Position numbers and translations under genes: made by a program. From NCBI GenBank assembly GCA_902627055.1, contig CACOHS010000005.1:1-64000 (forward strand): 64,000 bases of DNA. Reading direction: 5' to 3'. Below are positions 1-64,000 of the stretch, piece after piece. Each line of letters begins with the position of its first letter. The first letter of the stretch is position 1. The notes under the pieces were generated by a model. That model was not told the DNA's origin, did no database searches, and saw nothing but the letters and a program-made list of their open reading frames with translations. Source of the stretch: an uncultured SAR86 cluster bacterium. GTDB lineage: Bacteria > Pseudomonadota > Gammaproteobacteria > Magnimaribacterales > D2472.

Positions 1-1
1 T

Positions 2-103
2 GAGGACGGCTCAAACTCCTTCTTTACTTGGGGGCAAGATAGGATATGGTTACTTAAAGAAGAGATTTACAAACGTTTAGAGAAAAGCCATGAAAAATTA
101 TAA
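2..103 (+). CDS. C-terminal end of an unidentified gene (partial)
   Basis: An open frame enters from the left edge and ends at TAA 101-103, giving about 33 residues with ordinary codon use, including the stretch TWGQDRIWLLKEEIYKRL. It overlaps the start of the next gene by 14 bases, a common arrangement in this compact genome, so it is probably the tail of the preceding gene in the same operon. The piece is too short to assign a family, and no domain can be recognised. Confidence 0.55.
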   Translation, partial: EDGSNSFFTWGQDRIWLLKEEIYKRLEKSHEKL

Positions 104-2057
104 TTATTTTTTTTTAGTAATTGTTCTTAGTTTTGTTGCATGTTCAGATCCCAATAATCTTGATCACTTTGAAGACGTTATTAAAGAACAGTCTTATGAG
201 GATTTTCAGCTTCAATCAAGACCGCCTGCCAATCCTGACAAAAATGCGTATTTTGGTGATTTGCACGTTCATACTGCCAATTCTCTTGATGCATATACAT
301 TCGGAACAATTACATCTCCAACAGATGCATACCGATATGCTCAAGGAGATGCAATTTTACATCCATCAGGTTATCAAATTCAGCTATCAAGACCTTTAGA
401 TTTTTATGCTGTTACTGATCATGCATATTTTCTGGGCCTTCTTAATGAAGCAGCCGATACCAATTCAGAGTTTTCAAGATATGAGGTTTCACAGCCGCTG
501 CATGACTTAAATAATCCAGCCGGCACAGGATTTATATCTCTTATGAAAAGAGCCAATCTTTTTAGACCTTTAGCTCGATCAATTGTTGAAGGTATTGAAA
601 ATGAGGAAATTGACAGATCTCTTGTATCTAAAATTGGAAGAAGTGTATGGCAGGAAACAATTGAAGCTGCAGATAATGCATATAGACCAGGACTTTTTAC
701 TACTTTTGCTGGCTATGAATATACTTCTGGTACTGGTATATATGATAATTATTTACATCGAAATGTTATCTTTCGTAGCACTCAAAATTTACCCTTAAAT
801 CTTTTTTCTAGGGATGATCCTGATCCTGAAAAGCTTTGGGATTGGATGGATAGACTAAGAGAGAATGGAATTGAAAGTTTAGCGATACCTCATAATACAA
901 ACCTTTCTGGAGGGGTTGCATTTTCACTTTATGATTTTAATGGCGGCCCAATAGATCAAGAGTATGTTAAAAAAAGATCTTTGAATGAGCCTTTGGTTGA
1001 AATTACTCAAACAAAAGGAACTTCTGAAACACATCCTTTCTTATCAAAGAATGATGAGTGGGCAGCATTTGAAACAAAATCTGGTGTTAAAGATGAGGAG
1101 CTTGTAAGTAATATTAAAGGTAGCTATGTAAGGGATGCCTATTTACGTGGTTTGACTTTAGAGGAAAAAGGCATAGGTAACCCTTTTAAATTTGGCCTGA
1201 TTGGATCAAGTGATACCCATGTTTCAGGCTCTTCTGAAAGTGAAGAATTCTTTTTTTCAAAAGCTGGACTATTGGATGGAGAGCCAGACTTAAGGGGCTC
1301 AATTCCTTTCAGTCGATTCTATGGAACATTTCTCAAAATTGCTCAGCCAGAAATGTTTAAAGAAGTAGATGGAAGAAACTATTTTGCGGCAAGTACTCGT
1401 CTGATTCATTTTTCATCTTCTGGTCTAGCTGGAGTTTGGGCTGAGGAAAATACACGTGAAGCTATTTATGACGCTTTGCGTCGAAAAGAGACCTTTGCTA
1501 CAAGCGGCCCACGAATGAAAGTTAGATTTTTTGCAGGATATAATTTTGAAAATTTTCAGCTTAATGATCTATCTCTGATTCAAGATGCTTACAAAACAAG
1601 TATGCCCATGGGCGGAACATTAAATATTGATTCAAATAAAAATCCAACTTTTTTAGTTTGGGCAATAGCCGATCCTCTGGGTGCTCCATTACAAAGGACT
1701 CAAATTGTAAAAGGATGGCTGGAGGATGGAGAGCATAAAGAAAAAGTTTTTGATGTGGCTTGCTCTGATGAAATGAATGTTGATCCCAGTAATCATCGTT
1801 GTCCTGATAATAATGCATGGGTAGATTTAACTGACTGTTCAATTAGTGCAGATTCAGGATCTAGAGAGATGAAGGTTTTTTGGCAAGATCCCGAATTTAA
1901 AATTAATCAAAAAGCATTTTATTACGCTAGAGTTATTGAAAATCCAGTTTGCAGGTGGTCAACATGGGATTCGATCAGAAATGGTCAGAAACCAAGATCC
2001 GATATACCTTCAACAATTCAAGAAAGAGCCTGGTCTTCGCCTATTTGGTTAAAGTGA
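90..2057 (+). CDS. DUF3604 family lipoprotein, putative PHP-like metal-dependent hydrolase
   Basis: The 655-residue product has a lipoprotein signal: a hydrophobic stretch at residues 6-17 ending in FVAC with Cys18, followed by Ser, which favours the outer membrane. The mature part matches DUF3604: DLHVHT at 57-62, TDH at 109-111, HNTN at 268-271 and SSDTH at 373-377. These His/Asp clusters are typical of PHP-type metal phosphoesterases. A conserved family tail ends in AWSSPIW. The family has no firmly established substrate, so a periplasmic or surface hydrolase is inferred. It sits 13 bases before an SDR gene, probably in one transcript. No strong ribosome-binding site is visible before ATG 90. 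Confidence 0.85.
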   Translation: MKNYNYFFLVIVLSFVACSDPNNLDHFEDVIKEQSYEDFQLQSRPPANPDKNAYFGDLHVHTANSLDAYTFGTITSPTDAYRYAQGDAILHPSGYQIQLSRPLDFYAVTDHAYFLGLLNEAADTNSEFSRYEVSQPLHDLNNPAGTGFISLMKRANLFRPLARSIVEGIENEEIDRSLVSKIGRSVWQETIEAADNAYRPGLFTTFAGYEYTSGTGIYDNYLHRNVIFRSTQNLPLNLFSRDDPDPEKLWDWMDRLRENGIESLAIPHNTNLSGGVAFSLYDFNGGPIDQEYVKKRSLNEPLVEITQTKGTSETHPFLSKNDEWAAFETKSGVKDEELVSNIKGSYVRDAYLRGLTLEEKGIGNPFKFGLIGSSDTHVSGSSESEEFFFSKAGLLDGEPDLRGSIPFSRFYGTFLKIAQPEMFKEVDGRNYFAASTRLIHFSSSGLAGVWAEENTREAIYDALRRKETFATSGPRMKVRFFAGYNFENFQLNDLSLIQDAYKTSMPMGGTLNIDSNKNPTFLVWAIADPLGAPLQRTQIVKGWLEDGEHKEKVFDVACSDEMNVDPSNHRCPDNNAWVDLTDCSISADSGSREMKVFWQDPEFKINQKAFYYARVIENPVCRWSTWDSIRNGQKPRSDIPSTIQERAWSSPIWLK

Positions 2058-2070
2058 AATTATTAACACA

Positions 2071-2874
2071 ATGAGTAAGTCAAAAAACAATCTTGCACTT
2101 GTCACAGGCGCCTCTGACGGAATAGGAGCTGAATTCGTAAAAATTTTAGCAAGTCGAGGATATGATTTAGTTCTTGTTGCTCGTCGTGAAGAGAAACTTA
2201 AGGAGTTAGCAGTTAAATTGACCGATGAATTTGGGATCAGTTGTACTGTTATAGCAACAGATTTATCAGAGCCTAAGGCAGCTCAAAGCTTGTTCACTCG
2301 AGTCGAAGAAAGAGGCTTACAAGTAAATTTTTTAATCAATAATGCAGGACTTCTTCACAATGGATTTTTTACAAAACTTAGCCTTGAAGCTCAAGAAAAA
2401 ATGATTCAAGTTAATGTCATGGCGCTGACCACTTTAACTCATTTATATGCACACAATATGTCCTCTAATGGAGGCGGGCATATACTTAATGTCGCTTCAC
2501 TGGCAGGTTGGATGGCTATTCCAAATCAGAATGTTTACGCTGCATCAAAAGCTTATGTTGTATCTTTTTCTCAAGCATTATCAAATGAAATGATTGCTTC
2601 AAATAGTGGGGTTAAAGTAACAGCATTATGCCCTGGTTATACAGCTACAAAAATGATGGATAATCCTGATCAAGGCGCGACTCTTCGCATTCCATCAAGC
2701 ATGATGATGTCGGCTAAAGATGTTGCTGAGATTGGCATAAAAGCATGTTTTGCAGGCAAAGATATTGTAGTTCCAGGTCTTGCTAATAAGTTCACCACTA
2801 TCATCACTCGTCTCTTTTCAAAATCGTTAATAACAAAGATTTTTGGTTCTTTCTACCGTAAGAATATGCACTGA
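2071..2874 (+). CDS. Short-chain dehydrogenase/reductase (SDR), classical type
   Basis: The 267-residue protein is a classical SDR, an NAD(P)H-dependent oxidoreductase with a Rossmann fold. The cofactor motif TGASDGIG is at residues 12-19, NNAG at 90-93, and the catalytic Ser143, Tyr156 and Lys160 are all in place. Arg residues after beta-2 (VARRE, 36-40) suggest NADP(H) preference. It resembles bacterial SDRs acting on lipid-like carbonyls, but the substrate cannot be read from sequence. It lies between the DUF3604 lipoprotein and an epimerase-like gene. Arginine codons are mostly CGN, unlike the AGA-rich core genes further on. Confidence 0.9.
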   Translation: MSKSKNNLALVTGASDGIGAEFVKILASRGYDLVLVARREEKLKELAVKLTDEFGISCTVIATDLSEPKAAQSLFTRVEERGLQVNFLINNAGLLHNGFFTKLSLEAQEKMIQVNVMALTTLTHLYAHNMSSNGGGHILNVASLAGWMAIPNQNVYAASKAYVVSFSQALSNEMIASNSGVKVTALCPGYTATKMMDNPDQGATLRIPSSMMMSAKDVAEIGIKACFAGKDIVVPGLANKFTTIITRLFSKSLITKIFGSFYRKNMH

Positions 2875-2905
2875 AAAGTTAGAATTATTTTGCTAAGGTT
2901 TTCAT

Positions 2906-3886
2906 ATGAGCGAACAAGCTATTAAAAAAATACTTATAACTGGAGCTAATGGATTCATTGGTGGATCATTGATGAGTTATTATCAAAATAATGGTCAAGA
3001 TGTTGTTGGCGTTGATCTTATTGGTAATGGTGACAATATTATAGAGGGTGATATATCTCAGCCAGAAACAATTAATCAGCAGCTACAAGAATGCGATGTG
3101 ATTATTCACACAGCTGCTTTGGTCTCTAATGCAATGCAAGATTCCGATATGTGGCGAGTTAATGTCTTAGCAACTCGTAACTTAATTCAAGCAGCAAAAG
3201 AGCATAAAGTTAGACGTTTCGTTCAAATTTCATCAATAGTTGCTTACGGAAATTCTGCAGAGGGTGAGTTAGATGAAACTTATCCTGTGCATGCCGATGG
3301 TGGAAGCTATGTACTGACAAAACTAGCCTCAGAGCATGTTGTCTTAAGCGAGCAAGCTAATGATGATATAGAAGTAGTGATCATTCGGCCAGGAGATGCA
3401 TATGGTCCAGGTAGCCGTCCTTGGATTATTGCTCCATTGGAAGCAATTGCTAAAAATCAGTTTATGTTGCCCGAAAAAGGAGAGGGATTTTTTAGACCCA
3501 TATATATTGATGATTTAGTTAGAGGTATCGCAATGGCATCGAGCCATCCAGATGCTGATGGCGAAATTTTTAATTTATCTTGCGAGGGTTATATGTTAAC
3601 CAAAGACTATTTCACCCCTCACTATCAATGGTTAGGTAAAAAGCGACCCATGGTTGTTTCGACCAACCTAGCTTTAAAAATCTCAGCCATAGCATCAAAA
3701 TTAGCCGATCTTATGGGCAATCTGAATGAAGCCTCGCCATCAACAGTCAAACAGCTTTCAACTAAGTGTTGGTTTTCAATTAAAAAAGCAGAACGCGTCC
3801 TTGGATGGAGGCCTGAAATTTCATTTGAGGAGGGCATGAAAGTAACTCATGAGTGGGCTCAGAAGGAAGGATTAGTAGGCAAATAA
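2906..3886 (+). CDS. NAD-dependent epimerase/dehydratase (extended SDR)
   Basis: The 326-residue protein is an extended SDR. The nucleotide-binding motif TGANGFIGG is at residues 12-20, and the YxxxK pair is Tyr135/Lys139 in SYVLTK. It looks closest to the 3-beta-hydroxysteroid dehydrogenase/sugar epimerase group, with no feature fixing the substrate (sterol-like lipid, sugar nucleotide or other). It follows the SDR by 31 bases and is the last gene before a 124-base gap holding a candidate promoter, so it probably ends the first transcription unit. Arginine codons are CGN-rich as in its neighbours. Confidence 0.85.
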   Translation: MSEQAIKKILITGANGFIGGSLMSYYQNNGQDVVGVDLIGNGDNIIEGDISQPETINQQLQECDVIIHTAALVSNAMQDSDMWRVNVLATRNLIQAAKEHKVRRFVQISSIVAYGNSAEGELDETYPVHADGGSYVLTKLASEHVVLSEQANDDIEVVIIRPGDAYGPGSRPWIIAPLEAIAKNQFMLPEKGEGFFRPIYIDDLVRGIAMASSHPDADGEIFNLSCEGYMLTKDYFTPHYQWLGKKRPMVVSTNLALKISAIASKLADLMGNLNEASPSTVKQLSTKCWFSIKKAERVLGWRPEISFEEGMKVTHEWAQKEGLVGK

Positions 3887-3920
3887 TTTACGTAATTACT
3901 TTATAAACCTCAATTTATCA

Positions 3921-3965
3921 TTGATTTTTTGATCACGAAAAAGGCTATACTTATGTATATAAGTA
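3921..3965 (+). promoter_or_regulatory. Candidate promoter and operator palindrome of the AGPS operon
   Basis: A possible -35 TTGATT lies at 3921-3926 and a good -10 TATACT at 3946-3951, with a long 19-base spacer. Overlapping the -10 and the expected start of transcription is an 18-base palindrome, TACTTATGTATATAAGTA (3948-3965), with 7-bp arms. Its position would suit a repressor-binding site. No regulator gene is adjacent, so the regulator is unknown. Confidence 0.4.
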
Positions 3966-4010
3966 GATCGTTATGCGTTTTTAAATTTTAATTATGACTT
4001 GGTGAAATCA

Positions 4011-5627
4011 ATGCGTCTGTGGAATGGATGGGGAAATGAAAATAGTGAGCTAACTATGGAGCTTAATGACGGTCTTCGAGCGTTATTAGAAGCTTTAGTA
4101 GGGCCAGGAACTTCACTTAATCAAGCAAGCTTAAAAGAGGTAATTTCTAACGTACCAACTTCTCGTCTTGATGACCATGCTTTAATTAAAACTGATCCGG
4201 AAACACGAGTACGACATGCGAGAGGTCAGAGTTTGCCAGATTGGTTAGATATGCATAGCGGCAATGTTGATACATTTCCTGATGGCGTTGCATTTCCAGA
4301 ATCTACAGAGCATGTAAGAGAACTTCTTGCTTATGCTAGAGAGAATGACTTAGTTGTGATTCCTTATGGTGGAGGTACATCAGTTGTTGGTCATATAAAT
4401 CCTATGAAGAGCGACAGACCAATATTAACCATAGATATGGGAAATATGAGTTCTTTATTGAGCATTGATACTGAAAGTCAACTGGCTACTTTTGGAGCTG
4501 GAACTCCAGGTCCTGTCGTGGAAGAAGCTCTGAAAGAACATGGCTATACATTAGGTCACTTTCCACAATCCTGGGAGCTATCTACTTTAGGGGGATGGGT
4601 GGCAAGTCGATCAAGCGGTCAACAATCTCTTCATTATGGCCGCATAGAAAACATGTTTGCTGGTGGAATTATCGAAACTATGAATGGCACCATGACAATT
4701 CCCACCATCCCAGCATCTTCAGCTGGTCCTGATATTCGAGAGATGATTCTTGGCTCTGAGGGCCGCATTGGTATTATTACCGAAGTAACTGTACGGATAA
4801 CACCTGTGCCTGAGGAAGAAAAATTCCAAGTGATCTTTTTTCCTTCTTGGCAAATTGGTATTAACGCTGCAAGAGAATTGATTCAACAGCGAGTTGCATT
4901 GTCTATGGTTCGATTAAGTAATCCACTTGAGACAACGAGTCTATTATATATGGGTGCAGGAAGTGATAGTAGTGGAGTGGTTGCACTTGAGAAATCCTTA
5001 TCTGAAAAGGGTATTGGTGAAGGAAAAGTGATGATGACATTTGGAGTTACTGGCTCAGCTCGTCATTGCGAAACTGCATATCAACTTGCAATTGATCATT
5101 GTGCTGCCCTCGGTGGTTTTGTAGATCAGTCTGGTCTTGGAGAGAACTGGGCTCATGGTCGATTCCGTGCTCCATATCTTCGTGACCCCCTTGGTGCAGA
5201 GGGATATATAGTAGATACCATGGAGACGGCAGTTGATTGGTCAAAAGTTTCTGAAGCTGCAGAAAATATAGAAGAAGCAATTCGAACTGCATTAGATGAC
5301 GAGGGTGAGCGGGTTCATGCTTATACGCATTTATCTCATGTCTATGGCCAGGGATCGAGTATTTACACTACTTATTTATTTCGCATAGGTGAAAGTTATG
5401 AGTTAGGAAAGAATAGATGGATGAAATTAAAAAAAGCTGGTGCTGATCAGATTGTCGCTCATGGTGGCACCATTAGTCATCAGCATGGTGTTGGAAGCGA
5501 TCACAAGAACTATCTTGCTGAAGAAAAGGGTGAGTTTGGCATCGCTGCAATTAATAGCTTATGCAAGCAATTTGACCCCTATGGACAAATGAATCCTGGG
5601 AAATTACTCCCTGACAATGAGCATTAA
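4011..5627 (+). CDS. Alkylglycerone-phosphate-synthase-like FAD-binding oxidase
   Basis: The family exchanges the acyl group of acyl-dihydroxyacetone phosphate for a fatty alcohol, forming the ether bond of ether lipids. The 538-residue product shows the AGPS N-terminal WNGWG (residues 4-8), the FAD (PCMH) loop IPYGGGTS (117-124), a HFPQSWELSTLGGWVASR block, the region around the catalytic tyrosine (SSIYTTY, Tyr about 452) and a C-terminal histidine motif SHQHGVG. Animal AGPS has HHH where this has HQH (490-492). I chose ATG 4011 over upstream TTG/GTG codons because it places WNGWG at the family position and has GGTGA just before it. It heads an operon with GlpD and an FGGY kinase. AGPS activity is inferred; a related flavin oxidase role is possible. 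Confidence 0.8.
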   Translation: MRLWNGWGNENSELTMELNDGLRALLEALVGPGTSLNQASLKEVISNVPTSRLDDHALIKTDPETRVRHARGQSLPDWLDMHSGNVDTFPDGVAFPESTEHVRELLAYARENDLVVIPYGGGTSVVGHINPMKSDRPILTIDMGNMSSLLSIDTESQLATFGAGTPGPVVEEALKEHGYTLGHFPQSWELSTLGGWVASRSSGQQSLHYGRIENMFAGGIIETMNGTMTIPTIPASSAGPDIREMILGSEGRIGIITEVTVRITPVPEEEKFQVIFFPSWQIGINAARELIQQRVALSMVRLSNPLETTSLLYMGAGSDSSGVVALEKSLSEKGIGEGKVMMTFGVTGSARHCETAYQLAIDHCAALGGFVDQSGLGENWAHGRFRAPYLRDPLGAEGYIVDTMETAVDWSKVSEAAENIEEAIRTALDDEGERVHAYTHLSHVYGQGSSIYTTYLFRIGESYELGKNRWMKLKKAGADQIVAHGGTISHQHGVGSDHKNYLAEEKGEFGIAAINSLCKQFDPYGQMNPGKLLPDNEH

Positions 5628-5633
5628 GCTATC

Positions 5634-7226
5634 ATGAATGGATTTACTAATCGTGCGCAACTTCTATCTAAAATGCGCAACGGTGAGCATTTAGATTGGG
5701 ATATTATTGTAATTGGTGGGGGTATCACAGGAGCAGGTGTTCTTCGTGAAGCACGACGTCAAGGTTACAGGGCGTTGTTACTAGAGCAACAAGACTTCTC
5801 ATGGGGCACCTCTAGTCGCTCATCAAAAATGGTTCATGGAGGTTTGAGATATCTTGCTTCAGGCGATATAAAACTTACCAAAGAGTCGGTGCAAGAAAGA
5901 CAGCGCCTATTGAAAGAGGCTCCTGGATTAGTCGATCCAATCTCTTTTTATTTCACTTTTAGAAAGGGTAAATTTCCAGGTCGCATAGCTATGAAGATTA
6001 TTTTAACTATTTATGATTTTTTTGCTGGAGCTCAAGATAATAGATTCTGTAACAATGAGGAATTACTAGAGCGTTTTAAAGGCCTGGATGATAACAAACT
6101 TCAGGGAGCAAGCTGTTATACAGATGCTATGGTGGATGATTCGAGATTAGTTCTCCGTGTATTGCAAGACAGTATTGATGATGGCGGATATGCGCTAAAT
6201 TATACTAAAGTAGAAGATCTCTTATTAACAGATGGTCGTGTTTCTGGAGTAAGCATTCAAGATAGAGTTCATTCTGGCTCAATTCATTTAAATGCTCCAG
6301 TTGTTATTAACGCTACCGGAGCTTGGGCAGATAGACTTCGAAATGTTGTTAATAACGAGACTCGAATTAGACCGTTGCGTGGCAGTCACATTATTATTGC
6401 TAAATCTTTATTTCCAATATCCGATGTTATGACTTTTTTGCACGTTGATGATAAGCGAGGTGTTTTTGTTTACCCATGGGAGGGCACAACAGTTATTGGA
6501 ACCACAGATATAGATCATAATGAAGATATAGACATTGAGGCTGGTATCTCCGATCAAGAAGTGGATTACTTGCTAAAAGCTTTTAATAGTCAATTTCCAA
6601 GTAATTCACTTAAACGAAGTGATGTGCTATCAACTTGGGCCGGTGTTCGGCCTGTTATTGGTGCAGAAAAAAGTAAAGATCCTTCAAAGGAACGACGAGA
6701 TCATGCTGTTTGGTCTGATAATGGATTAATCACTGTAAGCGGTGGCAAACTTACAACTTTTCGGTTGATCGCATTAGATGCTCTGGCTGCGGCTAGGGAT
6801 AATCTTCCTGCAGCCAAAGAAATTACAGATGATCGTGTATTTTTGACTCCAAAAGTTTCTGCCGAGACCCTATCACCAAATAATATTAGCTGGGCTCAAC
6901 GATTACTTGGAAGATATGGTGAAAAAGCAATTGAACTTTTAAATGAAAGTTCAAAGGAGGAACATGACAATCTTGATGCAACTGAATTTTCATTAGCTGA
7001 ATGTAGGTGGGCGATAAAGTATGAGGCAGTAGAACATTTAGATGATTTGATGCTGCGAAGAACTCGTTTAGGCATGTGTCTGCCAAATGGTGGCAGTACT
7101 CTTTATCCAGCTTTAAAAGAATTATTCTTATCCAATCACAGCTGGGACGAAGAACGGTGGCAAAAAGAGGTAACTCGTTATGAAAAAATTTGGAGACAGT
7201 ATTACAGTCTTCCAAGCAATACTTAA
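5634..7226 (+). CDS. glpD: Glycerol-3-phosphate dehydrogenase/oxidase, GlpD family
   Basis: The 530-residue FAD enzyme oxidises sn-glycerol 3-phosphate to DHAP, usually at the inner membrane face with electrons passed to quinone. It has the dinucleotide motif IGGGITGAG near residues 27-35, the GlpD block SSKMVHGGLRYL (63-74), the DAO-domain TTVIGTTDIDH segment and SGGKLTTFR near the end of the FAD domain, followed by the C-terminal DAO_C region. Length is slightly above the E. coli enzyme (501). It starts 6 bases after the AGPS-like gene and would supply DHAP, the backbone that enzyme uses. Whether it serves general glycerol catabolism or this pathway only cannot be told here. Confidence 0.88.
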   Translation: MNGFTNRAQLLSKMRNGEHLDWDIIVIGGGITGAGVLREARRQGYRALLLEQQDFSWGTSSRSSKMVHGGLRYLASGDIKLTKESVQERQRLLKEAPGLVDPISFYFTFRKGKFPGRIAMKIILTIYDFFAGAQDNRFCNNEELLERFKGLDDNKLQGASCYTDAMVDDSRLVLRVLQDSIDDGGYALNYTKVEDLLLTDGRVSGVSIQDRVHSGSIHLNAPVVINATGAWADRLRNVVNNETRIRPLRGSHIIIAKSLFPISDVMTFLHVDDKRGVFVYPWEGTTVIGTTDIDHNEDIDIEAGISDQEVDYLLKAFNSQFPSNSLKRSDVLSTWAGVRPVIGAEKSKDPSKERRDHAVWSDNGLITVSGGKLTTFRLIALDALAAARDNLPAAKEITDDRVFLTPKVSAETLSPNNISWAQRLLGRYGEKAIELLNESSKEEHDNLDATEFSLAECRWAIKYEAVEHLDDLMLRRTRLGMCLPNGGSTLYPALKELFLSNHSWDEERWQKEVTRYEKIWRQYYSLPSNT

Positions 7227-7238
7227 AATGAGGTTATC

Positions 7239-8789
7239 TTGAACGAAAAGTATTTTTTGAGTATTGATAACGGAACTCAGAGTGTCCGGGCTATAGTTTT
7301 TGATATGAATGGTCAGCTTATTGCAAAAAGCAAAGTTGAAATTGAGCCTTATTTTTCTTCTCAGAAAGGATGGGCAGAACAGCATGCAGATTATTTTTGG
7401 AATTCCCTTTGTCAGGCTTGCCAAGAACTATGGCCAAAACTGTCTATCTCAAAAGAATTGATTGCTGCTGTCTCTGTCACTACTCAGCGTGCAACGGTAG
7501 TAACCATGGGAGAGGATAACCAACCTTTACGGCCTGCTATTAGCTGGTTGGATCAGCGAAAAGTAGATACTAAGCCTAAATTAGGAAAAGTAGAATCAGC
7601 CATAATGAGCCTAATTAGAGCCAAGTCATTGGTAGATTTGATGCATGCAGAGGCAGAAGCCAATTGGATTGAGCAAAATGAGCCTGAAATCTGGAAGCAA
7701 GTTCATAAATTTTTACTTCTTTCTGGTTATCATAACTATAAACTTACAGGCCAATATAATGATGCTATTGCAAGTACTGTCGGATTTTTTCCATTTGAAT
7801 ACAAGACACAACAATGGGCAGATCAAAATGATTGGAAATGGCGAGCTATGCCAATTCGATCAGAAATGTTACCAGAGGTCTTTCCAGCAGGATCTGTCCT
7901 TGGTGAGATTACCGAAGTAGCGGCTGAACAAACTGGAATACCACAAGGACTACCTTTGATTGCTAGTGGCTCAGATAAAGCATGCGAGGTTTTGGGAACT
8001 GGATGCATTAATGATGAGACAGGCAGCTTGAGCTATGGCAGCCTTGCTACATTGAATATCACTTCTGATAAATATCTTGAAGCGATACCTTTTTATCCTG
8101 CATATCCCGGAGTAATACCCAATACATTTAATATTGAGATGATGATTCAAAGAGGGTATTGGATGGTGAGCTGGTTTAAAAAAGAATTTGGACTTCAAGA
8201 AGATCAACTAGCAAAAGAAAAAAATGTCCAACCTGAAACTCTATTTGATAAATTACTAGCCAAAGTCCCACCAGGTTCTGATGGATTAATGCTGCAACCT
8301 TATTGGTCGCCTTCTAATGGAGATGGTCCTGAAACAAGAGGGGCAATTATTGGATTTAATGAAGAGCACACTAGGGCACACCTTTATCGCGCAATGATCG
8401 AGGGGTTAACTTATGCACTAAGGGAGAGCAAAGAACTTTTAGAAAAACGAAGTAAAAAAATTATTTCTCGCATAGTTGTATCAGGCGGAGGCTCTCAAAG
8501 TGATGAAGTCATGCAGATAACCGCTGATATTTTTGGTATGACCGTTTTTCGTCCACATACATTCGAAACATCATCCCTTGGAGCTGCTATTGCAAGTGCT
8601 GTTGGAATTGGTCTATATCCAAATTTTACTTCCGCAGTTGAAAAAATGACTCACGAAGGAGACAGGTTTGATCCTATAGCAGCCAATTCAGAAATTTATA
8701 ATGATCTATACCATAAGGTTTATAAAAAAATGTATGGCAACCTTAAACCAAGCTATGAGGCAATATGGTCAATCACAAACAGAACTTAA
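7239..8789 (+). CDS. FGGY-family carbohydrate kinase (glycerol kinase-like)
   Basis: The 516-residue protein has the two actin-like domains of FGGY kinases. The N-terminal phosphate loop is SIDNGTQSVRA (8-18), the catalytic base is probably Asp246 in GSDKACEVLG, and the ATP-binding SGGGSQ is at 415-420. Members phosphorylate glycerol, dihydroxyacetone, xylulose and other polyols. Coupling to GlpD makes glycerol or dihydroxyacetone the natural guess, but the sequence is not the standard GlpK type. Translation starts at TTG 7239 with an AGG upstream; no better ATG exists before the conserved loop. Confidence 0.85.
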   Translation: MNEKYFLSIDNGTQSVRAIVFDMNGQLIAKSKVEIEPYFSSQKGWAEQHADYFWNSLCQACQELWPKLSISKELIAAVSVTTQRATVVTMGEDNQPLRPAISWLDQRKVDTKPKLGKVESAIMSLIRAKSLVDLMHAEAEANWIEQNEPEIWKQVHKFLLLSGYHNYKLTGQYNDAIASTVGFFPFEYKTQQWADQNDWKWRAMPIRSEMLPEVFPAGSVLGEITEVAAEQTGIPQGLPLIASGSDKACEVLGTGCINDETGSLSYGSLATLNITSDKYLEAIPFYPAYPGVIPNTFNIEMMIQRGYWMVSWFKKEFGLQEDQLAKEKNVQPETLFDKLLAKVPPGSDGLMLQPYWSPSNGDGPETRGAIIGFNEEHTRAHLYRAMIEGLTYALRESKELLEKRSKKIISRIVVSGGGSQSDEVMQITADIFGMTVFRPHTFETSSLGAAIASAVGIGLYPNFTSAVEKMTHEGDRFDPIAANSEIYNDLYHKVYKKMYGNLKPSYEAIWSITNRT

Positions 8790-8810
8790 CTTTATTTTTT
8801 GGAGCAATTG

Positions 8811-9635
8811 ATGGATACCTTTAAAAACAAAAAAGCGCTTGTAACTGGTGCGTCTATTGGAATCGGTAAAGCCATAGCTATTGATCTTGCAACAAAAGGT
8901 GCTGAATTAATTTTGACTGCTCGGTCTCAAGAGCAATTAGAATCTTTGGCAAATGCAATAGAAGAAAAGGGTGGTAAAGCGCATGTCTTTTTAGAGGATT
9001 TAGCTCAACCGGGCTCAGCGGCGAGGCTACATCAGCAGATCACAGCTGCAAATCTTCAAGTTGATTTGTTAATTAATAATGCAGGTTATGGGAGATGGGG
9101 TCAATTTAGAGATTTTCAAAGAGATGATTACGCAAATATGATTCAATTGAATATTACATCGCTGACAGATCTTTGCCATTTATTTTTACCTGCTATGGTT
9201 GAAAAAGGTGAGGGAGGAGTTATCAATATCGGTTCATCTGCATCATTTTTACCAGTTCCCTATGCAAGTGTTTATTCTTCAACAAAAGCATACGTTTTAA
9301 TGTTTTCTGAAGCTTTACGATATGAGTATTCTGACAGTAACGTTCGAATTATGGCCTCTTGCCCTGGAGCAACCGATTCAAATTTTAGAAATGTCGCAAC
9401 GGAGAAATCATCTGATCGACTCAAACAAAGAATAAGTAAATTAAAAGGTGAGGGTCAAGTTGGAGATACTTGTGAAAGAGTTTCCAAAGAGACTTTAGAT
9501 GCTTTTTTAAAAAATAAGCATTATGTAGTGCCTGGTAAAGGAAATTTTAAGTTCGCATTTTTACCAAGAATTTTATCCAGAGCAAAGGTATTAAAATTTA
9601 CAGGCGACGCTTTCAAAAAGCACACCTTGAGTTAG
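8811..9635 (+). CDS. Short-chain dehydrogenase/reductase (SDR), second copy
   Basis: A 274-residue classical SDR with cofactor motif TGASIGIG (12-19), NNAG (89-92), a catalytic serine at 142/143, Tyr155 and Lys159. I start it at ATG 8811 because GGAG at 8801-8804 gives ideal spacing; a TTG at 8799 would lie on that site. It is a paralogue of the SDR at 2071 (same fold and similar length). In ether-lipid pathways the 1-alkyl-DHAP ketone is reduced by SDR enzymes (animal DHRS7B/PexRAP, yeast Ayr1), so an alkyl- or acyl-DHAP reductase role is a reasonable hypothesis given the position after the AGPS/GlpD/FGGY genes. It is not proven by sequence. Confidence 0.88.
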   Translation: MDTFKNKKALVTGASIGIGKAIAIDLATKGAELILTARSQEQLESLANAIEEKGGKAHVFLEDLAQPGSAARLHQQITAANLQVDLLINNAGYGRWGQFRDFQRDDYANMIQLNITSLTDLCHLFLPAMVEKGEGGVINIGSSASFLPVPYASVYSSTKAYVLMFSEALRYEYSDSNVRIMASCPGATDSNFRNVATEKSSDRLKQRISKLKGEGQVGDTCERVSKETLDAFLKNKHYVVPGKGNFKFAFLPRILSRAKVLKFTGDAFKKHTLS

Positions 9636-9674
9636 TTTTACCTGAATAGATTTTTTTTAGTAGCATAGGATCTA

Positions 9675-11207
9675 ATGGCAATTAAAAACAGACCAGAATT
9701 TGAAAAATTTCTTCAACGATTAGAAAAAAGCTCTGACGAATTTCGCGCATCTTCAAAAGAAAAAAGACATGCTAAAAAATATAGAACTGCTCGAGAAAAC
9801 CTTGCTCACTTAATAGATAAAGATAGTTTTTTGGAGTTTGGTCAATTTGCGGTTGCTGCTCAAAGAAGTCGAAGGGATTACGAAGAGCTTCAAGATAAAA
9901 CTAATGCTGATGGAATCATTACAGGCTTTTGTTCTGTTAATTCAGAATTAGTTGGTCCAGAAAACTCTCAAGCTGTTGCTATTGTTTATGATTACTCTGT
10001 TTTAGCTGGTACCCAAGGAGCCTTTCATCATATGAAATTAGATCGAATATGTGATCAGGCTAAAAAGTTTGAACTACCAATTATAATTTTTACTGAAGGC
10101 GGTGGTGGCAGACCTGGAGATACTGATGTGCTTATTCAGATAGCAGGATTACACATACCTTCTTTTTCCTCATGGGCTCAATTAAGTGGCACCTCATTAA
10201 AAATTGCTGTAAATAATGGTTATTGTTTTGCTGGTAATGCTGCATTATTTGGATGTTCTGATTTTCGAATTGCAACAAAGACCTCATGGATTGGTATGGC
10301 CGGCCCTGCAATGATTGAAGGAGGCGGTCTTGGTGTATTTGAACCAACTGATATTGGTCCTGTTTCGGTTCATGAACAGAATGGAGTGGTAGATTATGTT
10401 GCTGAAAATGAAGAGGAAGCAACTGAAATTGCAAAACAAATCCTTTCTTATTTTCAAGGTCCTGTAAGCAAGTTCTCTATTAATGATCAAGAAATTCTTC
10501 GAAACATCATGCCAGAAGACAGACGATATACCTATGAGGTGCGGGACATAATTAAAACGGTTGCTGACATTGATAGTTTTTTAGAACTTAAAAGAAATTT
10601 TGGTCAAAGCATTGTTACCGGATTTATTAGAATAGAGGGTAAGCCTTTTGCTCTTCTTGCAAGTGACTGTCAAAAACTTGGTGGTGCAATTGACTCAGAG
10701 TCTGCAGAAAAAGCCGCAGATTTTATTTCTATTTGTAATGATCATGATCTTCCAATTCTTGTTCTTGCTGACACTCCAGGATTTATGGTTGGCCCAGCAA
10801 GCGAGGAAGGAGGGGCAGTTAGAAGAATGGCATCTTTATTTAAACAAGGAGCAAATATTGAGGTTCCACTTGTAGCAATTTTTCTTCGAAAAGGATACGG
10901 ATTAGGAGCCCAGGCTTTGGTTGGAGGAAGTCTGCATAATCCTGTCTATACTGCAGCATGGCCAACTGGTGAATTTGGAGGCATGGGAATAGAGGGTGCT
11001 GTAAAACTTGGATATAGAAAGGAGCTAGAAAGTATAGAAGATCCTAATGAGCGAAAGGAACTGTTTGAAAAGCTAGTTTCGAAAATGTATGAAGTTGGTC
11101 AAGCAATTGAAGCTGCATCTTTTTTAGAAATCGATGCTGTTATTGATCCTGCAGAAACAAGAACGATAGTGCTAAAAGCTTTTAAATCTGCATTAGGAAA
11201 TTTGTGA
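9675..11207 (+). CDS. Acyl-CoA carboxylase carboxyltransferase subunit
   Basis: The 510-residue protein has two crotonase-like carboxyltransferase halves, as in the beta subunits of propionyl-, methylcrotonyl- and acetyl-CoA carboxylases. Visible marks include the oxyanion-loop region EGGGGRPGDTDV, the GNAALFGCSDFRIA segment and the C-terminal ADTPGFMVGPASE block with GLGAQALVGG. These enzymes transfer carboxyl from carboxybiotin to an acyl-CoA. No biotin carboxylase or biotin carrier gene is in this window, so its partner must be elsewhere. The next gene starts inside its stop codon (GTGA overlap), suggesting coupled translation. Substrate is unknown. Confidence 0.87.
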   Translation: MAIKNRPEFEKFLQRLEKSSDEFRASSKEKRHAKKYRTARENLAHLIDKDSFLEFGQFAVAAQRSRRDYEELQDKTNADGIITGFCSVNSELVGPENSQAVAIVYDYSVLAGTQGAFHHMKLDRICDQAKKFELPIIIFTEGGGGRPGDTDVLIQIAGLHIPSFSSWAQLSGTSLKIAVNNGYCFAGNAALFGCSDFRIATKTSWIGMAGPAMIEGGGLGVFEPTDIGPVSVHEQNGVVDYVAENEEEATEIAKQILSYFQGPVSKFSINDQEILRNIMPEDRRYTYEVRDIIKTVADIDSFLELKRNFGQSIVTGFIRIEGKPFALLASDCQKLGGAIDSESAEKAADFISICNDHDLPILVLADTPGFMVGPASEEGGAVRRMASLFKQGANIEVPLVAIFLRKGYGLGAQALVGGSLHNPVYTAAWPTGEFGGMGIEGAVKLGYRKELESIEDPNERKELFEKLVSKMYEVGQAIEAASFLEIDAVIDPAETRTIVLKAFKSALGNL

Positions 11208-12175
11208 AAAAAATTCTTATAACTCTTTTGATTATTTTTTTGCTTATATGGCTTCCATATTTTACTCAAACATACAAACTTAAAACATTAGCAGCGTCTG
11301 ACCTTCCCTCAAAGGGCGCATGGGTATCTTTGGAAAAAGGTAATCTTTATTATCGTTGGTATTATCCTGACGCAAAAGTAATGAACAATGAAACAGTTGT
11401 TCTTGTGCATGGGTTTTCAACCCCTCATTTTGTATGGGATGGAATGAAAGGATTTTTATTAGATGCGGGATACTCGGTCCTTGTGTTTGATCATTATGGT
11501 CGCGGATATTCTGAGAGACCAAAAATTAAATATACCAAGGATGTTTTTGTTCAATCCCTTAGAGGATTGCTTGATTCACAAAAAATTCCCGGGCAAGTGC
11601 ATCTAGTTGGTTACTCAATGGGTGGACCCATAGTAGGTCACTTTGCTAGCGAATTTCCTGACATGGTTAAAAGTATTTCTTTGATTGCTCCTGCAGGCTT
11701 TATGGCTGAAAACCCAACAAAGGATTGGTGGATTATGAAACCTCTGATAGGAGAGTGGTTCCTAAATGTTTTTGGCTCAAGACTGGTCTTTCAGGGCAAT
11801 GAGAATAAAAATGAGCCTCCAAGAGAAGATCCTCTAGCATTATCAAAAAAAGAGTTTATTGAAAAAGCAGGAGTGCAAATGCAATATAAAGGCTTCATTG
11901 ATGCTTTATTATCAACTGCTCGCAATTTTAATTTATTTAGTACTCAGGAAATGTTTGTTGATGTAGGAAATTTAAACAAGCCAATCCTGACTATTTGGGG
12001 AACTGAGGATGAAGTTGTTCCATTTATAGGAAGTAAAGAGCTGATGATTTATATTCCTCAATCTGAGTTACTAGTGTTGGAAGGAGGCAAGCATGATATT
12101 ACTTATGCTGAACCTTCAATAGTTGGTGCAGCTATTAGAGATTTTCTGATGAGTCAGTCTAAGGCTGAAGCTTAG
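11204..12175 (+). CDS. Membrane-anchored alpha/beta hydrolase
   Basis: The 323-residue protein begins with one hydrophobic helix (about residues 3-20), likely an uncleaved inner-membrane anchor. The rest is an alpha/beta hydrolase: oxyanion-region HGFS (69-72), nucleophile elbow GYSMGG with Ser138, Asp269 in WGTEDEVVP and His297 in GGKHD. Such enzymes cleave esters, lipids or C-C bonds. It starts with GTG 11204 overlapping the carboxyltransferase stop and closes the operon. Its end overlaps the convergent valS gene by 17 bases with no terminator between them. The context suggests lipid or acyl-ester hydrolysis, which is inference. Confidence 0.85.
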   Translation: MKKILITLLIIFLLIWLPYFTQTYKLKTLAASDLPSKGAWVSLEKGNLYYRWYYPDAKVMNNETVVLVHGFSTPHFVWDGMKGFLLDAGYSVLVFDHYGRGYSERPKIKYTKDVFVQSLRGLLDSQKIPGQVHLVGYSMGGPIVGHFASEFPDMVKSISLIAPAGFMAENPTKDWWIMKPLIGEWFLNVFGSRLVFQGNENKNEPPREDPLALSKKEFIEKAGVQMQYKGFIDALLSTARNFNLFSTQEMFVDVGNLNKPILTIWGTEDEVVPFIGSKELMIYIPQSELLVLEGGKHDITYAEPSIVGAAIRDFLMSQSKAEA

Positions 12176-14951
12176 CAATACTTTTTTCTAACATTGTTTT
12201 TTTACTTTCAGCATCTGAGATTTTTACTTTTTCTTTTTTCACAACCTCTGCTGGTGCTTTATCGACAAATTGTTTGTTAGCTAGTTTAGCGTTAATAATT
12301 TTAATATCATTCTCTACATCAGCGAGCTCTTTTTGCAGTCTTGCAATTTCTTCCTCTGGATCAATCAATCCCTCCAATGGAATGATTATTTTGTATCCAT
12401 CCATAGTTTTTTCAATTGATTCGGCTGGCACCTGATCAGAAAATTCAATCTTGCCTAATTTTGCTATACCCGAGATCACCCCCTCATTTTCACTAATAAT
12501 TGATTGTGTGTCTGAGTTTAGATCATTTGAAATAATGAGATTTAACGTTTCATTTTTAATGTTTTGATTTTCTGCCCTTATGACTCTGAGGGCAGAAATA
12601 ATATTTATTATCTTATCTAATTGTATTTCATTGCTTTGATTGGATGCTTTAGTATGATTGAAGCCATTTTCAACCAAATATCCTGACTTTTCTAACTTTG
12701 ACAAATCAGCCAATTTAGAAGACAGCTCCTCAGTGATAAACGGCATAAAAGGATGCAACAATTCAAGGATGCTATAGAAGTTTGTAATTAAATTTTTTAT
12801 TAAACTGTTTGTTTGGCCAGCATTATCAGACTTTTGTATGGCAACTTTACAAAATTCTATATACCAGTCACAGAAATTTGACCATACTAATTCATAAATC
12901 TCTGCTGAGGCCAAATCAAACCGATATTGTTTTATGTGCCTTTGGCAATTCTTAGCAGTTTGATTAATTTTGGATGCCATCCAGTCGGAAAAAATATCTT
13001 TTGAGCCTTCGCTAGATTGAAAGCTATGACTAGTAATTTGCATTTCAATAAATCTAAAAGCATTCCAAATTTTATTACAAAAGTTTCTGTAGCCTTTAAT
13101 TCTGCCTATATCAAAATTAATATCTCTACCAGGAGAGGCAAGAGAGTAAAAGGTGTATCGTAATGCATCCGTGCCATAACTTTCGATGCCCTCAGGAAAC
13201 TGATTTTTTGTTTGTTGGATAATTTTCTCTTTGAGTTGTGGCTGCATCATGCCCTCAGTTCTTTTGGCCAGAAGCTCCTCTAAAGAAACTCCATCTATGA
13301 GATCAATTGGATCAAGGATGTTTCCTTTTGATTTAGACATTTTCTGTCCATTTTCATCTTTAATAAGACCGGTTATGTAGACTTCTTTAAACGGAACCTC
13401 TTTCATGAAGTGCTTGGTCATCATGATCATTCTTGCCACCCAAAAAAATATGATATCAAAGCCAGTAACCAATGTTGTTGTTGGATGAAATAGGCTTAAT
13501 TTTTCATTTTTTTCAGGCCATCCCATTGTTGCAAATGTCCAAAGACTAGAAGAGAACCAAGTATCTAAGACATCCTCTTCTTGGCGCAGTTTGCCTTTTA
13601 AATTATGCTTTTCTCTCACATCTTTCTCAGAAAAGCCTGCATGCGGTTTATTAGATTCATCGTACCAAATTGGAATTCTATGTCCCCACCATAATTGTCT
13701 GCTGATGCACCAATCTTGAATATTATCCATCCATTGAAAATAAGTTTTTTCCCAATTAGCCGGTACAAATTGTATTTCTCCAGACTTGACAGCATCAATA
13801 GCAGGTTTTGCAAGTGTTTTTGCATCTACATACCATTGATCTGTTAGCAGAGGTTCAAGAATTTGATCTGATCTATCTCCGTAGGGCAAAGTGCTTTCAT
13901 ATTCTTTTTCAGACATAAGAAGCTTTTCTTTTTTTAAATCCTCGAGAATTACTTTGCGGGCTTCAAATCTATCCATGCCATGGAATTTTTTCGGAGCTAC
14001 ACCAATAATTGCAACGGTTTTATTAAAGATAGAAATAGGAACAAAATCATCTTCAGCACCGGAATGACACTGAAAATCTTCATCCATGTGAAGACCATGT
14101 CTCTTACCTAAATCGTAATCATTAAAATCATGACCAGGAGTAATTTTAACGACTCCGGTTCCAAATTCTGGGTCTACATAACTATCTGCAACAATGGGTA
14201 TAAGCCTATTACATAATGGCAATGAAGCTTTCTTACCAATGAGATGCGAAAATCTCTTATCAGAGGGATTTACTGCTAGTGCCATATCTCCAAGCAGCGT
14301 TTCAGGTCTTGTTGTTGCAACAGTCACAAATTTATCAGTTGCTTCAAGTTGATATTTTATTTCCCAAATTTTAATTGTGAGATCTTTATTCACCACCTCA
14401 AGGTCAGAAAGAGAAGTTTCTAATACAGGGTCCCAATTCACAAGCCTCTTACCCTGGTAAATAAGGCCTTCTTCAAACAATTGAATAAATGCACTTAAAA
14501 CGGCATGCTGATATTCTTCATCTAAGGTGAATCGTTCAGAACTCCAATCTAGACTTGATCCTAATCGTCTAAGTTGAGATGTAATTTTATTACCTGAGAC
14601 TTTCTTCCAATTCCAAACCTCTTCTTCAAAAGCCTCTCTACCGATATCACTTTTTGTTTTACCTTCAGCATTGAGTCGCCTTTCGACAACCATCTCAGTT
14701 GCAATGCCAGCATGGTCTGTTCCAACTTGCCATAAAGTATTTTTACCAGACATTCGATAGTATCGAATTAAACAATCCATGATGGCATTCTGAAATCCAT
14801 GGCCCATGTGCAATGTTCCAGTCACATTTGGAGGGGGTATAGCAAGTGAATAAGCTTCAGGATTATCTCCTGGTGCAAAGAGGCCAGAATCTTCCCATGC
14901 TTTATAAAGCTTTTGCTCTATATCAGATGGATCATATGGCTTCTTATCCAT
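12159..14951 (-). CDS. valS: Valine--tRNA ligase
   Basis: The 930-residue class I synthetase charges tRNA-Val. The HIGH-type motif is HMGH (48-51) within PPNVTGTLHMGH, and KMSKS is at 537-541. A large editing (CP1) domain lies between, the anticodon-binding domain follows, and the C-terminal 70 or so residues form the charged coiled-coil arm typical of ValRS. Length is normal. The gene lies 24 bases downstream of pepA. In many gammaproteobacteria holC sits between the two and is absent here. Its last 17 bases overlap the 3' end of the hydrolase gene on the other strand. Confidence 0.98.
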   Translation of the reverse strand: MDKKPYDPSDIEQKLYKAWEDSGLFAPGDNPEAYSLAIPPPNVTGTLHMGHGFQNAIMDCLIRYYRMSGKNTLWQVGTDHAGIATEMVVERRLNAEGKTKSDIGREAFEEEVWNWKKVSGNKITSQLRRLGSSLDWSSERFTLDEEYQHAVLSAFIQLFEEGLIYQGKRLVNWDPVLETSLSDLEVVNKDLTIKIWEIKYQLEATDKFVTVATTRPETLLGDMALAVNPSDKRFSHLIGKKASLPLCNRLIPIVADSYVDPEFGTGVVKITPGHDFNDYDLGKRHGLHMDEDFQCHSGAEDDFVPISIFNKTVAIIGVAPKKFHGMDRFEARKVILEDLKKEKLLMSEKEYESTLPYGDRSDQILEPLLTDQWYVDAKTLAKPAIDAVKSGEIQFVPANWEKTYFQWMDNIQDWCISRQLWWGHRIPIWYDESNKPHAGFSEKDVREKHNLKGKLRQEEDVLDTWFSSSLWTFATMGWPEKNEKLSLFHPTTTLVTGFDIIFFWVARMIMMTKHFMKEVPFKEVYITGLIKDENGQKMSKSKGNILDPIDLIDGVSLEELLAKRTEGMMQPQLKEKIIQQTKNQFPEGIESYGTDALRYTFYSLASPGRDINFDIGRIKGYRNFCNKIWNAFRFIEMQITSHSFQSSEGSKDIFSDWMASKINQTAKNCQRHIKQYRFDLASAEIYELVWSNFCDWYIEFCKVAIQKSDNAGQTNSLIKNLITNFYSILELLHPFMPFITEELSSKLADLSKLEKSGYLVENGFNHTKASNQSNEIQLDKIINIISALRVIRAENQNIKNETLNLIISNDLNSDTQSIISENEGVISGIAKLGKIEFSDQVPAESIEKTMDGYKIIIPLEGLIDPEEEIARLQKELADVENDIKIINAKLANKQFVDKAPAEVVKKEKVKISDAESKKTMLEKSIAKLQP

Positions 14952-14975
14952 TAATTCTTAAGATCTAATAAGTTC

Positions 14976-16490
14976 TTATAAATTTCCATTTAAAATTAAT
15001 TCGGCTAATAAAGGTACCGGTCTACCAGTGCCACCCTTTTTCGCGCCACCATTCCATGCACTCGCTGCAATGTCCATGTGGGCCCATTTAAAATCTTTAG
15101 TAAAGTTAGATAGGAAAGATGCAGCATGAATGGTACCAGCTTCCCTTCCACCCCCAATGTTTGCGAGATCAGCAAAATTTGTTTTGGTGCAGTGTGCATA
15201 CTCTTCCCACAGTGGAAGTTGCCAAGCTCTATCACCAGATTTTTCACCAGCAGCTAAGATTTTATCTGCAAGAGGTTGATTGTTGGCCATAACACCAGTA
15301 GCAGGGCTTCCAAGCGCAATCACTACAGCACCTGTTAGGGTTGCCATATCAATAACATGGCTAGGTTTGAATTTCTTTGAGTAAGTTAACGCATCACATA
15401 GAACCAGCCTACCTTCGGCATCAGTATTTAAAATTTCAATGGTTTGTCCTGACATTGAAGTTACAACATCACCAGGTTTAGTAGCATGAGCAGAAGGCAT
15501 ATTTTCTGCGCAAACCAGCAAACCTACAACATTAACTTTAGCTTTAAGCCTAGCAAGTGTTTGCATAATTCCAAATACAGAAGCTGCTCCACACATATCC
15601 CATTTCATTTCATCCATCGCTGGACTCGGTTTAATAGAGATTCCACCTGTATCAAATGTAATTCCTTTTCCGACTAATACAACGGGCTGCTTATTTTTGG
15701 CACCACCTTTGTACTCAATGGTCATCATTCTAGATGGCTCATCACTACCTCTTCCAACTGATAAATACGATCCCATTTTTAATCGTTCCATATCTTTTTC
15801 ATTCAGACTAGATATCTTGAGGGCTGGAAAATCTTTCTTGAGTGCTTTTGTTTTGCGTTCAATAATCCTTGGGGTGCAATGATTTGCTGGTAAGTCGCCA
15901 AGGTGCTTAGTTGCATTCATACCCTCGCCAACAGCATGACCAAGCTTGACAGCAGCTTTCACAGCTTTCAGTTTAGCTGACGTTAAGCCCCCAATTAAAA
16001 TAGTTCCTTTCTTAACAGTTACTGGCTTTACAGTTTTATTTTTAGTTGCATTGAAAGTGTAAGCTGCAGATTCAAATGTTCGAGCTGCAACTTCAGCTGC
16101 CCAAACTAAATCAAAGTCTTTTGAAGTGGTTGAGCTCATAAGGTAAGCAAAATCTTTCGCTTTAGCTGATTTAACTAAGCTCATGATTTCTTCGTAATAT
16201 CGAAGAACTAAAAAACTGGCTGCTTTTGAGTCTGGCTCTTTAATTAGCAAAATATTTTTAGCAGCCACCTTCGCTGGAGCAGGTAGAAAAATAGATTTTC
16301 TAGATCCACTATTAATTTCTTTGATTGACTCTTTCATCAAAGATTGTGGATTAGATTGCAGTGCTTTGAGTTCACTTGCTGACGATGTTTTTTTATTAAC
16401 AGCAATAATTAAGAGATCTGTTTTCACTTTTAATAGATCTGCAGAATTAATATTGTTTGCTGTTAGACTTGATAAGACTTTGTAAGCCAT
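14976..16490 (-). CDS. pepA: Leucyl aminopeptidase (cytosol aminopeptidase, M17)
   Basis: The 504-residue protein is a hexameric two-metal M17 aminopeptidase that trims N-terminal residues from peptides; in E. coli it also binds DNA at carAB and cer sites. The signature NTDAEGRL is at residues 355-362, with the metal-ligand Lys/Asp region VGKGITFDTGG before it. The N-terminal domain is diverged, as usual. It is divergent from lptF across a 66-base gap, the standard gammaproteobacterial arrangement, and upstream of valS on the same strand. Confidence 0.96.
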   Translation of the reverse strand: MAYKVLSSLTANNINSADLLKVKTDLLIIAVNKKTSSASELKALQSNPQSLMKESIKEINSGSRKSIFLPAPAKVAAKNILLIKEPDSKAASFLVLRYYEEIMSLVKSAKAKDFAYLMSSTTSKDFDLVWAAEVAARTFESAAYTFNATKNKTVKPVTVKKGTILIGGLTSAKLKAVKAAVKLGHAVGEGMNATKHLGDLPANHCTPRIIERKTKALKKDFPALKISSLNEKDMERLKMGSYLSVGRGSDEPSRMMTIEYKGGAKNKQPVVLVGKGITFDTGGISIKPSPAMDEMKWDMCGAASVFGIMQTLARLKAKVNVVGLLVCAENMPSAHATKPGDVVTSMSGQTIEILNTDAEGRLVLCDALTYSKKFKPSHVIDMATLTGAVVIALGSPATGVMANNQPLADKILAAGEKSGDRAWQLPLWEEYAHCTKTNFADLANIGGGREAGTIHAASFLSNFTKDFKWAHMDIAASAWNGGAKKGGTGRPVPLLAELILNGNL

Positions 16491-16556
16491 AAACCGTACT
16501 CCTAATAAAAATTACTGATAAGATAATTATTGTAATGCATCAAGATCGCTAAAGGC

Positions 16557-17687
16557 ATGTATAAAAAGAATATTCTTGCAATTCATTTAAATTCCCAGAT
16601 TTTTAAGAGTTTTGCTGTAATCTTAATTATCCTTACTGCTTTAATCTTTTCATCTAGACTTGTTGGTTATTTTGAACAAGCTGCAGCAGGAACCCTGAAT
16701 CCAGACATTATTTTTACAGTGATTTTATTTAGATTGCCCGATTTTTTAGGATTACTAATCCCATTTGCATTTTTTTTGAGTCTCTTGTTAGTAATATCAG
16801 AGCTTTATAACTCCAATGGAATCTATGCTTATTTTTCTGCAGGAGCATCTCGATTAAAAATTATCAAACACATCACACCATTTTTTGTGATTGCTTTGAT
16901 TGCATGTTCGCTAATAAGTATTTTTTTAGCTCCATACGGAAAGGCACTATCTAAAGGCTTAATAGCTGAGCAATCCTATGAAGATAAGCTTTCGATACTC
17001 AAGCCTCAAACGTTGGTAAATCTGGATGAAACGGGAAGTTATCTTTTCTTTGAATCATATGATGGTGATCGAATGACGGATGTCACATTTTTTGTTCAAG
17101 ATGATCCGAGTTTGTCACTCATTAAAGCTGAATTACTCTTAATTTCAAATCAGAATGAAAAAATGATTTTGAATTTTCAAAATGGATATATTTATCCAGA
17201 TATAAATAGTGCTAATAAAATAGATGCTTCTTTTAAAAATTTAACTCACTCAATTGAAGTGGAACAGCCCTCAGGCAATTCACTTTCTCTCTCAAAATTG
17301 CTTGATTTCAAGAATCAATCTAATTTTATACAGAATCAATGGAATGCCAGCATACCATTGATGCTCATAGCATTAATGTTGCTTAGCTTTGTTTTTGGTA
17401 AAGAAAATCCACGATCAGGAAGAGAAGGCAGTCTTGTGCTCGGCATATTAATTTATATATTTTATCTAAGTGCATTGGTTGGATTTAGGGAGAGTTACTC
17501 AGATAGCTTTGATATATTTTATTACTTCCTTTGGCCTGTTCATCTGATATTTTTAACTTTTGGAGGCCTGCTATTTATGTTAGATGGAAGAATCTCATTT
17601 AAGAATCTTCTTTTTAATTCAAGAATTAAAACCATTGTAATAATCTTTTTAATATTTTTTCTCTTAGTTTGGCTTAGCTCACCATGA
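16557..17687 (+). CDS. lptF: LPS export ABC transporter permease LptF
   Basis: A 376-residue YjgP/YjgQ-family permease. It has the family layout: three N-terminal membrane helices (roughly residues 10-120), a beta-jellyroll periplasmic domain in the middle, and three C-terminal helices. With LptG and the LptB ATPase it extracts lipopolysaccharide from the inner membrane and feeds the LptC-A-D bridge. The gene starts 66 bases from pepA, with AAAGG shortly before the ATG, and overlaps lptG by 4 bases (ATGA), implying coupled translation. Confidence 0.94.
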   Translation: MYKKNILAIHLNSQIFKSFAVILIILTALIFSSRLVGYFEQAAAGTLNPDIIFTVILFRLPDFLGLLIPFAFFLSLLLVISELYNSNGIYAYFSAGASRLKIIKHITPFFVIALIACSLISIFLAPYGKALSKGLIAEQSYEDKLSILKPQTLVNLDETGSYLFFESYDGDRMTDVTFFVQDDPSLSLIKAELLLISNQNEKMILNFQNGYIYPDINSANKIDASFKNLTHSIEVEQPSGNSLSLSKLLDFKNQSNFIQNQWNASIPLMLIALMLLSFVFGKENPRSGREGSLVLGILIYIFYLSALVGFRESYSDSFDIFYYFLWPVHLIFLTFGGLLFMLDGRISFKNLLFNSRIKTIVIIFLIFFLLVWLSSP

Positions 17688-18679
17688 AAAATATATTTAA
17701 TACTTACTCTAGGCACCTTTTCAAAAAGAGTTTTGTAATTTCAGCCATGGTATGGACTGTAATGCTATTTCTTGATTTTTCAGTAACTCTTGTTCTTGAG
17801 CTTGAAAACATATCTGCTGAGAAAGATTTTTTTACAATTTTAAGTGTCTTGCTTTATGAACAACCTAGTAAAGGTATGCAATACTTGGAGAGTTCAATGT
17901 TGATTGGTACCTTGATTACACTCTCCATATTTAATAAGCAGGGCAATCTAGTATTTTTAAGATCAGCGGGATTTTCTCCTATAAAAATTGTTCTTGTATC
18001 AGGATTAGGACCAATAATTTTTTCGTTCATGTTGATATTTTTTGATGAGACAGTGTTTTTAGATCTGTCAAAAAAATCTAAATTACTTAATCAACCTTTT
18101 CAGTCTAGCGAGGAAGTTCAATGGGAAATAACAGATAAAAATTTGATTGGTCTCAAGCGAATTAATGATTTAGAAGTTCGAGCAATTCAAGTTGTAGAAT
18201 TTGATAATCAGCAACGAATTAGCTCCTCCGACAATTACTTAGAAGGTAATTTAGAGAATGGTGAATTATATATAACTGATTCAACTACCCAAAAAATATT
18301 TGATTTTCCTACTTCTTTTTTTCTATCAAGTAATACTTTAGAAAATTCTTCTTTGTATTCTTTGTTGACTTTAAGGAAAACATTTCTTTCCGGTGATGAT
18401 CTGCAAAAAATCGATTCATTAATATACGCAAAATTATTCTTACCAATATCAATTATTGCGATAATCTTTTTGGCAGGCAGTCTGATGTTTGATAGTACAA
18501 GATCTAGCGGGGTTGGTCGTCAAATCGTTCTTGGCATCTCAATTGGATTTATTTATGACTTAGTAAAAGATTTAAGTATCGCATCATTCCTGACTTACCA
18601 ACTGCCTATGGCAATAGCATATCTTTTGCCAATAACAATTTTAATTGGGATTGGAACCTATAGATTTCAAAAAATTTAA
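17684..18679 (+). CDS. lptG: LPS export ABC transporter permease LptG
   Basis: A 331-residue second permease of the LptB2FG complex with the same layout as LptF: N-terminal helices, a periplasmic beta domain (about residues 130-220), and hydrophobic C-terminal helices including a conserved GRQIVLGISIGFIYDLVKDL-like segment. It is slightly shorter than E. coli LptG (360). Its start overlaps the lptF stop, and its own stop abuts the stop of the convergent RDD gene without a single base between them, leaving no room for a separate terminator. Confidence 0.94.
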   Translation: MKNIFNTYSRHLFKKSFVISAMVWTVMLFLDFSVTLVLELENISAEKDFFTILSVLLYEQPSKGMQYLESSMLIGTLITLSIFNKQGNLVFLRSAGFSPIKIVLVSGLGPIIFSFMLIFFDETVFLDLSKKSKLLNQPFQSSEEVQWEITDKNLIGLKRINDLEVRAIQVVEFDNQQRISSSDNYLEGNLENGELYITDSTTQKIFDFPTSFFLSSNTLENSSLYSLLTLRKTFLSGDDLQKIDSLIYAKLFLPISIIAIIFLAGSLMFDSTRSSGVGRQIVLGISIGFIYDLVKDLSIASFLTYQLPMAIAYLLPITILIGIGTYRFQKI

Positions 18680-19093
18680 TTAGATTTTTTCTAGCTTCGT
18701 TTTAGATAGGATATCGTTTACAGCAAGTTTTTTTGAGTTTACATATATTAGAAATAGCGGTATCCCTAGAAGAGCTAAGATTCCAAAATTAACTGTATAT
18801 CTAAGAAAGGTTTGCTTTAGAGTAATTTTGTCTTGGCTAGTATCAGTATTAATAATTCTGAATTTCCAAACTTGCATCCCAAGTGTCTGTCCGCTTTTAA
18901 TCCAAAAATATGCATAAAAAGCCCACCCGCTTAAAAAGACTAATAGCATTCCAAGAGCAGGATTAAGAGTTTTTCCTTCATTAAGCCATAGTGCAATTGA
19001 GCCCACAAGAAACCAAACACCTAGTAATAAAAAGAAATCATAAACCGAGGCTACGATTCTTAGAAGGGGCCCAACGTAAGGTGTTTTTTTCAT
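18680..19093 (-). CDS. RDD family membrane protein
   Basis: A 137-residue integral membrane protein of the RDD family, with about three hydrophobic segments and the family motif near YDFFLLLGVW at the start of the first helix, then a GQTLGMQVWKFRI segment typical of RDD domains. Function is not established; some RDD proteins affect ion transport. I place the start at ATG 19093 (MKKTPYVG) rather than a longer frame reaching 19234, because the family begins there and the longer form would run into the peptide transporter's coding sequence on the other strand. It is convergent with lptG. Confidence 0.85.
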   Translation of the reverse strand: MKKTPYVGPLLRIVASVYDFFLLLGVWFLVGSIALWLNEGKTLNPALGMLLVFLSGWAFYAYFWIKSGQTLGMQVWKFRIINTDTSQDKITLKQTFLRYTVNFGILALLGIPLFLIYVNSKKLAVNDILSKTKLEKI

Positions 19094-19098
19094 TAGTT

Positions 19099-19107
19099 TG
19101 ATATAGT
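19099..19107 (+). promoter_or_regulatory. Candidate extended -10 promoter for the peptide transporter
   Basis: TGATATAGT fits the extended -10 pattern TGn-TATAAT with one mismatch. It lies in the 41-base gap between the divergent RDD and transporter genes and would give a leader of about 20 bases before ATG 19135. No convincing -35 is present. Confidence 0.4.
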
Positions 19108-19134
19108 ATTTGTCTAAATCATAACTCAAATAAT

Positions 19135-20601
19135 ATGAATACAAGTAATACTTTTTTTGGTCACCCAATTGGATTAAGAACTCTGTTTTTAACTGAAATG
19201 TGGGAGCGTATGTCCTACTACGGCATGAGGGCATTACTAGTTTTGTATATGACAGGAGCTGCTACTGGTTTTAACCCTGGACTTGGTTGGTCACAAGTTG
19301 AATCACAGGCTATTTATGGTATTTATTCTGGCATGGTTTACTTTATGGTCGTGCCAGGTGGATGGATTGCAGATAATATTTTAGGGCATCAAAAAGCAGT
19401 ATTAATTGGTGCTTTAATTATTGCTTTAGGACACTTTACTCTAGCAATTCCTTTTGAACAGACATTTTTCCTAGGTCTAATCTTTGTTGTTTTGGGTACC
19501 GGCTTACTCAAAGGAAATATATCAACTATTGTTGGTCAACTTTATGAAGGTCAGGATGATAAAAGAGATTCCGGTTATACAATTTTTTATATGTCTATCA
19601 ATATAGGCTCGACCCTTGGGTTTTTAATATGCTCATGGTTAGGTGAAAAAATAGGTTGGCATTGGGGTTTTGGTGCAGCAGGGATTGGAATGACATTTGG
19701 CGTTATACAATATATTAAACATAGAAATTTATTAGGTGACGCAGGCATGCATCCTAATGAAATGTCAGATGATAAACGTAAAAAGTATACAAATTACCTG
19801 AAAGTTTCTCTGATAGGGATGTTTTCAGTTATTGGAGCTGGCCTGCTAGGGTTTTTTGCTATCGACCCGAGATTTTTTGCAGAACAATTTGCATATTTTC
19901 TTACGATTATTGCCGGTTTATATTTTTTATATCTTTTTATTTTTGCAGGACTTAATGCTAAGGAAAGAAAAAACTTAATTTTGTTATTTTTACTTTTTAT
20001 AGGTGCTGCGGCCTTTTGGTCTGGTTTTGATCAATCTGCAGGCTCATTGAATATTTTTGCCAGAGACTACACAAATTTAGCAATTTTAGGATATGAGATT
20101 CCGGTTGGTTGGTTGCAATTTGCAAATCCTGTAATCGTAGTGCTTTTTGCACCTATTTTTGCAGGAATTTGGGCTCAATTAGCAAGAAGAAATTTAGATC
20201 CGTCATTGCCATTAAAATTTGCAATTGGACTTTTGTTTATGGCTCTTAGTTTTTTTGTGATGATTATTGCAGTAAAAATTGCACTTGAGTCATCTCCAGT
20301 TGGGATGCAATGGCTTTTATTAACATATCTATTGCAAACATGGGGTGAACTAGCCTTATCTCCAATTGGTTTATCAGCTTTTTCTCGATATGGTCCCAAG
20401 CGATATATGGGTCAAATGTTTGGCCTTTGGTTCCTAGCAAGCGCAATAGGAGGGGTTCTTGCCGGACTGCTTGGTGGAGAGGCACTTGATGGAGGCTTAG
20501 AGACAATCTCACCAATTTTTGAATTTATGATCCAATATTACCTAATCATAGCTTTTGCATTGATCGTCTTATCTTTTGTAATAAAAACCGCAAAAGAGTA
20601 G
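19135..20601 (+). CDS. Peptide MFS transporter (POT/PTR2 family)
   Basis: The 488-residue protein is a proton-coupled di/tripeptide importer of the POT family. The first-helix motif EMWERMSYYGMR (about residues 22-33) corresponds to the ExxERFxYYG proton-coupling signature, and the PTR2 signature region GTGLLKGNISTIVGQLY follows near residue 120. About 12-14 hydrophobic helices fill the rest. The length is normal. It fits a heterotrophic marine bacterium using peptides. The gene is convergent with dapE, leaving only 5 bases between the two stop codons. Confidence 0.93.
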   Translation: MNTSNTFFGHPIGLRTLFLTEMWERMSYYGMRALLVLYMTGAATGFNPGLGWSQVESQAIYGIYSGMVYFMVVPGGWIADNILGHQKAVLIGALIIALGHFTLAIPFEQTFFLGLIFVVLGTGLLKGNISTIVGQLYEGQDDKRDSGYTIFYMSINIGSTLGFLICSWLGEKIGWHWGFGAAGIGMTFGVIQYIKHRNLLGDAGMHPNEMSDDKRKKYTNYLKVSLIGMFSVIGAGLLGFFAIDPRFFAEQFAYFLTIIAGLYFLYLFIFAGLNAKERKNLILLFLLFIGAAAFWSGFDQSAGSLNIFARDYTNLAILGYEIPVGWLQFANPVIVVLFAPIFAGIWAQLARRNLDPSLPLKFAIGLLFMALSFFVMIIAVKIALESSPVGMQWLLLTYLLQTWGELALSPIGLSAFSRYGPKRYMGQMFGLWFLASAIGGVLAGLLGGEALDGGLETISPIFEFMIQYYLIIAFALIVLSFVIKTAKE

Positions 20602-20606
20602 AGCAA

Positions 20607-21743
20607 CTAATTAATTGTATTATTAGTTTCTATAAGAATTTGTTGATAAATTTCTTGAAGTTTATCTAAATCTTTTAAAGATATTTTTTCATCAATTTGA
20701 TGAATAGTTGCGTTTTTAGGTCCAAGCTCAATCACTTCTGCACCTGAAGGCGCAACCCACCTTCCATCTGATGTGCCACCTCCATTATTAACCTCAGCTT
20801 CCTTCCCATTAATTTTTTTTAAAGCCGTTTGTATAATTGAGAGAAGGTCAGTTTTTTCTGTTAAATAAGGATTTGCATTTAATGTCCACTCAATTTCAAA
20901 TTCACATTTTGACTTGCTAAGAATCTTAGTAAATCTATCTTTTAAAGATTCCGCTGTTGATTCTGGAGAAAATCTAAAATTGAACAACATTTTTAAGTTT
21001 CCAGGCACAACATTTGAAGCACCTGTACCAGATTCTATGTTTGAAATCTGAAAAGAGGTTGGATCAAAAAATTTATTGCCATCATCCCATACCGTTTGAT
21101 TGAGTTCATTAATAATTGGACCTGCTTCAAGGATTGGACTCAAAACTTTTTCTGGATATGCAACATGGCCTTGTTTTCCAATTAATTTAAGATTTCCACT
21201 TAAAGATCCTCTCCTGCCAATCCTTAGAACATCTCCAACACTTTCAGAGGAACTTGCTTCACCCACTAAACAATAATCAATAAACTTATTTTGAGCAGTT
21301 AATGACTTCATTAAGGTATCAATTTTTCCATCTTCGGGCTCACCTTCCTCATTGCTTGTTAACATTATCCAAATTTGAAAATTAGGTTTAGGATGATCTT
21401 TTAAAAAATTTTTTACTGATTCAATAAATACAGCAACACTACCTTTCATGTCAGCTGCGCCTCTTCCAATTAGCTCTCCATTAATAATTTTTGCTTCAAA
21501 TGGAGGAGATATCCACTCTTCCTCAGGCCCTGAAGGGACTATGTCTGTGTGTCCTAGGAAGCAAAATACTTTTCTTGAATCTCCAAATTTTGCTAATAAT
21601 GTTTCACAGTTAAGCTCTGGTATTCTTTCAATTTCAAACCCCATCGGCACTAGCGCTTTCTCAATTAGATCAAAACAGCCTTTATCATAGGGAGATACAG
21701 ATTTTATCTGAATGAGTGATTGAGCTAGTTTTAAAGCGGACAT
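20607..21743 (-). CDS. dapE: Succinyl-diaminopimelate desuccinylase
   Basis: The 378-residue dizinc M20 peptidase-family enzyme removes succinate from N-succinyl-LL-diaminopimelate to yield LL-DAP for lysine and peptidoglycan. Metal and catalytic motifs are seen in order: GHTDIVPSG, GRGAADMKG, and NEEGEPEDG with its Glu pair. A C-terminal NNGGGTSDGRW block matches DapE. It lies 6 bases downstream of dapD, placing two consecutive succinylase-branch enzymes in one transcript. Confidence 0.96.
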   Translation of the reverse strand: MSALKLAQSLIQIKSVSPYDKGCFDLIEKALVPMGFEIERIPELNCETLLAKFGDSRKVFCFLGHTDIVPSGPEEEWISPPFEAKIINGELIGRGAADMKGSVAVFIESVKNFLKDHPKPNFQIWIMLTSNEEGEPEDGKIDTLMKSLTAQNKFIDYCLVGEASSSESVGDVLRIGRRGSLSGNLKLIGKQGHVAYPEKVLSPILEAGPIINELNQTVWDDGNKFFDPTSFQISNIESGTGASNVVPGNLKMLFNFRFSPESTAESLKDRFTKILSKSKCEFEIEWTLNANPYLTEKTDLLSIIQTALKKINGKEAEVNNGGGTSDGRWVAPSGAEVIELGPKNATIHQIDEKISLKDLDKLQEIYQQILIETNNTIN

Positions 21744-21749
21744 AGGTTT

Positions 21750-22757
21750 TTAATTTTTGTGAAGCGTCTCATTTAAAGCAATAGATTTTGGATTAATTCT
21801 TGCTTCAATGGCACCACTTTGAGAGTTTCTAATAAATAATAGGTTGTCCTCACCAGCCAATTGTGATGCTTTTACTATGGATTCAGGTTCATTATTTTTA
21901 GAAAATTTAGTAACTTTTGAACCGCCAGTAATGTAAAGCCCAGCTTCTATAATGCAATTATCTCCTATCGGAATTCCTAAACCTGAATTGGCACCTAAGA
22001 GACAATTCTCACCAATAGAGATTTTAATATTATTGCCCCCTGAAAGGGTTCCCATGGTGCTGCATCCTCCACCTAAATCAGAATTTTTTCCTACAAGAAC
22101 TCCTGCAGAAATTCTTCCCTCTATCATTGCAGCTCCCAAGGTACCAGCATTAAAATTGACAAAACCTTCATGCATTACGGTTGTGCCCTCACTAAGATAT
22201 GCCCCCAGTCTAACTCTGCTTGTATCAGCAATTCTCACACCGGACGGAATAATGTAATCGGTTAGAGGAGGGAACTTGTCTAATGATTTGATCTCAAGAG
22301 ATCGATTAGTGCTCTTAGCTAGAAGAATTTCTTTTTCAATCCCCTCAATCTCAATTGGCCCTTGATTTGTCCAAGCAACATTTTCTAAATTATCAAATAA
22401 ATTCTCAAGATTTAAAGAATTTGGAAGGAAAAATTTATAAGAAATTAGATGTAGTTTTAAGTATGCCTCTTCAATACTTTTTATTGGTTTATCCTCTGAA
22501 ATTCTACATAGTACAATGATTTTATTCTTTGCTAAGTTAGAAAAAGAGTTATTAAATTCTTCGTCATCAATATCTAGCAAATTAATGTTTTCTATTTGTA
22601 TCAGATCATTTTTAATTAAGTCATTACATTGCTGAAAATGCTTATCAAGCTTATTTTTACCATTTTGAAACAAAATAAAGGGAAAATAAGCATCCAGCGT
22701 CTTGCCAGATTTGCCTTTGGTTGTAATACCAACACCAATTAAAGGAAAATTATTCAT
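21750..22757 (-). CDS. dapD: Tetrahydrodipicolinate N-succinyltransferase
   Basis: The 335-residue enzyme transfers succinyl from succinyl-CoA to tetrahydrodipicolinate. The N-terminal domain is followed by a left-handed beta-helix with hexapeptide repeats (about residues 170-290), including the GVRIADTSRVRLGAYL and GAMIEGRISAGVLVG segments. It is the longer gammaproteobacterial form of about 340 residues, as in Pseudomonas, rather than the 274-residue E. coli type. It sits between dapE and glnD on the minus strand; the dapD-glnD-map neighbourhood is conserved. Confidence 0.95.
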   Translation of the reverse strand: MNNFPLIGVGITTKGKSGKTLDAYFPFILFQNGKNKLDKHFQQCNDLIKNDLIQIENINLLDIDDEEFNNSFSNLAKNKIIVLCRISEDKPIKSIEEAYLKLHLISYKFFLPNSLNLENLFDNLENVAWTNQGPIEIEGIEKEILLAKSTNRSLEIKSLDKFPPLTDYIIPSGVRIADTSRVRLGAYLSEGTTVMHEGFVNFNAGTLGAAMIEGRISAGVLVGKNSDLGGGCSTMGTLSGGNNIKISIGENCLLGANSGLGIPIGDNCIIEAGLYITGGSKVTKFSKNNEPESIVKASQLAGEDNLLFIRNSQSGAIEARINPKSIALNETLHKN

Positions 22758-22794
22758 AGGGCTATTATATTAGGTCTCAATTTATATTGAAGTT

Positions 22795-25314
22795 TTAGAG
22801 ACTTTTTAATTTTTTTTGTATCTGCTGCGCTTTATTTTTACTAATAGCTGATTTTGTCTTTTCGTCACTAACTGTAAAGTTATCTTCTACTTTTTCACCA
22901 AGTGTTGTAATTCTGGCAGAATCAATACTGACGCCATGATCTAAGAATATTTTTGCAACCTCTGAAAGTAAATTTGGTTTATCTAATGTTTCTAATGTTA
23001 TGAGGCTGATATTTTTTATTGAAGAATCAGTTATATGAACCTTAGTTTGATACTCAAAGACTTTTTTAGTTTTAGGTTTAGCTTTGGTGAATGATTTTGG
23101 ATTTTCAGAGTCGATTGCAGCTATAATTTTTTTCTGAATATTTTGTATGTCCCTTTGTATTAAGTTACCACCAAGAATTTTGTGCCTACATATAAAAGTA
23201 TTCAATGCATACAATCCATCATCCGTTGTGTGAATATCTGAATCTATCGTTTCAATTGATAGATGCTCAAAGCTCTGAACAGTTTTGAAAAATAGACCTG
23301 GTTGATTTGGAGTAAAGATAAAAATCTCGATTAAGTTTTTTCTGCTTTTGATAAGTATAGATGTTTTTCCTTCTGAGCTTGCAATTGTCTTTGCTTGATC
23401 TGAGAGTTGCTGAATCTGATATTTTGAGAAATAAGCATTTGACAATTGATTCCAAACTTTTATTAGAAATTCATTTTTAGCCCCAGGTATTGATTCAATT
23501 GAACTTAATTTTCTCTCTTTTATGATTGAATCATTAGATTGTCTTTCGTCTAAATTCAATTTTTTTCTAGATGACATGAAGAGTTGCTTTAACAAGTCAT
23601 GTTTCCATGAATTCCATATATTCGGATTGGTTCCACGAATATCATTAATTGTGAGCATATAGATGTAATTAAGTTTTTCAGTTGTGTCTACTTGCTTGAT
23701 GAAATTCTCTATGGTTTCAGGATCATGCACATCGGCTTTCTGAGAAACTGAGGACATGAATAAATGATTTTTCACTAGCCAACATAACAATTCAGTGTCA
23801 TGAATAGAAAAGTTAAGCCTTTCACAAAATTGATTTACTATTTTTTCACCTATCTCAGAATGATTCCCTCCCTTTCCTTTGCCCAAGTCATGAAATATGC
23901 CAGCAAGATATAAAAGTTCAATTTTTGGCAATTTATTTATAAGCTCATGTTCAATTTTTAGAGCCTCATCCACTTTTCCAATCTGCATTTGTCTCATGCT
24001 ACGAACCACTTTAAAGGTATGTTCATCTACTGTGTATATATGAAACATATCAAATTGCATCTGACCTTCGATTTCTCCAAATTCAGGAATGAGAAGTCTT
24101 AATAGGCCTAACTGCTTGAGTTTTTTTAGAATCGTTGAAAGATTTGTTGTTGACTTTAAAATCTCAATGAATTGGTTTCCAGCTTTAGGAGTAAGAAAAT
24201 AATTTGGATTAATCTTAGTTAGAGCAGATTGAATTTTCTTGATAGATTTAAAATCTAAGCCATTGATTTTTTTCAACTTTCCTACTTTTATTAAGCTCTC
24301 TAAAATAAATTCAGGCTTATCAACCAGATCAATACGATCAGATATCCCTAAACGGTCTTTGAAAACATAGAAATCCCTAGAATATGGTCTTTTAAGAATA
24401 GTTAACTGATCTTCATAGGCTTGAAAAACTAATTCATTGAAATCTGACAGATTAGATGCATGCAAAAAAAAGGCTCTCATAAACTTTTCAACAGCTGAAG
24501 ATTTTTTTGAGGACTTCAGTTTTGATTTTTTTGCTAGCAAAAGCTGATTCTCAAAACTTATTCGATTGGAGTTGCCGTTTATGTTCAATATGAATCTTAA
24601 AGATTTAATATGGCCATATGATCTTTTGACATTTTCAATTTCTGTCTTCTTAAATAGCTTGGTTCTTATACAATCCTCTAGTTTTTTTATCTCAAAGCAA
24701 TGTTCCAGTATCCATAAAGCAGTTTGAAAGTCCCTTAAGCATCCAGGCGATTCTTTTAAATCTGGTTCAAGGCTAAATTCTGTTGAGTCAAAAGATTGAT
24801 ATCTTCTCTGTTGCTCTAATTTCTTTGCTTTAAAAAATTTAGCTTTGTTCCAATTAGAAGAGATTTTTTTTAAATTTTGCCTCAAATAATTAATCTTATT
24901 CTTATTGCAGTAGATGATTCTATTGGAAAGGTACGAGGTAAACTCTTTTAGATCAGATTTAGTAATTGTATCAATATCTTTTATGGTCCTGACTGAATGA
25001 CCTATTTTTACGTTTAGGGTCCAAAGCCATCCAATAAAATCTTTAATATCATCAATTTTTTCAGTTTTTTTAATTAACTGGATTATTGAAAGGTCTATAT
25101 CAGAAGAGGGAAACAGCTCTTTTCGACCATAACCTCCAAGGGCAACTATTGCAAAATCCTTATCAAGTTTTCTTTTTAAGAATTCATCAACAATTAACTC
25201 ATCGAATATATCTGATCTTTTATTTAAGTATTTTTGAGCTAATTTAGGCGTGTTAAAAATATCTTGATAATTATTTTCAAATTCCAGATTTATTTTTTCT
25301 AATGACTCTATCAA
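22795..25314 (-). CDS. glnD: [Protein-PII] uridylyltransferase / uridylyl-removing enzyme
   Basis: The 839-residue bifunctional nitrogen sensor uridylylates PII when glutamine is low and removes UMP when it is high. In order it shows the nucleotidyltransferase site GGYGRKELFPSSDIDLS (60-76), a GlnD-specific linker, the HD hydrolase domain with His475-Asp476 in HDLGKG, and two C-terminal ACT domains (starting near FTPNQPGLF and TLDKPNLLSEV) that bind glutamine. It is about 50 residues shorter than the E. coli protein and lysine-rich. It starts with TTG 25314, overlapping the map stop by 4 bases. Confidence 0.95.
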   Translation of the reverse strand: MIESLEKINLEFENNYQDIFNTPKLAQKYLNKRSDIFDELIVDEFLKRKLDKDFAIVALGGYGRKELFPSSDIDLSIIQLIKKTEKIDDIKDFIGWLWTLNVKIGHSVRTIKDIDTITKSDLKEFTSYLSNRIIYCNKNKINYLRQNLKKISSNWNKAKFFKAKKLEQQRRYQSFDSTEFSLEPDLKESPGCLRDFQTALWILEHCFEIKKLEDCIRTKLFKKTEIENVKRSYGHIKSLRFILNINGNSNRISFENQLLLAKKSKLKSSKKSSAVEKFMRAFFLHASNLSDFNELVFQAYEDQLTILKRPYSRDFYVFKDRLGISDRIDLVDKPEFILESLIKVGKLKKINGLDFKSIKKIQSALTKINPNYFLTPKAGNQFIEILKSTTNLSTILKKLKQLGLLRLLIPEFGEIEGQMQFDMFHIYTVDEHTFKVVRSMRQMQIGKVDEALKIEHELINKLPKIELLYLAGIFHDLGKGKGGNHSEIGEKIVNQFCERLNFSIHDTELLCWLVKNHLFMSSVSQKADVHDPETIENFIKQVDTTEKLNYIYMLTINDIRGTNPNIWNSWKHDLLKQLFMSSRKKLNLDERQSNDSIIKERKLSSIESIPGAKNEFLIKVWNQLSNAYFSKYQIQQLSDQAKTIASSEGKTSILIKSRKNLIEIFIFTPNQPGLFFKTVQSFEHLSIETIDSDIHTTDDGLYALNTFICRHKILGGNLIQRDIQNIQKKIIAAIDSENPKSFTKAKPKTKKVFEYQTKVHITDSSIKNISLITLETLDKPNLLSEVAKIFLDHGVSIDSARITTLGEKVEDNFTVSDEKTKSAISKNKAQQIQKKLKSL

Positions 25315-26081
25315 AAGGATTCTTCACGCCGCTTAGTAAGAACTTCTACGCCAGATGAAGTCACCGCAAGAGTATGTTCCCATTGAGCAGAATTTCTTCC
25401 ATCTTTTGTTTCTACAGTCCATCCATCGCTAAGTATTTTTGTGTATTTTGATCCCTGATTAATCATGGGCTCAATTGTAAAACACATGCCTTCTTGAATT
25501 TCAATTCCTCTTCCAAATTTTCCATAATGCAGGATTTGGGGATCTTCATGATATACCCTTCCAATTCCATGGCCACAATAGTCCTCAACTACTGAATAGT
25601 GATTTTTCTCAGCATGCTCTTGAATCACTGCACCTATATCACCTAAATGAGCACCTGGCTTGACCACATCAATTGCCTTATACAAGCATTCTTGGGCTAC
25701 TTTTACTAATCTTTCATTATGAGGCTGCGTCTTTCCAACTAAAAACATCTTCGATGTGTCGCCGTGCCATCCATCACGAATCACCGTTACATCAATGTTG
25801 ATGATATCTCCATTTTTTAGAATTTTCTTCTCAGATGGAATGCCATGACAAATAACCTGATTAATACTTGAACAAATAGTTTTCTCAAATCCGTTGTAAC
25901 CGATATTTGCTGGGGTTGCCTTTTGTTGATTTACAATGAATTCGTAACATCTTTTATCTAATTCTTCAGTGCTTACTCCAGGCACTACAAACGGTTCAAT
26001 CATTTCTATCACTTCAGCTGCCAATTGGCCTGCAATCTGCATCTTTGATATTTGATCAGTATTTTTTAAATTTATGCTCAT
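25311..26081 (-). CDS. map: Methionine aminopeptidase type I
   Basis: The 256-residue enzyme removes initiator methionine from new proteins. It has the pita-bread fold motifs: the substrate-side His in NQVICHGIP, the metal Asp pair in NIDVTVIRDGWHGDTSKMF, a metal His in GHGIGRVYHEDP and Glu residues in TIEPM and QWEHT. It is upstream of glnD with a 4-base overlap. In many gammaproteobacteria the divergent neighbour is rpsB; here it is carA, across a 140-base gap. Confidence 0.97.
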   Translation of the reverse strand: MSINLKNTDQISKMQIAGQLAAEVIEMIEPFVVPGVSTEELDKRCYEFIVNQQKATPANIGYNGFEKTICSSINQVICHGIPSEKKILKNGDIINIDVTVIRDGWHGDTSKMFLVGKTQPHNERLVKVAQECLYKAIDVVKPGAHLGDIGAVIQEHAEKNHYSVVEDYCGHGIGRVYHEDPQILHYGKFGRGIEIQEGMCFTIEPMINQGSKYTKILSDGWTVETKDGRNSAQWEHTLAVTSSGVEVLTKRREESF

Positions 26082-26192
26082 TTTTTTAAAAATTTTATAG
26101 ACCTTAGGAACATATCAATATAAAGTATCCTTTTAATGTCAGCGCATAATTTTAGCTCATTAAATTCAAAATTTTCACAATTATTTACTTTC

Positions 26193-26217
26193 TTTTCTCC
26201 CTTTCATAAGGAGAAAA
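26193..26217 (+). promoter_or_regulatory. Hairpin masking the carA ribosome-binding site
   Basis: TTTTCTCC (26193-26200) and GGAGAAAA (26210-26217) form a perfect 8-bp stem with a 9-base loop. The right arm contains most of the AAGGAGA ribosome-binding site, ending 4 bases before ATG 26222, so folding would block translation of carA. The left arm lies in a pyrimidine-rich tract. The pattern recalls the leader hairpin of E. coli pyrC/pyrD, where start-site choice by nucleotide pools decides whether the hairpin forms. Regulation here is inference. Confidence 0.5.
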
Positions 26218-26221
26218 ATTA

Positions 26222-27346
26222 ATGTCTTTCTCAGCTATTTTAGTCCTTGAGGATGGTTCTGTTATTGAAGGCACCGGCTTTGGTGCAAAGGAGATATCAG
26301 TTGGAGAAATTGTTTTTAATACCTCTATGTCAGGTTATCAAGAGATTATTACAGATCCTTCATATGCCAAGCAGATTATAGCTTTTACCCATCCTCATAT
26401 TGGCAACACTGGAATTAATGACGAAGATAATGAATCTGATGGTATTTTTGCTTCGGGAATTGTCATAAAAGACTTGCCAGATCATTTTAGTAATTGGCGA
26501 GCTACACAATCTCTAGAAAGTTTTCTTAAATCAAAAAAAACTATTGGAATTTCAAACATAAATACAAGAGCATTAACTGCAAAGCTCAGAGATCATGGTT
26601 CATTGAAAGCATGCATAGCACCAGGAGATGAAAGTTCCTTGTCCAAAGCTCAGGAGGCTCTGAATGACTTTGATGGATTAGAGGGCCTCGATCTTGCTAA
26701 AAAAGTCTCAACCAAAAATTCCTTCACTTGGGACGAGGGTACTTGGCCTAATTATCAAGAAGTCAAAGATGACAAACTTATCGTTGCTATTGATTTTGGA
26801 GTGAAGAAAAATATCTTAAGGCTATTAAGAAAACATGTTGGAAAAGTTCAAGTTGTAAATGCTCAAATTAGTTTTGATGAGCTTATGAAGCATAAACCCG
26901 ACGGGGTATTTTTATCTAATGGACCAGGAGACCCTGAACCATGTGATTATGCCATCCACTTAATTCAACAACTTCTTAATATTAATATGCCAATTTTTGG
27001 AATCTGTTTAGGTCATCAACTCTTAGCCCTTTCTGGAGGATGCAAAACATATAAGATGAAATTTGGCCATCATGGTGCCAATCATCCTGTGCAAGATCTT
27101 CAGTCAAAAATAGTTCATATAACCAGCCAAAATCATGGCTTTGCAGTTGACTTGTCAAGCTTGCCTAAAAATATTGAACCCAGTCACATCTCACTTTTTG
27201 ATGAGAGTTTACAGGGTATTGCTTTCAAGGATAAGCCTGCATTTAGCTTTCAAGGCCATCCAGAAGCTAGTCCAGGACCGCATGAACTAGAAGAACTTTT
27301 TATTAAATTTAACTTGATGATTGAAAATCATGCCAAAAAGAACTGA
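26222..27346 (+). CDS. carA: Carbamoyl-phosphate synthase small subunit
   Basis: The 374-residue glutaminase subunit supplies ammonia to CarB for carbamoyl phosphate, used in pyrimidine and arginine synthesis. It has the N-terminal CPSase small-chain domain ([20 protein letters not shown]) and a class I glutamine amidotransferase domain with nucleophile Cys262 in [10 protein letters not shown] and a catalytic His-x-Glu in GHPEA. A strong AAGGAGA precedes the ATG but is paired in a hairpin. The last 17 bases overlap carB. Confidence 0.97.
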
Positions 27347-30300
27347 TATTAAATCTGTTTTGATCATCGGCGCTGGGCCAATAATAATAGGTCAAGCTTG
27401 CGAGTTTGACTACTCTGGTGCACAAGCATGTAAAGCACTTAAAGCTGAGGGTTTTAGGGTAATTTTAGTTAATTCTAATCCTGCAACAATTATGACTGAT
27501 CCTCTCCTTGCAGATGCAACCTACATTGAACCAATTCACTGGAAATCTATTGAAAAAATAATTGCAAAAGAGCTTCCTGATGCATTGTTACCAACCATGG
27601 GAGGACAAACTGGGCTCAATACCGCTTTAACCTTGGCGAAAGAGGGGGTTCTAAAAAAATATAATGTTGAGTTAATCGGAGCATCAAGAGAAGCTATTGA
27701 TAAAGCAGAAGATAGAGAACTATTTGATAAAACCATGAAAGGTATAGGCATTGAGACTCCCAGATCTGGAATTGCCCATTCAATGGAGGAGGCTTTAACT
27801 GTTCAACAGGATCTTGGGTTTCCATGCATTATTCGCCCCTCATTTACGCTCGGTGGATCAGGGGGAGGGGTAGCTTACAATATTCAGGAATTCAAAGAAA
27901 TTTGTGAAAAAGGACTAGATCTTTCTCCAACAACAGAGCTGTTAATTGATGAATCTTTACTTGGATGGAAAGAATATGAGTTAGAGGTAGTGAGGGATAA
28001 AAATGATAATTGCATAATTATATGTTCCATAGAAAACCTTGACCCCATGGGAGTTCATACCGGTGATTCAATCACCGTAGCTCCAGCACAAACGTTAACT
28101 GATAAGGAGTATCAGATTTTACGAGATCAATCATTTAAAATTTTAAGAGAAATAGGGGTAGAGACCGGGGGGAGTAATGTTCAGTTTGGCATTAATCCAG
28201 AAAATGGAAGAGTTGTTGTTATTGAAATGAATCCAAGAGTAAGCAGATCATCTGCATTGGCCTCAAAAGCAACAGGTTTTCCAATTGCTAAAGTAGCTGC
28301 CTTGCTATCCGTAGGATTTACATTAGATGAATTAAAGAATGATATAACTAATGGCCTTACACCAGCATCATTTGAACCCTCCATTGATTACATAGTTACC
28401 AAAATACCCAAGTTTGCTTTTGAAAAATTCCCTCAAGCGAACGACAGGCTCACAACTCAAATGAAATCTGTTGGTGAAGTTATGGGAATTGGAAGAACTT
28501 TTCAAGAGTCTCTTCAAAAAGCCCTCCAAAGCTTGGAAGAAGATTTACACGGCTTTGAAAACATTTTAGATAATTCTTCTAATCAAAGCGAAACTTTGCT
28601 TTATCAACTTACGTTTGCTGGCTCAAAAAGAATTTTATATCTTGCGGAAGCAATAAGGCTTGGATGGGATGCAGACAAAATCAATCAATTGACTGGAATT
28701 GATTTTTGGTTTTTGCATCAAATTATTGATCTTATTGATGAGGAAAATATATTGCAGGATATGAAATTAAATGAGATCGATTTTGACAAAATGCTTAATC
28801 TTAAAAAAAAGGGTTTTGCTGATAGAAGAATTGCTGATTTAACAAGCTCATCCGCAAAAGAAGTTAGAGACTTCAGAAAAAAATTAGGTGTTACTCCTAC
28901 CTTCAAAAGAGTTGATACCTGTGCTGCAGAATTTGCGACCGAAACTGCATATATGTATTCAGCATACGAGGGAGAATGTGAATCTCGACCAACAAATAAT
29001 AAAAAAGTTATTGTTTTAGGAAGCGGTCCCAATAGGATTGGACAGGGAATAGAGTTTGATTATTGCTGTGTACATGCTTCTTTTGCACTTCAGGAAGAGG
29101 GATATGAATCCATTATGATTAATTGCAATCCTGAGACTGTGTCCACAGATTACGATACATCCAACAGACTATATTTTGAGCCTATAACTGAAGAGAAAGT
29201 TCTTGATATTATTGATTTAGAAGAACCTGAGGGAGTAATTATTCAGTTTGGAGGACAGACGCCTCTTAAACTCTCAGAAGTATTGTTGTCTAACAATGTA
29301 AAAATTCTTGGTACAGATGTAGATGCCATTGATAGATCAGAGGACAGAGAACGTTTTCAAGCTCTTGCTCATCAACTGAATCTCAAACAACCTCCAAACA
29401 GCACGGTACAAAATCTTGAAGAAGCGTTAAAGGAATCGGAGAAAATTGGATTCCCAATTGTTGTAAGACCATCATATGTACTAGGTGGTAGAGCAATGGA
29501 GCTTGTTCATACTCAAGTTGAACTTGAAAAGTATTTAAAAGAAGCCGTGGAAGTATCTGATAAAAAACCAATTCTACTAGACGGATATTTAACTGATGCA
29601 ATTGAAGTTGATGTGGATGTAATTTCTGATGGAGATGATATTGAGATTGGAGGTATTTTGCAGCATATTGAGCAGGCTGGAATTCATTCAGGTGATTCTG
29701 CCTGTTCCTTGCCACCATATAGTCTCTCAGAAATAGTAATCAAAGAAATTGAAAAGCAAGCAAAAAAAATTGCCGCAGAATTAAATGTGATTGGATTGAT
29801 GAATATTCAGTTTGCGGTTCAAGAGAATAATGTCTTTATTATAGAGGTAAATCCTAGGGCCTCAAGAACTGTTCCATTTATATCAAAATGTTTGGGAGAA
29901 TCTCTAGTGAAGTCTGCTACAAAAACGATGATTGGAAAAACTTTGAAGGATATTAGTTTCTCTAATTTATTGCCAAAAAATTATTTTTTTGTAAAAGAAG
30001 CTGTTTTGCCATTTGACAAATTCCCCGCAGTTGACCCTATTCTTGGTCCAGAAATGAAATCTACAGGAGAGGTTATGGGCATTGGCTCAAGTTTTGGTGA
30101 AGCATATGCAAAAGCTCAAAGAGCAGCAAATAAGATATTCCCTGATTCAGGACTTGCATTTGTAAGTGTTAAAGAATCTGATAAAAAATATCTCCCAAAT
30201 TTAGTTCCCTTACTTTTAGAGCAAGGTTTTTCATTGATTGCTACCAAGGGAACTGCTGCTGCGATTAAAAAACTCGGGCATGAAGCTCAAATCATTAATA

Positions 30301-30536
30301 AGGTTACAGAGGGAAGACCTCATATTGTTGATGAGTTATTAAATAATAGAGTAAATATTTTAATTAACACTACTGAAGGAAGACAATCCATAGAGGATTC
30401 AGCTTCTATAAGAAGAACAGCATTACAAAACAAATTATTTTGTGTTACAACAATTTTTGGCGCATTTGCAATTTTAGAAGCAATGAGTACAAGTTCAGAT
30501 GACTGGATTTACAACTCTCTTCAAGAAATAAATTAA
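27330..30536 (+). CDS. carB: Carbamoyl-phosphate synthase large subunit
   Basis: The 1068-residue synthetase subunit forms carbamoyl phosphate from bicarbonate, ammonia and two ATP. It shows the duplicated ATP-grasp halves, each beginning with a [15 protein letters not shown]- or [15 protein letters not shown]-type motif, an oligomerisation region between them and a C-terminal MGS-like allosteric domain (from about residue 940). I start it at ATG 27330 (MPKRTDIK), which matches the usual N-terminus, and not at TTG 27321. It overlaps carA by 17 bases, so translation is probably coupled. Confidence 0.97.
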
Positions 30537-30547
30537 TTTCTTCCATT

Positions 30548-30556
30548 TGTTATAAT
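30548..30556 (+). promoter_or_regulatory. Extended -10 promoter of greA
   Basis: TGTTATAAT is a perfect TGn-TATAAT extended -10 in the 26-base gap between carB and greA. Transcription starting 7 bases after it would begin at position 30563, the A of the greA ATG, predicting a leaderless message. No good -35 is seen, which extended -10 promoters can tolerate. Confidence 0.6.
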
Positions 30557-30562
30557 ACTTTG

Positions 30563-31039
30563 ATGGAGAAATTGCCTATAACTAAATCAGGAGAGCAAAA
30601 GCTTACCGAGAAACTTCGTCAGTTAAAGACCAAAGATAGACCTGAAATATCTCAAGCTATCGCAGAAGCAAGAGCTCACGGAGATCTTAAAGAAAATGCT
30701 GAGTACCATGCTGCAAAAGAACAACAAGGGTTTATCGAGGCAAAAATTCAAGAAATTGAGCATGCGCTTGCTAATGCACAGGTTATAGATGTTAAAGATC
30801 TGCCTGAAACAGGTAGGGTGGTATTTGGTGCGACTATTGATTTGTATGATCTAACTAATGATAAATCTATAACTTATAAAATAGTTGGTAATTTAGAATC
30901 CGATCCAGATGCAGGTTTGATTTCCATTCAAACTCCGATTGCTCAGGGACTGATGGGAAAAAATGTGGGTGATGAGGTTTCAATTTCTACTCCTTCTGGA
31001 TCAATCGATCTTGAAATTGAAAAAGTAAAACATCTGTAA
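30563..31039 (+). CDS. greA: Transcription elongation factor GreA
   Basis: The 158-residue factor rescues backtracked RNA polymerase by stimulating transcript cleavage. It has the N-terminal coiled coil with the acidic tip (around [20 protein letters not shown], residues 34-53) and a C-terminal FKBP-like domain ending in the [11 protein letters not shown] and IEKVKHL segments. Length equals E. coli GreA. I take ATG 30563 as the start, not TTG 30560. It begins directly at the predicted transcription start of its own promoter and is followed closely by rlmE. Confidence 0.96.
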
Positions 31040-31044
31040 AATAT

Positions 31045-31617
31045 ATGCATACAGATTCTTGGGCTATAAAAGCAAAAAAACTTGGTCTTCGTTCTCGAGC
31101 AGTATTTAAGTTAGAGGAAATATTAATCAAAACCAAAGCACTTAAATGTAATAGTTTAGTTCTTGATATTGGTTCCTCTCCTGGAGGATGGTCTCAGCTC
31201 ATAAAAACCTTAGAGCCCAAATCAAACGTATACGCAGTCGATCTTTTACCCATGGATCCGATTAAAGGTGTTTATTTTTTTCAAGAAGATATAGCAAATA
31301 TCGATGCAATAAAAGAGATTTCATCATTAAAAACAAAATTTGACCTTGTTATTTCTGATTTAGCCCCAAATTTAACGGGTATAAGTGCAGTTGATAAAGA
31401 AAACATATTTGAGGTTAATTTAATTACTCTTAAAACGGCTGTAAACTATCTTAATAAAAGTTATGGAATATTTATTCTTAAAACTTTTCAAAATAGTTTA
31501 TTAAAAAAAATAAGATTAGAAATGGAAAAGAGTTTCAATATAGTTCAAACTTATAAACCTGCTGCATCAAAGAGCAAGTCAGGCGAAATTTATTTATACG
31601 GAGAAAGGCCACTATGA
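31045..31617 (+). CDS. rlmE: 23S rRNA (uridine-2'-O-)-methyltransferase RlmE (FtsJ)
   Basis: The 190-residue SAM-dependent enzyme methylates U2552 in the A-loop of 23S rRNA. The SAM motif is [12 protein letters not shown]. The K-D-K-E catalytic set is visible in [19 protein letters not shown] and SGEIYLYG. Its N-terminus is about 13-18 residues shorter than in E. coli, starting just before the [10 protein letters not shown] block. It overlaps ftsH by 4 bases (ATGA), the same pairing as in other gammaproteobacteria. Confidence 0.94.
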
Positions 31618-33527
31618 ATTCAGTTTTTAAAAATGCTTTAGTATGGGTCTTACTAGGCTCAGCCTTAATCTTTATTTTTAACAATGTGGAAAATGCTTCT
31701 TCCTCAAAGAGAGAAATGATTTCTTACAGCCAGTTTAAAGAAGAGGTGCTTTCTGACAGAGTGGCAAAGGTAATCTACAAGGGTGACCAAATGACTATAT
31801 TTGGCGACCGCCTTGATGGAACTCGATTTGAAACACGTCATCCCATATATAAAAAAGATGAATCTGTTGATAATGCAATTGAAGAGCATGGCGTTATAAC
31901 TGTTTTTGAGAGTGTAGAGCAACCTTCAATTTGGTCCCAACTTTTAGTTGGAGCTTTCCCAATCCTTTTACTTTTAGGGATTTTCTTTTTCTTCATGCGA
32001 CAAATGCAAGGTGGCATGTCGGGAAGAGGCGGCCCAATGGCATTTGGAAAAAGCAAAGCAAAGTTAATGGAAGGAGGAAAAGTTACCACAACTTTTGAAG
32101 ATGTTGCTGGGTGTGAAGAAGCAAAGCAAGATGTCCAAGAATTGGTAGATTTTTTAAGAGATCCTACAAAATTTCAAAAACTAGGCGGTAAAATTCCAAG
32201 AGGTGTTCTGATGGTTGGTCCTCCTGGTACCGGAAAAACACTTTTAGCTAGAGCTATTGCGGGAGAAGCTAAAGTCCCATTTTTTTCAATTTCTGGATCA
32301 GATTTTGTAGAGATGTTTGTTGGTGTAGGCGCTTCGAGGGTCAGAGATATGTTTGAGCAAGCACAAAAAAACTCTCCATGTATCGTTTTTATTGATGAGA
32401 TCGATGCTGTTGGAAGACATAGAGGCGCTGGAATGGGTGGTGGCCATGATGAAAGAGAACAAACACTTAACCAATTGCTAGTTGAAATGGATGGCTTTGA
32501 TGGCAATGATGGTGTAATTGTAGTTGCAGCAACCAACAGACCAGATGTTCTAGATCCTGCTTTGCTGAGACCTGGACGTTTTGACAGACAAGTCGTTGTT
32601 GATTTGCCCGATTTGAGAGGAAGAGAGCAAATATTAAAAGTTCATATGAAAAAAGTTCCTCTTTCAAAAGATGTAGATGCTTTAGTAATAGCAAGAGGAA
32701 CTCCTGGTTTTTCTGGAGCTGACCTTGCCAATCTTATCAATGAGGCTGCTTTATTTGCTGCGAGATATGGGGATAAAAAAGTTGACCAAAGCCATTTAGA
32801 TCTTGCAAAAGACAAAATCATGATGGGGCCTGAAAGAAAGTCAATGATCATGACAGAGGAGCAGAAAACAATAACTGCTTATCATGAAGCAGGCCACGCT
32901 ATAGTAGGTCGCTTAAGTCCGGAACATGATCCAGTTTACAAAGTTACCATTATTCCTAGAGGTAGAGCGCTTGGCGTAACAATGTTCTTACCCGAGGAAG
33001 ATAAATACATGCAAAGTAAGCAATATCTTCACAGCAGAATAGCAGCACTTTTTGGCGGCAGAATTGCAGAAGAAATTATTAATGGTAAAGATGCTATAAC
33101 AACTGGGGCATCAAATGATATTGAAGTAGCAACAGGTATAGCTACAAATATGGTTACTAAATGGGGAATGTCCGACTTAGGCCCCTTAAAATATGGAGAA
33201 GACGACTCAAGTCCTTTCTTAGGAAGATCCGCATCAATGGCTCCAAAAGGCATTGGTGGCGAAACTTCTAATAGTATTGACATTGAAGTTAAAAAAATTA
33301 TTAACACTAATTATAAAAAAGCTACAAAAATCCTTAAAGATAATATCGATAAATTACACACTATGGCTGAGTCGTTACTTACCTATGAAACAATTGATGC
33401 CGATCAAATTGATGATATTATGGCTGGAGCTAAACCAAGAGCTCCCAAAGATTGGGATGAGCCAAAAACACCAAAAAATAAAACTTCCAAAAAAACTTCA
33501 ATAAAGGGTCCCGCGGAAGAGTTATAA
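31614..33527 (+). CDS. ftsH: ATP-dependent zinc metalloprotease FtsH
   Basis: The 637-residue hexameric inner-membrane protease degrades misfolded membrane proteins and regulators such as LpxC. It has two membrane helices (about 9-25 and 108-128) around a periplasmic domain, Walker A GPPGTGKT (202-209), Walker [12 protein letters not shown], the second-region-of-homology arginines in [14 protein letters not shown], and the zinc site HEAGH (424-428). The C-terminal tail is lysine-rich. It follows rlmE with an overlap, and glmM begins 9 bases after it. The folP gene often found there is missing. Confidence 0.98.
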
Positions 33528-33536
33528 TCTTTTTCC

Positions 33537-34853
33537 ATGATTATAAAATTTGGTACTGATGGGATTCGTGGTCCAGTAGAATCTCAAATTACTCCTGAGG
33601 TATGCTTAAAAATAGGTCATGCCTCTGGGTTGGTTTTAAAAGATATGGGCTGGGAGACAGTTCTTATTGGTAAAGATACTCGAGTATCTGGTTATATGCT
33701 TGAATCTGCACTTCAAGCTGGATTTATAGCCGCTGGTGTTAATGTAAGGTTGCTCGGACCATTACCCACTCCCGGAGTTGCATATTTAACTAGATCATTA
33801 CGAAACCAGTTTGGGCTTGTCATAAGCGCATCTCATAATAATTATTTAGACAACGGAATAAAACTTTTTGATGGAAATGGAGAAAAAATTCCTAAAGATG
33901 CTGAAAGAAAAATTGAAAAGTTACTCGTGGGCGAACTTAAACCAGTTAAAACTGCTGAGCTTGGTAAGGCTCAAAGATTTGATGAATCTGGTGACAGATA
34001 TATAGAGTTTTGTAAATCGACAGTTCCACCAGATGTTTCTTTTGATTCATTAAGAATAGTATTAGATTGTGCCAATGGAGCTTGCTACAAAGTAAGCCCT
34101 TCCATTTTTAGAGAACTTGGCGCAGAGGTTATTTCAATAGGGACAAAACCAGATGGTTACAACATAAATTACGAATGTGGCTCTACTCATCCAGAAAAAG
34201 TTCAAGAGGAAGTTATAAAACAGAGAGCAGATTTTGGAATTGCACTTGATGGTGATGGTGATAGGGTAGTTTTAATCGATAGAAAAGGCCACATATTAGA
34301 TGGCGACGACATTATGTATATTCTTGCTTATGCCAATCCAAATAGAACTGGGCCATGGTCAGGCATAATTGGAACAGCAATGTCTAATTTTGGGTTTGAA
34401 GAGGCAGTAAAAAAATTAGGTTATAAGTTTAAAAGAGCAGACGTTGGCGATAAGCATGTTAATCAAATGCTTAAAAAAGAAGGATGGATGCTAGGTGGAG
34501 AACCCTCTGGACACATTATTTGTAGAGATCTTGTAAGCACTGGTGATGGAACAATAGCGGCATTGAAAGTAATATCTTCCCTGTTGATTTTAGAAAAAGA
34601 TCCAGAAGATGTACTGCAAAATTATAAAAAAATGCCTCAAATTAATATTAATGTTGACGTAGCTAATAAAGATATCCTTTCTGATGCTGAGATTCAAAAA
34701 AAAATAAAGGAGATTGAATCAGACCTCACTATTGGTAGAATCCTAGTAAGAGCCTCCGGTACCGAAAGTAAAATTAGAATAATGATTGAGTCAGATGATG
34801 AAGCAACTGCAATAAAATATGCAAAAGATATTGAAAAAATTCTTATAAGATAA
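33537..34853 (+). CDS. glmM: Phosphoglucosamine mutase
   Basis: The 438-residue enzyme converts glucosamine 6-phosphate to glucosamine 1-phosphate for UDP-GlcNAc, which feeds peptidoglycan and LPS. The active phosphoserine is Ser99 in ISASHNN, the metal loop is DGDGDRV, the sugar-binding GGEPSGHI block follows, and the C-terminal phosphate loop is RASGTESKIRIM. Length is normal. It lies between ftsH and tpiA with gaps of 9 and 3 bases. Confidence 0.97.
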   Translation: MIIKFGTDGIRGPVESQITPEVCLKIGHASGLVLKDMGWETVLIGKDTRVSGYMLESALQAGFIAAGVNVRLLGPLPTPGVAYLTRSLRNQFGLVISASHNNYLDNGIKLFDGNGEKIPKDAERKIEKLLVGELKPVKTAELGKAQRFDESGDRYIEFCKSTVPPDVSFDSLRIVLDCANGACYKVSPSIFRELGAEVISIGTKPDGYNINYECGSTHPEKVQEEVIKQRADFGIALDGDGDRVVLIDRKGHILDGDDIMYILAYANPNRTGPWSGIIGTAMSNFGFEEAVKKLGYKFKRADVGDKHVNQMLKKEGWMLGGEPSGHIICRDLVSTGDGTIAALKVISSLLILEKDPEDVLQNYKKMPQININVDVANKDILSDAEIQKKIKEIESDLTIGRILVRASGTESKIRIMIESDDEATAIKYAKDIEKILIR

Positions 34854-34856
34854 AAA

Positions 34857-35606
34857 ATGTCTTTGAGATTAATAGCAAATTGGAAACTAAATGGTTCAAT
34901 AAAATTTAATGATCAATGGGCTGATGATTTCTTTAAAAATTTCTCAAGTATAAATCCTGAATCAATTGGGATAGCGCCAGCTTGTATATATATAGATCAT
35001 ATTAGAAAATTGATTAGAAATTCCGGGATCAATATAGGTGTGCAAAATATTTGTGAGGAGGAATCTGGAGCAAGAACCGGTGAAATCTCAGTTTCGATGA
35101 TTAGAGATTTAGGATGTAATTTTAGCTTAATTGGTCACTCTGAGAGACGTATTTTTTTTCATGAATCTAATAAAACAATTTCAAAAAAATTAAACTTGGC
35201 AAACAAAAATTCTGTAATGCCTGTTCTATGTATTGGGGAGTCTGCTGAAGAAAATGAAAGAAACGATACTTATGATGTCCTTAAATTTCAGGTTGATGAA
35301 GCTTTAAAAGAGATTTTTGAGCGAAGTGACTTAATAATTGCATATGAGCCTGTATGGGCGATTGGTTCTGGAAAAATCCCAAACCCAGAAGAAATAAATT
35401 CCGTTCATAAAATGATCAAAGATGTAGTACAATCTCGATTTCCAAAAATTGATTTAAAATCAGTTTTGTATGGAGGAAGTGTAAATTCTGAAAATGCATC
35501 ATCTTTATTTGTTCAAGAGCATATTGATGGAGCCTTAGTAGGAGGAGCTTCACTTGATGGAAAGGAATTTGCAAAAATAGTAAATGTTTTTAATGAGCTA
35601 AAGTAA
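34857..35606 (+). CDS. tpiA: Triosephosphate isomerase
   Basis: The 249-residue TIM-barrel enzyme interconverts DHAP and glyceraldehyde 3-phosphate. Visible motifs are NWKLNG (substrate Asn/Lys), the electrophilic His in IGHSERR, the catalytic Glu in AYEPVWAIGSG (with loop 6) and the phosphate-binding YGGSVN and GGASL. It connects the DHAP made by the GlpD homologue to central metabolism. It lies in the conserved glmM-tpiA-secG order, 3 bases after glmM. Confidence 0.97.
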   Translation: MSLRLIANWKLNGSIKFNDQWADDFFKNFSSINPESIGIAPACIYIDHIRKLIRNSGINIGVQNICEEESGARTGEISVSMIRDLGCNFSLIGHSERRIFFHESNKTISKKLNLANKNSVMPVLCIGESAEENERNDTYDVLKFQVDEALKEIFERSDLIIAYEPVWAIGSGKIPNPEEINSVHKMIKDVVQSRFPKIDLKSVLYGGSVNSENASSLFVQEHIDGALVGGASLDGKEFAKIVNVFNELK

Positions 35607-35610
35607 AAAG

Positions 35611-35916
35611 ATGATTATTACAGCAATAAAAATTATCTGTATTATCCTTGCGATTATGCTTATTGCTTTAGTTATATTGCAGCAAGGAAAGGGCTCTGAT
35701 CTTGGTTCAGCTTTTGGAGGCGGATCATCTAATTCGATGTTTGGAGCAGTTGGACCTTCTAATTTTCTTGGCAAACTCACAGCAATCATAGCTTCACTTT
35801 TTTTGATTCTAAACTTAGCTCAAGCAGTGCTACTAAAAAATGCTAATACTGAAGTGTTATTTACTGATGAAGAAATTCAGGAAGCAACAAAAACTCCTGA
35901 AATCCCTGTAGATTAA
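35611..35916 (+). CDS. secG: Preprotein translocase subunit SecG
   Basis: The 101-residue protein has two membrane helices (about 5-24 and 52-72) separated by the glycine-rich loop QQGKGSDLGSAFGGGSSN typical of SecG, and a short acidic tail. It assists SecYE in protein export. It ends only 2 bases before the 3' CCA of the tRNA-Leu gene on the other strand; no terminator separates the two convergent units. Confidence 0.95.
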   Translation: MIITAIKIICIILAIMLIALVILQQGKGSDLGSAFGGGSSNSMFGAVGPSNFLGKLTAIIASLFLILNLAQAVLLKNANTEVLFTDEEIQEATKTPEIPVD

Positions 35917-35918
35917 GT

Positions 35919-36005
35919 TGGTGCCGAAAGCGGGACTTGAACCCGCACGAGCTTTCGCTCACTAACCCCTCAAGCTAGCGTGTCTACCAATTCCACCACT
36001 TCGGC
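35919..36005 (-). tRNA. tRNA-Leu (anticodon GAG)
   Basis: Read on the minus strand it folds as a class II tRNA with a long variable arm. The acceptor stem is GCCGAAG/TTTCGGC, the anticodon stem CTAGC/GTTAG with loop TTGAGGG, and the T-arm GCGGG-TTCAAGT-CCCGC, followed by A and an encoded CCA. The anticodon is GAG, reading CUC/CUU. In E. coli and Pseudomonas the gene after secG runs in the same direction as secG; here it is inverted and faces secG. Confidence 0.96.
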
Positions 36006-36015
36006 AAAGTGAGAA

Positions 36016-36024
36016 ATTATAACA
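36016..36024 (-). promoter_or_regulatory. Extended -10 promoter of tRNA-Leu
   Basis: On the minus strand this reads TGTTATAAT, a perfect extended -10. The predicted start lies about 4 bases before the tRNA 5' end at 36005. It is the same nonamer as at greA. It supports the inverted tRNA being independently expressed. Confidence 0.6.
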
Positions 36025-36061
36025 AGATAAGTTTTTAATACCGAAATAAATTTGAATTAAC

Positions 36062-36091
36062 TTGACCTTAAGTACATGCTTTCTATACACT
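36062..36091 (+). promoter_or_regulatory. Promoter of tRNA-fMet and the nusA-infB operon
   Basis: TTGACC (36062-36067, 5 of 6 matching the -35 consensus) is followed after 16 bases by TATACA (36084-36089), or after 18 bases by TACACT (36086-36091). The start would fall near 36098, a few bases before the tRNA at 36106. Its position before metY-rimP-nusA matches the gammaproteobacterial arrangement. Confidence 0.65.
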
Positions 36092-36105
36092 CTAATCCTC
36101 TGCGA

Positions 36106-36182
<77 letters not shown>

Positions 36183-36199
36183 GTAAATGAGATACGAAC

Positions 36200-36225
36200 T
36201 GGGGCATTTGCCCCATTTTTATTTT
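36200..36225 (+). terminator. Intrinsic terminator between tRNA-fMet and rimP
   Basis: TGGGGC-ATTT-GCCCCA (36200-36215) forms a GC-rich 6-bp hairpin followed by a T-rich run to 36225. It separates the tRNA from rimP and is likely partial, since no other promoter is evident for rimP-nusA. Confidence 0.7.
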
Positions 36226-36232
36226 AAGAGAT

Positions 36233-36709
36233 ATGAGAATAGAAGAACTAGAAATTGAGATTGAGCCTGTAGTTACCAGTCATGGTTGTGAGCTGTGGGG
36301 TATCGAATTATTGAGAGGCAAAAAAAGACCAACAATTAGAGTCTTTATTGATGCTATTGCAGGTGCAACAATAGATGATTGTGAAAAGGTAGCCAAAGAC
36401 TTGAATTATGAACTCGCGTTAAATGATACGTTCTTTGATCAAGACTATGTCTTGGAGGTTTCTACACCGGGCATAGATAGAAAGATTTTCAAAGTAGAGC
36501 AACTTTCTGCATTTATCAAAGAGGATTTTGATTTAAAGTTACGAGAGATGAAAGATGGTAAGAGAAGTCTGGTAGCAACGCTTATAAATGTTAAAAACGA
36601 TGAGATTTTATTTCAAAGTGGAGCAGAAAAAATGATCTTAAATTTCGTAGATCTTGATTTGTGTCGTTTGAAGCCAAATTTTGAAGAACTGATGAGGGTA
36701 AATAAATAA
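36233..36709 (+). CDS. rimP: Ribosome maturation factor RimP
   Basis: A 158-residue protein needed for 30S maturation. It has the N-terminal alpha/beta domain with GCELWGIELLRGKKRPTIRV and the C-terminal Sm-like barrel. A conserved YVLEVSTPGIDR segment (about residues 77-88) joins the two. Length matches the family. It begins the rimP-nusA-infB operon, 8 bases after the metY terminator T-run, and its stop shares one base with the nusA start (TAATG). Confidence 0.94.
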   Translation: MRIEELEIEIEPVVTSHGCELWGIELLRGKKRPTIRVFIDAIAGATIDDCEKVAKDLNYELALNDTFFDQDYVLEVSTPGIDRKIFKVEQLSAFIKEDFDLKLREMKDGKRSLVATLINVKNDEILFQSGAEKMILNFVDLDLCRLKPNFEELMRVNK

Positions 36710-38172
36710 TGGAAAGTATTGAAATTTTAGCAGTAGTTGAATCCGTCTCTAATGAGAAAGGCATTGAAGAAGAAATAATATTTAAGGCCTTAGAAACAGC
36801 TATAGCAAGTGCATCTCTAAGACATTTCCACGAAGATGCAGATATATCTGTTTCAATAGATCAATCAACAGGAGAATACACTACGCATAGACATTGGCTC
36901 GTAGAGAGTGAGGATTCTGAGGACTTTCACAAGGAAACTCATATTTCAGAAATAGATTCTAAGATGAATATTGGTGATAGATTTTCTCAAGCTGTAGATA
37001 ATGTTGTCTTTGGACGAATTGAGACTCAAGCTGCACGTCAAGTTATGATGCAGAAAGTTAGGGAAGCTGAAAGGGACACAATTGTGGCAATGTTTAAATC
37101 CCAAGATAATTCTCTTATGAATGGTTCAGTCAAAAGAGTCACTAGAGACAATATAATTGTTGATATTGGAAATGATGTTGAAGCAATCCTTCCCAGAGAT
37201 CAATTGCTCCCAGGCGAGATATATAAAATTAATGATAGGATGCGAGCTATTCTTCAGATCAAAGAAATTGAAGGTAGAGGCTCTCAACTAATGCTCAGCA
37301 GAACATGTCCTGAAATGGTAACAGAGTTATTTAGAATTGAAGTTCCTGAAATTAATGAAGATATTATTGAAATAAGAGGCATCGCTCGAGATGCAGGATC
37401 TAGGTCAAAGATTACTGTAAAAACAAACGACGGACGCATTGATCCAGTTGGAGCCTGTGTTGGAATGCGTGGTTCAAGAGTGCAATCAGTTTCAGGTGAA
37501 TTGGGCAATGAAAGAATAGACATTATTATATTTGATGATAATCCTGCACAAATGGTGATTAATTCTCTTGCTCCAGCGAAAGTTGAATCAATTGTCATGG
37601 ATGAAGATTCTCGTTCAATGGAATTAGCTGTTAATGAGGAAAATTTAGCTCTGGCAATTGGCTCAAGAGGTCAAAATATTAGATTAGCATCAAGACTTGT
37701 TGGCTGGGAGTTAAATATTATCAGTAGCAATGAGGCTGAGGCGAAAGAAAGAGTTGTAGAGGCAGAATTTCAAGCGAAGCTTATGGATAATTTGAGTATC
37801 GATGAAAAAGAGGCTGAAGCGCTAATAAGAGGAGGCTTTTTAACTTTTGATGATATTGCTTATGCAGAGGATGCAAAGCTGTCATCTACAATGGAAATTG
37901 ACGAGGCTAGAATTGAAGAAATCAAAGCCGCAGCTGCTGATGCTGCTTTGATGGAAGCCATGGGTGAGATTACTCAAGAGGAATCTAATTTGGAGTCACT
38001 AACAGAATTAGGCTTCAGCGAAGAGGAAGTAGAAACTCTTGTTTCCAATGCACTTAAAAGCAAAGATGATATTGCAGAATTAGCTGTTGATGAACTTTTA
38101 GATGTAGTTGAAATAAATGAAAAGAAGGCAGCAGATATTATTATGAAAGCTCGGGAAAGTTGGTTTAATTAA
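36709..38172 (+). CDS. nusA: Transcription termination/antitermination factor NusA
   Basis: The 487-residue protein modulates RNA polymerase pausing and termination. In order: an N-terminal polymerase-binding domain, an S1 domain (around residues 135-200), two KH domains with the GMRGSRVQSV and GSRGQNIRLASRL loops, and two C-terminal acidic helix-hairpin-helix repeats (from about 360). Both acidic repeats are present, as in E. coli. It overlaps rimP by one base and is followed after 18 bases by infB. Confidence 0.97.
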   Translation: MESIEILAVVESVSNEKGIEEEIIFKALETAIASASLRHFHEDADISVSIDQSTGEYTTHRHWLVESEDSEDFHKETHISEIDSKMNIGDRFSQAVDNVVFGRIETQAARQVMMQKVREAERDTIVAMFKSQDNSLMNGSVKRVTRDNIIVDIGNDVEAILPRDQLLPGEIYKINDRMRAILQIKEIEGRGSQLMLSRTCPEMVTELFRIEVPEINEDIIEIRGIARDAGSRSKITVKTNDGRIDPVGACVGMRGSRVQSVSGELGNERIDIIIFDDNPAQMVINSLAPAKVESIVMDEDSRSMELAVNEENLALAIGSRGQNIRLASRLVGWELNIISSNEAEAKERVVEAEFQAKLMDNLSIDEKEAEALIRGGFLTFDDIAYAEDAKLSSTMEIDEARIEEIKAAAADAALMEAMGEITQEESNLESLTELGFSEEEVETLVSNALKSKDDIAELAVDELLDVVEINEKKAADIIMKARESWFN

Positions 38173-38190
38173 AAAAAGGAAGACATTGAT

Positions 38191-40494
38191 TTGGAACTTA
38201 CTGTAAAAGATTTCGCAAAAACCTTAAAAATTAAGGATGACGCCTTATTAGAGAGAATGAAAGCTGCTGGGCTTTCACACAGTAAATCTTCAGATAAAAT
38301 TACACCGGCTGATAAATTAGCAATACTTAAATCATTAAAAGAACGAAAAAGTTCTTCAGCCTCTGCTGTTACCTCATCTTCAAGTAGTGGAGGAGTGACA
38401 GTTAAATCAAAAGGCACTTTATCTCAACCTTCCGCATCATCTTCAAGTTCATCTGATGGCCTTACAGATAATATTGAAGCAAAAAGGCAAGCAGCTGCTG
38501 AAAATTTAAAAGAACAGCAGCAAAAAAGGGAGGATCAAATTAAAGAGGCTATTCGCATAAAACAAGAACAGCAACAAGCAGCCAAGAAAGGTCAACAGTT
38601 AAAGTCTACCTCTCAACAAAAACCTCAACCACGGGTAAATGTTAAAGATCAATTATCACGAGCAGCAAAAGACTACTCTAGGCGTGAAACTAGTTTCAAT
38701 GAAGGAACTGAACATCAATTTGCAAAGCCTGTTGAATTTATAAAGCGTGATATAGAAGTTCCAGAGATGATTCAGGTTGGTGAACTAGCAAAGCTTATGT
38801 TTATAAAGGGTGGAGAGGTTGTAAAAGTGTTGATGAGCATGGGAGTTGCTGCATCCATAAATGACTCTATTGATCAGGAGACAGGAATTTTAGTTGCTGA
38901 AGAGCTTGGCCACAATGGAATCGCATTAAGTGATTCATCTGTTGAAGATGAGATAATTGGCAACATAAATTATACGGACACACCCAAAACAAGAGCTCCA
39001 GTTATTACTGTTATGGGGCATGTTGATCACGGCAAGACGACTTTACTCGATTTTATTCGAAAAACTAAAGTCGTTGATGGAGAAGCCGGTGGAATAACAC
39101 AGCACATTGGGGCATATCAAGTACCAGTTGGCAATTCTGTTATTACATTCATAGATACTCCGGGTCATGCTGCATTCTCATCTATGAGAGCAAGGGGAGC
39201 TAATACTACTGATGTTGTCATTTTGGTTGTAGCTGCAAATGATGGAGTCATGCCTCAAACTGAGGAGGCCATCAATCATGCAAAAGCAGCTGGTGTTTCT
39301 ATTGTTGTTGCGATAAACAAAATGGATCTTCAAGGAGCAGATTTAGAGAGAATCAAAGGAGATTTAGCTGCAAAAGACTTAACTCCAGAGGACTGGGGTG
39401 GGAATATACAGATGGTACCAGTTTCTGCTCTTCAAGGTGATGGAGTCGATAAACTTTTAGAAGCCGTTGTTTTAGAATCTGAGCTTTTAGAGCTGAAGGC
39501 TCACTATGAGGGACAAGCTCAGGGAGTCGTAATTGAATCTGAATTAGATAAATTTAGAGGCGCTGTAGCAACTTTGCTTGTACAAAATGGTACTTTGAAA
39601 GTTGGAGATATGGTGGTTTGTGGGTCTGCTGTTGGAAAAGTAAAAAGTATTATTAGCTCTGATGGCAGTAAATTAAAAAGTGCCGAACCTTCATTTGCAG
39701 TAGAGATTTTAGGTCTTAGCAGCGTTCCCAATGCTGGTGAGACTTTCCAGGTTGTTAAGAATGATAAAGAAGCTCGCGAAATTGCTGAATTTAGAGAAAA
39801 TAAAATTAAAGATCGAAAAGTATTAAAACAAAGAGATGAAAGCTTGGGCAATATATTTGAGTCTATGGGTCAATCTGATAAAAAAGTACTTAATGTTATT
39901 TTAAAATCTGATGTTGCTGGTACCTCAGAGGCAATTGTTGCAGCTATGTCTGATATTGGAAATGATGATGCTTCCATTAAAGTAGTTGCTTCTGGAGTTG
40001 GAGGCATTTCGGAATCTGATGCGAATCTGGCCCTAGCAACAGAATCAATTATTTTAGGTTTTAATGTTCGATCAGATAGCGCTGCAAAGAAGATTGTTGA
40101 AAGTGAAGACCTCATATTGTCTTACCATAGTATTATTTATGAGCTCATTGATGAAGTTAAAGCTAGATTAAGTGGTCTATTAGATCCAATTGTTAAAGAA
40201 GAAATTGTTGGAATAGCAGAAGTATTAGAAGTATTTAATTCTCCAAAATTTGGTCAAGTCGCAGGCTGTATGGTTGAAGAAGGATCTATATTAAAAAATA
40301 AACCTGTAAGAGTTTTGCGGGACGACATTGTGATCCATCAAGGTGAGTTAGATTCGCTCAGAAGATTCAAAGATGATGTCGGTGAAGTTAAATCCGGAAC
40401 AGAATGTGGCGTTGGAATTAAGAACTACAAAGATATTCGACCAGGCGATAAGGTGGAAGTTTTTGATAGAAAAGAAGAGGCTCAAAGCATTTAA
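38191..40494 (+). CDS. infB: Translation initiation factor IF-2
   Basis: The 767-residue GTPase places fMet-tRNA on the ribosome. It has the IF2 N-terminal domain, a Ser/Gln/Lys-rich linker (about 60-165), the G domain with GHVDHGKT (276-283), DTPGHAAF and NKMD, and C-terminal domains II-IV that contact fMet-tRNA. It is shorter than E. coli IF-2-alpha (890) because the N-terminal region is reduced. The start is TTG 38191, preceded by AGGAAGA; no ATG is nearby. Its partner, the initiator tRNA in this window, has an unusual first base pair. Confidence 0.96.
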   Translation: MELTVKDFAKTLKIKDDALLERMKAAGLSHSKSSDKITPADKLAILKSLKERKSSSASAVTSSSSSGGVTVKSKGTLSQPSASSSSSSDGLTDNIEAKRQAAAENLKEQQQKREDQIKEAIRIKQEQQQAAKKGQQLKSTSQQKPQPRVNVKDQLSRAAKDYSRRETSFNEGTEHQFAKPVEFIKRDIEVPEMIQVGELAKLMFIKGGEVVKVLMSMGVAASINDSIDQETGILVAEELGHNGIALSDSSVEDEIIGNINYTDTPKTRAPVITVMGHVDHGKTTLLDFIRKTKVVDGEAGGITQHIGAYQVPVGNSVITFIDTPGHAAFSSMRARGANTTDVVILVVAANDGVMPQTEEAINHAKAAGVSIVVAINKMDLQGADLERIKGDLAAKDLTPEDWGGNIQMVPVSALQGDGVDKLLEAVVLESELLELKAHYEGQAQGVVIESELDKFRGAVATLLVQNGTLKVGDMVVCGSAVGKVKSIISSDGSKLKSAEPSFAVEILGLSSVPNAGETFQVVKNDKEAREIAEFRENKIKDRKVLKQRDESLGNIFESMGQSDKKVLNVILKSDVAGTSEAIVAAMSDIGNDDASIKVVASGVGGISESDANLALATESIILGFNVRSDSAAKKIVESEDLILSYHSIIYELIDEVKARLSGLLDPIVKEEIVGIAEVLEVFNSPKFGQVAGCMVEEGSILKNKPVRVLRDDIVIHQGELDSLRRFKDDVGEVKSGTECGVGIKNYKDIRPGDKVEVFDRKEEAQSI

Positions 40495-40498
40495 CAAC

Positions 40499-40840
40499 AT
40501 GTCTTCAACAAGAGTACCGAAGGTTGAAGATTTTTTAAAAAAAGAAATATCTCAAATTATTTCCTCTCATGTCAGAGATCCCCGGTATAAATTTATAAAC
40601 ATCGTTGATGTTAAATGTTCAACTGACCTTAGCGTCGCGACAGTTTTTTACACTATTATTGATGGTGATTTTTCTGACTCACCCGATTTAAGATCTCTCA
40701 AAAAATTTGCATCAATGGTAAGATCCAAGCTTTCAAAATTTATGCAAATAAGAAGAGTCCCAAAACTTATATTTAAATATGATCAGAGTCTTGAGAGATA
40801 TAACAATATTGAAACCTTATTAAATTCATTAAGTGATTAG
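40499..40840 (+). CDS. rbfA: Ribosome-binding factor A
   Basis: A 113-residue KH-fold protein that binds immature 30S subunits and aids 16S rRNA 5' processing and cold adaptation. The family pattern is visible: RVPKVEDFLKKEISQII at the start, RDPRYKFINIVDVKCSTDLS in the centre and RRVPKLIFKYDQSLE near the end. I use ATG 40499, 4 bases after infB, not a frame reaching back into infB. It overlaps truB by 8 bases. Confidence 0.94.
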   Translation: MSSTRVPKVEDFLKKEISQIISSHVRDPRYKFINIVDVKCSTDLSVATVFYTIIDGDFSDSPDLRSLKKFASMVRSKLSKFMQIRRVPKLIFKYDQSLERYNNIETLLNSLSD

Positions 40841-41675
40841 CGGATTTCTTTTAGTCAACAAAGAGCCTGGCATAACTTCATCAAGAGTTGTGCAAATCAT
40901 AAAAAAACAATTTAATCTTAATAGGGTTGGACATTTGGGTACTTTAGATCCAATGGCAACTGGTCTCTTGATAATTGCAATAAATAGAGCAACTAAATTT
41001 GCATCTCTTCTATTGCAAAGTGAAAAGTCATATCGAGCTGAGGTCACTCTTGGCATTCAAACTGACACTGATGATGCTGAAGGACAGGTTATTTCTTGCA
41101 AAGATGTTAATGTAAATGATATGCAGGCTAAAAAAACCTTGTTAAGTTTTTTGGGTGATAGTGATCAATTCCCTCCAAATTATTCAGCTCTAAAGCATAA
41201 AGGCAAACCTTTATATAAGTATGCAAGAGATGGAATCAAAATAGAAAAAGCTGCAAGAAAGATATTCATCAAAAATATAAATAATATTTCTATAGAAATG
41301 CCGAAAGTTTCATTTGATATCAATTGCTCTAAAGGCACATATATAAGATCTATTGCAAGAGATTTTGGGTTAAAGCTTGGTTGCGGCGCCAATTTATCGA
41401 AATTAGTTAGAACAAGTCAGGAAAAATTTTTACTATCTGATGCTTTCTCAATAGACGAATTAAGTCTAGAAAACCTTATATCATTGGAAAATGCTTTTGA
41501 GGATTTAGATTTTATCCAACTAAGCAAAAAAGATACCAGAGCATTTCTTCATGGTAGGCCAATTGAAACTGACCTTGATCATGAAAATTTGTTAAGAGTG
41601 TATGATTGCTCAAATCAATTTATTGCAATAGGAAAAAAAACTAGTAAGGGCTTCAAGCATGAATACCTTGTTTAA
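40833..41675 (+). CDS. truB: tRNA pseudouridine-55 synthase
   Basis: The 280-residue enzyme makes pseudouridine 55 in the T-loop of tRNAs. The catalytic Asp39 lies in GHLGTLDPMATGLL, and the KYARDG and GTYIRSIARD motifs follow. The C-terminal PUA-like region is short. It starts with GTG 40833 inside the end of rbfA, the normal order. The 90 bases after it hold the rpsO leader. Confidence 0.95.
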   Translation: MISGFLLVNKEPGITSSRVVQIIKKQFNLNRVGHLGTLDPMATGLLIIAINRATKFASLLLQSEKSYRAEVTLGIQTDTDDAEGQVISCKDVNVNDMQAKKTLLSFLGDSDQFPPNYSALKHKGKPLYKYARDGIKIEKAARKIFIKNINNISIEMPKVSFDINCSKGTYIRSIARDFGLKLGCGANLSKLVRTSQEKFLLSDAFSIDELSLENLISLENAFEDLDFIQLSKKDTRAFLHGRPIETDLDHENLLRVYDCSNQFIAIGKKTSKGFKHEYLV

Positions 41676-41714
41676 TAGGTAAATAAGTAATAAGCTACAC
41701 CAACTCAAACTTCA

Positions 41715-41756
41715 GATATGCGAGGTTTGGCAAGATTGAGGAGCATATCCAAGGAG
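41715..41756 (+). promoter_or_regulatory. Candidate rpsO leader structure (S15 autoregulation site)
   Basis: GATATGC (41715-41721) pairs perfectly with GCATATC (41743-41749), enclosing a 21-base G-rich loop. The ribosome-binding site AAGGAG (41751-41756) follows one base later. In several bacteria S15 represses its own mRNA through a structured leader in this position. The structure is seen; its role is inferred. Confidence 0.45.
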
Positions 41757-41765
41757 AACAAACGC

Positions 41766-42035
41766 ATGGCTTTATTAAAAGAAGAAAAAAATAAAATTGT
41801 TAAAGAGTTTCAAAATAGTGATACTGATACTGGCTCGCCTGAAGTGCAAATAGCTCTCTTAACAGAAAATATAAATAAATTACAATCTCATTTTAAAATT
41901 CATAAAAAAGATCATCATTCAAGAACAGGCCTTATCAGAATGGTTAACTTAAGAAGAAAGCTTTTAGCTTATCTAAAAAGAAAAAATCCTGAAAGCTATC
42001 AAGACATAATCAAATCCCTAAAATTAAGAGGATAA
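41766..42035 (+). CDS. rpsO: 30S ribosomal protein S15
   Basis: The 89-residue protein binds the 16S rRNA central domain. It contains the S15 signature region [15 protein letters not shown] and [21 protein letters not shown], and matches E. coli in length. The start ATG 41766 has a strong AAGGAG 9 bases before it; an upstream in-frame ATG at 41718 lies within the leader hairpin and is rejected. It is followed by pnp after 12 bases, as in E. coli. Confidence 0.98.
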
Positions 42036-42047
42036 ACAAGGAAAATC

Positions 42048-44135
42048 GTGGAAGAAAATAAATTAAATACTCAATCTGTAGAATTCGAATACGGAAATAA
42101 AACTGTCAAAATTGAAACTGGAAAAATTGCAAGACAAGCTACATCAAGCATCATTGTTACCATTGATAATTTAGTAGTGTTAACAACTATGGTCGCTAGA
42201 AAGGAAGCTGATCCATATAAAGATTTTTTTCCATTGGCTGTTTTCTATCAAGAAAAGTTTTACGCTGCTGGAAAAATTCCTGGTGGATATTTTAAGAGAG
42301 AGGCAAGACCAACTGAACAAGAAACATTAACTTCTAGATTAATTGATAGGCCGATTAGACCTCTATTTCCAGAGGATTTCAAAAATGAAATACAGATTTT
42401 CTGTACCGTATTATCCTCGGATAAAAATATTAATCCTGACATAGCATCTTTAATAGGTGCTTCCGCAGCGCTTTCAATTTCAGGAGTTCCATTTCAAGGA
42501 CCACTTGGAGCTGCAAGAGTTGGTTTTATCGATAGTAATTATGTTTTAAACCCATCACCAGAAGAGTTGAAAGAATCTATGTTGGATATGGTCGTAGCAG
42601 GAACCGAAGATGCTGTATTAATGGTTGAATCCGAAGCAAATGAGTTAAGTGAAGATCTAATGTTAGGTTCAGTGCTTTATGGCCATCAAGAAATGCAAAA
42701 AGTTATTAAGGCCTGTGCAGATTTAAGAGCTAAAGTAAATCCTACTCCATGGGATTTTTCCGAAGACGAGTTAACAGCTGAATTTAAGAATAAGATTGCA
42801 GATTCTTTCACAGATGAAATAGCAAGCGCATTTAAAATTGCGGATAAATCCAGCAGAGGCGAAGCAATCAATGATGTAAGAGTCAAAATAAACGAAGCTT
42901 ATGATGAAATAGATGATTTAGAGAGAGGCAAATTAATGAATGCCTTCAAATTAGTAGAAAAAGATGTTGTTAGAAAAAGTATTTTGGCTAACGAGCCGAG
43001 AATAGATGGAAGAGATTTAGATACTGTTAGACCAATTTATGTTGAAACTGATGTCCTCCCAAGTGTTCATGGATCTTCTTTATTTACGCGTGGAGAAACA
43101 CAAGCATTAGTTGCAGCAACTCTTGGGTCAACAAGAGATGCCCAAAGAATAGAGGGGCTTAATGGTGAAGAATCTAATTCTTTTATGCTGCATTATAATT
43201 TCCCCGCCTATAGCGTTGGAGAAATTGGGATGCCATTAGGACCTAAGAGAAGAGAGATTGGTCATGGTAATCTTGCAAAAAGAGCTATTAAAGCAGTCCT
43301 CCCAGATTCAGAAGAATTTGGTTATACCTTAAGGGTTGTTTCAGAAATTACAGAATCAAATGGATCAAGCTCAATGGCTTCAGTCTGCGGGACCTCTCTT
43401 TCGTTGATGGATGCAGGTGTACCTATCACTAATCCAGTTGCTGGAATTGCGATGGGTTTGATTAAAGAAGAAGATAGTTTTGCTGTTTTAACAGATATTC
43501 TTGGTGACGAGGATCACCTTGGTGATATGGACTTCAAGGTGGCTGGTACAAAAGAGGGTGTTACTGCATTGCAAATGGATATTAAAGTTCAAGGCATCAC
43601 ATCTGAAATTATGGAATCTGCATTAGAGAAAGCAAAAGTTGCACGCATGCATATTTTAGAGAAAATGAATGAAGTAATTTCTGCGCCAAAAGAATTGTCG
43701 GACAATACTCCTGCAATGAAAAAGATCAATGTAAATCAGGACAAGATTAAAGAAATTATTGGTAAGGGTGGAGCAGTTATAAAAGGCATGCAAGCAGATA
43801 CCGGAGCATCAGTTGATGTAGATGATAATGGAGTAGTTACAATATTTGGTGAAACACAGTCTATTATGAAAGCAGCACTTGAAATTATTGAAGGCATAAT
43901 AGAAGATCCCGAGTTAAATAAAGTTTATGAAGGTAAGGTTGTTAAAATTGTAGATTTTGGTGCTTTTGTAAATATTTTGCCTGGCAAAGATGGCTTATTG
44001 CATGTTTCTGAAATTTCTTCAGAAAGAGTTGAGAATGTTTCTGATGTTCTAAGTGAAGGAGACATTATTAAGGTTAAGTTAATAGGCTTTGACCGAGGTA
44101 AGATGAAACTCTCTAAAAAAGTACTTGAATCCTAA
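42048..44135 (+). CDS. pnp: Polyribonucleotide nucleotidyltransferase (PNPase)
   Basis: The 695-residue 3'-5' exoribonuclease is part of the RNA degradosome. It has two RNase PH-like halves separated by the helical domain, with the second-half catalytic region around MDFKVAGTKEGVTALQMD. A KH domain (IIGKGGAVIKGMQ) and an S1 domain (GKVVKIVDFGAFVNILPGKDG) follow. The start is GTG 42048 with AAGGAAA upstream. No clear terminator follows; 170 AT-rich bases separate it from the next small gene. Confidence 0.97.
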   Translation: MEENKLNTQSVEFEYGNKTVKIETGKIARQATSSIIVTIDNLVVLTTMVARKEADPYKDFFPLAVFYQEKFYAAGKIPGGYFKREARPTEQETLTSRLIDRPIRPLFPEDFKNEIQIFCTVLSSDKNINPDIASLIGASAALSISGVPFQGPLGAARVGFIDSNYVLNPSPEELKESMLDMVVAGTEDAVLMVESEANELSEDLMLGSVLYGHQEMQKVIKACADLRAKVNPTPWDFSEDELTAEFKNKIADSFTDEIASAFKIADKSSRGEAINDVRVKINEAYDEIDDLERGKLMNAFKLVEKDVVRKSILANEPRIDGRDLDTVRPIYVETDVLPSVHGSSLFTRGETQALVAATLGSTRDAQRIEGLNGEESNSFMLHYNFPAYSVGEIGMPLGPKRREIGHGNLAKRAIKAVLPDSEEFGYTLRVVSEITESNGSSSMASVCGTSLSLMDAGVPITNPVAGIAMGLIKEEDSFAVLTDILGDEDHLGDMDFKVAGTKEGVTALQMDIKVQGITSEIMESALEKAKVARMHILEKMNEVISAPKELSDNTPAMKKINVNQDKIKEIIGKGGAVIKGMQADTGASVDVDDNGVVTIFGETQSIMKAALEIIEGIIEDPELNKVYEGKVVKIVDFGAFVNILPGKDGLLHVSEISSERVENVSDVLSEGDIIKVKLIGFDRGKMKLSKKVLES

Positions 44136-44305
44136 GTAATTTTAATATAAATAAAACTTATAATGTATAAAAAGTATTATTTATGTTTGTAATATTTATC
44201 TTCTAAAAGTCAAATTTTCAGATATTTTTAACTCATATATCTTGTTCATAATTTCTTTTTATGGTTTTATAAGTTAACTAACCATGCAAACCATAGGGGG
44301 AAATT

Positions 44306-44524
44306 ATGGATAATGCATTTAGAATGCTAAGCGACCTAGTTAGTAATTTAACTAGTGTTATCATTGGTATCTTAGGACTCGGTATTGTTGGGAGCCTTGC
44401 TTTTGGCGATATGTTAGGACTAGATGTGATTGGAAATATCACATCATTAGTCGAGTCTTTGGCATCTAATGGTGTTGTAGGACTACTTGTACTAGCAGTT
44501 CTATACAGCTTGCTAAACAGATAA
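44306..44524 (+). CDS. Small hydrophobic membrane protein, unknown function (copy 1)
   Basis: A 72-residue protein with two predicted membrane helices (about 12-34 and 55-70) linked by a segment containing FG (33-34), DV (40-41) and NIT (44-46). It has a strong GGGGGA ribosome-binding site before ATG 44306, and a perfect terminator right after, so it is probably a well-expressed single-gene unit. I do not recognise a family. It shares layout and key residues with the next gene, suggesting a tandem duplication. The 170 bases upstream are very AT-rich and probably hold its promoter; TATAAT at 44159-44164 and TATAAG at 44268-44273 are possible -10 elements. Confidence 0.75.
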   Translation: MDNAFRMLSDLVSNLTSVIIGILGLGIVGSLAFGDMLGLDVIGNITSLVESLASNGVVGLLVLAVLYSLLNR

Positions 44525-44541
44525 GCATTAAGCTTGTTTTT

Positions 44542-44578
44542 GTTAGAAAGGGTCAATAGACCCTTTCTAACTTTTTTT
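44542..44578 (+). terminator. Strong intrinsic terminator
   Basis: GTTAGAAAGGGTC (44542-44554) and GACCCTTTCTAAC (44559-44571) form a perfect 13-bp stem with an AATA loop, followed by seven T residues. It is the strongest terminator in the window and lies between the two small membrane-protein genes. Confidence 0.93.
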
Positions 44579-44581
44579 AAA

Positions 44582-44815
44582 ATGAATCTTAACAATTCTC
44601 TTATTAAACTCACTGCTTTTTTTAATAAGTTATTAAAATTATTGCTACCTTTTGTAGCAGTCTCACTACTGCTTGGTATTATTTTTGGGCCGACTACTCC
44701 ATTTGTTGGAGACGTATATAATAATGTCACAGATATTTTAAATATGCTTGGTGAGGACGCTTTGTTGGCACTAGTATCTTTAATAATAATTTTAATCTTT
44801 CTAAAAAAAGAATAG
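44582..44815 (+). CDS. Small hydrophobic membrane protein, unknown function (copy 2)
   Basis: A 77-residue, two-helix protein (about 17-36 and 59-74) with FG (35-36), DV (44-45) and NVT (48-50) in the same order as the preceding small protein, and a charged LKKE tail. I recognise no family. The start is unsure. ATG 44582 lies only 3 bases after the terminator T-run and has no ribosome-binding site. An in-frame TTG at 44534 would make the terminator hairpin coding. Expression might depend on read-through. It ends 70 bases from the tRNA-Met gene on the other strand. Confidence 0.6.
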   Translation: MNLNNSLIKLTAFFNKLLKLLLPFVAVSLLLGIIFGPTTPFVGDVYNNVTDILNMLGEDALLALVSLIIILIFLKKE

Positions 44816-44824
44816 TAAAAAGTG

Positions 44825-44854
44825 AATTAAAAATTCCAGATAATTTTTTATCTG
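44825..44854 (-). terminator. Weak terminator after tRNA-Met (minus strand)
   Basis: CAGATAA (44837-44843) and TTATCTG (44848-44854) form a 7-bp hairpin. On the minus strand it is followed by a T-rich run (complement of 44828-44834). It lies 31 bases beyond the tRNA-Met 3' end and would stop that transcript. Confidence 0.45.
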
Positions 44855-44885
44855 AATATCCTCTTTGATTTTAACTTTGAATTTA

Positions 44886-44962
44886 TGGTGGCTATGGGTG
44901 GAATTGAACCACCGACCCCAGCGTTATGAGTGCTGTGCTCTAACCATCTGAGCTACATAGCC
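44886..44962 (-). tRNA. tRNA-Met, elongator (CAT)
   Basis: On the minus strand a 77-base cloverleaf with acceptor GGCTATG/CATAGCC, a T-arm with GGTTCAATTCC, discriminator A and encoded CCA. The anticodon is CAT. Acceptor and D-arm match elongator tRNA-Met rather than tRNA-Ile2, though a lysidine-type Ile assignment is not excluded by sequence alone. The last anticodon-stem pair (31-39) is A-C, where relatives have A-U. Confidence 0.92.
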
Positions 44963-44972
44963 AAGTGGTATG

Positions 44973-45000
44973 ATCATAAAGAACTTGCTTTATAAGTCAA
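44973..45000 (-). promoter_or_regulatory. Promoter of tRNA-Met, overlapping the ychF stop
   Basis: On the minus strand TTGACT (45000-44995) and TATGAT (44978-44973) match five of six consensus bases each and are 16 bases apart. Transcription would start about 4 bases before the tRNA. The -35 overlaps the TGA stop codon of ychF. Confidence 0.75.
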
Positions 45001-46082
45001 ACATTAAATTTGAAGTGAATAATATCTCCGTCCTTTACCAAATAGTCTTTTCCTTCAAGCCTTAATTTACCATTTTTTTTTGCACCAGATTCTCCATTGA
45101 AATCAATGAAGTCTGAAAATGATATAACTTCAGCTTTAATAAAACCTCTTTCAAAATCTGTATGAATAACACCTGCAGCCTCTGGTGCCAAGGAGTTTTT
45201 TTTAATTGTCCAGGCTCTAGATTCTTTCGGCCCAGAGGTAAAAAATGTTTCTAAATTAAGTAGTTTATAGCCGGCAAGAATAATTTTATTTAGTACAGGC
45301 TCATCCATTTCAAGAAGCTCTAGATATTCTACTTGCTCTTCTTCATCCAGTGTTGCTAGCTCATGCTCAACTTTAATAACAGCTGGAATAATATCAATGT
45401 TATTCATCTCCGCATAATTCTTGAGGTCATCAAGATTATTTCTTGATTTGTCATCAGATAAATTTGCAACTAAAACCATTGGTTTTGTTGAGAGCAAATT
45501 CATGCTTTCAATAAATGTTATTTCTTCTACATTAAAACTATCAAGTTTTGGTAAATTTCCATTTTCCATCATTTTTATTAAATCTTGGATTATTATTTTA
45601 TGTTTTTTTGCATCCTCATCTCCGGATTTAATTAATTTTTCTAATTTTTGATTTCTTTTCTCAAGAACCTCAAGATCAGCAAAAATTAATTCAAGATTAA
45701 TTGTCTCAACATCCTTTAAAGGATTTATAGAACCATCTACATGTACAACATTTTCATCATCAAAACACCTTACAACATGGAGAAGGGCATTCATTTCTCT
45801 AATATTAGACAAGAACGCATTCCCTAAACCCTCTCCATTTGATGCTCCTTTTACTAGCCCAGCAATATCTACAAAACTCATTGTAGTTGGTATAACATTT
45901 TCAGAATTTACAATATTATTTATTTTATTTAGTCTTTTATCAGGAACATTAACAATTCCAAGGTTTGGCTCAATTGTGCAAAAAGGAAAGTTTTCGGCTG
46001 GGATAGAAGATTTAGTTATAGCATTAAATAGTGTAGATTTACCGACATTAGGTAAGCCTAAAATTCCACATTTAAATCCCAT
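44997..46082 (-). CDS. ychF: Redox-regulated ATPase YchF (Obg family)
   Basis: The 361-residue P-loop protein is a ribosome-associated ATPase of the Obg/YchF group. The P-loop is GLPNVGKST, followed by the G2/G3 region with DIAGLVKGAS, a coiled-coil insertion (about 130-170) and a C-terminal TGS domain. The Asn-Leu-Ser-Asp sequence near residue 205 replaces the GTP-specific NKxD motif, consistent with ATP preference. It follows pth with no gap, the usual gammaproteobacterial order. Confidence 0.96.
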   Translation of the reverse strand: MGFKCGILGLPNVGKSTLFNAITKSSIPAENFPFCTIEPNLGIVNVPDKRLNKINNIVNSENVIPTTMSFVDIAGLVKGASNGEGLGNAFLSNIREMNALLHVVRCFDDENVVHVDGSINPLKDVETINLELIFADLEVLEKRNQKLEKLIKSGDEDAKKHKIIIQDLIKMMENGNLPKLDSFNVEEITFIESMNLLSTKPMVLVANLSDDKSRNNLDDLKNYAEMNNIDIIPAVIKVEHELATLDEEEQVEYLELLEMDEPVLNKIILAGYKLLNLETFFTSGPKESRAWTIKKNSLAPEAAGVIHTDFERGFIKAEVISFSDFIDFNGESGAKKNGKLRLEGKDYLVKDGDIIHFKFNV

Positions 46083-46646
46083 TTATTCTGTATGCAGTTT
46101 TAATTGTGCTGCATGAATATCTTTATTACTCAAAAGTTCAATCACATGATTGAACTTATAAAAGCTCTCTATTATTAAATCTTTTTCACTGGGTTTAAAT
46201 TTGCCTAAAACCCAATTGGTAACATCAACTTTATTTCCTGGATGCCCAATGCCCACTCTTAGCCTTGTAAATGATTTGCCTGCATGCGATATGATACTTT
46301 TCAATCCATTATGCCCTCCATGCCCGCCACCAATTTTTAATTTCAGGCTACCAAGTGGTAGGTCTAGGTCATCATGAATAATTATTATTTGCTCAAGACT
46401 GAAATTTTTAGTTTTTAGAATTTTTTTAATTGAATTACCAGATTCATTCACATACTGATTAGGGTATCCCCAAAGAATTTTTTCATCATCAGACAAGCCA
46501 ACAGTAGATTCAATTTTCTTTTTTACCTGAAGATCTAAATTAGTATTAGCTGCGATAATTTTTACCCAATCTTTACCAATGTTATGACGAGTTCCATTAT
46601 ATTTAGTACCGGGATTTCCTAATCCAATAATACAGATATTAGGCAC
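46083..46646 (-). CDS. pth: Peptidyl-tRNA hydrolase
   Basis: The 187-residue enzyme recycles tRNAs from dropped-off peptidyl-tRNA. It has GLGNPGTKYNGTRHNIG with the catalytic His near residue 22, a conserved Asn in PNQYVNESG, and Asp in HDDLDLPLG. Length is normal. The start is GTG 46646. It is encoded between rplY and ychF, as in many gammaproteobacteria. Confidence 0.96.
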   Translation of the reverse strand: MPNICIIGLGNPGTKYNGTRHNIGKDWVKIIAANTNLDLQVKKKIESTVGLSDDEKILWGYPNQYVNESGNSIKKILKTKNFSLEQIIIIHDDLDLPLGSLKLKIGGGHGGHNGLKSIISHAGKSFTRLRVGIGHPGNKVDVTNWVLGKFKPSEKDLIIESFYKFNHVIELLSNKDIHAAQLKLHTE

Positions 46647-46660
46647 AGATTTTTTTGAGT

Positions 46661-47374
46661 TTAATCACTTGAATCTGCATCTTCTGATGAGTCGTTACCA
46701 GCATCATCTTGATCTGTTGATGAATCTTCTCCCTCAGCAACTTCGCCTTCTTCTCCTTCTTCACCTTCAGTAAGAATCTCTGGCTCTTCTTCTTCTGCTC
46801 TCGGAGGATTCACAGAAACAATCATCTGGTCATTCTCTTCATCAAAACCAGGGATTTCAGCACCCTCAGGCAAAGTAATGTCTGACAAACGTATTGCTTC
46901 ATTTAGCATTAAGTTTGTAATATCAACCTCAATAGCTTCAGGGATATTGCCAGCTAAACATGAAATTTCTATTTCTGAAATTGCCTTAGCAATAACTCCA
47001 CCATCAATTTTTACACCCTCGCATTCTTCTTCGCCAATAAATCTAAATGGGACAACTACTTTTAATTTTGTTTTGCGTGAAACCCTTTGAAAGTCAGCGT
47101 GAAGAAACTTTCCTTTTACAGGTTCTCTTTGCAGCTGCTTCAGAACAACTTTTTCTTCTTGTCCCTCAAGTAAAATTTTTAAAACCTGAGTATAGAAAAG
47201 CTCGTTTTCAGATGCTTTAGTAAGTTCATTTAACTTAACTTTAATATTTTTAGTTTCTTCTTCATTTCCATAGATTATCGCTGGAACCATAGATCCTTCT
47301 CGTCTTATTTCTCTTGTCTTATTTGTTCCAGTCCTTACTCTAAGATCTGCATTTAATATAATTTCGTCTGACAT
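46661..47374 (-). CDS. rplY: 50S ribosomal protein L25/general stress protein Ctc
   Basis: The 237-residue protein is the long TL5/Ctc form of L25, which binds 5S rRNA. It has an N-terminal L25 domain (about 1-95), a TL5 C-terminal beta domain (about 100-190) and an extra tail of about 45 residues composed almost wholly of Glu, Asp, Ser and Gly. I use ATG 47374 (MSDEIIL), with AAGG before it, not TTG 47377. The acidic tail is common in such proteins and of unknown role. It lies between prs and pth. Confidence 0.94.
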   Translation of the reverse strand: MSDEIILNADLRVRTGTNKTREIRREGSMVPAIIYGNEEETKNIKVKLNELTKASENELFYTQVLKILLEGQEEKVVLKQLQREPVKGKFLHADFQRVSRKTKLKVVVPFRFIGEEECEGVKIDGGVIAKAISEIEISCLAGNIPEAIEVDITNLMLNEAIRLSDITLPEGAEIPGFDEENDQMIVSVNPPRAEEEEPEILTEGEEGEEGEVAEGEDSSTDQDDAGNDSSEDADSSD

Positions 47375-47397
47375 CAAGCTTACCTTTTAATTAATTC

Positions 47398-48357
47398 TTA
47401 CAAAAATAGAGCGCTTAGTGACTCTTCATTGTTTAATCTTCTAATGCACTCCGCAATTGTTGGGGCAAGAGAAATGACGCGTATTTTACTGCATTTTTCT
47501 GCTTCTGTGGACAAAGAAATTGAATTGGTTACAACTAATTCATCTATGGCAGAATCAGAAATTCTTTCAATAGCTGGCCCAGATAATACTGGATGAGTGA
47601 TATATGCTTTAACCTTTGCAGCACCAGCATCTTTTAGAGCCTTAGCTGCATTGCATAAGGTGCCTGCTGTATCAATTATATCGTCAGGCACAATACAGCT
47701 TTTTCCCTTAACGTCTCCAATGATATTCATAACCTCAGATTCATTTGGAGAAGCTCTTCTTTTATCAATAATTGCTAGATCAGATTCATCTAGAAACTTT
47801 GCCAATGCCCTCGCTCTTACGACACCACCTACATCAGGAGAAACGACAAGTATCTGCTCATCTTTAGCGGTTTTAGACTTAATATCATCATGCATGATTT
47901 TTGTTGCGTAAACATTATCAGCAGGCATATCAAAAAAACCTTGGATAGATTCAGAATGGAGGTCTACCGTTAAAACTCTATCAACACCTACAGAATTCAA
48001 CATGTCTGCAATTACTTTTGCACTTATTGGAACTCTTGCTGATCTTACTCTTCTGTCTTGGCGCGCATAGCCATAGTAGGGCAGTATTGCTGTAATTCTT
48101 GAAGCAGATGAGCGTTTCAAAGCATCCGTAATTAACATTAATTCCATTAAATTTGCATTAGAAGGAGAGCACGTTGATTGAATGATGTATGCTTCATGCC
48201 CTCGTACATTTTCCAAAACCTCAACTTTAATTTCTCCGTCTGAAAATTTATCTAAATCAATATCACCTAGTTTTATGCCTAGAATTTCTGCCACTTCTTC
48301 AGACAAAGCTTTTGATGCTGAGCCTGAGAAAATTCCTACTGTTTGTTTATTAATCAT
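47398..48357 (-). CDS. prs: Ribose-phosphate pyrophosphokinase
   Basis: The 319-residue enzyme makes PRPP from ribose 5-phosphate and ATP for nucleotides, histidine and tryptophan. Motifs include the ATP-site [11 protein letters not shown], the signature [14 protein letters not shown], the [12 protein letters not shown] flexible-loop region and the PRPP-binding [10 protein letters not shown]. Length is normal. It follows tRNA-Gln by 12 bases and is probably co-transcribed with ispE and the tRNA. Confidence 0.97.
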
Positions 48358-48369
48358 TTATCTTATTAT

Positions 48370-48444
48370 TGGCTGGGGTGGCTGGATTCGAACCAGCGCA
48401 TGACGGGATCAAAACCCGTTGCCTTACCGCTTGGCCACACCCCA
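48370..48444 (-). tRNA. tRNA-Gln (anticodon TTG)
   Basis: On the minus strand a 75-base tRNA with acceptor TGGGGTG/CACCCCA, anticodon stem ACGGG/CCCGT with loop TTTTGAT (anticodon TTG), a T-arm with GGTTCGAATCC, discriminator G and encoded CCA, all as in bacterial tRNA-Gln. Its first base directly follows the ispE stop codon with no spacer, so it must be cut out of an ispE-tRNA-prs transcript. Confidence 0.96.
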
Positions 48445-49272
48445 TTATGTTAAGTAATTCAATAATGGTGAACATTGTAAAGGTTCACAAAAAGAGTGTC
48501 TCCATTTACTGGGAATTTTTTTTAAAGTTTTTTTAATTTCACTCTTATTTTCGTATATAAAAAACATTGTGGAGCCAGTTCCAGACAATCTTAGTGAGCA
48601 AAGGTCGTTTAATTGATTGAAACTTTCTTTAATATCTTGATTATTTTGAAGAAATAAAGGTAGGAATGAGTTTTCTTCATTTTTTAGGATCCTCTTTTGA
48701 GCATCTTTACTTAATCTATCCCATTGACGAAATAATTCTTTTGTTGAGGAATGAATTTGAGGAAATAATAATAAATATTTTTTAGACGAGCTTTTTGCTT
48801 CAATTAAAACATCACCAGTGCCAGATGCATGAGCATTTTTTCCAAAGATAAAGAAAGGAACATCTGCACCCACTTCTTTTCCAATTTTTGTTAAATCCTT
48901 CGATGAAAGACCAAGTTCAAACAATGCATTGACACCAATTAGAGCCCCAGCAGCATTTGAACTTCCTCCACCTAGCCCACCTCCAAGAGGAATATTTTTC
49001 TTAATGGTAATATTACAAAAAATCTTTCTTCCAATATAATTTGATAGCTCATTAATAGCTTGATAGACAATATTTTTTTCATCATTTATTAATGAGCCAA
49101 TATTTGTTGATACAGTCATCAAACTAGAGTTTGTTTTTTCAATTTCCATCTCATCAAACAAATTAATAAGTTGAAATTGTGAATCTATCTCATGCATTCC
49201 ATTATTTTTTTTCTTTAAAACAGAAAGATTTAAATTCAACTTTGCTGGACAAGCTATCGTTATCTTATTCAC
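48445..49272 (-). CDS. ispE: 4-diphosphocytidyl-2-C-methyl-D-erythritol kinase
   Basis: The 275-residue GHMP kinase catalyses the fourth step of the non-mevalonate isoprenoid pathway. The glycine-rich ATP loop PLGGGLGGGSSNAAG (about residues 93-107) and the N-terminal PAKLNLNL substrate-site motif are clear, with the LSGTGSTMF motif near the end. It starts with GTG, overlaps lolB by 8 bases and abuts tRNA-Gln. The lolB-ispE-tRNA-Gln-prs order is typical of gammaproteobacteria such as Pseudomonas. Confidence 0.95.
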   Translation of the reverse strand: MNKITIACPAKLNLNLSVLKKKNNGMHEIDSQFQLINLFDEMEIEKTNSSLMTVSTNIGSLINDEKNIVYQAINELSNYIGRKIFCNITIKKNIPLGGGLGGGSSNAAGALIGVNALFELGLSSKDLTKIGKEVGADVPFFIFGKNAHASGTGDVLIEAKSSSKKYLLLFPQIHSSTKELFRQWDRLSKDAQKRILKNEENSFLPLFLQNNQDIKESFNQLNDLCSLRLSGTGSTMFFIYENKSEIKKTLKKIPSKWRHSFCEPLQCSPLLNYLT

Positions 49273-49735
49273 GTTTTAAAATTCCATTTATTGAAAAAAC
49301 ATCATTATCAATTAAAAACATTGAAAATGTTTCTGGTCCCTCATATTCGCATTTTAATTCAATATAGTTTTTGGTAATTTTAAATTCATTATTATCAATA
49401 TCTAAATAATTGAAGCATGAATTAAAAAAATAAGAGTATTCATTTTTATTAAAATTATTTAACAAAGTTAAATAACTGCTATCAATTTCTTGATCAATGA
49501 TTATTCCATTATTTTGGCTAAATTTTATCTTTAGAAGATTCCCTAAAATTGGCTTACTAACCTGTATAATAATATGCTCTGAAAATACATTTATTTTAAC
49601 AATGAATTTAGATACTAGGTTATTTTGTGAAAGCTTAAACTTACCTATGTAGCTTTTTTCAGGATTAGTTAATTGAGATATTGATGAGCATGAACTTAAA
49701 AGTACCACAAACCACACTAGGATAATTTTTGTCAT
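49265..49735 (-). CDS. lolB: Outer-membrane lipoprotein LolB (diverged)
   Basis: A 156-residue lipoprotein with a short basic start (MTK), a hydrophobic core and the lipobox LLSSC. LolB receives lipoproteins from LolA and inserts them in the outer membrane. Sequence identity to known LolB looks low and the protein is about 50 residues shorter than in E. coli, so the call rests heavily on position between ispE and hemA, where lolB is found across the class. I use ATG 49735; an upstream frame would add seven poorly matching residues inside hemA. Confidence 0.7.
   Translation of the reverse strand: MTKIILVWFVVLLSSCSSISQLTNPEKSYIGKFKLSQNNLVSKFIVKINVFSEHIIIQVSKPILGNLLKIKFSQNNGIIIDQEIDSSYLTLLNNFNKNEYSYFFNSCFNYLDIDNNEFKITKNYIELKCEYEGPETFSMFLIDNDVFSINGILKRE
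49721..49726 (+). promoter_or_regulatory. Candidate -10 element of hemA
   Basis: GATAAT matches five of six -10 bases and lies inside the lolB coding region on the other strand. Transcription 7-8 bases on would begin at the hemA ATG (49734), giving a leaderless message. The -35 is weak. Confidence 0.4.
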
Positions 49736-50948
49736 GGAATTACAGCTATTTGGCATAAATCATAAGACTTCTAAGTTATCTGAAAGAGAGCTATTTATTA
49801 TAAATGACTCTAATCAAGATGACTTTATAAATTTTTTTAAGGAGGAATTTGGTCATTTTGTAGAATCTTTTTTTGCGCTTTCCACATGCAACAGAACTGA
49901 AGTTTATTATTTTGGAGAGCCTGGAACTTCTATTTCCATAGCCCAAAAGACTCTTGAATTTTTAGGTTGCGATGGCATTGTCCGGGATGGCTTATATTTT
50001 TTCGAAAACGAAGCAGCTATTGAACATATGTGTTGTGTTGCAAGTGGCTTAGATTCTCAAGTCCTAGGAGAGCAAGAAATATTAGGACAATTTAAGAAAT
50101 CAGTCCAAAACTATACGAAACTTGGATTTTTAAATAATCAACTTCTCAGAGTAACTGACGAAATCATATCGATAGCTAAAGCAGCCAGAACCCAAACAAA
50201 GGTTGGTCATAATCCGTTGTCTGTTTCAGGCCTATCATTAAAAATTGTTCAGGAGATTTTTGAGGATCCAACAAAGCAAAAACTAACAATAGTGGGTGCT
50301 GGTCAGATGGCAATGAACGTCATTGAAAATTTTTATGAAAATGGAATAAAAAATATACAAGCAGTCAATAGATCAAAAAAGTTCTTGCAAATTAATGACT
50401 CATTTAGCCTTGTAACTAGTAATTTATTAAAACTTGGAACACTTATAGAAACAACAGATATTCTAGTGACATCTGTGAATTCACCACTGCCTATTATCGG
50501 GAAAGGCCTCATCGAAGATGCAATGAAGTTGAGAGCGAATAAACCAATGCTGCTAATTGATTTGGGTGTGCCTCGAAATGTAGAGGACCAAGTACGAGAT
50601 CTTGAATATGCATACCTTTTTACAATAGAGGATATAGAGCTTGTTACCCAAGAAAATTTAGATGAACGATCTGTTGAGGCTCTTAAAGCAATGCAAATAA
50701 TAAAAGAACGCATTAACTTATTCATCCATGATCGATTTAAAAGACAATATCGAAATGAAGCTTATGAAGCCCTTAAGATAATATCTTTGTCACTCAATCA
50801 ACAAGATTATTTTGAGTTATTGAGATCTGATGATCCTTGTAAGTTTTTGCAAAAAATAGATGGAGTATCTGCTGATCATTTAAATCAAATTTCAGCACTA
50901 AATTCTCATGCAATATTTTCTATGCTAAAGGAAATAAGAAGTGCTTGA
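49734..50948 (+). CDS. hemA: Glutamyl-tRNA reductase
   Basis: The 404-residue enzyme reduces glutamyl-tRNA-Glu to glutamate semialdehyde, the first step of C5 haem synthesis. The N-terminal GINHKTS motif, catalytic Cys52 in STCNRTEVYY, the SGLDSQVLGEQEILGQ segment, an NADPH-binding VGAGQMA motif and the C-terminal dimerisation helices are all seen. The start ATG overlaps the lolB start ATG on the opposite strand, so its promoter must lie inside lolB. It overlaps prfA by 8 bases, as part of hemA-prfA-prmC. Confidence 0.97.
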   Translation: MELQLFGINHKTSKLSERELFIINDSNQDDFINFFKEEFGHFVESFFALSTCNRTEVYYFGEPGTSISIAQKTLEFLGCDGIVRDGLYFFENEAAIEHMCCVASGLDSQVLGEQEILGQFKKSVQNYTKLGFLNNQLLRVTDEIISIAKAARTQTKVGHNPLSVSGLSLKIVQEIFEDPTKQKLTIVGAGQMAMNVIENFYENGIKNIQAVNRSKKFLQINDSFSLVTSNLLKLGTLIETTDILVTSVNSPLPIIGKGLIEDAMKLRANKPMLLIDLGVPRNVEDQVRDLEYAYLFTIEDIELVTQENLDERSVEALKAMQIIKERINLFIHDRFKRQYRNEAYEALKIISLSLNQQDYFELLRSDDPCKFLQKIDGVSADHLNQISALNSHAIFSMLKEIRSA

Positions 50949-52029
50949 AGAGTCTATTATAAATAAATTAGAAAGTTTACGATTAAGATCAATAGAAATC
51001 AGTGATGCCATTGCAAAAGAGGGCGCCACTGATGATATGGCTTTATACACTCAGTTGAATAAAGAATACGCTGAAATTATCCCTATTGTCGATTTATTTA
51101 AATCATTAAGCGATGTTGAGTTAGATCTATCTGGCGCACAAGAACTCTTAGATTCTGGAGATTCAGAATTAGTAGAGTTAGCAAAAAATGAGATAAATAC
51201 TAATCAAGAGAAAATCACAGAACTTGAAAAAAATATTAAATTTATGCTTTTACCTAAAGATAAGGCTGATGATGGTGCCGCTTATCTTGAAATAAGAGCT
51301 GGAGCAGGTGGTGATGAGGCTGCTATCTTTGCTGCAGATTTATTTAGAATGTACTCTCGATTATCTGAGCGCCAAGGCTGGAAATTTGAAATTGTAAATA
51401 CTAAACATTCAGAACCCAGCGGTATAAAAGAAGCTGTTGTTAAGATAAACGGACAAGGAGTTTTTAAGTTCCTTAAATTTGAATCTGGAGTGCATCGAGT
51501 CCAACGAGTTCCAGAGACTGAATCTCAAGGAAGAATTCATACTTCAACGGTTACAGTTGCAATTTTACCCGAGGTTGATGAGGTGCAAGATGTAGAGATA
51601 GATAAAAGCGATTTAAGAGTAGACACTTACAGGGCATCCGGCGCAGGAGGCCAGCATGTCAATAAAACTGATTCCGCAGTACGATTAACTCACATTCCAA
51701 CTGGTGTTGTTGTAGAGTGCCAAGACGATAGATCTCAACATAAAAATAAAGCTAAAGCTATGGCTTTGTTAGCTGCAAAATTAAAGCAAAACGAGATTGA
51801 TGAGCAGCAAAATACTATTGCAAGTGAAAGAAAAATTTTAGTTGGCACTGGCGATAGAAGCGAAAAGATAAGAACATATAATTTTCCTCAAGGGAGGATA
51901 ACTGATCATAGGATTAAATTAACCCAGCATAATTTAGATCAGGTCATGGATGGTGATATGATTTCAATTTGCCAAGCTTTGATTACAGAAAATCAATTGG
52001 CTCAACTTTCTAGTTTAGAACAATCTTAA
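50941..52029 (+). CDS. prfA: Peptide chain release factor 1
   Basis: The 362-residue class I release factor reads UAA and UAG. The GAGGDEAAIFAADL region, the PxT codon-recognition tripeptide (here PET, in HRVQRVPETESQGRIHTS) and the catalytic GGQ (236-238, GAGGQHVNKT) are present. Length is normal. It begins with GTG 50941 inside hemA and is followed by prmC, the enzyme that methylates the GGQ glutamine. Confidence 0.97.
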   Translation: MLEESIINKLESLRLRSIEISDAIAKEGATDDMALYTQLNKEYAEIIPIVDLFKSLSDVELDLSGAQELLDSGDSELVELAKNEINTNQEKITELEKNIKFMLLPKDKADDGAAYLEIRAGAGGDEAAIFAADLFRMYSRLSERQGWKFEIVNTKHSEPSGIKEAVVKINGQGVFKFLKFESGVHRVQRVPETESQGRIHTSTVTVAILPEVDEVQDVEIDKSDLRVDTYRASGAGGQHVNKTDSAVRLTHIPTGVVVECQDDRSQHKNKAKAMALLAAKLKQNEIDEQQNTIASERKILVGTGDRSEKIRTYNFPQGRITDHRIKLTQHNLDQVMDGDMISICQALITENQLAQLSSLEQS

Positions 52030-52032
52030 TAA

Positions 52033-52854
52033 TTGAACCAAACATTAAAATCATATTTTGCACTTGCCAAATCAAATACTCATACTCATGAGTTTATAGT
52101 CCGAGATTTTGAGTTTTTTTTAAAATCTTTAGGAATTAATGATGTAATTATCAAGCTTGAAGATAATTTTGATTTATCAAAAGAACAGATAAAAAAAATA
52201 GAAACTTTTTTTACATCTTATCTAGATGGATTACCAATTGATTATATTTTAAATGAATCGATATTTTATGGATTTAAATTTTTTGTGGATTCGAGAGTGC
52301 TTATTCCTCGTCCAGAGACAGAGCTAATCATAGATTATATTTTGGATTTAAAATTAACGAAAAGGTCAAAGATTGTAGAGGTTGGTACAGGATCCGGTTG
52401 TATTGCATTAACGTTAGCTATGCTTAGGCCAGAAATCAAGATCATCGCCTCAGATATTTCAAACTCTGCTTTGGAAGTAGCCGAGGCAAATAAAAAATTA
52501 CATAAAGTTAGCAATGTCTCATTAGTACATTCTAATTGGATGTCTTTTGTAATGGAGAATTCTTTAGATTTAGTTATTTCTAATCCACCATACTTGAAGT
52601 TAAGCGACTGTCATCTTAAAAATTTAACTCATGAGCCTTTGGTAGCTTTAACTTCAAAAAATGGATCTCAAAGCTTTATTGATATTGCCCATCAAGCAAG
52701 ATTTGCCTTAAAACCTGGTGGAATAATTATCTTTGAACATGGTTATTCGCAAGCAGGAGAGGTTGCCGAAATTTTACAAGAGCAAGATTTTCACAGTATT
52801 GTTTCAAATCAAGATTATCAAGGTCTGGATAGATATACCCATGCATGTAAATAA
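52033..52854 (+). CDS. prmC: Release factor glutamine N5-methyltransferase PrmC
   Basis: The 273-residue SAM-dependent enzyme methylates the glutamine of the release-factor GGQ motif. The SAM loop is EVGTGSGCIAL, and the substrate-binding NPPY is at residues 184-187. An N-terminal helical domain contains the PIDYIL segment, with LIPRPETE following. It starts at TTG 52033, 3 bases after prfA, its substrate gene. The 97 AT-rich bases after it show no clear terminator. Confidence 0.95.
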   Translation: MNQTLKSYFALAKSNTHTHEFIVRDFEFFLKSLGINDVIIKLEDNFDLSKEQIKKIETFFTSYLDGLPIDYILNESIFYGFKFFVDSRVLIPRPETELIIDYILDLKLTKRSKIVEVGTGSGCIALTLAMLRPEIKIIASDISNSALEVAEANKKLHKVSNVSLVHSNWMSFVMENSLDLVISNPPYLKLSDCHLKNLTHEPLVALTSKNGSQSFIDIAHQARFALKPGGIIIFEHGYSQAGEVAEILQEQDFHSIVSNQDYQGLDRYTHACK

Positions 52855-52951
52855 TAATATTTTCATATGATAAGATTTACGATTATAAAATTACAATAAA
52901 ATAAAATTGTATTTTTGAAAAAAATTTATTTTTAATACAGGGGTTAATTTA

Positions 52952-54568
52952 ATGAAAGGCAATATGATGAATTGGGATTTAACAATCCCGCAGGCAATTT
53001 TACATGCTGAAAAATATAATTTTGATGGTAAATTAGTTTCACGCGAATTGGACGGCACAATAAATTCAACTACATATGGTGAGTCAATCAGACGCTCAAA
53101 AAAGCTTGCTAATGCTCTTACAAAACTTGGTGTGAATGCTCATGATCGAGTTGCAACAATAGCTTGGAATAACAGTAGACACTTTGAAACCTATTTTGCA
53201 GTGTCTGGGATGGGAGCCATCTTGCATACCCTCAACCCGAGATATTCTCCTGATCAACTAATATACATACTTAATCATGCTGAGGATGAGGTTTTAATTG
53301 TTGATCCTTCATTTATTCCTTTGGTTGAGAGTGTTCAAGATAAATTAGATACTGTAAGAAAGATAATTATTGCCTCATCAAAAGATAAGATTCCTGAAAA
53401 TAAATTACAAAATTCACTAAGCTATGAAGAATTAATTCAAGATGAGTCAGATCAATTTGATTGGCCTAAAGTGGATGAAAATGATGCCGCTTCTTTATGT
53501 TATACCTCAGGTACCACAGGCAATCCAAAGGGCGTATTATATTCACATAGGTCAACTATTTTGCATGCAACTTCAATCTCTGGAGGTCTTGGATTCAATT
53601 CTTCCAGCTCAGTATTGCCTGTAGTGCCTATGTTTCACGTAAATGCTTGGGGCGTGCCTTATTGTGCATTAATAAGTGGAATGACCTTAGTTCTTCCTGG
53701 GCATGCTCTTGATGGAGAGTCTTTATATGAACTTGTGAAACAGGAGTCGGTTGATTCAATGTTAGGTGTTCCTACAGTTTGGCTTGGATTATTGCAGTAT
53801 CTTGAGGAAAAAGGACTCAAGCTAGATACAGTTGATCAAGTTTTGGTTGGCGGCTCTGCAGCACCATATGCAATGATTAAGGCATTTGATGAACAGCATG
53901 ATGCATTTTTAACTCATGGATGGGGAATGACTGAAATGAGTCCACTCGGAACTATTAATTCTCCAACAAAGAAAACCATGAATCTTCCAAAAGAAGATCG
54001 ATATCAGCTGCAAACCAAGCAAGGCTATCCTTTATTTGGTGTAGAGATTAAGACAGTTGATGATGAAGATAATGAACTTCCAAGAGATGGAGAGGCTAGT
54101 GGTGCTCTCAAGGTAAAGGGACCATGGATAATGCATACATACTTTAAAGCAGATGGCCCTGCAGTTGATAATGAGGGTTGGTTTGATACTGGTGATGTTG
54201 CAACAATTCATCCCGATGGTTGTATGCAAATCGTTGATAGAGCAAAGGATGTCATCAAAACTGGAGGTGAATGGATTAGCTCAATAGATTTAGAAAATGC
54301 AGCGCTGACTCATGAAAACGTACTTGAAGCATGTGTTGTCGGAGTTCCTCATCCAAAATGGGATGAAAGACCGTTATTATTTCTAATTACAAAAGATGGC
54401 AATGAAATGGATAAGGACGAGATCAATAATTTTCTCTTAGAAAAAGTAGTCAAATGGTGGTTACCAGATGATATTATTTTTGTAGAAGAACTTCCGCATG
54501 GAGCAACTGGAAAATTACAAAAGGTTGAATTGAGAGATGAGTACAAAGATCATTTAATGGAGAAATAA
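52952..54568 (+). CDS. Fatty acid--CoA ligase (AMP-binding, AlkK-like)
   Basis: A 538-residue adenylate-forming enzyme that activates carboxylic acids, probably medium- to long-chain fatty acids, as acyl-CoA. The P-loop is [11 protein letters not shown] (184-194), followed by the GWGMTEMSP motif (A5), the WFDTGDVA motif (A7) with an Arg in DRAKD, and a C-terminal catalytic Lys in GATGKLQK. The N-terminus resembles AlkK-type ligases. AGGGG 8 bases before ATG 52952 supports this start over ATGs at 52964 and 52967. It is followed by a MaoC gene after one base. Confidence 0.88.
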
Positions 54569-54569
54569 A

Positions 54570-55028
54570 ATGGCAATAACAATAGTTAAACCTGAAAATT
54601 TGAAAGATTATGTTGGAAAAGATTTAGAGGCAACTGAATGGTTTAAAGTTGATCAGGATAGAATTAATAAATTTGCAGATGCAACAGAAGATCATCAATT
54701 TATCCATGTTGATCCTGAAAAAGCTACTCCTATTTTTGGTTCAACAATCGCGCATGGTTTTCTTTCGCTATCATTGGTAGCAGGTCTTGGTAAAGATACC
54801 GCACTTGTTGTTGAAGGGGCCAAAATGGGCTTGAATTATGGGCTTGATAAAGTTAGATTTTTGAGCCCAGTAGCAGTTGATTCTAGAGTTAGGCTTCACA
54901 CCAAGATTGTAGAGATTACAGAAAAAAATCCAGGTCAATTTTTAGTTAAAGCATCCATATCTATGGAGATAGAAGGTGTTGAAAAACCAGCATACATCGC
55001 AGAGACATTATCTATGTGGGTGATTTAA
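54570..55028 (+). CDS. MaoC-like (R)-hydratase
   Basis: The 152-residue hot-dog-fold protein has the hydratase site with Asp41 and His46 (DHQFIHVD) and the AHGF segment at 61-64. The family hydrates trans-2-enoyl-CoA to (R)-3-hydroxyacyl-CoA, or the reverse. It probably shares a transcript with the acyl-CoA ligase one base upstream and the membrane hydroxylase 19 bases downstream. Chain length preference cannot be predicted here. Confidence 0.88.
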   Translation: MAITIVKPENLKDYVGKDLEATEWFKVDQDRINKFADATEDHQFIHVDPEKATPIFGSTIAHGFLSLSLVAGLGKDTALVVEGAKMGLNYGLDKVRFLSPVAVDSRVRLHTKIVEITEKNPGQFLVKASISMEIEGVEKPAYIAETLSMWVI

Positions 55029-55047
55029 AGCAGAGTATATTCAACCA

Positions 55048-55899
55048 ATGCAGTCAGTTTTTTCTAGGTTTGGATACTTAATTTGTATAATTTCTGTTGT
55101 AAGTGCCTCAATTTTTTTGCTTGAAAGTGGGTTTAGCGAATTAGAAGTCTTACTTTTTGCTGGCATTGGCTCAATTTCGTTTACTGTAATTGGCGAGTTT
55201 CTTGTACCTTTATATAAAGATTGGAAACCAAACTTCAAAGAAAATTTTTTCCCAGATGCCTCACTGTTTGTTCTAAATTACATTGTATTTCAAAGTCAAT
55301 TGCTACAAATTTTTCTTACTTCCATAGCCATAAAATTTGCAGGAGGAGGGTTTGATCTGTGGCCATCAGATCTAAATATATTTATACAACTAGTTTTCGC
55401 TCTAATCATTTCTGAATTTGGACTTTACTGGTTCCATAGGGGCTGTCATGAGATCCCTTTTTTGTGGAGGTTTCATAGTATTCATCACAATCCACAAAGA
55501 CTTTATTGGTTTAACGCAACAAGATTTCATTATGTTGATGTGACCTTGCTTCAGGTTTTTGGAATAGTGCCTTTACTAATTTTAGGCGCAGAAGCAAAGA
55601 TTATTGCATTAGTAACTATTTTCAGCACAGTTCACGGATTCTGGCAACATGTTAATGCTGAGCAAGATCAAAAAATTCTAAATTACTTCTTTTCTGGGCC
55701 AGAATTACACAGATGGCATCATAATTTAAAGCCAGAGATAGCTAATCATAATTATGGAAATAATCTTATAATATGGGATCACGTATTTAAGACTTTTTAT
55801 TGGCCAAAAGATAATGACGAAGAGTTGAAAAATGTGGGTGTCCAAGGAAACTTGGCAAACAGTATAAAATCAATGATATTAGATCCTTTTAAAGGATAG
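55048..55899 (+). CDS. Sterol desaturase/fatty acid hydroxylase family membrane protein
   Basis: The 283-residue integral membrane di-iron enzyme has about four to five helices and the histidine clusters HRGCH (130-134), HSIHH (143-147) and HRWHH (221-225), plus HGFWQH near 196. The superfamily hydroxylates or desaturates lipids (fatty acids, sterols, carotenoids) and includes the alkylglycerol mono-oxygenase that cleaves ether lipids. The exact substrate is unknown. It ends one base before the end of the convergent gatB. Confidence 0.88.
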   Translation: MQSVFSRFGYLICIISVVSASIFLLESGFSELEVLLFAGIGSISFTVIGEFLVPLYKDWKPNFKENFFPDASLFVLNYIVFQSQLLQIFLTSIAIKFAGGGFDLWPSDLNIFIQLVFALIISEFGLYWFHRGCHEIPFLWRFHSIHHNPQRLYWFNATRFHYVDVTLLQVFGIVPLLILGAEAKIIALVTIFSTVHGFWQHVNAEQDQKILNYFFSGPELHRWHHNLKPEIANHNYGNNLIIWDHVFKTFYWPKDNDEELKNVGVQGNLANSIKSMILDPFKG

Positions 55900-55900
55900 A

Positions 55901-57331
55901 TTACTTTGCCAACTTTTCTTTAAGAATCTTGTTAACTGTTTGAGGGTTAGCTTTACCCTGAGTTTTTTTCATAACTTGACCAACAAAAAAGCCAAATAAT
56001 TTTTCTTTTCCACTTTTGAAGCCTTGAACTTGCTCAGAGTTATTTTCGATAACTTCATCAACAACTTTTTCGATGGAATCATCATCAGTTATTTGCTTTA
56101 AACCTTTAGACTCGATGATTTGGTCTGGCGAAGATCCGTTAATGCACATTTCTTCAAAAATTGATTTTCCAATTTTACCCGAAATGGTCTGATCATCGAT
56201 TCGGTTAATGAGCATTGCTATATTCTCAGAACTTAATTTTGATTCATGAATTTCAATAAGTTCTTTATTAAGATAGGCACTTATTTCACCTATCAACCAG
56301 TTTGCTAAAAGAGAATAATTTTTTACACCTGTCAGCGAAGATTCAAAGAAGTCAGCCATGGACTTTGAGGATGCGATAATTTGTGCATCATATGATGAAA
56401 GCCCGTATTCGTTTTGATAACGAGTCTCTTTTTCATTTGGGAGCTCAGGAAATTCATCTTTAATTTTTTGCATTTCTTCATTTGAAATTACTACTGGCAA
56501 AAGATCTGGCTCTGGAAAATATCTATAGTCATTCGCAAATTCCTTTGACCTCATTGGTCTAGTTTCGTCTTTAGCGCTGTCATAAAGCCGAGTTTCTTGT
56601 GTAACTTTTTCTCCGCTTTCCAGGACCTTTATCTGTCTTTTAATTTCAAAATTAATAGCCTTTTCAATAAATTTAAAAGAATTGATATTTTTAATTTCTG
56701 TTCTTATTCCAAGTTCTGAATCTCCACTTTTTCTAATGGATACATTAGCGTCACATCTCAAAGAACCTTGAGCCATGTTACCGTCTGATACATCTAAGTA
56801 GGTAACAAGCTGATGCATCGCTTTCATGTATGCCACTGCTTCTTTAGCACTAGATATTTCAGGTTCTGAAACTATTTCCAAAAGAGGAGTCCCTGCTCGA
56901 TTAAGATCTATTGCAGAGAAGCCTTCAAACTCATCATGAATTGATTTTCCAGCATCTTCTTCTAAATGTGCTCTTGTAATATTGATTGTTTTAGATGAAT
57001 TTTCATTTAGGATTTCAATTGATCCACCTAAGACAATTGGTAAATCCATTTGGGTGATTTGATATCCCTTGGGCAAATCAGCGTAAAAGTAGTTTTTCCT
57101 ATCAAAAATGGACGTTTGGTTTATATGAGCACCTATGGCCATTCCAAATCTTATCGCTTTATAAAATGCTTCTTTATTAACAGATGGCAAAACCCCTGGA
57201 AGACCGCAATCAATTAAATTTACATTTGTATTTGGGCTAGCTCCAAAAGCAGTTGAGGCTCTTGAAAATAATTTGGTTTTTGTTGATAGTTGAACATGAG
57301 TCTCAAGGCCTATCACTGTCTCCCAACTCAT
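55901..57331 (-). CDS. gatB: Asp-tRNA(Asn)/Glu-tRNA(Gln) amidotransferase subunit B
   Basis: The 476-residue subunit activates the mischarged aminoacyl-tRNA with ATP for transamidation. The GLETHVQL start, GLPGVLP, the KNYFYADLPKGYQITQ block and the C-terminal helical/YqeY tail (from about residue 325) are all seen. It overlaps gatA by 4 bases. The gatC-A-B operon divergent from mreB matches Pseudomonas order. Confidence 0.97.
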   Translation of the reverse strand: MSWETVIGLETHVQLSTKTKLFSRASTAFGASPNTNVNLIDCGLPGVLPSVNKEAFYKAIRFGMAIGAHINQTSIFDRKNYFYADLPKGYQITQMDLPIVLGGSIEILNENSSKTINITRAHLEEDAGKSIHDEFEGFSAIDLNRAGTPLLEIVSEPEISSAKEAVAYMKAMHQLVTYLDVSDGNMAQGSLRCDANVSIRKSGDSELGIRTEIKNINSFKFIEKAINFEIKRQIKVLESGEKVTQETRLYDSAKDETRPMRSKEFANDYRYFPEPDLLPVVISNEEMQKIKDEFPELPNEKETRYQNEYGLSSYDAQIIASSKSMADFFESSLTGVKNYSLLANWLIGEISAYLNKELIEIHESKLSSENIAMLINRIDDQTISGKIGKSIFEEMCINGSSPDQIIESKGLKQITDDDSIEKVVDEVIENNSEQVQGFKSGKEKLFGFFVGQVMKKTQGKANPQTVNKILKEKLAK

Positions 57332-58788
57332 TTAAAATTCTCCAAATTGGGTTTGGCATGATGAAAGTCAGAGTTTTGTTGGAAGACATGCGCAGCATTA
57401 AGCAATTCATCCTCTCTTAAAAAATTTCCAATAAGTTGTAATCCGACTGGCAATGAATTCACTTGTCCATGAGGTATTGAAATAGCAGGTAATCCAGCTA
57501 AATTTGATGAAATTGTGAAAAGATCTTCGAGGTATAACTCAACTGGATTTTGAGTACCTTTGCTTTCAAATTTAAAAGCGGTATATGGAGAAGTAGGAGT
57601 CATCAACAAATCTATAGATTTAAAAACTTGATCAAAATCATTCTTAATTAATCTTCTAACTTGCTGCGCCTTTTTATAGTAGGCATCATAGTAACCTGCA
57701 GAAAGTGCATAGGTCCCAATAAGAATTCTTCGCTTAACTTCATCTCCAAACCCTTCACTTCTTGATTTTATATATAGATCATTGAGGTCATCTGTATTTT
57801 CAGCCCTATGTCCAAAACGTACGCCGTCATATCTCGATAAATTTGATGAACACTCTGCTGGAGCAATAGAATAGTATGTCGGAACAGATGCTGAAATATT
57901 TGGGAGTGAGACCTCGATGAATTCAGCGCCTAAATTTTCATAAGCCTTTTTAGATTCATCAAAACGTTTCTGAACTTCCGTATCCAGATCCGAAAGATCA
58001 AATTCTTTAATAATGCCTATTTTTTTCCCTTTAATGGATTGATTAATATTTTCAAGAAAATTTGGTACATCAGAGTTCAATGAAGTGGTATCTTTTGAAT
58101 CATATCCTGACATTGAGTTAAGCAAAATAGCGCAATCCTCAGCGCTTCTTGCTAGTGGTCCAGCTTGGTCTAGGCTTGATGCAAAAGCTATCATTCCCCA
58201 CCTTGAAATTCTTCCATAAGTTGGCTTTAATCCAGTAATTCCGCAATGTGCAGCAGGTTGACGAATTGATCCACCTGTATCAGTTCCAGTCGCAGCTGGC
58301 ACTATACCAGCCGCAACCGCTGCTGCTGATCCGCCAGAGCTCCCCCCCGGGACAAAGCCTTTTTTCCAAGGATTATGCACACTTCCAAAAAAGCTGGTTT
58401 CATTTGAAGAACCCATCGCAAATTCATCCATGTTAGTTTTACCAATAGTTATTGAACCTGCATCTTCAAGCTTTTCAACTACAGTAGCAGTGTATGGAGG
58501 TATAAAATTTGAGAGTATTTTTGAGGAGCATGTTGTTCTTAAACCCTCCGTACAAAATAAATCTTTTTGTGCCAATGGAATTCCTGAGAGCAATGAGGTA
58601 TTTTTTTGATCTCGGTCTATAGCACTTGCTCTATTAGAGCTATTTTCCTCATTTAATGTAACAAAACAGTTCAATTCACTATATTTTTTGGCTAGCTGAA
58701 TTGATTCTTGAGTTAATTCTAATACTGAAATTGCTTTGTTATCCAGCAACTCATTTAGTTCGGTTATGGATTTAAATTGAATACTCAT
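57328..58788 (-). CDS. gatA: Asp-tRNA(Asn)/Glu-tRNA(Gln) amidotransferase subunit A
   Basis: The 486-residue amidase-signature subunit frees ammonia from glutamine for transamidation. The Ser-cis-Ser-Lys triad is visible: Lys in AQKDLFCTEG, and serines in GGSSGGSAAAVAAG and GTDTGGSIRQPA. Length is normal. It overlaps gatC and gatB by 4 bases each, giving tight translational coupling of the three subunits. Confidence 0.97.
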   Translation of the reverse strand: MSIQFKSITELNELLDNKAISVLELTQESIQLAKKYSELNCFVTLNEENSSNRASAIDRDQKNTSLLSGIPLAQKDLFCTEGLRTTCSSKILSNFIPPYTATVVEKLEDAGSITIGKTNMDEFAMGSSNETSFFGSVHNPWKKGFVPGGSSGGSAAAVAAGIVPAATGTDTGGSIRQPAAHCGITGLKPTYGRISRWGMIAFASSLDQAGPLARSAEDCAILLNSMSGYDSKDTTSLNSDVPNFLENINQSIKGKKIGIIKEFDLSDLDTEVQKRFDESKKAYENLGAEFIEVSLPNISASVPTYYSIAPAECSSNLSRYDGVRFGHRAENTDDLNDLYIKSRSEGFGDEVKRRILIGTYALSAGYYDAYYKKAQQVRRLIKNDFDQVFKSIDLLMTPTSPYTAFKFESKGTQNPVELYLEDLFTISSNLAGLPAISIPHGQVNSLPVGLQLIGNFLREDELLNAAHVFQQNSDFHHAKPNLENFK

Positions 58789-59066
58789 TCAACGACCCTT
58801 GGAACAAGAAAGTAATCTTCGTTTGATTCAGCAGCATTTTCAAGAAATTTATTTTTTTTATTATCAGATGTTTCTAAATCATCATGCTTGAATGCTGTCA
58901 TCTCAAGTGGATTATAAAGAGGTTCTATATCAAATGTGTCAATGGATTGAAGACTCCCTATTAATTCAATAATAGTTTCAAGATCTTTTTGTATTTTTAC
59001 AGATTTATTTTGATCTATTTCTAATCTAGCTAGATAGCAAATAGTTCTGACTGTTTCTTGGTCCAT
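58785..59066 (-). CDS. gatC: Asp-tRNA(Asn)/Glu-tRNA(Gln) amidotransferase subunit C
   Basis: The 93-residue small subunit wraps the GatA-GatB interface. It has the family start VRTICYLARLEI, the IDTFDIEPLYNPLE segment and the closing NEDYFLVPRVVE. It is divergent from mreB with 73 bases between the starts, where both promoters must lie. Confidence 0.94.
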   Translation of the reverse strand: MDQETVRTICYLARLEIDQNKSVKIQKDLETIIELIGSLQSIDTFDIEPLYNPLEMTAFKHDDLETSDNKKNKFLENAAESNEDYFLVPRVVE

Positions 59067-59139
59067 ATGATATTATCTATTTTTGATGCGAAATATTAAA
59101 CTAAAAGCATCTTAAAATGAATTTAAAGGGAATATCATA

Positions 59140-60189
59140 GTGGATTTCAACCTATTTAAAACTGTTCGAGGATTATTTTCTAATGATTTATCAATAGATC
59201 TAGGAACTGCGAATACCTTAATTTATACCAAAGATATTGGGATAGTGCTTAATGAGCCATCTGTTGTTGCAATCCGGGAAAGCAGGGGCCAAAAAACAGT
59301 TGTAGCTGTTGGGCATGAAGCAAAAAAAATGCTTGGAAGAACTCCAGGCAATATTAAAGCTATTAGACCCTTATCAGAAGGAGTCATAGCAGACTTTCAG
59401 GTCACTGAAAAGATGCTGCAACATTTCATAGGAAAAGTTCATGAACAGAGATTTATTAAACCAAGCCCAAGAGTTCTGGTATGTGTGCCTTGCAGATCAA
59501 CACAAGTTGAAAGGAGGGCTATCAGAGAGTCTGTTTTAGGCGCTGGAGCGAGAGATGTTAAGTTAATTGAAGAACCTATGGCTGCAGCTATTGGAGCAGG
59601 TCTTCCAGTTGAGGAGGCTAATGGCAATATGGTTGTTGATATTGGAGGAGGCACTTCAGAAATTGCAATCCTTTCTCTAAATGGTGTTGTCTATGCAGAG
59701 TCAGTTAAAATCGGTGGGGATCTGATGGATAGCTCAATCACTTCATGGGTTAGAAGAAATCATGGTTGCGTGATCGGAGAGTCAACCGCTGAAAAAATTA
59801 AATATACTATTGGCTGTGCATCACCGGACTCCGAGGAGCTTGAAATGAATGTAACTGGTAGAAATCTAGCTGAAGGAATCCCGGAAACATTTATATTAAA
59901 AAGCTCTCAAGTATATGAGGCTATGAAAGATCCTCTATCTGGAATAATTAGGGCTATTAGAAATGCACTTGAGCTCTCTCCACCAGAATTAGCTGCTGAT
60001 ATTGCTGAGAGAGGAATTGTTCTAACTGGGGGTGGAGCATTAATGAGAGACTTGGATAAATTAATCTCTTCGTCTACTGGAATTCCAGTAATATGTGCAG
60101 AAGATCCTTTGACATGTGTTGCAAGAGGAGGCGGCAAGGCTCTTGAAATTATCGACAAGTATAATATTGATTTACTTTCAACAGAATAA
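59140..60189 (+). CDS. mreB: Rod shape-determining protein MreB
   Basis: The 349-residue actin homologue forms membrane-bound filaments that guide lateral cell-wall synthesis. It has the phosphate-1 motif [10 protein letters not shown], the phosphate-2 motif [10 protein letters not shown] and the adenosine motif [12 protein letters not shown]. An amphipathic start ([14 protein letters not shown]) suits membrane binding. The start is GTG 59140 with AAAGGGA before it. It leads mreBCD; with these genes the cell is probably rod-shaped. Confidence 0.98.
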
Positions 60190-60199
60190 TTAATTAAAT

Positions 60200-61042
60200 A
60201 TGGCGAGACATACGCCTACATACACTCCAATAAGAAATTACTCGATTGCTTTTTTACTATCCTTATCCATTTTTTACACTGATATCAGCTTTCAAACTTT
60301 TGCACCTTTAAGGGGAATTGTAAATGCCTCCACATTATACGTTCAATTCATCTCGAGAAGTTTTGTTGAAAATATTAGCTTCACCTTTGCCTCTTTCAAA
60401 CAAAATAAATATCTTTTGAAAGAAAATAAAGAATTAAGAGATCAAATTCTTCAAATTGGCACAAAGGATTTCATTGAAAAAAAAGATATTGAAGAAAAAA
60501 TTCAAATTATTGGTTTGCGAGATACTCTATCTGATACTTTTAAGTCTAATGGTATCAATATATTCAAAATAGCTTCGATAGATTTAACTAATTATTTTTG
60601 CTGTTCATCACATAAAGTCTTTTTGCATAATCCAAATAAAATTAATGTTGAACCAAATTTCTCAGTCTTTGCAGGAACTTCATTCGTTGGCCAGACAAAA
60701 AGAACGTATATGAACTTCATTGAAGTCATTCTCTTATCAGATAGAGAGCATGTGCTGCCAATCAAATCTGATTTTTTTTATTGTGATGCCAGAGGTAAAG
60801 GAAAGCCAATGCTAATTTCTTGCAAACTTAATTACCAAAATGATGATTTTGAAAATAGAATTGGCGACAATGTTTTTACTTCTGGATTAGGTGGAATTTT
60901 TTTAAAAGATGTCAAAATTGGGTTCATATCTAAAATCATTCCCATCACCTCAAACGAGATTGAGGTCGTAATCACCCTTAAAGCAAACCCTTTAGAAGAA
61001 AATTTCTACGGGATAATCAATAAAGATATGAATGAAATTTAA
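60200..61042 (+). CDS. mreC: Cell shape-determining protein MreC
   Basis: A 280-residue bitopic inner-membrane protein with one N-terminal helix (about 15-35), a coiled coil (about 65-95) and a periplasmic beta-domain with the GVVG-like region diverged (VFAGTSFVGQTKRT). It is shorter than E. coli MreC (367), lacking the extended C-terminal tail. It links MreB to the elongasome. It sits between mreB (10-base gap) and mreD (11-base overlap). Confidence 0.9.
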   Translation: MARHTPTYTPIRNYSIAFLLSLSIFYTDISFQTFAPLRGIVNASTLYVQFISRSFVENISFTFASFKQNKYLLKENKELRDQILQIGTKDFIEKKDIEEKIQIIGLRDTLSDTFKSNGINIFKIASIDLTNYFCCSSHKVFLHNPNKINVEPNFSVFAGTSFVGQTKRTYMNFIEVILLSDREHVLPIKSDFFYCDARGKGKPMLISCKLNYQNDDFENRIGDNVFTSGLGGIFLKDVKIGFISKIIPITSNEIEVVITLKANPLEENFYGIINKDMNEI

Positions 61043-61502
61043 GAATCACTTAATAGTACTATCCACAATCATTTTTGGTTTTTTGCTAGATAATTACCTA
61101 AATCAATTTACTATAAAATTTTTTCTAGAATTAAATTTTGGCTTTTTAATTTTCTCTTATTGGGTTTTTGCAATACCTGAAAAAATTCAAAGCTTAGCGG
61201 CAATGCTCTATGGACTGGCGGTCGACTTATTTTTTTCTAATGCCATTGGTTTCAATATGTTATTTTTTGTTGCAACTTCTTATATTATTCATTTGTATGT
61301 TTTTCGTTTTAGGATTTTTTCCTATTTTCAATTATCAGTTTTCTTTTCAGGTTCCTCAACGTTTTATATAGCTTGTAAATACCTTTTGCTTTCACCTAAT
61401 AATTATTCCTATCTTGTATTAATTTTAAGTTTTGTTGTTAACGCAATTTTATGGGTAGGCGTATACCTTATGATGAGAGCTTTTAGAAGAAGAATTTTTT
61501 AA
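61032..61502 (+). CDS. mreD: Rod shape-determining protein MreD
   Basis: A 156-residue polytopic membrane protein with about five hydrophobic helices and the conserved GLAVDLFFSNAIGFNML segment typical of MreD. It is part of the elongasome with MreBC. It overlaps mreC by 11 bases. In many gammaproteobacteria maf and rng follow; here the yhdP-like gene begins 12 bases later. Confidence 0.9.
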   Translation: MKFKNHLIVLSTIIFGFLLDNYLNQFTIKFFLELNFGFLIFSYWVFAIPEKIQSLAAMLYGLAVDLFFSNAIGFNMLFFVATSYIIHLYVFRFRIFSYFQLSVFFSGSSTFYIACKYLLLSPNNYSYLVLILSFVVNAILWVGVYLMMRAFRRRIF

Positions 61503-61514
61503 AACTAGCTAATA

Positions 61515-64000
61515 ATGAGAAAAATATTCTTTTTTACAACTTTCAGCTTAAGTATATTGAGCTGGATATTTTTCTTATGCATTTCTTCCTTTTTACTTTT
61601 TCCAGCAAGTTCCATCAAAATAATCAATCAATATGCCATCACTTCTTATAAAGTTGATTTTTCTGACTTAGATAATTCTGGAAATATTTTAAATCAGAAT
61701 TTCAAATTTTATGATCTTCATATTAAGCACAATGATAAATCATTGCTGAAGCTTAGAGAGCTGGGATTAGGTATTTCATTAAAACCTCAAAACTTTTTTC
61801 AGCCTCTAAGTATAACAACCCTAAGTATTCAAGATGGTTATTATAATCATTCAGATTTTTCTAAATCTAATTCATCTTTTGCTAATTTTATAGATTTTAA
61901 TAAAAATTCATCTCTTTCATTTAAGAACTTTGAATTTAAAAGAGATAATTCTTCCGTCAAAATTAATGGTGATCTTTTTGGTAAATTCCCAGGCTCTTTG
62001 AATGGTCAGCTAAGTTTTCTTCATGATAATAATTTAAGCACTTTTGCAGTTAATTTAACTGAAAGCATTTATCGCTTTTCAATCAATCTTCACTCTTATG
62101 AATGGTTCAGTTTAATTCCAGCATATAACATTTCACCATTTAATGAGTTAGCATTTAAATTAAATGCTGTTGGTGAAGTGCAAGATAATCAATCATTTAT
62201 TAAGGGCTCATTTGATTATGGGGACTTATATCTTCGCTCATTAAATATAAAGCAAAATCAAGGATCTTTTGTTTTTCAATTAAATCAAGAAATCGGATCA
62301 CTGATTTTGACAAAGTTTCTTAATCCAATTGTTGATGAACAGCATCCAATTCAAATAAATTTAACTGAAAAATCCGTTGCTTTCCCTAGATTTTCTCTTT
62401 CTCCTGAGATAGTAGAGGCAGATACATTAAAATTTAAAAATTTGATTCTTGAAAATCTTTTTCTATCATTTAACGGCAAAATTCCGAAATACTCAGGATT
62501 AATTCGTGATTTAGATTTAAAAGATTTGTATTTTGATGAAATTCTTAATTTAGGAGGAGAGTTTTCTGGGCAAGGAAAAAATCTAAAATTTAAAATTAAT
62601 TCCAAAAACTCAACACTAATAAATTATAAAAGAGACTTCGCTACAGTCTCAATCATTGGCGGAGGAAATTTTTATGGTTCAGATCTTAATCTCTCAGGAA
62701 TTATTAAAAATAAATCATCCGGTATCGATTTTAATTTGAAGATAAACTCAGATTCAATTAAACCCTCTTCTATTAGCATAAAAGGAAGAGATGTTAAGAG
62801 AGACTTTATTACATTCTCATTGCCTTCTTCTCTCAGTGAATATAGCTCATATATAAATAAGAACTTTATTTTAGGAGATCAAAATTCAATTTACTTAAAT
62901 TATTTTGCTCCCAACAATGACCTTCAGGGAAAATTAAAATTAAAAGTATTAACTAACAATTCTAAACTAAAAATTAATGCAAATTCATCAATCAATTTTT
63001 CAAGTTCTCTAATTGAACTTGATGAAAAAGATTTATACTTTTTTTCTCCATCTGGAAATGCATTGAACTTTTCTTATGATGCGGCCTTTGGTTTATTAAA
63101 TTTTCAAAGCCAAAAACTTCGACTTTTCTCAATTCATGACATTGAGTCATCTGAATTAAGTAATGCAATAGAATTGCAAGATGAAAGTTTCAATTTACCC
63201 AGTATATATGCAGAGCATAAGGGAGAAATAAATTTATCTAGCTTCGAAATAAAAAATACAATCTCAGCTAAAACAAAAAAATTTAATTTGTCAGTCTTTG
63301 ATTCACATAAAATAAATTTTGATCAAGCAAGTGTTTTTATTGTTGATTTAGATAAAATCTTTGGAATATTCCCATCAACTTATATAAAGCAGAAGCCTTT
63401 AATTCTTCTCTCGGGAGCGGACTTAAGCAGCAAATATGATCTTAGTTTTTCAACAAAGATCAACTTAGATTTGGAAAAATATATTCCTGAATCAACATTT
63501 CTAAATGTAAATGGAGAAGATGATTTTGAATTAGAGCTTAGTATTCAAAAAAATTCATCACCATTCTTAAGGATGAACTCTGAATTAAAGAATATCGAAT
63601 TGATATCACCATTAAGCTCACTTACAAAAGGTAAAACAAAAACTTTGCCAACAGAAATTCTTATAACTAATTTGTCAAATCCTTCTCTAAAACTTAGTAA
63701 TCAATTAATTGATTTGCATATAAGAGATTTTAATAAATATGAGGGATATATTTCAATTGGCAAAAAACTACCTGAAAAGTTTTATGATTTTAATAGAGAG
63801 TCAGCACTCAATCTATATATTCATTTAGATTCTATTGATCAAAATTTTTTAGATTTGATATTCGCTGAAAATAAAGGTTTGTCAGCTATTGAACTAAATA
63901 AATTAGCTTTTAATATTAAAAATTTTAAATTTTATAAAAATAATTTTTCTAATGTTGTGGGTATGTTTGATCTTATGGGCTCTGAAGTAAAAGGTAATTT
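61515..64000 (+). CDS. yhdP: YhdP/AsmA-like envelope protein (partial, runs off the window)
   Basis: An open frame from ATG 61515 has no stop before the end of the window, giving at least 828 residues. It has one N-terminal membrane helix (about 8-30) followed by long beta-rich, Ser/Asn/Lys-rich sequence with alternating hydrophobic residues, as in AsmA/TamB/YhdP bridge-like proteins that carry phospholipids between the membranes. Identity is diverged, so the name rests on this layout, the size and the position after mreBCD, where yhdP is common. The C-terminal part cannot be seen. Confidence 0.75.
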   Translation, partial: MRKIFFFTTFSLSILSWIFFLCISSFLLFPASSIKIINQYAITSYKVDFSDLDNSGNILNQNFKFYDLHIKHNDKSLLKLRELGLGISLKPQNFFQPLSITTLSIQDGYYNHSDFSKSNSSFANFIDFNKNSSLSFKNFEFKRDNSSVKINGDLFGKFPGSLNGQLSFLHDNNLSTFAVNLTESIYRFSINLHSYEWFSLIPAYNISPFNELAFKLNAVGEVQDNQSFIKGSFDYGDLYLRSLNIKQNQGSFVFQLNQEIGSLILTKFLNPIVDEQHPIQINLTEKSVAFPRFSLSPEIVEADTLKFKNLILENLFLSFNGKIPKYSGLIRDLDLKDLYFDEILNLGGEFSGQGKNLKFKINSKNSTLINYKRDFATVSIIGGGNFYGSDLNLSGIIKNKSSGIDFNLKINSDSIKPSSISIKGRDVKRDFITFSLPSSLSEYSSYINKNFILGDQNSIYLNYFAPNNDLQGKLKLKVLTNNSKLKINANSSINFSSSLIELDEKDLYFFSPSGNALNFSYDAAFGLLNFQSQKLRLFSIHDIESSELSNAIELQDESFNLPSIYAEHKGEINLSSFEIKNTISAKTKKFNLSVFDSHKINFDQASVFIVDLDKIFGIFPSTYIKQKPLILLSGADLSSKYDLSFSTKINLDLEKYIPESTFLNVNGEDDFELELSIQKNSSPFLRMNSELKNIELISPLSSLTKGKTKTLPTEILITNLSNPSLKLSNQLIDLHIRDFNKYEGYISIGKKLPEKFYDFNRESALNLYIHLDSIDQNFLDLIFAENKGLSAIELNKLAFNIKNFKFYKNNFSNVVGMFDLMGSEVKGN

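Follow-up and report, generated by a model that had tools for sequence, protein, structure and literature searches.

A conserved bacterial gene trio for an AGPS-like flavoprotein, a GlpD-like dehydrogenase and an FGGY kinase: a candidate route for glycerol ether breakdown in SAR86 and other bacteria

Results

Gene content of the SAR86 locus

The window analyzed here comprises 64,000 nt of a contig (C5) of an uncultured SAR86 cluster bacterium, and the genome that holds this contig amounts to 1.33 Mb in 36 contigs and is 88.65% complete. The region from 4011 to 12175 contains six intact open reading frames, all on the plus strand, with intergenic gaps of 6, 12, 21 and 39 bases followed by an overlap of 4 bases. 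The coordinates of the reading frames thus bear out the arrangement of six co-directional genes that an earlier note on this DNA had described. These six genes are real, but the note left out three upstream genes (90 to 3886) that are constant in the genus and run in the same direction, with gaps of 13, 31 and 124 bases. At the locus, the closest named relatives, with 88% identical AGPS-like proteins, belong to the SAR86 cluster; SAR86E is among them. The genes of the run are the following:

90..2057, plus strand: DUF3604 protein, the first gene of the genus-level run
2071..2874, plus strand: SDR1, upstream of the trio and co-directional with it
2906..3886, plus strand: NAD-dependent epimerase/dehydratase family protein, companion of SDR1
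4011..5627, plus strand: AGPS-superfamily flavoprotein, 538 aa (FAD_binding_4 and FAD-oxidase_C), putative alkyl-DHAP ether-cleaving enzyme (reverse AGPS reaction)
5634..7226, plus strand: GlpD-like FAD dehydrogenase, 530 aa (DAO and DAO_C), putatively oxidizing the C2 hydroxyl of 1-alkyl-glycerol-3-phosphate to give alkyl-DHAP
7239..8789, plus strand: FGGY kinase, 516 aa, TTG start (FGGY_N/C), putative alkylglycerol kinase
8811..9635, plus strand: SDR2, a short-chain dehydrogenase (SDR family), accessory, genus-level
9675..11207, plus strand: carboxyltransferase of the long-chain/single-chain acyl-CoA carboxylase type (Carboxyl_trans), accessory
11204..12175, plus strand: alpha/beta hydrolase with a hydrophobic N-terminal segment, accessory, overlapping the carboxyltransferase gene by 4 bases

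The domain families agree with the earlier assignments to GlpD, FGGY, SDR, carboxyltransferase and hydrolase. Structure matches of the carboxyltransferase include 5fif (E 1e-160) and 4rcn, a long-chain acyl-CoA carboxylase (E 3e-159), and a biotin-carboxylase protein of 640 aa may be its partner. All genes of the run are under strong purifying selection, with dN/dS values against a congener of 0.04–0.09 for the six genes and of 0.04–0.13 when the upstream genes are included. Scans for promoter and terminator consensus sequences yielded matches below the shuffled expectation.

The first three genes form a conserved unit

Within the genus, 17 of 25 relatives, the genomes of which are incomplete, have the AGPS-like gene (identity 86–98%), and the gene order is DUF3604-SDR1-epimerase-AGPS-GlpD-FGGY. 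Downstream of the FGGY kinase gene, the content is variable. Several species carry an insert ahead of the genes for SDR2, the carboxyltransferase and the hydrolase, which contains genes for a small membrane protein, MerR, an aldo/keto reductase and, in some species, a thioesterase, and which is absent from the source species of this window. SDR2 and the carboxyltransferase are missing even from L032, a relative with 94% identity. In the rest of the order the AGPS-like proteins are remote (~30%) and have other neighbors, with the exception of a 74% fragment in G034, which belongs to the same family.

To go beyond the order, we compared 80 named loci that a search of the genome collection with this AGPS type had found. 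They include loci from SAR92/Porticoccaceae, Marinobacter, Pseudomonas, Hahella, Oleiphilus, Endozoicomonas and Rhodanobacter. The AGPS gene is followed by GlpD in 77 of the 79 loci with room for it, and FGGY follows in 72 of 74. The only other neighbor that is widespread across genera in the named loci is a divergent AraC-type gene, found before AGPS in 41 of the 75 loci with room and absent next to the trio in the SAR86 loci. As companions of the trio, SDR1 and the epimerase are restricted to SAR86, SAR92/Porticoccaceae-type genomes and L064. In the named loci outside the genus, homologs of SDR2, the carboxyltransferase and the hydrolase are not recurrent neighbors of the trio, and no acyltransferase travels with it there.

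Because the named collection had been searched with this AGPS type, we added an evenly drawn sample of 398 Pseudomonadota genomes. The AGPS matches in this sample fall into two classes, one with 52–57% identity and one with about 32% or less. All 14 of the checked proteins of the 52–57% class adjoin GlpD; the fifteenth, in G066, is the trio locus L064. None of the nine remote matches has a close GlpD homolog nearby, two of them having matches of 24–25%. Taken together, the constant order of these adjacent genes in many genera is more than chance, and the trio is conserved in many marine and soil bacteria rather than being peculiar to marine gammaproteobacteria. The conserved unit consists of the first three genes only, the AGPS-like flavoprotein, the GlpD-like dehydrogenase and the FGGY kinase. 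The earlier view of a six-gene cluster therefore holds for these three, which recur as a unit in related and distant genomes, but not for the last three; a six-gene unit is ruled out, since SDR2, the carboxyltransferase and the hydrolase vary even inside the genus.

An AGPS-superfamily flavoprotein outside the clade of proven synthases

Among solved structures, the 4011 product matches AGPS best, from Dictyostelium (2uuu, E 4e-69) and from guinea pig (4bby, E 2e-60), whereas lactate, glycolate and hydroxyglutarate dehydrogenases match with E 1e-22 or weaker. These best structure matches agree with the AGPS marks noticed earlier, and by sequence the protein is closer to AGPS than to GlcD/D-lactate dehydrogenase, a comparison that had been suggested as a check. 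In a maximum-likelihood tree of 47 proteins (trio proteins, eukaryotic AGPS, other bacterial AGPS-like proteins and GlcD-type proteins), the AGPS-type proteins are split from the GlcD type with support of 100/100. The trio proteins form one group (98/94), apart from a supported clade that contains guinea-pig and Dictyostelium AGPS together with several bacterial proteins. By its sequence, the trio flavoprotein is thus a member of the AGPS superfamily with a clade of its own, outside the clade of proven ether-lipid synthases; the phylogeny supports the family assignment of the earlier note and not the placement among synthases.

R419, R515 and Y578 (guinea-pig numbering) are present in all 102 trio flavoproteins, as are H615 and H617, and the GlcD outgroup is devoid of counterparts of the former three. 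Alignment matches them to R352, R447 and Y508 of Dictyostelium AGPS, which are important for catalysis (PMC3509576). Asp303 is replaced by Gln in all 102 proteins and H616 by Gln in 100 of the 102 (SHQHG), so that the His-His-His motif at 615–617 is interrupted. With the catalytic Arg/Arg/Tyr kept and Asp303 and His616 changed, the AGPS chemistry should survive, the substrate or the direction being different. A GlcD or D-lactate type identity of the flavoprotein is excluded by the tree (100/100) and by these residues.

The kinase is not of the glycerol type

The trio kinase is 25% identical to E. coli GlpK and does not match the glycerol-pocket set of that enzyme (R83, E84, W103, Y135, D245, Q246, F270). 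The catalytic base Asp245 is kept in all 90 trio kinases, and Arg83 and Trp103 are also kept. However, Glu84 is lost in 89 of 89 proteins, with Gly or Ala in 86, and Gln246 is changed to Lys in 89 of 90. The positions corresponding to Y135 and F270 depend on the alignment and are not used in the argument. In GlpK structures, Arg83 and Glu84 grip the glycerol hydroxyls at the end opposite the one that is phosphorylated, and Gln246 is also part of the glycerol pocket. Without Glu84, the pocket would have space for a substituent on the glycerol. A separate FGGY kinase exists in nearly all genomes of the SAR86 order; in the genome analyzed here, this separate GlpK is 47% identical to the E. coli enzyme and has all seven pocket residues. 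Judged by these residues, the trio kinase is not of the glycerol type.

In the GlpD-like protein, the catalytic and FAD residues H50, R54, Y55, H233, R254, R317, R332 and K354 of E. coli GlpD are conserved, and its score lies below the NCBIfam cut-off for the GlpD equivalog (283 vs 360 bits). It was the only GlpD detected in its own, incomplete genome, so the enzyme may also serve ordinary glycerol-3-phosphate (G3P) by oxidizing it.

These results bear on the simplest reading, a plain operon for the use of glycerol or G3P next to an unrelated flavoprotein of the glycolate or lactate type. The GlpD and FGGY families and the single GlpD detected would fit such an operon, but GlcD lacks the residues kept in the trio flavoprotein, the tree separates the two types (100/100), and SAR86 has a separate GlpK while Glu84 is lost in the trio kinase. 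Moreover, deletion of the P. aeruginosa counterpart, PA3026–PA3024, left growth on glycerol unchanged (PMC8151288). We consider this reading very improbable.

Synthase-like AGPS genes have different neighbors

The gammaproteobacterium G170 has two kinds of AGPS, one in a trio (L067) and a second one (L073) that pairs with guinea-pig AGPS in the tree (100/100). Downstream of the second gene lie those for a GPAT_C-matching acyltransferase and for a reductase-like protein. At L071, an AGPS gene lies between genes for a PlsC-type acyltransferase and an SDR. Both L073 and L071 look like loci for ether-lipid synthesis, unlike the trio. The genome search for an acyl-DHAP-type acyltransferase that the earlier note had proposed returned no GPAT_C (GPAT/GNPAT-type) protein in the 88.65% complete genome, nor is there one in the cluster. 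A search for the FAR_C (fatty acyl reductase) domain gave no match in this genome and none in any control genome either.

The earlier note had read the cluster as a route for ether-lipid synthesis, in which glycerol would be converted via G3P, DHAP, (acyl-DHAP) and alkyl-DHAP to alkyl-G3P, with the SDR as reductase. A scheme of this direction was also proposed for PA3026–PA3024, by authors who drew alkylglycerone phosphate as the end product and left the function open (PMC8151288). It is in line with synthesis that the catalytic residues of AGPS are kept and that the kinase and GlpD families could in principle yield DHAP. However, a dedicated kinase and dehydrogenase are unnecessary for DHAP, and the trio kinase, with Glu84 lost beside a separate GlpK, is not glycerol-type. 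The known synthases fall outside the trio clade, the acyltransferase that would be needed does not travel with the trio, and the synthase-like loci of other gammaproteobacteria carry an acyltransferase and a reductase instead. Together with a phospholipase C gene in the P. aeruginosa regulon (see below), these observations make synthesis decidedly unlikely in our view. The aside in the same note that the route could run in reverse agrees with the catabolic reading developed below.

The same combination has been assembled with other kinases

On Streptomyces and Tsukamurella plasmids, an AGPS-like gene (37%) occurs with genes for GlpD, TetR and a lipid kinase of the YegS/DAG-kinase type, and no FGGY gene is present; in Nonomuraea, too, GlpD is present beside the AGPS-like gene. 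In M. bovis BCG and M. tuberculosis the order is Rv2249c (glpD1), Rv2250c (regulator), Rv2251 (flavoprotein) and Rv2252 (diacylglycerol kinase), and these genes shift together in one BCG data set (PMC4564863). In two other gammaproteobacteria, an MFS transporter, a GlpK-derived kinase with Ala or Cys in place of Glu84, GlpD and an AGPS-like flavoprotein are encoded together. The flavoprotein of the MFS-type locus L199 keeps R419, Y578 and the HHH motif, but not R515. An apparent GlpD-AGPS fusion in L193 proved to be a spurious overlapping frame in GC-rich DNA; the two are separate neighboring genes. Across the trio and these loci, three kinases that are unrelated or only distantly related to one another, a lipid kinase among them, thus accompany a C2 dehydrogenase and an AGPS-type enzyme.

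In P. aeruginosa, PA3026–PA3024 are under the control of the AraC regulator GliR (PA3027). When GliR was overproduced, expression rose 135–173-fold for the trio, 130-fold for PA3464, which encodes a phospholipase C, and 47-fold for PA3023, which encodes a YegS lipid kinase (PMC8151288). Growth of the operon deletion mutant was unchanged on citrate and on the Biolog plates used as well (PMC8151288), and the lack of a Biolog phenotype counts against the catabolic reading developed below.

Discussion

A proposed route for glycerol ether breakdown

Phosphorylation of a glycerol that is blocked at one end, oxidation of its C2 to a ketone and replacement of the substituent at C1 would together make up a complete breakdown route for 1-O-substituted glycerols. 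We therefore think that the three genes probably, though far from certainly, form an operon for the catabolism of glycerol ethers. The likeliest substrates would be 1-O-alkylglycerols set free from ether phospholipids or diacylglyceryl ethers. The FGGY kinase would phosphorylate the free terminal hydroxyl of the alkylglycerol to give 1-O-alkyl-glycerol-3-phosphate, and the GlpD-like flavoenzyme would oxidize the C2 hydroxyl to the ketone, with 1-O-alkyl-DHAP as product. In the last step, the AGPS-like flavoenzyme would expel the alkoxy group as fatty alcohol, and water or a carboxylate would enter. The chemistry would be of the AGPS type, with deprotonation of C1, a covalent bond to flavin N5 and expulsion of the C1 substituent. 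The ether bond would thus be broken without oxygen or pterin, and DHAP (or acyl-DHAP) would be delivered to central metabolism. The alcohol, once released, may be handled by the neighboring SDRs, possibly by SDR2.

An alkyl ether is favored as the substrate on three grounds: the kinase is exchangeable with a lipid kinase, GliR brings in a phospholipase C, and the channel of AGPS fits a C16 chain (PMC3509576). The same three steps could also act on another 1-O-substituted glycerol (a glycosylglycerol, an alkenyl- or aryl-glycerol ether or a monoacylglycerol), in which case the group released would not be a fatty alcohol. The sequence does not fix the leaving group, and the sugar/aromatic-acid type MFS transporter in the related assembly suggests a soluble substrate there. 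However, the lipid-type kinase in Actinobacteria and the co-induction of phospholipase C in P. aeruginosa point to a lipid, as does the C16 channel of AGPS (PMC3509576), and we regard such a substrate as unlikely.

For the alkylglycerol route, a broader and more tentative picture can be drawn, to which we would give slightly less than even chances. Oxygen-free cleavage of glyceryl ethers by an alkylglycerol kinase, an alkyl-G3P dehydrogenase and an AGPS-type flavoenzyme working in reverse may be widespread in bacteria and may have come together on at least three occasions, with different kinases. In this picture, bacteria that abound in the sea (SAR86, SAR92, Marinobacter), Pseudomonas and, with the lipid-kinase version, mycobacteria would feed on ether lipids. 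A literature search of open-licence papers revealed no report of a bacterial gene set for alkylglycerol degradation.

Marine animals are rich in ether lipids, and these lipids are regarded as stable biomarkers. If the proposal is true, the kinase/dehydrogenase/retro-AGPS route is a bacterial, oxygen-independent sink for them. It would also explain the orphan P. aeruginosa operon, and perhaps the mycobacterial glpD1 cluster, and would offer genes for alkylglycerol kinase activity (EC 2.7.1.93). In that case, AGPS homologs in metagenomes should not be read as evidence of ether-lipid synthesis.

Comparison with known systems

The trio flavoprotein shares with alkyl-DHAP synthase (AGPS, also called ADPS; 4bby, 2uuu) the fold family, as judged by sequence, the FAD domain, the N-terminal WNGWG motif and R419/R515/Y578/H615/H617. 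It differs in its separate clade, in the replacements Asp303 to Gln and His616 to Gln and in the absence of the peroxisomal extension, and its neighbors are a kinase and GlpD rather than an acyltransferase and a reductase.

Alkylglycerol monooxygenase (AGMO) depends on oxygen and tetrahydrobiopterin. The overall job proposed for the trio, cleavage of the ether bond of alkylglycerols, is the same, but AGMO is an unrelated membrane enzyme, and the trio route would proceed without either of the two. AGMO has been described as the only known enzyme that degrades alkylglycerols (PMC7911779).

The actinobacterial cluster of glpD1, TetR, flavoprotein and DAG kinase (Rv2249c–Rv2252; L154, L155) likewise combines an AGPS-like protein, GlpD and a kinase. 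Its kinase is of the YegS/DAGK type, its regulator is TetR, and the flavoprotein keeps HHH (L154, L155).

The closest counterpart is PA3026–PA3024 of P. aeruginosa, which has the same three genes, families and order, the match being based on the description in PMC8151288 and on the Pseudomonas loci among those compared here. Many relatives of the trio have a divergent AraC regulator like GliR. The SAR86 trio has no adjacent AraC gene and is part of a longer run, which also comprises genes for DUF3604, SDR, epimerase, carboxyltransferase and hydrolase proteins. No later paper on PA3026–PA3024 was found in the search of open-licence papers. The original authors reported the cluster from no more than a dozen genomes (PMC8151288); the reading presented here runs in the direction opposite to their scheme, and the distribution is far wider.

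Completeness and borders of the cluster

Among the 80 named loci collected with a trio-type AGPS-like flavoprotein, only L088 and L089 have neither GlpD-like nor FGGY kinase genes as neighbours. Their AGPS-like genes are of the trio type (58–59% identity), and the contigs have room for the partner genes, which may be located elsewhere. At a further locus, L038 (G009:C1, 328500–348499), frameshifts or stop codons split many cluster genes, including those for DUF3604, the FGGY kinase and the hydrolase, and a TAG interrupts the AGPS-like gene; in this assembly the pattern is more suggestive of sequencing error than of decay.

In the genus, two DUF3604 paralogues, about 49% identical, border the start of the cluster (90–2057 in the window; 1121–3196 in locus L034). 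The second paralogue is encoded on the opposite strand, accompanied by one gene of the PPIase type and one of the HupE/UreJ type.

AGPS-like genes in other contexts

Two loci are candidates for genuine ether-lipid synthesis in gammaproteobacteria:

L073, 452–4780 (G170:C4), gammaproteobacterium, candidate ether-lipid synthesis locus
L071, 2591–5858 (G062:C39), gammaproteobacterium, candidate ether-lipid synthesis locus

Both encode an AGPS of the eukaryotic clade, with Asp303 and the HHH motif (guinea-pig numbering); its gene adjoins one for an acyltransferase of the GPAT_C or PlsC type and one for an SDR/reductase-like protein. An HMG-CoA reductase gene is a further neighbour in L071.

In two other genomes, a remote AGPS-like flavoprotein gene shares a single row with genes for an MFS transporter, a GlpK-derived kinase lacking Glu84 (E. 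coli numbering) and a GlpD-like protein:

L198, 1962–8260 (genome G603), transporter-linked row
L199, 578–6854 (genome G661), transporter-linked row

Possibly, this row is an operon for uptake and cleavage of a soluble glycerol ether or glycoside. In another family of the SAR86 order (L044–L048), the two genes that follow a remote AGPS-like gene encode a protein of about 192 aa with an HD domain and a PA14-containing GH3 glycosidase of about 811 aa; these gene sizes are shared by five genomes.

A further AGPS-like subfamily with HHH occurs at plasmid loci (L156, L159, L169, L172) and, in related form, at L157, and may cleave other ethers. Its neighbours are gamma-carbonic anhydrase and/or CaiB-type CoA-transferase genes, joined in L172 by a GMC oxidoreductase and a TRAP transporter. 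Among the hosts, that of L157 degrades dioxane and another was isolated from plastic.
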